Source: a candidate division KSB1 bacterium (GTDB lineage: Bacteria; Zhuqueibacterota; JdFR-76; DREG01). From it: DNA of 13,769 nucleotides. The notes below the pieces were generated by a model. That model did no database searches and was not told the origin of the DNA. It worked only from the letters and a program-made list of their open reading frames with translations. How positions within the stretch are numbered: the first letter of the stretch is position 1; each line of letters begins with the position of its first letter. The stretch is taken from contig JADFJB010000119.1 in the NCBI GenBank assembly GCA_022566355.1, positions 1-13,769 on the forward strand, in the 5' to 3' direction. Shown in pieces: positions 1 through 13,769 of the stretch. Made by a program: the position numbers and the translations under genes.

Positions 1-244
1 TTTTCTTGGTAAAGATCCTCAAGATTGAGGTTGCCCTTTCGGATGAAAACATAATCGCATAATATAACCCCACCGACAGCGCCCAGCAGCCCGGAATAAG
101 TGATCAGCCAGGTTAAATACATATCCAACAATTTCCACGGCATAATTAAAATACCCACGCAGCCTGCGATTAATCCCCTCATGCGAAAGCTGATCTTTTG
201 CGGATTCAAATTTGAAAAACCTATTGGCAGCAGAAACGATATTT
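1..244 (-). pseudogene. Partial, frameshifted copy of NCS1 permease gene
   Basis: This stretch aligns base for base (offset 1216) with 1217-1459 inside the intact permease, covering about residues 348-429 of that protein. I count 11 substitutions and one extra C at 220/221 over about 244 bases, so roughly 95 percent identity. The extra C shifts the frame after NIVSAAN, so the piece cannot make the family C-terminus. The homology ends near 244; the part encoding the N-terminal two thirds is missing, and the C-terminal end lies beyond the left edge. Nine of the 11 substitutions are silent, which suggests the copy diverged as a working gene before it broke. Confidence 0.85.
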
Positions 245-324
245 ATTGAGGGGCAAATATTCATAGTCACCAAACTTCTATTTCTTTTAACCTCCACATT
301 TTTTCTTGCTATCTTCTTAAAAGT

Positions 325-340
325 TTATATTTTAATATAA
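325..340. promoter_or_regulatory. Inverted repeat in the toxin-antitoxin promoter region
   Basis: TTATATT, two T residues, then AATATAA form a 7+7 bp inverted repeat 23 bases before the antitoxin ATG. Phd/YefM-type antitoxins usually bind such palindromes over their own promoter, so this is the most likely operator. A possible -35 (TTGCTA, 306-311) and -10 (TATTTT, 328-333) would place it over the -10. The sequence is so AT-rich that chance is possible. Confidence 0.35.
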
Positions 341-363
341 CAACTATTACCGTGAGAGGTTTT

Positions 364-600
364 ATGAAGGCGACAAGTAAAGATCTAAGATTCCATACTA
401 AAGAAATACTTGATGCAGCAATGCGAGGAGAAGAGGTTACCATTACCTATCATGGAAAACCTTGTGTAAAGATTGTTCGCATTCAAAATCAAACGGAAAC
501 CAATAAGGACAATAAATTTTGTGGAATGTGGCAAAACCGTGAAGACATGGAAGATGTAGAAGGATATGTTCGAAAAATCAGGCAAGGGAGATCCTATTGA
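364..600 (+). CDS. Phd/YefM-family antitoxin
   Basis: A 78-residue protein beginning MKATSKDLRFHTKEIL, matching the Phd/YefM antitoxin N-terminus: a short strand, then a helix, then a GEEVTITYHGKPCVKIV segment, where the pattern V-x-I-T-x-x-G-K-P is typical. The N-terminal half should dimerise and bind the operator; the acidic and basic C-terminal tail should wrap the toxin. I chose the ATG at 364 over an in-frame GTG at 352 because GAGAGG (354-359) is well spaced before it and the family start aligns there. Its stop overlaps the toxin start by three bases (TTGA at 597-600), which gives translational coupling. With the next gene it forms a complete type II toxin-antitoxin module. Confidence 0.85.
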   Translation: MKATSKDLRFHTKEILDAAMRGEEVTITYHGKPCVKIVRIQNQTETNKDNKFCGMWQNREDMEDVEGYVRKIRQGRSY

Positions 601-974
601 TTGTCGATACTGATGTGTTAATCTGGTATTCAAGAAAAAATGAAAATGCCATTAAGTTAATTCACTCTCTAAATGATTTTTCCATTTCGGTAATTACCTA
701 TATGGAAATTATACAAGGGGTAAGAAATAAAGATGAATTAAATCATTTTAAAAAGGCGCTAAGCATATTGAATGTTAATGTGCTGCAAATCAATGATATG
801 ATTTCAACCAAAGCGATGTTCTTTATAGAACAATACACGCTAAGTCATTCAATGGAACTAGCAGATGCTTTGATTGGGGCGAGTGCTATTATTACAAAAA
901 TACCTTTGATTACCGGAAATGATAAACACTATAAACATCTGCCTGGCCTGGAAATCCAAAAATTTAACAAATGA
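597..974 (+). CDS. PIN-domain toxin (VapC-like ribonuclease)
   Basis: A 125-residue PIN-domain protein of normal VapC length. The acidic residues that bind catalytic metal are all present: D4 and D6 in MIVDTDVLIW, E37 in TYMEIIQG, D90 in LADALIGA, and D109 in TGNDKHY. The family cleaves RNA, often tRNA or rRNA, and is held inactive by the antitoxin. It starts with TTG at 597, overlapping the antitoxin stop, with GGGAG (586-590) as ribosome binding site; the first residues MIVDTD fit the family exactly. It converges on the permease gene, with only 37 bases between the stops. No key residue is missing, so the toxin is predicted to be active. The precise RNA target cannot be read from the sequence. 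Confidence 0.88.
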   Translation: MIVDTDVLIWYSRKNENAIKLIHSLNDFSISVITYMEIIQGVRNKDELNHFKKALSILNVNVLQINDMISTKAMFFIEQYTLSHSMELADALIGASAIITKIPLITGNDKHYKHLPGLEIQKFNK

Positions 975-1011
975 TGAGTTAGTGAAGTAATCTTTCACAG
1001 AGGAAGCCATA

Positions 1012-2502
1012 TCATTTATCGTTTGTAACTTTATCAATATTACTTCTCATCAAAAAATAATAAACCATAAAAGAAACGATTGCCGCCGAAAACCAGGCGC
1101 CATTGAACAGGAATTCCAGACCAGCAAACACTTTCCCCATTAATGCGACAAGAATGCCCGCGACCAGGGCGATTAGCGCTTTTCGGTTCAAGCCATTTTT
1201 ATAGGCATACTCGCCTTTTTCTTGGTAAAGATCCTCAAGATTGAGGTTGCCCTTTCGGATGAAAACATAATCGCATAATATAACCCCACCGACAGCTCCA
1301 AGCAGTCCTGAATAAGTAATCAGCCAGGTTAAATACATATCCAGCAATTTCCACGGCATAATTAAAATACCCATGCAGCCGGCGATTAATCCACCCATGC
1401 GAAAGCTGATCTTTTGCGGATTTAAATTTGAAAAACTATTGGCAGCAGAAACGATATTTGCAGCGATATTCGTACTGAGTGTTGCAACTGCCAAAGCGAA
1501 CATGGCGAGAATGCCTAAAAGGGGGCTGTTGTACTCGCCGGTAAGTTTTGTCAAAAGTTTAACCGGGTCCCAGATAGCCTCGCCATATAGAATCAGCGTA
1601 GCGCTGGTTACGGCAATGCCAATAAATGCATAGAGCGGCATCGCGGTTAAAATACCAATGGTTTGACCCAGCAATTGATCTTTTTGGCTCTTCACATAGC
1701 GCGAGAAATCCGGGATATTCAATGACAAAGTGGCCCAATACCCCACCATTGCGGTAAGCCAGGGGATGAAAAGTGTAAAAATAAAACCCCAAAAAGACAA
1801 ACTTTCGCGGCTTTGAATCAGGTCGTTGGATTTGTCTAAAATAGTGCCAATCCCACCCACTTTTAGTGCAGCCCAAACCAGGAGCAAAATTCCCATTACC
1901 AATAAGAAAGGCGCCGCTAAAGTTTCGAGCCATTTTATCGAATCGGTTCCGGCCCAGACAAAGTACATATTGATCAGCCAAAACAGCATAAAACTGGTAT
2001 AGTGAGGCAAACCATAGCCCATAAAACTCCAGCTGCCGCCCAGGGTTTGCCAGCTTTCCCAAAGTATACTAATGATGGCATGAATGGCCATTCCGCCAAT
2101 CCAGGTTTGGATACCGAACCAACCGCAGGCGACCAATGAGCGCAGTATCGATGGGATGTGAGCCCCCATTGTGCCAAATGATGACCTCACATAAACCGGA
2201 AAGGGAATCCCATATTTTGTGCCGGCATGGGCATTGATAACAAGTGGAATTAAGACGATAAAATTGCCAAGAAAAATCACGAAAAGACTTTGCCACCAAT
2301 TCATGCCGGCGCTGATCATGCTGGCCGCCAGCATATAAGTTGGGACACATACACTCATCCCGACCCAGAGCGCCGCGATATGCCAATAGTTCCAGGTTCG
2401 TTCACTTATTTTAGTGGGAGAGATATCGGCGTTGCTCAATCGGCTTTCAGGAAGGTCGTGAGAAAGCTCGACCAATTCATACAAATTCGAGGGTTTCCGC
2501 AT
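1012..2502 (-). CDS. NCS1-family nucleobase/hydantoin:cation symporter
   Basis: A 496-residue membrane protein with about 12 hydrophobic segments. NCS1 hallmarks are clear: GTKYGIPFPVYVRSSFG, then RSLVACGWFGIQTWIGG, then GYWATLSLNIPDFSRY, and STNIAANIVSAAN. In the hydantoin transporter Mhp1 the substrate is held by two Trp, a Gln and Asn residues in these segments; the equivalents here are W128, Q132, W256, N345 and N349. The family imports uracil, cytosine, purines, allantoin, hydantoins or thiamine with Na+ or H+. The reading frame could start at a TTG (2503-2505), but the adjacent ATG with an AGAGA stretch before it is preferred. It is the last gene of the molybdenum hydroxylase operon, 20 bases after the FAD subunit, so it probably brings in the enzyme's substrate. 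A broken copy lies at 1-244. Confidence 0.9.
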   Translation of the reverse strand: MRKPSNLYELVELSHDLPESRLSNADISPTKISERTWNYWHIAALWVGMSVCVPTYMLAASMISAGMNWWQSLFVIFLGNFIVLIPLVINAHAGTKYGIPFPVYVRSSFGTMGAHIPSILRSLVACGWFGIQTWIGGMAIHAIISILWESWQTLGGSWSFMGYGLPHYTSFMLFWLINMYFVWAGTDSIKWLETLAAPFLLVMGILLLVWAALKVGGIGTILDKSNDLIQSRESLSFWGFIFTLFIPWLTAMVGYWATLSLNIPDFSRYVKSQKDQLLGQTIGILTAMPLYAFIGIAVTSATLILYGEAIWDPVKLLTKLTGEYNSPLLGILAMFALAVATLSTNIAANIVSAANSFSNLNPQKISFRMGGLIAGCMGILIMPWKLLDMYLTWLITYSGLLGAVGGVILCDYVFIRKGNLNLEDLYQEKGEYAYKNGLNRKALIALVAGILVALMGKVFAGLEFLFNGAWFSAAIVSFMVYYFLMRSNIDKVTNDK

Positions 2503-2522
2503 CAATCTCTTTCTTTAGAATA

Positions 2523-3401
2523 TTAAGATTTATTCGCTCTTTGAAACGCCTGGGTTAGCACTCTTTTGGTCAATACTTTGGCCAGATGCCGGCGAAATTT
2601 AGCAGAGGCATGGATATCGTTTGGAGGGTCGATGTCCGATGAAGAGACCATCTCAGCCGCCGCTTCAATCACCTTCGCACTTGCCTTTTCCCCGATCAAT
2701 AATTGTTCTGCTTTATGGGCTTGAACCGGAGCATCACCTACGCTTAGAAGGGTGATCGCTGCATTTTCACATTTTCCGTGCTCATCCAATGTAACCACTG
2801 CCGCGACGCCAACCATGGCATAGTCTCCATGGCGGCGGGATATTTCTTGAAAAGCACATCCACTCCTCTTTGCCAAAACCGGAATTGAAATTTCAGTAAG
2901 GATCTCTTCCGGTTGTAAATCCGTAGAAAATAATCCAATAAAAAAATCCTGAGCAACTACCCATCGTTCACCACTTTTTTTAACCAGTTTGAATTTTGCT
3001 TCCAGGGCAAGCGCAAGCGCAGGGAGTTCTCCGGAAGGATCGGCGTGGGCAATGCTGCCGCCAATTGTGCCGCGATTTCGAATTTGGGGATGAGCAATAA
3101 ATGGCATGGCTTCATGAATAAGTGGGGCTTGATCTTTTATCAATTCACTTTTTTCAATTTGCCGTTGGCGGGTCATCGCACCGATCCGAATAGCGCCAGA
3201 TTCGCTCTGATTAACAAAAAATAAATCCTTCACTTTGTTTAGATCGATTAATACGGCTGGTTGAGCCAAACGGAAATTCATGGTCGGAATCAAGCTTTGT
3301 CCGCCAGCCAAAATTTTGGCATCGTAACCATAATTTTCCAGATGGTCTAATGCTTCATCAATAGAAGTCGGGGCGAAGAATTTAAATGGGGCTGGTTTCA
3401 T
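2523..3401 (-). CDS. Molybdenum hydroxylase FAD-binding (medium) subunit
   Basis: A 292-residue protein of the CoxM/CutM/xanthine dehydrogenase medium-subunit family and of normal length. Both FAD diphosphate-binding motifs are present: AGGQS at 32-36 (within LAGGQSLIPTM) and TIGGS at 112-116 (within RGTIGGSIAHADPSGE). The C-terminal third matches the CO-dehydrogenase flavoprotein C-terminal domain. In the complex this subunit takes electrons from the [2Fe-2S] clusters and passes them to NAD+, a quinone or oxygen. It lies 29 bases after coxG and just before the permease, in one transcription unit. No Shine-Dalgarno stands out before its ATG. The symbol coxM would imply CO as substrate, which the large subunit does not support. 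Confidence 0.92.
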   Translation of the reverse strand: MKPAPFKFFAPTSIDEALDHLENYGYDAKILAGGQSLIPTMNFRLAQPAVLIDLNKVKDLFFVNQSESGAIRIGAMTRQRQIEKSELIKDQAPLIHEAMPFIAHPQIRNRGTIGGSIAHADPSGELPALALALEAKFKLVKKSGERWVVAQDFFIGLFSTDLQPEEILTEISIPVLAKRSGCAFQEISRRHGDYAMVGVAAVVTLDEHGKCENAAITLLSVGDAPVQAHKAEQLLIGEKASAKVIEAAAEMVSSSDIDPPNDIHASAKFRRHLAKVLTKRVLTQAFQRANKS

Positions 3402-3430
3402 TTGTCTGATACTAAACTTGAAAAGTACTA

Positions 3431-3883
3431 CTAATCTTTAAGTTTGATTTGCAATTCTTTATTTAATGCTTCCAGGCCCTGCTTTGTCATACTTTTCCCG
3501 ACGGAATCCAACAATCTTTGACCGACAATCGCTATCTTTCCGCCAATGCTCAGTTCCGCTGTATACTTCATCAAAGTTGAATTTTCCGACTCTTCAGTCA
3601 ATTCTATATTCGCTAAGCCGTTCACAAATCCGGGAATGCCTTTGGCCGATATTTGCATTTTAAAACTTTCAGGATGTGTCTTGTCTGTAAGCTTAATTTG
3701 AATAGTAAATTTGCCACTAACGGGCCCAATCCCGACTCTCAGTAAGCCACTGTATTCATCCTCACCGATTTGTTCCAGACTCTCAGTTCCAGGTATGGCT
3801 TTTGCCAATAATTTTGGATCCATGAGCGCTTCCCAGACCTTTTCACGATTTCCTTGAAACAAAAATTCATTTTCTATTTTCAT
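3431..3883 (-). CDS. CoxG-like SRPBCC-family protein
   Basis: A 150-residue single-domain protein of the CoxG (carbon monoxide dehydrogenase subunit G) branch of the START/SRPBCC fold. Family signs include the start MKIENEF, the segment VWEALMDPKLLAKAIPGTESLE, and the GxGPVSGKF strand at about residues 53-61. CoxG-type proteins travel with aerobic molybdenum hydroxylases. They are thought to help assemble the enzyme or, in some bacteria, anchor it to the membrane or carry quinone. Here the gene sits between the large and FAD subunits; no coxD/coxE AAA+ and VWA maturation genes are in the window. AAGGA about 10 bases before the ATG can serve as ribosome binding site. A repeat element (3920-4016) separates it from the large subunit gene. 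The protein has no extended hydrophobic C-terminal anchor, unlike some longer CoxG proteins. Confidence 0.85.
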   Translation of the reverse strand: MKIENEFLFQGNREKVWEALMDPKLLAKAIPGTESLEQIGEDEYSGLLRVGIGPVSGKFTIQIKLTDKTHPESFKMQISAKGIPGFVNGLANIELTEESENSTLMKYTAELSIGGKIAIVGQRLLDSVGKSMTKQGLEALNKELQIKLKD

Positions 3884-3919
3884 TTAACTGGTTTCCTTAC
3901 TATTTCTTAAATCTTTTTT

Positions 3920-4016
3920 ACCACAGAGGCACTGAGGCACAGAGATTAAAAAATGCCATAACTGCTTTATATTTGTTCTTTTTATTTTCTCATTTGTAAC
4001 TCTGTGCCTCTGTGGT
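3920..4016. repeat. 97-bp MITE-like element with octamer-built inverted ends
   Basis: The left end (3920-3944) reads ACCACAGAGGCAC, then an extra 8 bases, then AGAG. The right end (4000-4016) is the reverse complement of ACCACAGAGGCACAGAG, so the ends match over 17 bases once one 8-bp unit is looped out. The 55 bases between are AT-rich and have no gene. The same ends bound the GxxExxY element at 6384-6834. The element fills nearly all of the 141-base gap between the large subunit and coxG and could fold into a long hairpin in the operon mRNA. I see no clear target-site duplication. Confidence 0.75.
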
Positions 4017-4024
4017 TATATTTT

Positions 4025-6361
4025 TTATTTATTCCTCGCCTCTTCAAAAATCTCAAAAAGACGGTTAGGGCTTAACGGAATTTCACAGATTTCCAAATTA
4101 AATTGTGATAAGGCATCTTCTACAGCTTGAGCGAACAACGCACCGGTTGGTATTGCTCCGGCTTCGCCTGCGCCTTTTACACCGAGAGGATTAAAAGGAG
4201 AAGGTGTTTCCGTATGGTCAGATTCAATATTCGGCACATCCAAAGAGGTTGGCAGAAGATAGTCCATAAAAGATGCATTCAACAGCTGTCCGTTGTCATC
4301 ATAAATCAATTGTTCATAAAACGAATTTCCAATACCGTGCGCAACGCCTCCTTGAATTTGTCCCTCTAAGATCATTGGATTGATTACCTTGCCACAATCG
4401 TGGACAACGACATATCTTTTTATGTTAACCATCATGGTATCCACATCTACTTCAACAATCATGGCATGTGTACCATTGGCAGTACTGCCACGCTCAGGGC
4501 CAAAATAAGCAGTCGCTTCAAGACCGGGTTCTGTTCCCGGCTTTACGGCGCCACGGAGTGGGTTGGCCAGTTTTGCCAGTTCACCCAGCGAAATGTTTTT
4601 GTCCGGATTGTTTTTGACAAAGACTGATCCGGAATTTAGCTCAAGGTTGCCTTCAGTTGTTTCTAATACTTCACAAGCCAAATTAAATATTTTGTCTCGA
4701 ACTGCTAGCGCCGCAGCATGACAGGCGTTACCGGCTACGACAGCGCCACGGCTGGCAAAGGTTCCGGTGCCCCAGTTAAATTCATTGGTATCCCCGGTCA
4801 TCACTTTTACACTGCTCACCTCGACGGACAACACTTCGGATACAATTTGGGCAAATGAAGTAAAATGCCCTTGTCCCTGGGTGCCAACCCCAGTGGCCAG
4901 GCAAACTTCACCATTTGGATCTATGGAAACCCGTGCGCCCTCATAGGGGCCAATACCCGTTCCTTCGATGTAAGAAACAATGCCAATGCCAAGATGCTTT
5001 CCTTGTGAATGATGTTTTGATTTCTCTTTTATAAATTGGTCATAGCCAATAATCTTCTCGGCTTTTTCGAAACCAGGTTGATAATCACCACTGTCATACA
5101 CTAACGGCTTAAAGTCCTGGAAGATAATTTGATGATTATGAGGAAACTGATCCGGCTTCAAAAAATTCCTCTTGCGAATAACTGTCCGATCAATATTTAA
5201 TTCTTTTGCGGCAAAATCAAGCAGCCGTTCCATAACAAAAACACCGTGTTGGCGGCCTGCCCCTCGAACCGGTGTTACAGTAGTTTTATTGGTAAATACA
5301 GCCTTAAACTCAGAGTAATAATTGGGAATATCATACGGCCCCAAAAGCGTACATTGACTATTGATAGGAACTGTCAATCCATAAGGATCATAAGCGCCGG
5401 TATCATGGATGAATACGTCATGCACACCTAGTATTTTACCTTCTTTTGTTAAGGCAATTTCCGCATCATGGATCTGGCTCCGTTCCTGGGTCGTCGCAAA
5501 AAAGTTTTCTTTCCGATCTTCTGTCCACTTAACCGGCTGTTTCAATTTCATTGATATCCATGGGATCAATACTTCTTCCGGATAAAACATCATAATCTTA
5601 GGACCAAAACCTCCACCGATAAAAGGTGCAATCACCCTGACTTGATTTTGAGAAAGTCCCAGCATTGCCGCAAGGCCATTCCGAATAGGAATCGGTGCCT
5701 GGGTCGTATCCCATATCTTTAATTTCTTACTCTTATCGTTCCAATTCGCAACGACTACGCGATTTTCGATTGCTGCCGCAACACCCCGGTCGTATATAAA
5801 ACGCCGTTTGATAATGCAATCAGCCTGGTTTTTGATCGACTCATAATTGCCTTTTTCCTGAATGACATGTGCTGCCAGATTGGATTTAAGATCATCATGA
5901 ATTAAAGGAGCATCCGGTGATAATGCTTTTTCAATATCCACGACAGCACCATAAGGATCGATATCTACAAAAATATCATCCAATGCATCTTCAGCAACAT
6001 AGCGGCTCTCCGCAACAACGACAGCTATCGCTTCTCCCACGTGCCTGACTTTATCTTTTGCCAATGGGACTTGCGTTCTTTCATGAAAGATCAAATCCTT
6101 GATGGGTGGAGGCGGTACCAACAAGGGTCCAGGTTGCCAATAATCCCCCAAATCTTCAGCTGTGTAAATAGCAATAACGCCCGGTCGTTTAAGCGCTTCA
6201 GAGACATCGATACTGTTGATTTTACCGTGAGCATAATCACTGCGGAGAAAAGCAGCGTGCAACATCCCACTAAGGTTCACATCATCTACAAACAAGGCTT
6301 GCCCGGTAAGCAGCAGCGGATCTTCGTTTCGTAAGATTGGTTTACCGAAGTACTTTTGCAA
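4025..6361 (-). CDS. Molybdenum hydroxylase large (molybdopterin) subunit
   Basis: A 778-residue catalytic subunit of the xanthine oxidase/CO dehydrogenase family, of normal length. It has the a/b-hammerhead N-terminal domain (about 18-140, beginning NEDPLLLTG) and then the two molybdopterin-binding domains. Visible cofactor motifs are GGGFG at 249-253, VRGAGR at 365-370, TQGQGH at 494-499 and KGAGEAG at 729-735. E733 in that last motif is the conserved catalytic glutamate. Form I CO dehydrogenase carries AYxCSFR where this protein has VRGAGR, so it belongs to the form II-like group of uncertain substrates. The start is TTG at 6361: an in-frame stop lies five codons upstream, the N-terminus MQKYFGKPILRNEDP aligns with the family, and AAGAAAG precedes it. 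The neighbouring permease suggests a nucleobase-like or other N-heterocyclic substrate, but this is inference. Confidence 0.92.
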   Translation of the reverse strand: MQKYFGKPILRNEDPLLLTGQALFVDDVNLSGMLHAAFLRSDYAHGKINSIDVSEALKRPGVIAIYTAEDLGDYWQPGPLLVPPPPIKDLIFHERTQVPLAKDKVRHVGEAIAVVVAESRYVAEDALDDIFVDIDPYGAVVDIEKALSPDAPLIHDDLKSNLAAHVIQEKGNYESIKNQADCIIKRRFIYDRGVAAAIENRVVVANWNDKSKKLKIWDTTQAPIPIRNGLAAMLGLSQNQVRVIAPFIGGGFGPKIMMFYPEEVLIPWISMKLKQPVKWTEDRKENFFATTQERSQIHDAEIALTKEGKILGVHDVFIHDTGAYDPYGLTVPINSQCTLLGPYDIPNYYSEFKAVFTNKTTVTPVRGAGRQHGVFVMERLLDFAAKELNIDRTVIRKRNFLKPDQFPHNHQIIFQDFKPLVYDSGDYQPGFEKAEKIIGYDQFIKEKSKHHSQGKHLGIGIVSYIEGTGIGPYEGARVSIDPNGEVCLATGVGTQGQGHFTSFAQIVSEVLSVEVSSVKVMTGDTNEFNWGTGTFASRGAVVAGNACHAAALAVRDKIFNLACEVLETTEGNLELNSGSVFVKNNPDKNISLGELAKLANPLRGAVKPGTEPGLEATAYFGPERGSTANGTHAMIVEVDVDTMMVNIKRYVVVHDCGKVINPMILEGQIQGGVAHGIGNSFYEQLIYDDNGQLLNASFMDYLLPTSLDVPNIESDHTETPSPFNPLGVKGAGEAGAIPTGALFAQAVEDALSQFNLEICEIPLSPNRLFEIFEEARNK

Positions 6362-6383
6362 TTTTGTTCTTTCTTAAAAAGTT

Positions 6384-6834
6384 ACCACAGAGGCACTGAG
6401 ACACAGAGTTTTTTAATCAAATCCACTAATCATTCGTTTAAATCCATCTACTAACTTTGGCACATTAAAATTGATTAACAAACCTAATCTTTTATTAGCA
6501 AGTTTTAAATAGGTTAACAATTGAGCTTCATGAACTGGCAATAAACTCTCTATTGCTTTCAATTCGACGATGATTTCGTTTTCAATTAAAATGTCTATTC
6601 TAAAATCTGAATCTAATTGAAATCCTTTATAATTGATAGGCAATGAAAGCTGCTTTTTATATTTAATTCCTTTAAGATTTAACTCTTTACACAAACAAGT
6701 TTCATATACTGATTCCAACAGACCAGGTCCGAGATTCTTATGAACTTCAATGGATGAATCGAGAATAATTCCGCTTAAACTATTTCTTTCTACTCGATTC
6801 ATTTGTTTTCTCTGTGTCTCTGTGCCTCTGTGGT
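6384..6834. mobile_element. TIR-bounded element carrying a GxxExxY gene
   Basis: The 25-bp ends at 6384-6408 and 6810-6834 are inverted repeats with a single mismatch. Both are built from 8-bp units (CACAGAGG/CACAGAGA type) and begin ACCACAGAG. They enclose only the GxxExxY gene, which fills the element almost end to end. The insert separates the small and large subunit genes, which are usually adjacent or overlapping in this enzyme family. A gene-less relative with the same ends lies at 3920-4016. There is no transposase and no obvious target duplication, so the unit is either mobilised in trans, spread by recombination, or uses its own nuclease-fold protein. Calling it mobile is inference from its ends, its position and its recurrence. 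Confidence 0.55.
6413..6802 (-). CDS. GxxExxY protein (PD-(D/E)XK nuclease-like fold)
   Basis: A 129-residue protein of the GxxExxY family (PDDEXK_3). The defining motif is G27-L-L-E30-S-V-Y33. The nuclease-like core is D70 (in FRIDILIEN) followed by E80-L-K82, the classic D...ExK arrangement, so a metal site is possible. The biochemical function of the family is not established. I prefer the ATG at 6802 (MNRVERNSLSG). The frame stays open to a TTG at 6862, but the extra 20 residues (containing HHRGTETQRK) are only translated repeat. The gene overlaps the run-on end of the small subunit frame by 23 bases and lies inside the inverted-repeat element at 6384-6834. Its 5' end has a truncated duplicate at 6850-6914. 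Confidence 0.85.
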   Translation of the reverse strand: MNRVERNSLSGIILDSSIEVHKNLGPGLLESVYETCLCKELNLKGIKYKKQLSLPINYKGFQLDSDFRIDILIENEIIVELKAIESLLPVHEAQLLTYLKLANKRLGLLINFNVPKLVDGFKRMISGFD

Positions 6835-6963
6835 GAATATTCTTGCCTTTTATGAACTTCAATGGATGAATCGAGAATAATTCCGCTCAGTCTATTTCTT
6901 TCTTCTCGTTTCACTTTCTTTTCTCTGTGTCTCTGTGTCTCTGTGTCTCTGTGTCTCTGTGGT
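6738..6963. repeat. Tandem duplication of GxxExxY 5' end plus octamer array
   Basis: Bases 6738-6834 and 6850-6963 are direct repeats. The first 38 bases of each (6738-6775 and 6850-6887) are identical, the next 27 differ at a few sites, and both then run into the 8-bp array. In protein terms the block encodes the segment ERNxLSGIILDSSIEVHK. In the upstream copy this stops at EVHK, so it is a decapitated second element, not a second gene. The extra octamers in copy two (five against three) show the array length changes. Confidence 0.85.
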
Positions 6964-7448
6964 TTATCTTTATACCTTTGTGTTGAATAAAGTATTACTG
7001 CTTTTACAATATTCTGGTATCCCGTGCATCTGCAGAGATTACCTGATAATGCTTCTCTAATTTCTTGTTCACTGGGATTTTCATAATCTTCCAGGAAAGG
7101 GATTAAAGTAAGCAAAATACCAGGCGTGCAAAATCCACATTGCAATCCATGTGCTTCCCGGAAAGCTGATTGTAGCGGATGGAGGTTCTCGTCGCCATTT
7201 TTTGTCAAGCCTTCAACGGTAAGCAGATCATGTCCGTCTGCTTGCACAGCGAATAATATACAAGACCGAACTGCCTGGCCATCCAGTAAAATTGTACACG
7301 CACCACAAACACCATGCTCACAACCGACATGTGTACCGGTTAGGGTTAACTCCTGTCGGATAAAATCACTTAACAGCAGATTCGGAGGTATTGATCTCTC
7401 GTACTTCTCTCCATTTACCGAAAGTGAAAGTTTAATTTTCTCTATCAT
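6780..7448 (-). CDS. Molybdenum hydroxylase [2Fe-2S] (small) subunit with repeat-derived tail
   Basis: The first 155 or so residues are a standard CoxS-type subunit. The plant-ferredoxin-like cluster is bound by C43, C48, C51 and C63 (GCEHGVCGAC motif) and the second cluster by C104, C107, C139 and C141 (QCGFC...LCRCTGY). These carry electrons from the molybdenum site to FAD. The family normally ends near residue 155-165 (YQNIVKA plus a few residues). Here the frame runs on to 222 because its end has been replaced by the octamer repeat (QRHRDTETQRHREKK), then by a translated fragment of the GxxExxY gene (RNRLSGIILDSSIEVHK), then by repeat again. The tail is basic and probably disordered. The gene is the first of the operon and starts at an ATG with no visible Shine-Dalgarno. 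All eight cysteines are intact, so the subunit is likely functional if the tail is tolerated. Confidence 0.92.
   Translation of the reverse strand: MIEKIKLSLSVNGEKYERSIPPNLLLSDFIRQELTLTGTHVGCEHGVCGACTILLDGQAVRSCILFAVQADGHDLLTVEGLTKNGDENLHPLQSAFREAHGLQCGFCTPGILLTLIPFLEDYENPSEQEIREALSGNLCRCTGYQNIVKAVILYSTQRYKDKPQRHRDTETQRHREKKVKREERNRLSGIILDSSIEVHKRQEYSPQRHRDTEKTNESSRKK
6922..6961. repeat. Five perfect tandem 8-bp units (TCTCTGTG)
   Basis: Five uninterrupted copies of TCTCTGTG run from 6922 to 6961, followed by GTTTATC. Shorter arrays of the same unit form the ends of the elements at 6384-6408, 6810-6834, 3920-3944 and 4000-4016. Three units make 24 bases, which is 8 codons. Every frame of a strand is therefore a phase of the same cycle: HRDTETQR on the - strand and SLCLCVSV on the + strand. 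The array has no stop in any of the six frames. Perfect short tandem units are prone to slippage. Confidence 0.9.
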
Positions 7449-7561
7449 AAATATTTGTGGATGATTTAACTTAAATTAAAACATTATTTTACAGATTTAT
7501 TTTATTTCAATCAAGAGAACTTTTGTGTTGAGGCACCCATTTTTATAAATTGATCAAATAA

Positions 7562-8377
7562 TCAGACTTTTGCCTTTATAGAAAACATCAGCGGAATTGA
7601 GGGGCGCTCATTTTTTAGAACATATTGTCCAGGTTTTTTTGCTTCCAGAAATGGATAGCAATTATAGGAACTAAAAGGAAATTCATGAAGAAATTCGATT
7701 TCAAGTCCCGTTTTGATTAAAGCAGTAACAATCTCACCTAAGCCGTGCGTCCACTCATACGACTCTTGCGAAAAATCCGCATTCGGATTTGCATAAGATC
7801 CTTGCTGAAAAAAACGTTCCGGTTGAGAATGAAAGAAGTAACCATATTCAAATTCTCCATCATCATTTAACATACCTAGCAAAGGATGAAATTCAATCAT
7901 ATAAAGGAAACCACCAGGTTTGAGATAATGAGCAATCAAACTTGCCCATTTATTCAAATCATGCAGCCAATTAAGGACACCGTAAGATGTAAAGACGATA
8001 TCGAATTTTTGGTTTAGACTATCCGGCAAATCGTATATATCCGAACAGATGAAATGTACAGGTATTTGTAATTCCCGGCTTAATGAATCGGCAAGAGAAA
8101 TCGCTTCACTCGAAAAATCCACACCGGTTACTTGCGCCCCTTTCACCGCCCAGGAGAGTGAATCTAAGCCAAAATGGCATTGTAAGTGAAGGATGGATTT
8201 ACCGGCAACTTCCCCAACTTCTTCTATTTCAATTTGTTTCAATGAATTGCGGCTTGATTTAAATTCTTCCAGGTTATAGAAATCTGACTTCTCGTGAATT
8301 CTTGTCAAACCATTCCACAATTTGCGATTGGTTTTTGAATAATTGTTTAGATCATTATTCAAACTTGACTTTTTCAT
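7562..8377 (-). CDS. Class I SAM-dependent methyltransferase
   Basis: A 271-residue protein with a Rossmann-type methyltransferase core at about residues 58-165. Motif I is the variant ILHLQCHFGLDSLSWA (62-77), seen in a small-molecule methyltransferase group where the usual GxGxG is relaxed. D87 in VTGVDFSSEA should bind the ribose of S-adenosylmethionine. CSDIYDLP (111-118) and FDIVFTSYGVLNWL (126-139) follow as motifs III and IV, and LKPGGFLYMIEFHP (152-165) closes the core. The C-terminal 100 residues would shape the substrate pocket; the substrate is not recognisable. The ATG directly follows the TAA of the DUF1572 remnant (TAAATG), with ACAGG just upstream as a weak ribosome binding site. 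It is separated from the hydroxylase operon by 113 bases without a gene. Confidence 0.8.
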   Translation of the reverse strand: MKKSSLNNDLNNYSKTNRKLWNGLTRIHEKSDFYNLEEFKSSRNSLKQIEIEEVGEVAGKSILHLQCHFGLDSLSWAVKGAQVTGVDFSSEAISLADSLSRELQIPVHFICSDIYDLPDSLNQKFDIVFTSYGVLNWLHDLNKWASLIAHYLKPGGFLYMIEFHPLLGMLNDDGEFEYGYFFHSQPERFFQQGSYANPNADFSQESYEWTHGLGEIVTALIKTGLEIEFLHEFPFSSYNCYPFLEAKKPGQYVLKNERPSIPLMFSIKAKV

Positions 8378-8659
8378 TTAGCCTGTTTCTTGTTCATTTT
8401 TTGTGTCAGACTCGGCGATAATGAATTCGGCATCCCGATTTCGATCCGGCTTCTCGCCATCTGAAGTAAGAAATTTCGACCAACGAGAAATCAAATTCCC
8501 CGACAAATGTTTCACAAGAATTGCAATACTGTTGGATGCTTCATCCATTTGGTGAAAGAATTGTTTTTCATTTATTTGGTGAATAGAGTTTTCAATAAGT
8601 CCCTTATGTTTTATAAATTGGGTTTTTATTTCGTTGAGATAATTATCGAGCGGATCCAT
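8378..8659 (-). CDS. Truncated DUF1572 / DinB-superfamily protein
   Basis: A 93-residue product matching only the N-terminal half of DUF1572, a DinB-like four-helix family usually about 150-180 residues long. The segment at 42-79 (from SNSIAILVKHLSGN, through SRWSKFLTSDGEKP, to RNRDAEF) is the family core. H51 is the first of three expected metal-ligand histidines. The C-terminal half, with the second and third histidines, is absent: the frame ends after a short polar tail and the methyltransferase starts at once. The protein probably cannot bind metal in the usual way. I start it at the ATG at 8659, where the family N-terminus MDPLDNYL begins; the frame is open to a TTG at 8734. Neither start has a good ribosome binding site. 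It may be a deletion remnant, or a subunit now dependent on its neighbour. Confidence 0.65.
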   Translation of the reverse strand: MDPLDNYLNEIKTQFIKHKGLIENSIHQINEKQFFHQMDEASNSIAILVKHLSGNLISRWSKFLTSDGEKPDRNRDAEFIIAESDTKNEQETG

Positions 8660-8787
8660 GACAGGGCGTAAAAGAAAAACTTCAACTGCGGAGTTTGTAA
8701 GTTCGTAGAAATATATTATCCTGGGTTCTCGCAAACACTGCGATTCATCTCATATGAATAATAATTTTCAAGATTGGCTTATGAATT

Positions 8788-10812
8788 TTAATTTTGTGAT
8801 ATTATGATGTAATCACTTAAAATATGAGCGCTTTCATTCAACAACAAATCTTTCTTCTTTTTATCCTTATTGGCATCAACATCCTTTGACGAATCCGAAT
8901 CTTTCTTTTTATTCGCTTTTTCCCGTTCTTTTTTCCGTTTATCTTCTTGTAGCGTAACCCGTGTTTTCTCTCGACGATCTTTATACTCAGCCAGATTCTC
9001 TTTCAAACTGGCGAAATCCTCGTTTCTGGATAATCGTAGATTTGATCGACGATCCAATTGCGGTATAACCTTTGAAACAGCCTTTAGATTATCATATTGA
9101 AGGGGTTCGATTTCGTCCCATAACAAAGCATTGTCTCTCGAATTTTCACCGATCTCCATTAGATTAAATCGAGAAGGAAAGGAGATGTCCGGGATTACTC
9201 CCACATGTTGAGTACTGCCGCCATCGATACGATAAAATTTAGCTACGGTTAATTTAAGTTGACCCAATTTTTTCGATGGGTTTTTCACGTACCTGTTCAG
9301 ATCAATGGCGTTTTGGACAGTACCTTTGCCAAAAGATTGACTGCCAATGATGATTCCTCTATTGTAATCCTGTATAGCTGCAGAAAATATTTCCGAAGCC
9401 GAAGCGCTAAGCCGGTTCATAAGTACTGCAAGCGGTCCATCATAAGCTAATTCTCTATCCGAATCTCTCTCTACATTAACTCTGCCACGCCGATCCCGAA
9501 CTTGAACTACCGGACCTTGCTCAATAAACAACCCGGTTAATTCAACCGATTCATTCAAAAAACCACCGCCATTGTTACGAAGATCGATGATGATCCCATC
9601 GACTAATTGTTGTTTTAAATCATCCAATAGTTTTCTAACATCTCGACTGGTACTCTTGTATTCTTTTTCGCCTCTTCGCCTTGCTTCAAAATCTGAATAA
9701 AAAGTTGGGATTGTTATTACCCCAAATTTAAAGTCCTTTTCACCATGTTCAATTTCCAGGATTTCACTTTTTGCAGATTGATCTTCAAGTTTCACTTTAT
9801 CTCGGACGATCGCAATAGTCTCAGGCGCCGCATTTGCACCTCTTTCTGCCGACAAAATTTGTAATTGCACCGTGGTCCCTTTCTTTCCCCGAATTAATTG
9901 AACCACATCATCCAGCCGCCAACCAACAACATCAACCAGTTCACCGTCAGGACCTTGAGCTACTCCTATGATTCTATCATTTGGAAATAAAAGTTTTCCT
10001 TTATCAGCAGGGCCCCCAGGAACAATCTCCACAACTTTTGTAAACTCATTTTCAGTCTGTAACCTGGCGCCAATCCCTTCAAATGCCTGGCTCATTCTAA
10101 TTTTAAAATCATCAAAACTCTTAGGGGAGAAATAACTGGTGTGGGGATCAAATGATTCTGAAAGTGCGTTCATGAATATTTGAAAAACATCCTCACTTTG
10201 AAATTGAGACAGGTTGGTTTGAATTCTTTTATAGCGTTTTTCTAAAGTGCTGGTTATCCCCTCCCAATCTTTGCCGGAGAGTTTTAGATTAAGGGCATCA
10301 TGTTTTAGGCGTTTGCGCCAAATTTCATCGAGTTCTGCTGTTGTCTTTGACCAGGGTAAAGTCTCACGATCAAATTCAATATATTCATCAATTGTAAAAT
10401 CAAACTCTGTCTTGAGACGATTAAAAACATATTCCAACCGTTCCGCTAATCTTTGTTGATATACATTGAACATTGTGTAAGCAGCATCAACATCCCCTTT
10501 CTTTAAATAGTCATCCAATTGGTAACGATATTTTTCAAATGACTGGATATCCGACTCATGAAAATAAATGCGGCTGTGATCGAGACGATCGATATAACGG
10601 TCAAAAATTTCATAGGATAGAGAATCATTAATTTCTCTTTTCTGGTAGTGTTTTTGGGTTAACAAGCGCACTATAAGCCGGCTTATTTGCTGATGTTCCT
10701 GTTCCGGTGATAATTGTTGATAGGAAATTTTATCAGAATCATAGGTCTTGCTTCCCAATAAAATAGAAAGCGAAAGAACGAGTATAAAACCTTTTAATAA
10801 TTTCTTTTTCAT
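8788..10812 (-). CDS. prc: Tail-specific (C-terminal processing) protease, S41 family
   Basis: A 674-residue periplasmic protease of the Prc/Tsp type. It begins with a signal peptide (KKK then a hydrophobic run to about residue 20, no lipobox Cys). A helical N-terminal domain (about 35-230) follows, then a PDZ domain (about 235-325, with FEGIGARL) and the S41 core. The catalytic Ser-Lys pair is S471 in RLSASASEIF and K496 in SQSFGKGTVQ, 25 residues apart as in E. coli Tsp. IIIDLRNNGGG (407-417) is the expected strand before the active site. The C-terminal region (about 600-660) is very rich in Lys, Arg, Asp and Glu. The family degrades periplasmic proteins with apolar C-termini and trims penicillin-binding proteins. 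AAGAGG (10821-10826) lies eight bases before the ATG, the best ribosome binding site in the window. The gene is complete and diverges from xdhC. Confidence 0.92.
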   Translation of the reverse strand: MKKKLLKGFILVLSLSILLGSKTYDSDKISYQQLSPEQEHQQISRLIVRLLTQKHYQKREINDSLSYEIFDRYIDRLDHSRIYFHESDIQSFEKYRYQLDDYLKKGDVDAAYTMFNVYQQRLAERLEYVFNRLKTEFDFTIDEYIEFDRETLPWSKTTAELDEIWRKRLKHDALNLKLSGKDWEGITSTLEKRYKRIQTNLSQFQSEDVFQIFMNALSESFDPHTSYFSPKSFDDFKIRMSQAFEGIGARLQTENEFTKVVEIVPGGPADKGKLLFPNDRIIGVAQGPDGELVDVVGWRLDDVVQLIRGKKGTTVQLQILSAERGANAAPETIAIVRDKVKLEDQSAKSEILEIEHGEKDFKFGVITIPTFYSDFEARRRGEKEYKSTSRDVRKLLDDLKQQLVDGIIIDLRNNGGGFLNESVELTGLFIEQGPVVQVRDRRGRVNVERDSDRELAYDGPLAVLMNRLSASASEIFSAAIQDYNRGIIIGSQSFGKGTVQNAIDLNRYVKNPSKKLGQLKLTVAKFYRIDGGSTQHVGVIPDISFPSRFNLMEIGENSRDNALLWDEIEPLQYDNLKAVSKVIPQLDRRSNLRLSRNEDFASLKENLAEYKDRREKTRVTLQEDKRKKEREKANKKKDSDSSKDVDANKDKKKKDLLLNESAHILSDYIIISQN

Positions 10813-10956
10813 AAACCCAACCTCTTTATGAATTCTATCATAAATTATTTATTTATCTAATCATTTAATAGTTATCTTTACAAATTTATTGTTTTTATAC
10901 GCCAAATTAAAGATTTATTTTCATAATTAATATTAATATTTTTTCTTTGGTCCTAG

Positions 10957-11095
10957 ATTTTAAGAATTTTTTCATCAATCGGCAGGTTTAACGTTATCCA
11001 TTAACGCAAATAATCCAGTCGGTGAGACAATGGGGTTCCACCCTGCCCCGAACCTGTTATGATTGCATCAACCTTCATCAAAAAATTCCTAAAGT
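10957..11095 (+). ncRNA. Candidate structured leader RNA upstream of xdhC-mocA
   Basis: An outer helix pairs 10959-10972 with 11080-11093 (13 of 14 positions). Inside it, 10976-10988 pairs with 11051-11065 (13 pairs, two of them G-U, with a 2-base bulge). That closes a hairpin CGTTA-TCCAT-TAACG (10992-11006) and a GC-rich arm in which GGTTC (11034-11038) can pair with GAACC (11050-11054) or GGGG (11032-11035) with CCCC (11046-11049). The GGTTC/GAACC pairing excludes the inner helix, as a switch would. The G-U pairs work only if the + strand is transcribed, towards xdhC. It matches no riboswitch class I know. The folding was done by eye, and AT-rich stems can arise by chance. Confidence 0.4.
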
Positions 11096-11162
11096 AAAAT
11101 AATCGCTCAAATTAAAACCTTAACCATTTGAATACAAAAGGAACTGGAATTTTCACATAAAT

Positions 11163-11192
11163 CTAACTAGTTTGTGAAAACAAATTTGTTAG
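11163..11192. promoter_or_regulatory. Imperfect 12-bp-arm inverted repeat upstream of xdhC
   Basis: CTAACTAGTTTG (11163-11174), loop TGAAAA, CAAATTTGTTAG (11181-11192) pair with one mismatch and one G-U. A perfect 12-base palindrome, AACAAATTTGTT, sits inside at 11179-11190. It lies 72 bases before the xdhC ATG. It is not followed by a T tract on the + strand, so an operator or the output hairpin of the leader RNA is likelier than a terminator. Confidence 0.35.
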
Positions 11193-11264
11193 AACAAAGT
11201 AATGATCTATTTAGGCGAATGTTGAATATACAAGATTATTTTGTCATTTCACAATTATTAAATT

Positions 11265-12335
11265 ATGCGGGACATTTTAAATCAATTAAAATCATGGGTT
11301 AGTGAAGGCAACCTATTTGCCACTGCCACAGTGATCCAAACCTGGGGTTCGGCACCCCGGGAAGTTGGATCTGTGATGGCAATCACAGGAGAATTACACA
11401 TAGCCGGTTCGGTAAGCGGTGGCTGTGTTGAAAATGCAGTGATCGAAGAAGCGGAACTTGTTTTAAAAACCGGTATTCCCAAGGTACTTGAATTCGGTGT
11501 TTCGGATGATACTGCTTGGTCGGTTGGATTGACTTGCGGTGGAAAGATTAAAGTTCTTGTTGAGAAGCACCCGGCGTTTACAAATCAGATTTTTGATACA
11601 GAAATATGGCATGCGATAGTTAAAGCAATTGAAAACAACCTTCCTGTGGTTATGATCTCCAGGTTAGACGGTCAGCCAGAAGGACATCTTCTTGTTTATG
11701 CCAATGGCAATTCCCTGGGAGACTGGGGTGAATTAACAAACAAAGCAAGGGATGTAGCTATTGATACATTTCAATCCGGAAAGAGCCTAGAAATAACAAT
11801 TGGTGGTATTCCAATTTTTGCCCAACTGTTTCCTCGTCGGGATCGAGTCATTGTCATTGGAGCTTCTCATATAGCAATCCCTTTTGTGGAATTAGCAAGA
11901 AAATTGGAATTTGAAACCATCGTCATCGATCCCAGGAAAATCTTTGCAGACCGGCAGAGATTTCCGGTTCCACCGGATCAGCTCCTCGAAAAATGGCCGG
12001 AAGAAGCATTAGAAAACATCGAGTTGAATGAGGACACTTATGCTGTCCTGGTCACCCACGATCCTAAAATTGACGACCCTGCGTTACATATTTTATTGAA
12101 AAGTCCTGTAGCCTATATCGGCGCTCTGGGCAGCAAAAAGACCCATGAAAAAAGAAAAAAGAGATTATTAGAAGCTGGCTTTTCGCTTGAAGAAATAGAT
12201 CGAATATACGCGCCGGTTGGATTGGACATTCTCGCAAGAACACCGGAAGAGATTGCATTAAGCATTTTAGCGCAGATTGTTTCCGAAAAGCGAAAAGAGA
12301 AAAGCGATGCAGCGCGGGGCTCTTCAAAAATCTAG
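11265..12335 (+). CDS. xdhC: XdhC/CoxI-family molybdenum hydroxylase accessory protein
   Basis: A 356-residue protein with both XdhC domains. The N-terminal XdhC/CoxI domain has TWGSAPREVGSVMAI (26-40), GSVSGGCVEN (48-57, with C54) and GLTCGGKIKVLVE (88-100, with C91), the family's conserved cysteine-containing loops. The C-terminal Rossmann domain has VIVIGASHIAIPF (195-207), then DPRKIFADRQRFP (222-234), VLVTHDPKIDD (261-271) and YIGALGSKKT (284-293). XdhC binds the molybdenum cofactor, helps replace an oxo by a sulfido ligand and delivers the cofactor to xanthine dehydrogenase-like enzymes. The hydroxylase it serves is almost certainly the one encoded at 4025-7448, on the other side of prc. 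It is followed after 29 bases by the cytidylyltransferase gene. The start ATG has no Shine-Dalgarno. Confidence 0.9.
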   Translation: MRDILNQLKSWVSEGNLFATATVIQTWGSAPREVGSVMAITGELHIAGSVSGGCVENAVIEEAELVLKTGIPKVLEFGVSDDTAWSVGLTCGGKIKVLVEKHPAFTNQIFDTEIWHAIVKAIENNLPVVMISRLDGQPEGHLLVYANGNSLGDWGELTNKARDVAIDTFQSGKSLEITIGGIPIFAQLFPRRDRVIVIGASHIAIPFVELARKLEFETIVIDPRKIFADRQRFPVPPDQLLEKWPEEALENIELNEDTYAVLVTHDPKIDDPALHILLKSPVAYIGALGSKKTHEKRKKRLLEAGFSLEEIDRIYAPVGLDILARTPEEIALSILAQIVSEKRKEKSDAARGSSKI

Positions 12336-12364
12336 TAAGCTGCATTCCCGTAAATCTTGTTAAC

Positions 12365-12940
12365 ATGAAATATAACATCACAGCAATCATCCTTGCAGCC
12401 GGCAGTTCTACAAGATTTGGTGATAAGAACAAACTCCTCAAACCCTTCATGGACAGTTCAATATTTGGACACGTAGTGAAAACGATGACTAACTTACCTA
12501 TTGCAGAAGTAATTTTGGTGACGGGTTACGAACATGAGAAAATAGCGGAAGCCATAAAACATTCTAATGTTCACATCATTCATAATAGCGAATTTCAAAC
12601 AGGAATCGCCAGCTCTATCAAATGCGGGGTTTCGGCAGCTTCACAAAAAACCGAAGGCTATATGATCTGTCTGGGGGATATGCCATACATCACAATGGAC
12701 TATATAAAAAACTTACTAGACACATTTATTAACTCACAAATACCTTCCATCATTGTTCCCACATTTCAATACAGAAAAGGGAATCCGGTTATCTTCTCTA
12801 AGAATTTCATTGATGATCTGTTAAAAATCGAAGGTGATAAAGGAGCAAGGGAAGTAATCGACAAACATCCTGATTCGATAATTGAGGTACAAATTCGCAA
12901 AGAAACGTATTTCTTTGATGTGGATACTTTGGCGGATTAG
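12365..12940 (+). CDS. mocA: MocA-like molybdenum cofactor cytidylyltransferase
   Basis: A 191-residue nucleotidyltransferase of the MobA-like NTP transferase fold. LAAGSSTRFG (10-19) with K23/K26 is the nucleotide-binding loop, and GDMP (104-107) holds the metal-binding aspartate. TGIASSIKCG (79-88) corresponds to the GMSSSL segment of MocA proteins. GNPVIF (139-144), GDKGAR (157-162) and the closing FDVDT complete the signature. MocA joins CTP to molybdopterin-Mo, making the cytosine dinucleotide cofactor used by CO dehydrogenase/xanthine dehydrogenase-type enzymes. CTP rather than GTP specificity is inferred from these motifs and from the neighbour xdhC. The gene is cotranscribed with xdhC. 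The related PucB protein of purine catabolism is an alternative name for the same role. Confidence 0.87.
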   Translation: MKYNITAIILAAGSSTRFGDKNKLLKPFMDSSIFGHVVKTMTNLPIAEVILVTGYEHEKIAEAIKHSNVHIIHNSEFQTGIASSIKCGVSAASQKTEGYMICLGDMPYITMDYIKNLLDTFINSQIPSIIVPTFQYRKGNPVIFSKNFIDDLLKIEGDKGAREVIDKHPDSIIEVQIRKETYFFDVDTLAD

Positions 12941-13200
12941 GTTATTGGCATAATGAAAGTGCACCGGTAAAGGTGTACTTGAATGGTAAAAAAATGTGTA
13001 TTATCTTACCCCATTCCATTCAAGGCAGGATCACCTAAGAAGGGTACGATATTGGAATACCATTTGTTATGGTTAATATCACCATACTTCGACTTGCTTT
13101 CTCACGCGGGTCACGGCAGCGCCCCAGGCTGTATTCGTCACGCAGAGCGAGGGACGAGATGAACTACTATTGATTCTTGTTGCTTGCCATATAAACATCT
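12941..13200. other. Non-coding stretch with two small hairpins
   Basis: About 260 bases after mocA without a recognisable gene. GTGCACC (12959-12965) pairs with GGTGTAC (12972-12978) across a 6-base loop; with the A-rich rather than T-rich sequence after it, it is a poor intrinsic terminator. A second, branched hairpin spans 13048-13080: GATATT with AATATC outside, ACCAT with ATGGT inside. Bases 13090-13160 are GC-richer than the rest and may be another gene remnant, but no frame gives a family I know. Confidence 0.45.
12959..12978 (+). terminator. Weak hairpin after mocA, possible terminator
   Basis: A 7-bp stem with one G-U pair and loop GGTAAA begins 19 bases after the mocA stop. There is no T run directly behind it, so termination here is doubtful. 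Position is the main argument. Confidence 0.2.
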
Positions 13201-13377
13201 TTTGCAAACGACTTACCCGGAGCTCCGGCCGGTTCGCGTTTCGGTGCCTTGGCGTTTGTGCACCACTTTGGGGCTTCGCTTAATGGACATATTCATTTCC
13301 ACTACATCGTCACAGACGGCGTTTTTCTCCGGGAGCGAAATGGGAGAGGCGCTTTTTTACGAAGCCTATTTCGCATT
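13201..13377 (+). pseudogene. IS91-type (Y2) transposase relic
   Basis: In the frame of 13201-13338 the translation reads GALAFVHHFGASLNGHIHFH followed by YIVTDGVF. This matches the conserved HUH-like block of IS91/Y2 transposases, where a histidine-rich HxHxH strand follows a QRFGSxLN segment. After GVFLRER the frame shifts by one base; the next frame gives GEALFYEAYFAL, which resembles the residues that follow in intact members. No intact frame, N-terminal zinc-binding region or tyrosine motif remains. The match to the histidine block is clear; the extent on either side is a guess. Confidence 0.65.
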
Positions 13378-13769
13378 AATTTATGTTTGGAACCAATGTT
13401 CTCATGATTTGCCCCCCCAATTTTGAAGCCGTTGGTGGATCATAATTCGAGAGCACAATCACGATATCCCCAGGACCATACTCGATCTCTAAGACCGCAT
13501 TGATCCCTTGACCGCCGCCTGCCATGCCAATGCCTCCCCTTAACCTTCTAGGAGCGTGCTCGACATCTTCATAATACTTGGTTCACCATAGCGGTGTATT
13601 TAGGACTCAACAGCTTGAAACTTCGAAATGCGTTGATGAATTTTAACAAGTCACCGGCAGTCGAATATCCGCCTCCTGCCGCTGTACCTTTAGCTGGTGG
13701 CAGCAGGCTATTTTCTCGTTGAAACCCTTCACTTGGTTTTGCGCCAGGAGGAGCTTGGTTGGTGTATCC
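13376..13769 (-). pseudogene. Frameshifted C-terminal part of a beta-lactamase-family serine hydrolase
   Basis: From the right edge inward, the first frame (13769-13569) gives GYTNQAPPGA, later AAGGGYSTAGDLLKFINAF and LLSPKYTAMVNQ, then a stop. After a one-base shift near 13570 the next frame gives MAGGGQGINAVLEIEYGPGD and VIVLSNYDPP and ends at 13376. These blocks are the C-terminal part of the class C beta-lactamase/penicillin-binding-like serine hydrolases, which often end in a VxLSNxDPP strand. The catalytic SxxK and YxN motifs would lie beyond the window. The frameshift breaks the gene unless it is a sequencing error. Its 3' end meets the transposase relic on the opposite strand. Confidence 0.75.

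Follow-up and report, generated by a model that had tools for sequence, protein, structure and literature searches.

The GxxExxY gene was found to be linked to its own inverted repeats, and the short word repeated in these flanking arms tracked the clade of the GxxExxY protein encoded between them. Gene and repeats together seem to be selfish DNA of a kind not described before. The reading that we favor, with moderate confidence, is a REPtron-like selfish unit in which a nuclease is combined with its cognate repeats, the enzyme being unrelated to that of the REPtron; the recognition, cutting and copying that this reading contains are inferred.

The GxxExxY unit of the KSB1 window

The window, which is the whole stretch of DNA analyzed (13,769 nt, candidate division KSB1 bacterium), carried the unit at 6384-6834 (about 450 bp). 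Arm matches are given for the arm model R1, which was built from 42 arms. The features were as follows.

6384-6408, + strand: downstream arm, ACCACAGAGGCACTGAGACACAGAG; R1 match at 6382-6410, 25.9 bits
6413-6802, - strand: GxxExxY gene with a PD-(D/E)XK nuclease fold, 129 aa, ATG at 6802; assigned by profile matches and an AlphaFold2 model (pLDDT 93.5)
6810-6834, - strand: upstream arm, ACCACAGAGGCACAGAGACACAGAG read in the direction of the gene (the reverse complement); R1 match at 6808-6837, 32.3 bits
6780-7448, - strand: coxS-like [2Fe-2S] subunit gene; the family match stops near residue 155-158, beyond which the frame reads on across the repeats until the stop codon at 6780
4025-6361, - strand: coxL-like molybdopterin subunit gene, on the opposite side of the unit from coxS
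6850-6921, - strand: incomplete duplicate of the GxxExxY gene, covering its 5' end, RNRLSGIILDSSIEVHK; 72 nt, 89% like 6738-6809
6922-6963, - strand: octamer array of five copies, CACAGAGA, upstream of the partial gene copy
3918-4018, no strand assigned: gene-less hairpin with words as in the unit, between coxL and coxG of the same operon; arms at 3920-3941 and 3995-4016

The two arms of the unit were inverted copies of 25 bp with one mismatch. Their inverted-arm score was 22.5, and a score of at least 20 was reached in only 0.7% of 1,674 other ORF windows. Membership of the family was met by the matches of the protein to TIGR04256 (148.9 bits, cut-off 35) and PF13366 (142.2 bits, cut-off 22). 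The continuation of the coxS-like frame gave a translated tail that came out of the repeat (...PQRHRDTETQRHREKK...), and a tandem duplication of about 112 bp upstream of the unit (6850-6961) contained an arm and the start of the gene. The folding energy of the gene-less hairpin was -37.1 kcal/mol (z -7.7 against shuffles). The octamer was rejected as a genome-wide multicopy repeat, since the strict pattern had eight matches in the genome of the window and six of them were inside the window. Elsewhere in the window, positions 1-220 and 1217-1436 formed a direct repeat (95%): part of an NCS1 transporter gene is found a second time where the contig begins, and a Phd/PIN toxin-antitoxin pair (352-974) was located between the two copies; the repeat is possibly a duplication or an effect of assembly.

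Nine coxS-coxL junctions, the window's included, were compared (coxL 70-77% similar). The GxxExxY gene was present at three of them (G000, G001 and G056), and the proteins of the two other carriers were 66-68% identical to that of the window by tblastn; the arms of the three carriers were not alike. The remaining junctions contained a word hairpin without a gene (G072), several different words (G032), another insert (G040), or nothing (G081, G030 and G013). A special partnership of the gene with the cox operon was ruled out by the other GxxExxY loci, which were at unrelated junctions.

The original prediction, made from the sequence alone, had described ends of 25 bp with one mismatch around a single GxxExxY gene, placed between two subunit genes that normally adjoin, and a gene-less relative in the same operon. 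All of these held: the neighbors are the coxS- and coxL-like genes, which were 76-152 nt apart in the gene-less relatives G081, G030, G013 and G072, and the relative is the hairpin at 3918-4018. Its term octamer ends needs refining, since the words were spaced at 8 to 10 nt depending on the locus, and different protein clades had different words. The duplication at 6850-6961 and the reading of coxS through the repeat were absent from it. It would have been refuted by orthologous operons that all carry the gene without the repeats; this did not come true, with three of nine carrying the gene.

Inverted arms at GxxExxY loci

The arm-gene-arm architecture, across phyla, and the matching of one arm to the other were shown with a set of 80 GxxExxY loci, which were obtained from a scan of named genomes. 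The peptide pattern GPGLLE used in the scan was biased toward one protein clade, and the locus samples over-represented high-scoring copies. The loci came from phyla including Bacteroidetes, Planctomycetes, Acidobacteria, Verrucomicrobia, Chloroflexi, Proteobacteria and cyanobacteria, together with one archaeal bin. Within 200-nt flanks, an inverted-arm score of at least 14 was found at 64 of the 80 loci and a score of at least 18 at 52, compared with 1.3% and 0.8% of the other ORFs in the same loci (n=1,674). When arms were swapped between loci as a control, 16% reached 14 and 5% reached 18. Recognizable arms were missing in about 15-20% of GxxExxY genes.

Each arm consisted of two or three tandem 7-nt words at a spacing of 8-10 nt; in the clade of the window, the word was CRCRRAG after TTYACC. 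An array of CRCRRAG words was present within 200 nt of the gene at 65/80 GxxExxY loci, 2/30 four-helix-bundle loci and 2/30 GIY-YIG loci. The words mostly pointed inward on both sides (57 upstream on the plus strand and 65 downstream on the minus strand, versus 13 and 13), and the sequence read backwards gave 22 arrays versus 242. Both arms had the same spacing pattern at 41 of the 45 loci with arrays in both, where 12 were expected and the maximum in 2,000 permutations was 21. Word identity between the two arms of a locus was 0.92 versus 0.80.

The units were located in gaps between genes of operons. Both neighbors were co-directional with the gene for 50/73 GxxExxY genes and for 71/156 other short genes (p 0.0017). 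The junctions included leuC|leuD and trpE|trpG (leu and trpE/G named from translated ORFs), hemE|hemN, trpD|trpC, mutA|mutB (small and large subunits of methylmalonyl-CoA mutase), murA|ruvB, flgL|fliW, and ispH|squalene-hopene cyclase. The conserved partner gene that defines a toxin-antitoxin or defence module was not found, as the neighbors were unrelated housekeeping genes that varied by locus. Among 72,556 plasmid records, 5 carried a relative of GxxExxY, and among 50,697 phage records none did; spread on plasmids or phages was ruled out by this near-absence. Two loci that preceded seemingly the same gene (wecB by eye; L016 and L038) were rejected as one unit in two places because they are orthologous. 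One junction was shared by two phyla: in L132 of Cnuella (Bacteroidetes) and L143 of Prosthecobacter (Verrucomicrobia), the unit was located within an apparently split methionine synthase, between its two portions.

An alternative explanation is that the arms act in RNA: a stem in the operon mRNA would protect, process through RNase III, or separate the cistrons, and the gene would be tolerated as part of its loop. In its favor are the position of the units in operon gaps and their orientation with transcription, the strong folding of the gene-less hairpin, and the precedent of the intervening sequence (IVS) of 23S rRNA, in which terminal stems of 28 bp around an S23p ORF are cut by RNase III (PMC4990558). 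Against it, the differences between arms showed no excess of changes that would allow G-U pairing in the sense RNA (112 wobble-compatible versus 101 incompatible, p 0.49), so that the matching is not visibly maintained by an mRNA stem and a process at the DNA level fits better. Selection on the arms as an RNA stem was rejected for this lack of bias, and the match between word and protein clade would be left unexplained. We regard the RNA explanation as very unlikely.

The arm word follows the protein clade

The word labels were rule-based, for words ending in RAG or in GAT, and the word classes were set after inspecting the data. The words were compared with a tree of 141 GxxExxY proteins. On one of its two sides (support 97) there were 23 GAT-type words, 10 unclassified words and no RAG word, whereas the other side contained 83 RAG, 5 GAT and 19 unclassified. 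Three word labels required 27 changes on this tree versus 51 when shuffled. Some of the five GAT exceptions seemed to be misread, for example CACGACGG in L073. Both word types were found within one genome, each with its own protein type, in the genome of the window (RAG at L017; GAT at L286 and L288) and likewise in Flavobacterium sp. 7A and a Prosthecobacter bin. Since both types occur within one genome, the base composition of the host cannot be the cause of the match between word and protein. These results showed that the arm word tracks the clade of the protein.

The GxxExxY protein

The AlphaFold2 model, built with an alignment of 44 sequences, had a PD-(D/E)XK fold. Its best solved structural match was 4ic1 (SSO0001; Z 9.3 over 104 residues), a Cas4-family protein; lambda-type exonucleases and Holliday-junction resolvases scored lower, and no solved relative was found by sequence search. 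Residues H21, D70, K82 and Q94 were invariant in the 44 sequences, and E80 and Y98 were conserved in at least 90%. The motifs D, ExK and QxxxY are the set of RecB/Cas4-type nucleases. The model thus predicts that GxxExxY is a minimal RecB/Cas4-type PD-(D/E)XK nuclease with intact motifs, and its nuclease activity is inferred. It resembles the Cas4, RecB-type and lambda exonuclease enzymes (e.g., 4ic1) in fold and in the motif order H, D, ExK, QxxxY, but differs from them in having at most 22% identity, only 129 residues, and no partner gene for a helicase, a Cas protein or a recombinase.

Orthologous copies of the gene in Flavobacterium had a dN/dS of 0.06-0.12, which showed that it is under purifying selection. 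A tandem pair of GxxExxY domains was observed within a single open frame of about 320 aa in two genomes (G035:C37 and G057:C225).

Cassette turnover at Flavobacterium junctions

Two junctions were compared among Flavobacterium species, with sets that were the 30 best matches each and not a random draw. The leuC-leuD junction was readable in 29 species. A GxxExxY unit was present in five of them, a unit with an apparent four-helix-bundle ORF in one further species, and gene-less hairpins with other words in some others. On the leuC+leuD tree, these states required 15 changes versus 15.9 when shuffled, i.e., they were scattered like shuffled labels; the species with the four-helix-type unit (L332) grouped with a GxxExxY carrier (L337) with support 100/99.

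At the miaB junction, GxxExxY was present in 16 of 30 species; its proteins fell into three clades, and these had three different words (CRCAAATT, CRCGAATT and RGATTAA). The word fitted the protein tree without exception, requiring the minimum of 2 changes, which none of 200 shuffles reached, whereas on the host gene tree it required 12 changes versus 14.3 when shuffled. In the pairs L366/L367 and L362/L386, the flanking genes were 90-97% alike and the cassettes were wholly different. Replacement of cassettes at fixed sites was thereby shown. Most units at miaB started with T-runs and GCCAC (or ACCGC) and ended with GTGGC (or GTGGT) and A-runs. The junction comparisons placed the unit ends at TTTTGCCAC...GTGGCAAAA; no clean empty site was present among them. 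A target duplication, as is typical of an insertion sequence or MITE, did not turn up, nor did an excised unit or a recent copy elsewhere, which counts against the favored reading; the clearest changes were replacements at an unchanged site.

Both junctions (leuC-leuD, L328-L357; miaB, L358-L387) were almost never plain, and word hairpins of several languages were present in nearly every species. The two sites may be hot spots, or a spacer may be needed there.

Short-tract homologous recombination between species could also have swapped cassettes at one site, and it leaves the match of word and protein across many sites and phyla unexplained. Another alternative is a homing-like drive, in which a rival allele or an empty junction is cut by the nuclease and then repaired with the nuclease's own cassette as the template, so that cassettes replace each other at fixed hot spots. 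The different cassettes at the same junctions in close relatives (leuC-leuD and miaB) and the host-like state of the genes flanking the cassettes speak for this drive. However, the junctions have no common sequence and share only their position in operon gaps, which makes a sequence-specific target in an empty site hard to see, and plain allelic recombination between species yields the same picture. A homing-like drive is therefore considered very unlikely.

Gene-less arrays and hairpins

GxxExxY genes were present in 52 of the 59 genomes examined, with at most 17 matches each, and many repeats occurred without a gene. The genome of the window had 68 R1 array matches and 8 GxxExxY matches, and several hairpins of about 150 bp with related loops were found on its different contigs. 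Gene-less arrays near a unit carried the word variant of that unit (29 loci; GC-matched permutations, p 0.0005), which showed that the nearby hairpins are of the unit's own dialect. Across the 59 genomes, the counts of arrays and of GxxExxY genes were moderately correlated (rho 0.40, p 0.0016, uncorrected for kinship), compared with 0.08 for four-helix-bundle counts. No GxxExxY gene was detected in one genome (G046, 85% complete) that had 47 word arrays, and the repeats may possibly outlive the gene there. In nine genomes, the gene was present and RAG arrays were absent, partly because the words differ in them. The 120 or more arrays of G002 were rejected as proof of recent spread, as they are inside a larger dispersed repeat.

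These gene-less copies bear on a third alternative, in which the word hairpins are the real elements, moved by other host or mobile machinery, and the GxxExxY genes are cargo between them. The excess of hairpins over genes in the genome of the window, the arrays of G046 and the presence of four-helix-bundle and GIY-YIG genes surrounded by word hairpins of other languages all favor it. On the other hand, every gene family uses a language of its own (65/80 versus 4/60), and the word follows the protein clade across phyla and inside one genome, a match to the wrapper that cargo would not have; in addition, the active site is kept and the protein is under purifying selection. The cargo explanation is considered unlikely, though less so than the RNA stem or the homing-like drive.

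That gene and ends travel together, as originally predicted, was supported by the arms at most of the 80 loci, by the word that tracks the clade, and by cassettes that differ as a whole. The prediction would also have been refuted had repeats and GxxExxY genes been unlinked; they were linked, though repeats outnumber genes. The nuclease-fold protein, proposed as a candidate for acting on the ends, remains a candidate, with the co-variation and the confident PD-(D/E)XK model in its favor and the action itself inferred.

Comparison with known systems and other repeat-gene families

The closest likeness was to the REPtron (RAYT/TnpA-REP with REP/REPIN; PMC3116915, PMC8266576), in which a chromosomal gene is bounded by inverted repeats and the repeats are also dispersed as gene-less hairpins, a layout that the GxxExxY units share. 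In RAYT/REP systems, the protein groups co-evolve with their repeats (PMC8266576), and GxxExxY units met this criterion. Like the GxxExxY units, REPtrons are mostly inherited vertically and are rarely on plasmids. The criterion of an HUH Y1 transposase was not met: GxxExxY is PD-(D/E)XK by profile and by fold, its activity being inferred only, and its arms consist of tandem 7-nt words at a spacing of 8-10 nt, in contrast to the single palindrome with a GTAG-type tag of the REPtron. By analogy, the GxxExxY unit would work like RAYT/REP systems, yet it is no member of them because its enzyme is unrelated.

The IVS of 23S rRNA (PMC4990558) is similar in size (about 430-450 bp) and likewise has one small ORF of unknown function and inverted ends of about 25-28 bp; relatives of its S23p ORF outside rRNA are also in inverted word repeats. 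The criterion of an S23p ORF in rRNA was not met by the GxxExxY unit, which encodes another protein family, is located in operon gaps (coxS/coxL) and has a spacing of 8-10 nt instead of heptads. The TAACTGA-type heptanucleotide arrays of Beggiatoaceae and cyanobacteria (PMC4679880) are also tandem short words in gaps by start codons with a scattered phylogenetic distribution. Unlike the GxxExxY words, they have a 7-nt period and other words, and are apparently the language of the four-helix-bundle genes; no gene is tied to them in the sections of PMC4679880 that bear on them.

Other small gene families were also observed among repeats. Four-helix-bundle/S23p genes (TIGR02436; L147-L176), with 21 matches in the genome of the window, had inverted tandem heptads such as AGTGATGAGTAATGAG, TGAGGTTAAGGTTAAG and TCAGTTATCAGTTATC, and the arm score was at least 14 at 19 of 30 loci. 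Small GIY-YIG genes (L177-L206) were often enclosed by palindromic repeats, for example TGTCATTCCCGCGAAAGCGGGAATCCAG or TTCGACTCCGCTCAGG, forming a third family with its own repeat type. In one locus (L080:3236-4062), two CACAGAG arrays at a distance of 800 nt surrounded a GIY-YIG/T5orf172-type gene and not a GxxExxY gene.

In the open-access literature searched, which leaves out subscription papers and NCBI curator notes, the words were unnamed in bacteria, and GxxExxY was mentioned in passing in two papers, without a role.

Proposed mechanism and significance

In the REPtron-like reading, the unit consists of an arm, the nuclease gene and the inverted arm, with the word fixed by the clade of the protein. 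It has no vehicle of its own and occupies gaps between co-transcribed chromosomal genes, probably relying on the host operon for its expression. The nuclease would most likely recognize the arms, probably as a hairpin or a single strand. Cutting at the arms may then lead to the copying of arm-bounded segments, with or without the gene, into other gaps, and gene-less hairpins such as that at 3918-4018 would be the non-autonomous form, mobilized in trans. Recognition, cutting, copying or transposition, and the role of the enzyme, rather than a host process, as the mover of the unit are all inferred.

A bolder reading, which we consider slightly more likely to be wrong than right, is that GxxExxY units form a class of selfish element in their own right that extends across the bacteria. 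A stand-alone RecB/Cas4-type nuclease would recognize inverted arrays of the DNA word specific to its clade and would spread itself and gene-less hairpins through operon gaps. The class would be part of a broader set, each with a small gene and its own repeat language, to which the four-helix-bundle (S23p) genes with their heptad words and the small GIY-YIG genes with their palindromic repeats would also belong. Such a set would account for a large part of the short repeats between bacterial genes that have no explanation so far.

For annotation, coding sequences that start with HRGTETQRK or RHRDTETQR should be taken as translated repeat; the original prediction had already pointed to starts of the former kind. 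The link between the protein and a word-type repeat gives a first testable function to the GxxExxY family, which is common in environmental genomes and has no known role, and it supplies an enzyme for a very common kind of intergenic repeat. The co-variation of DNA word and protein, with three clades and three words at a single junction, offers a rare chance to read a recognition code.
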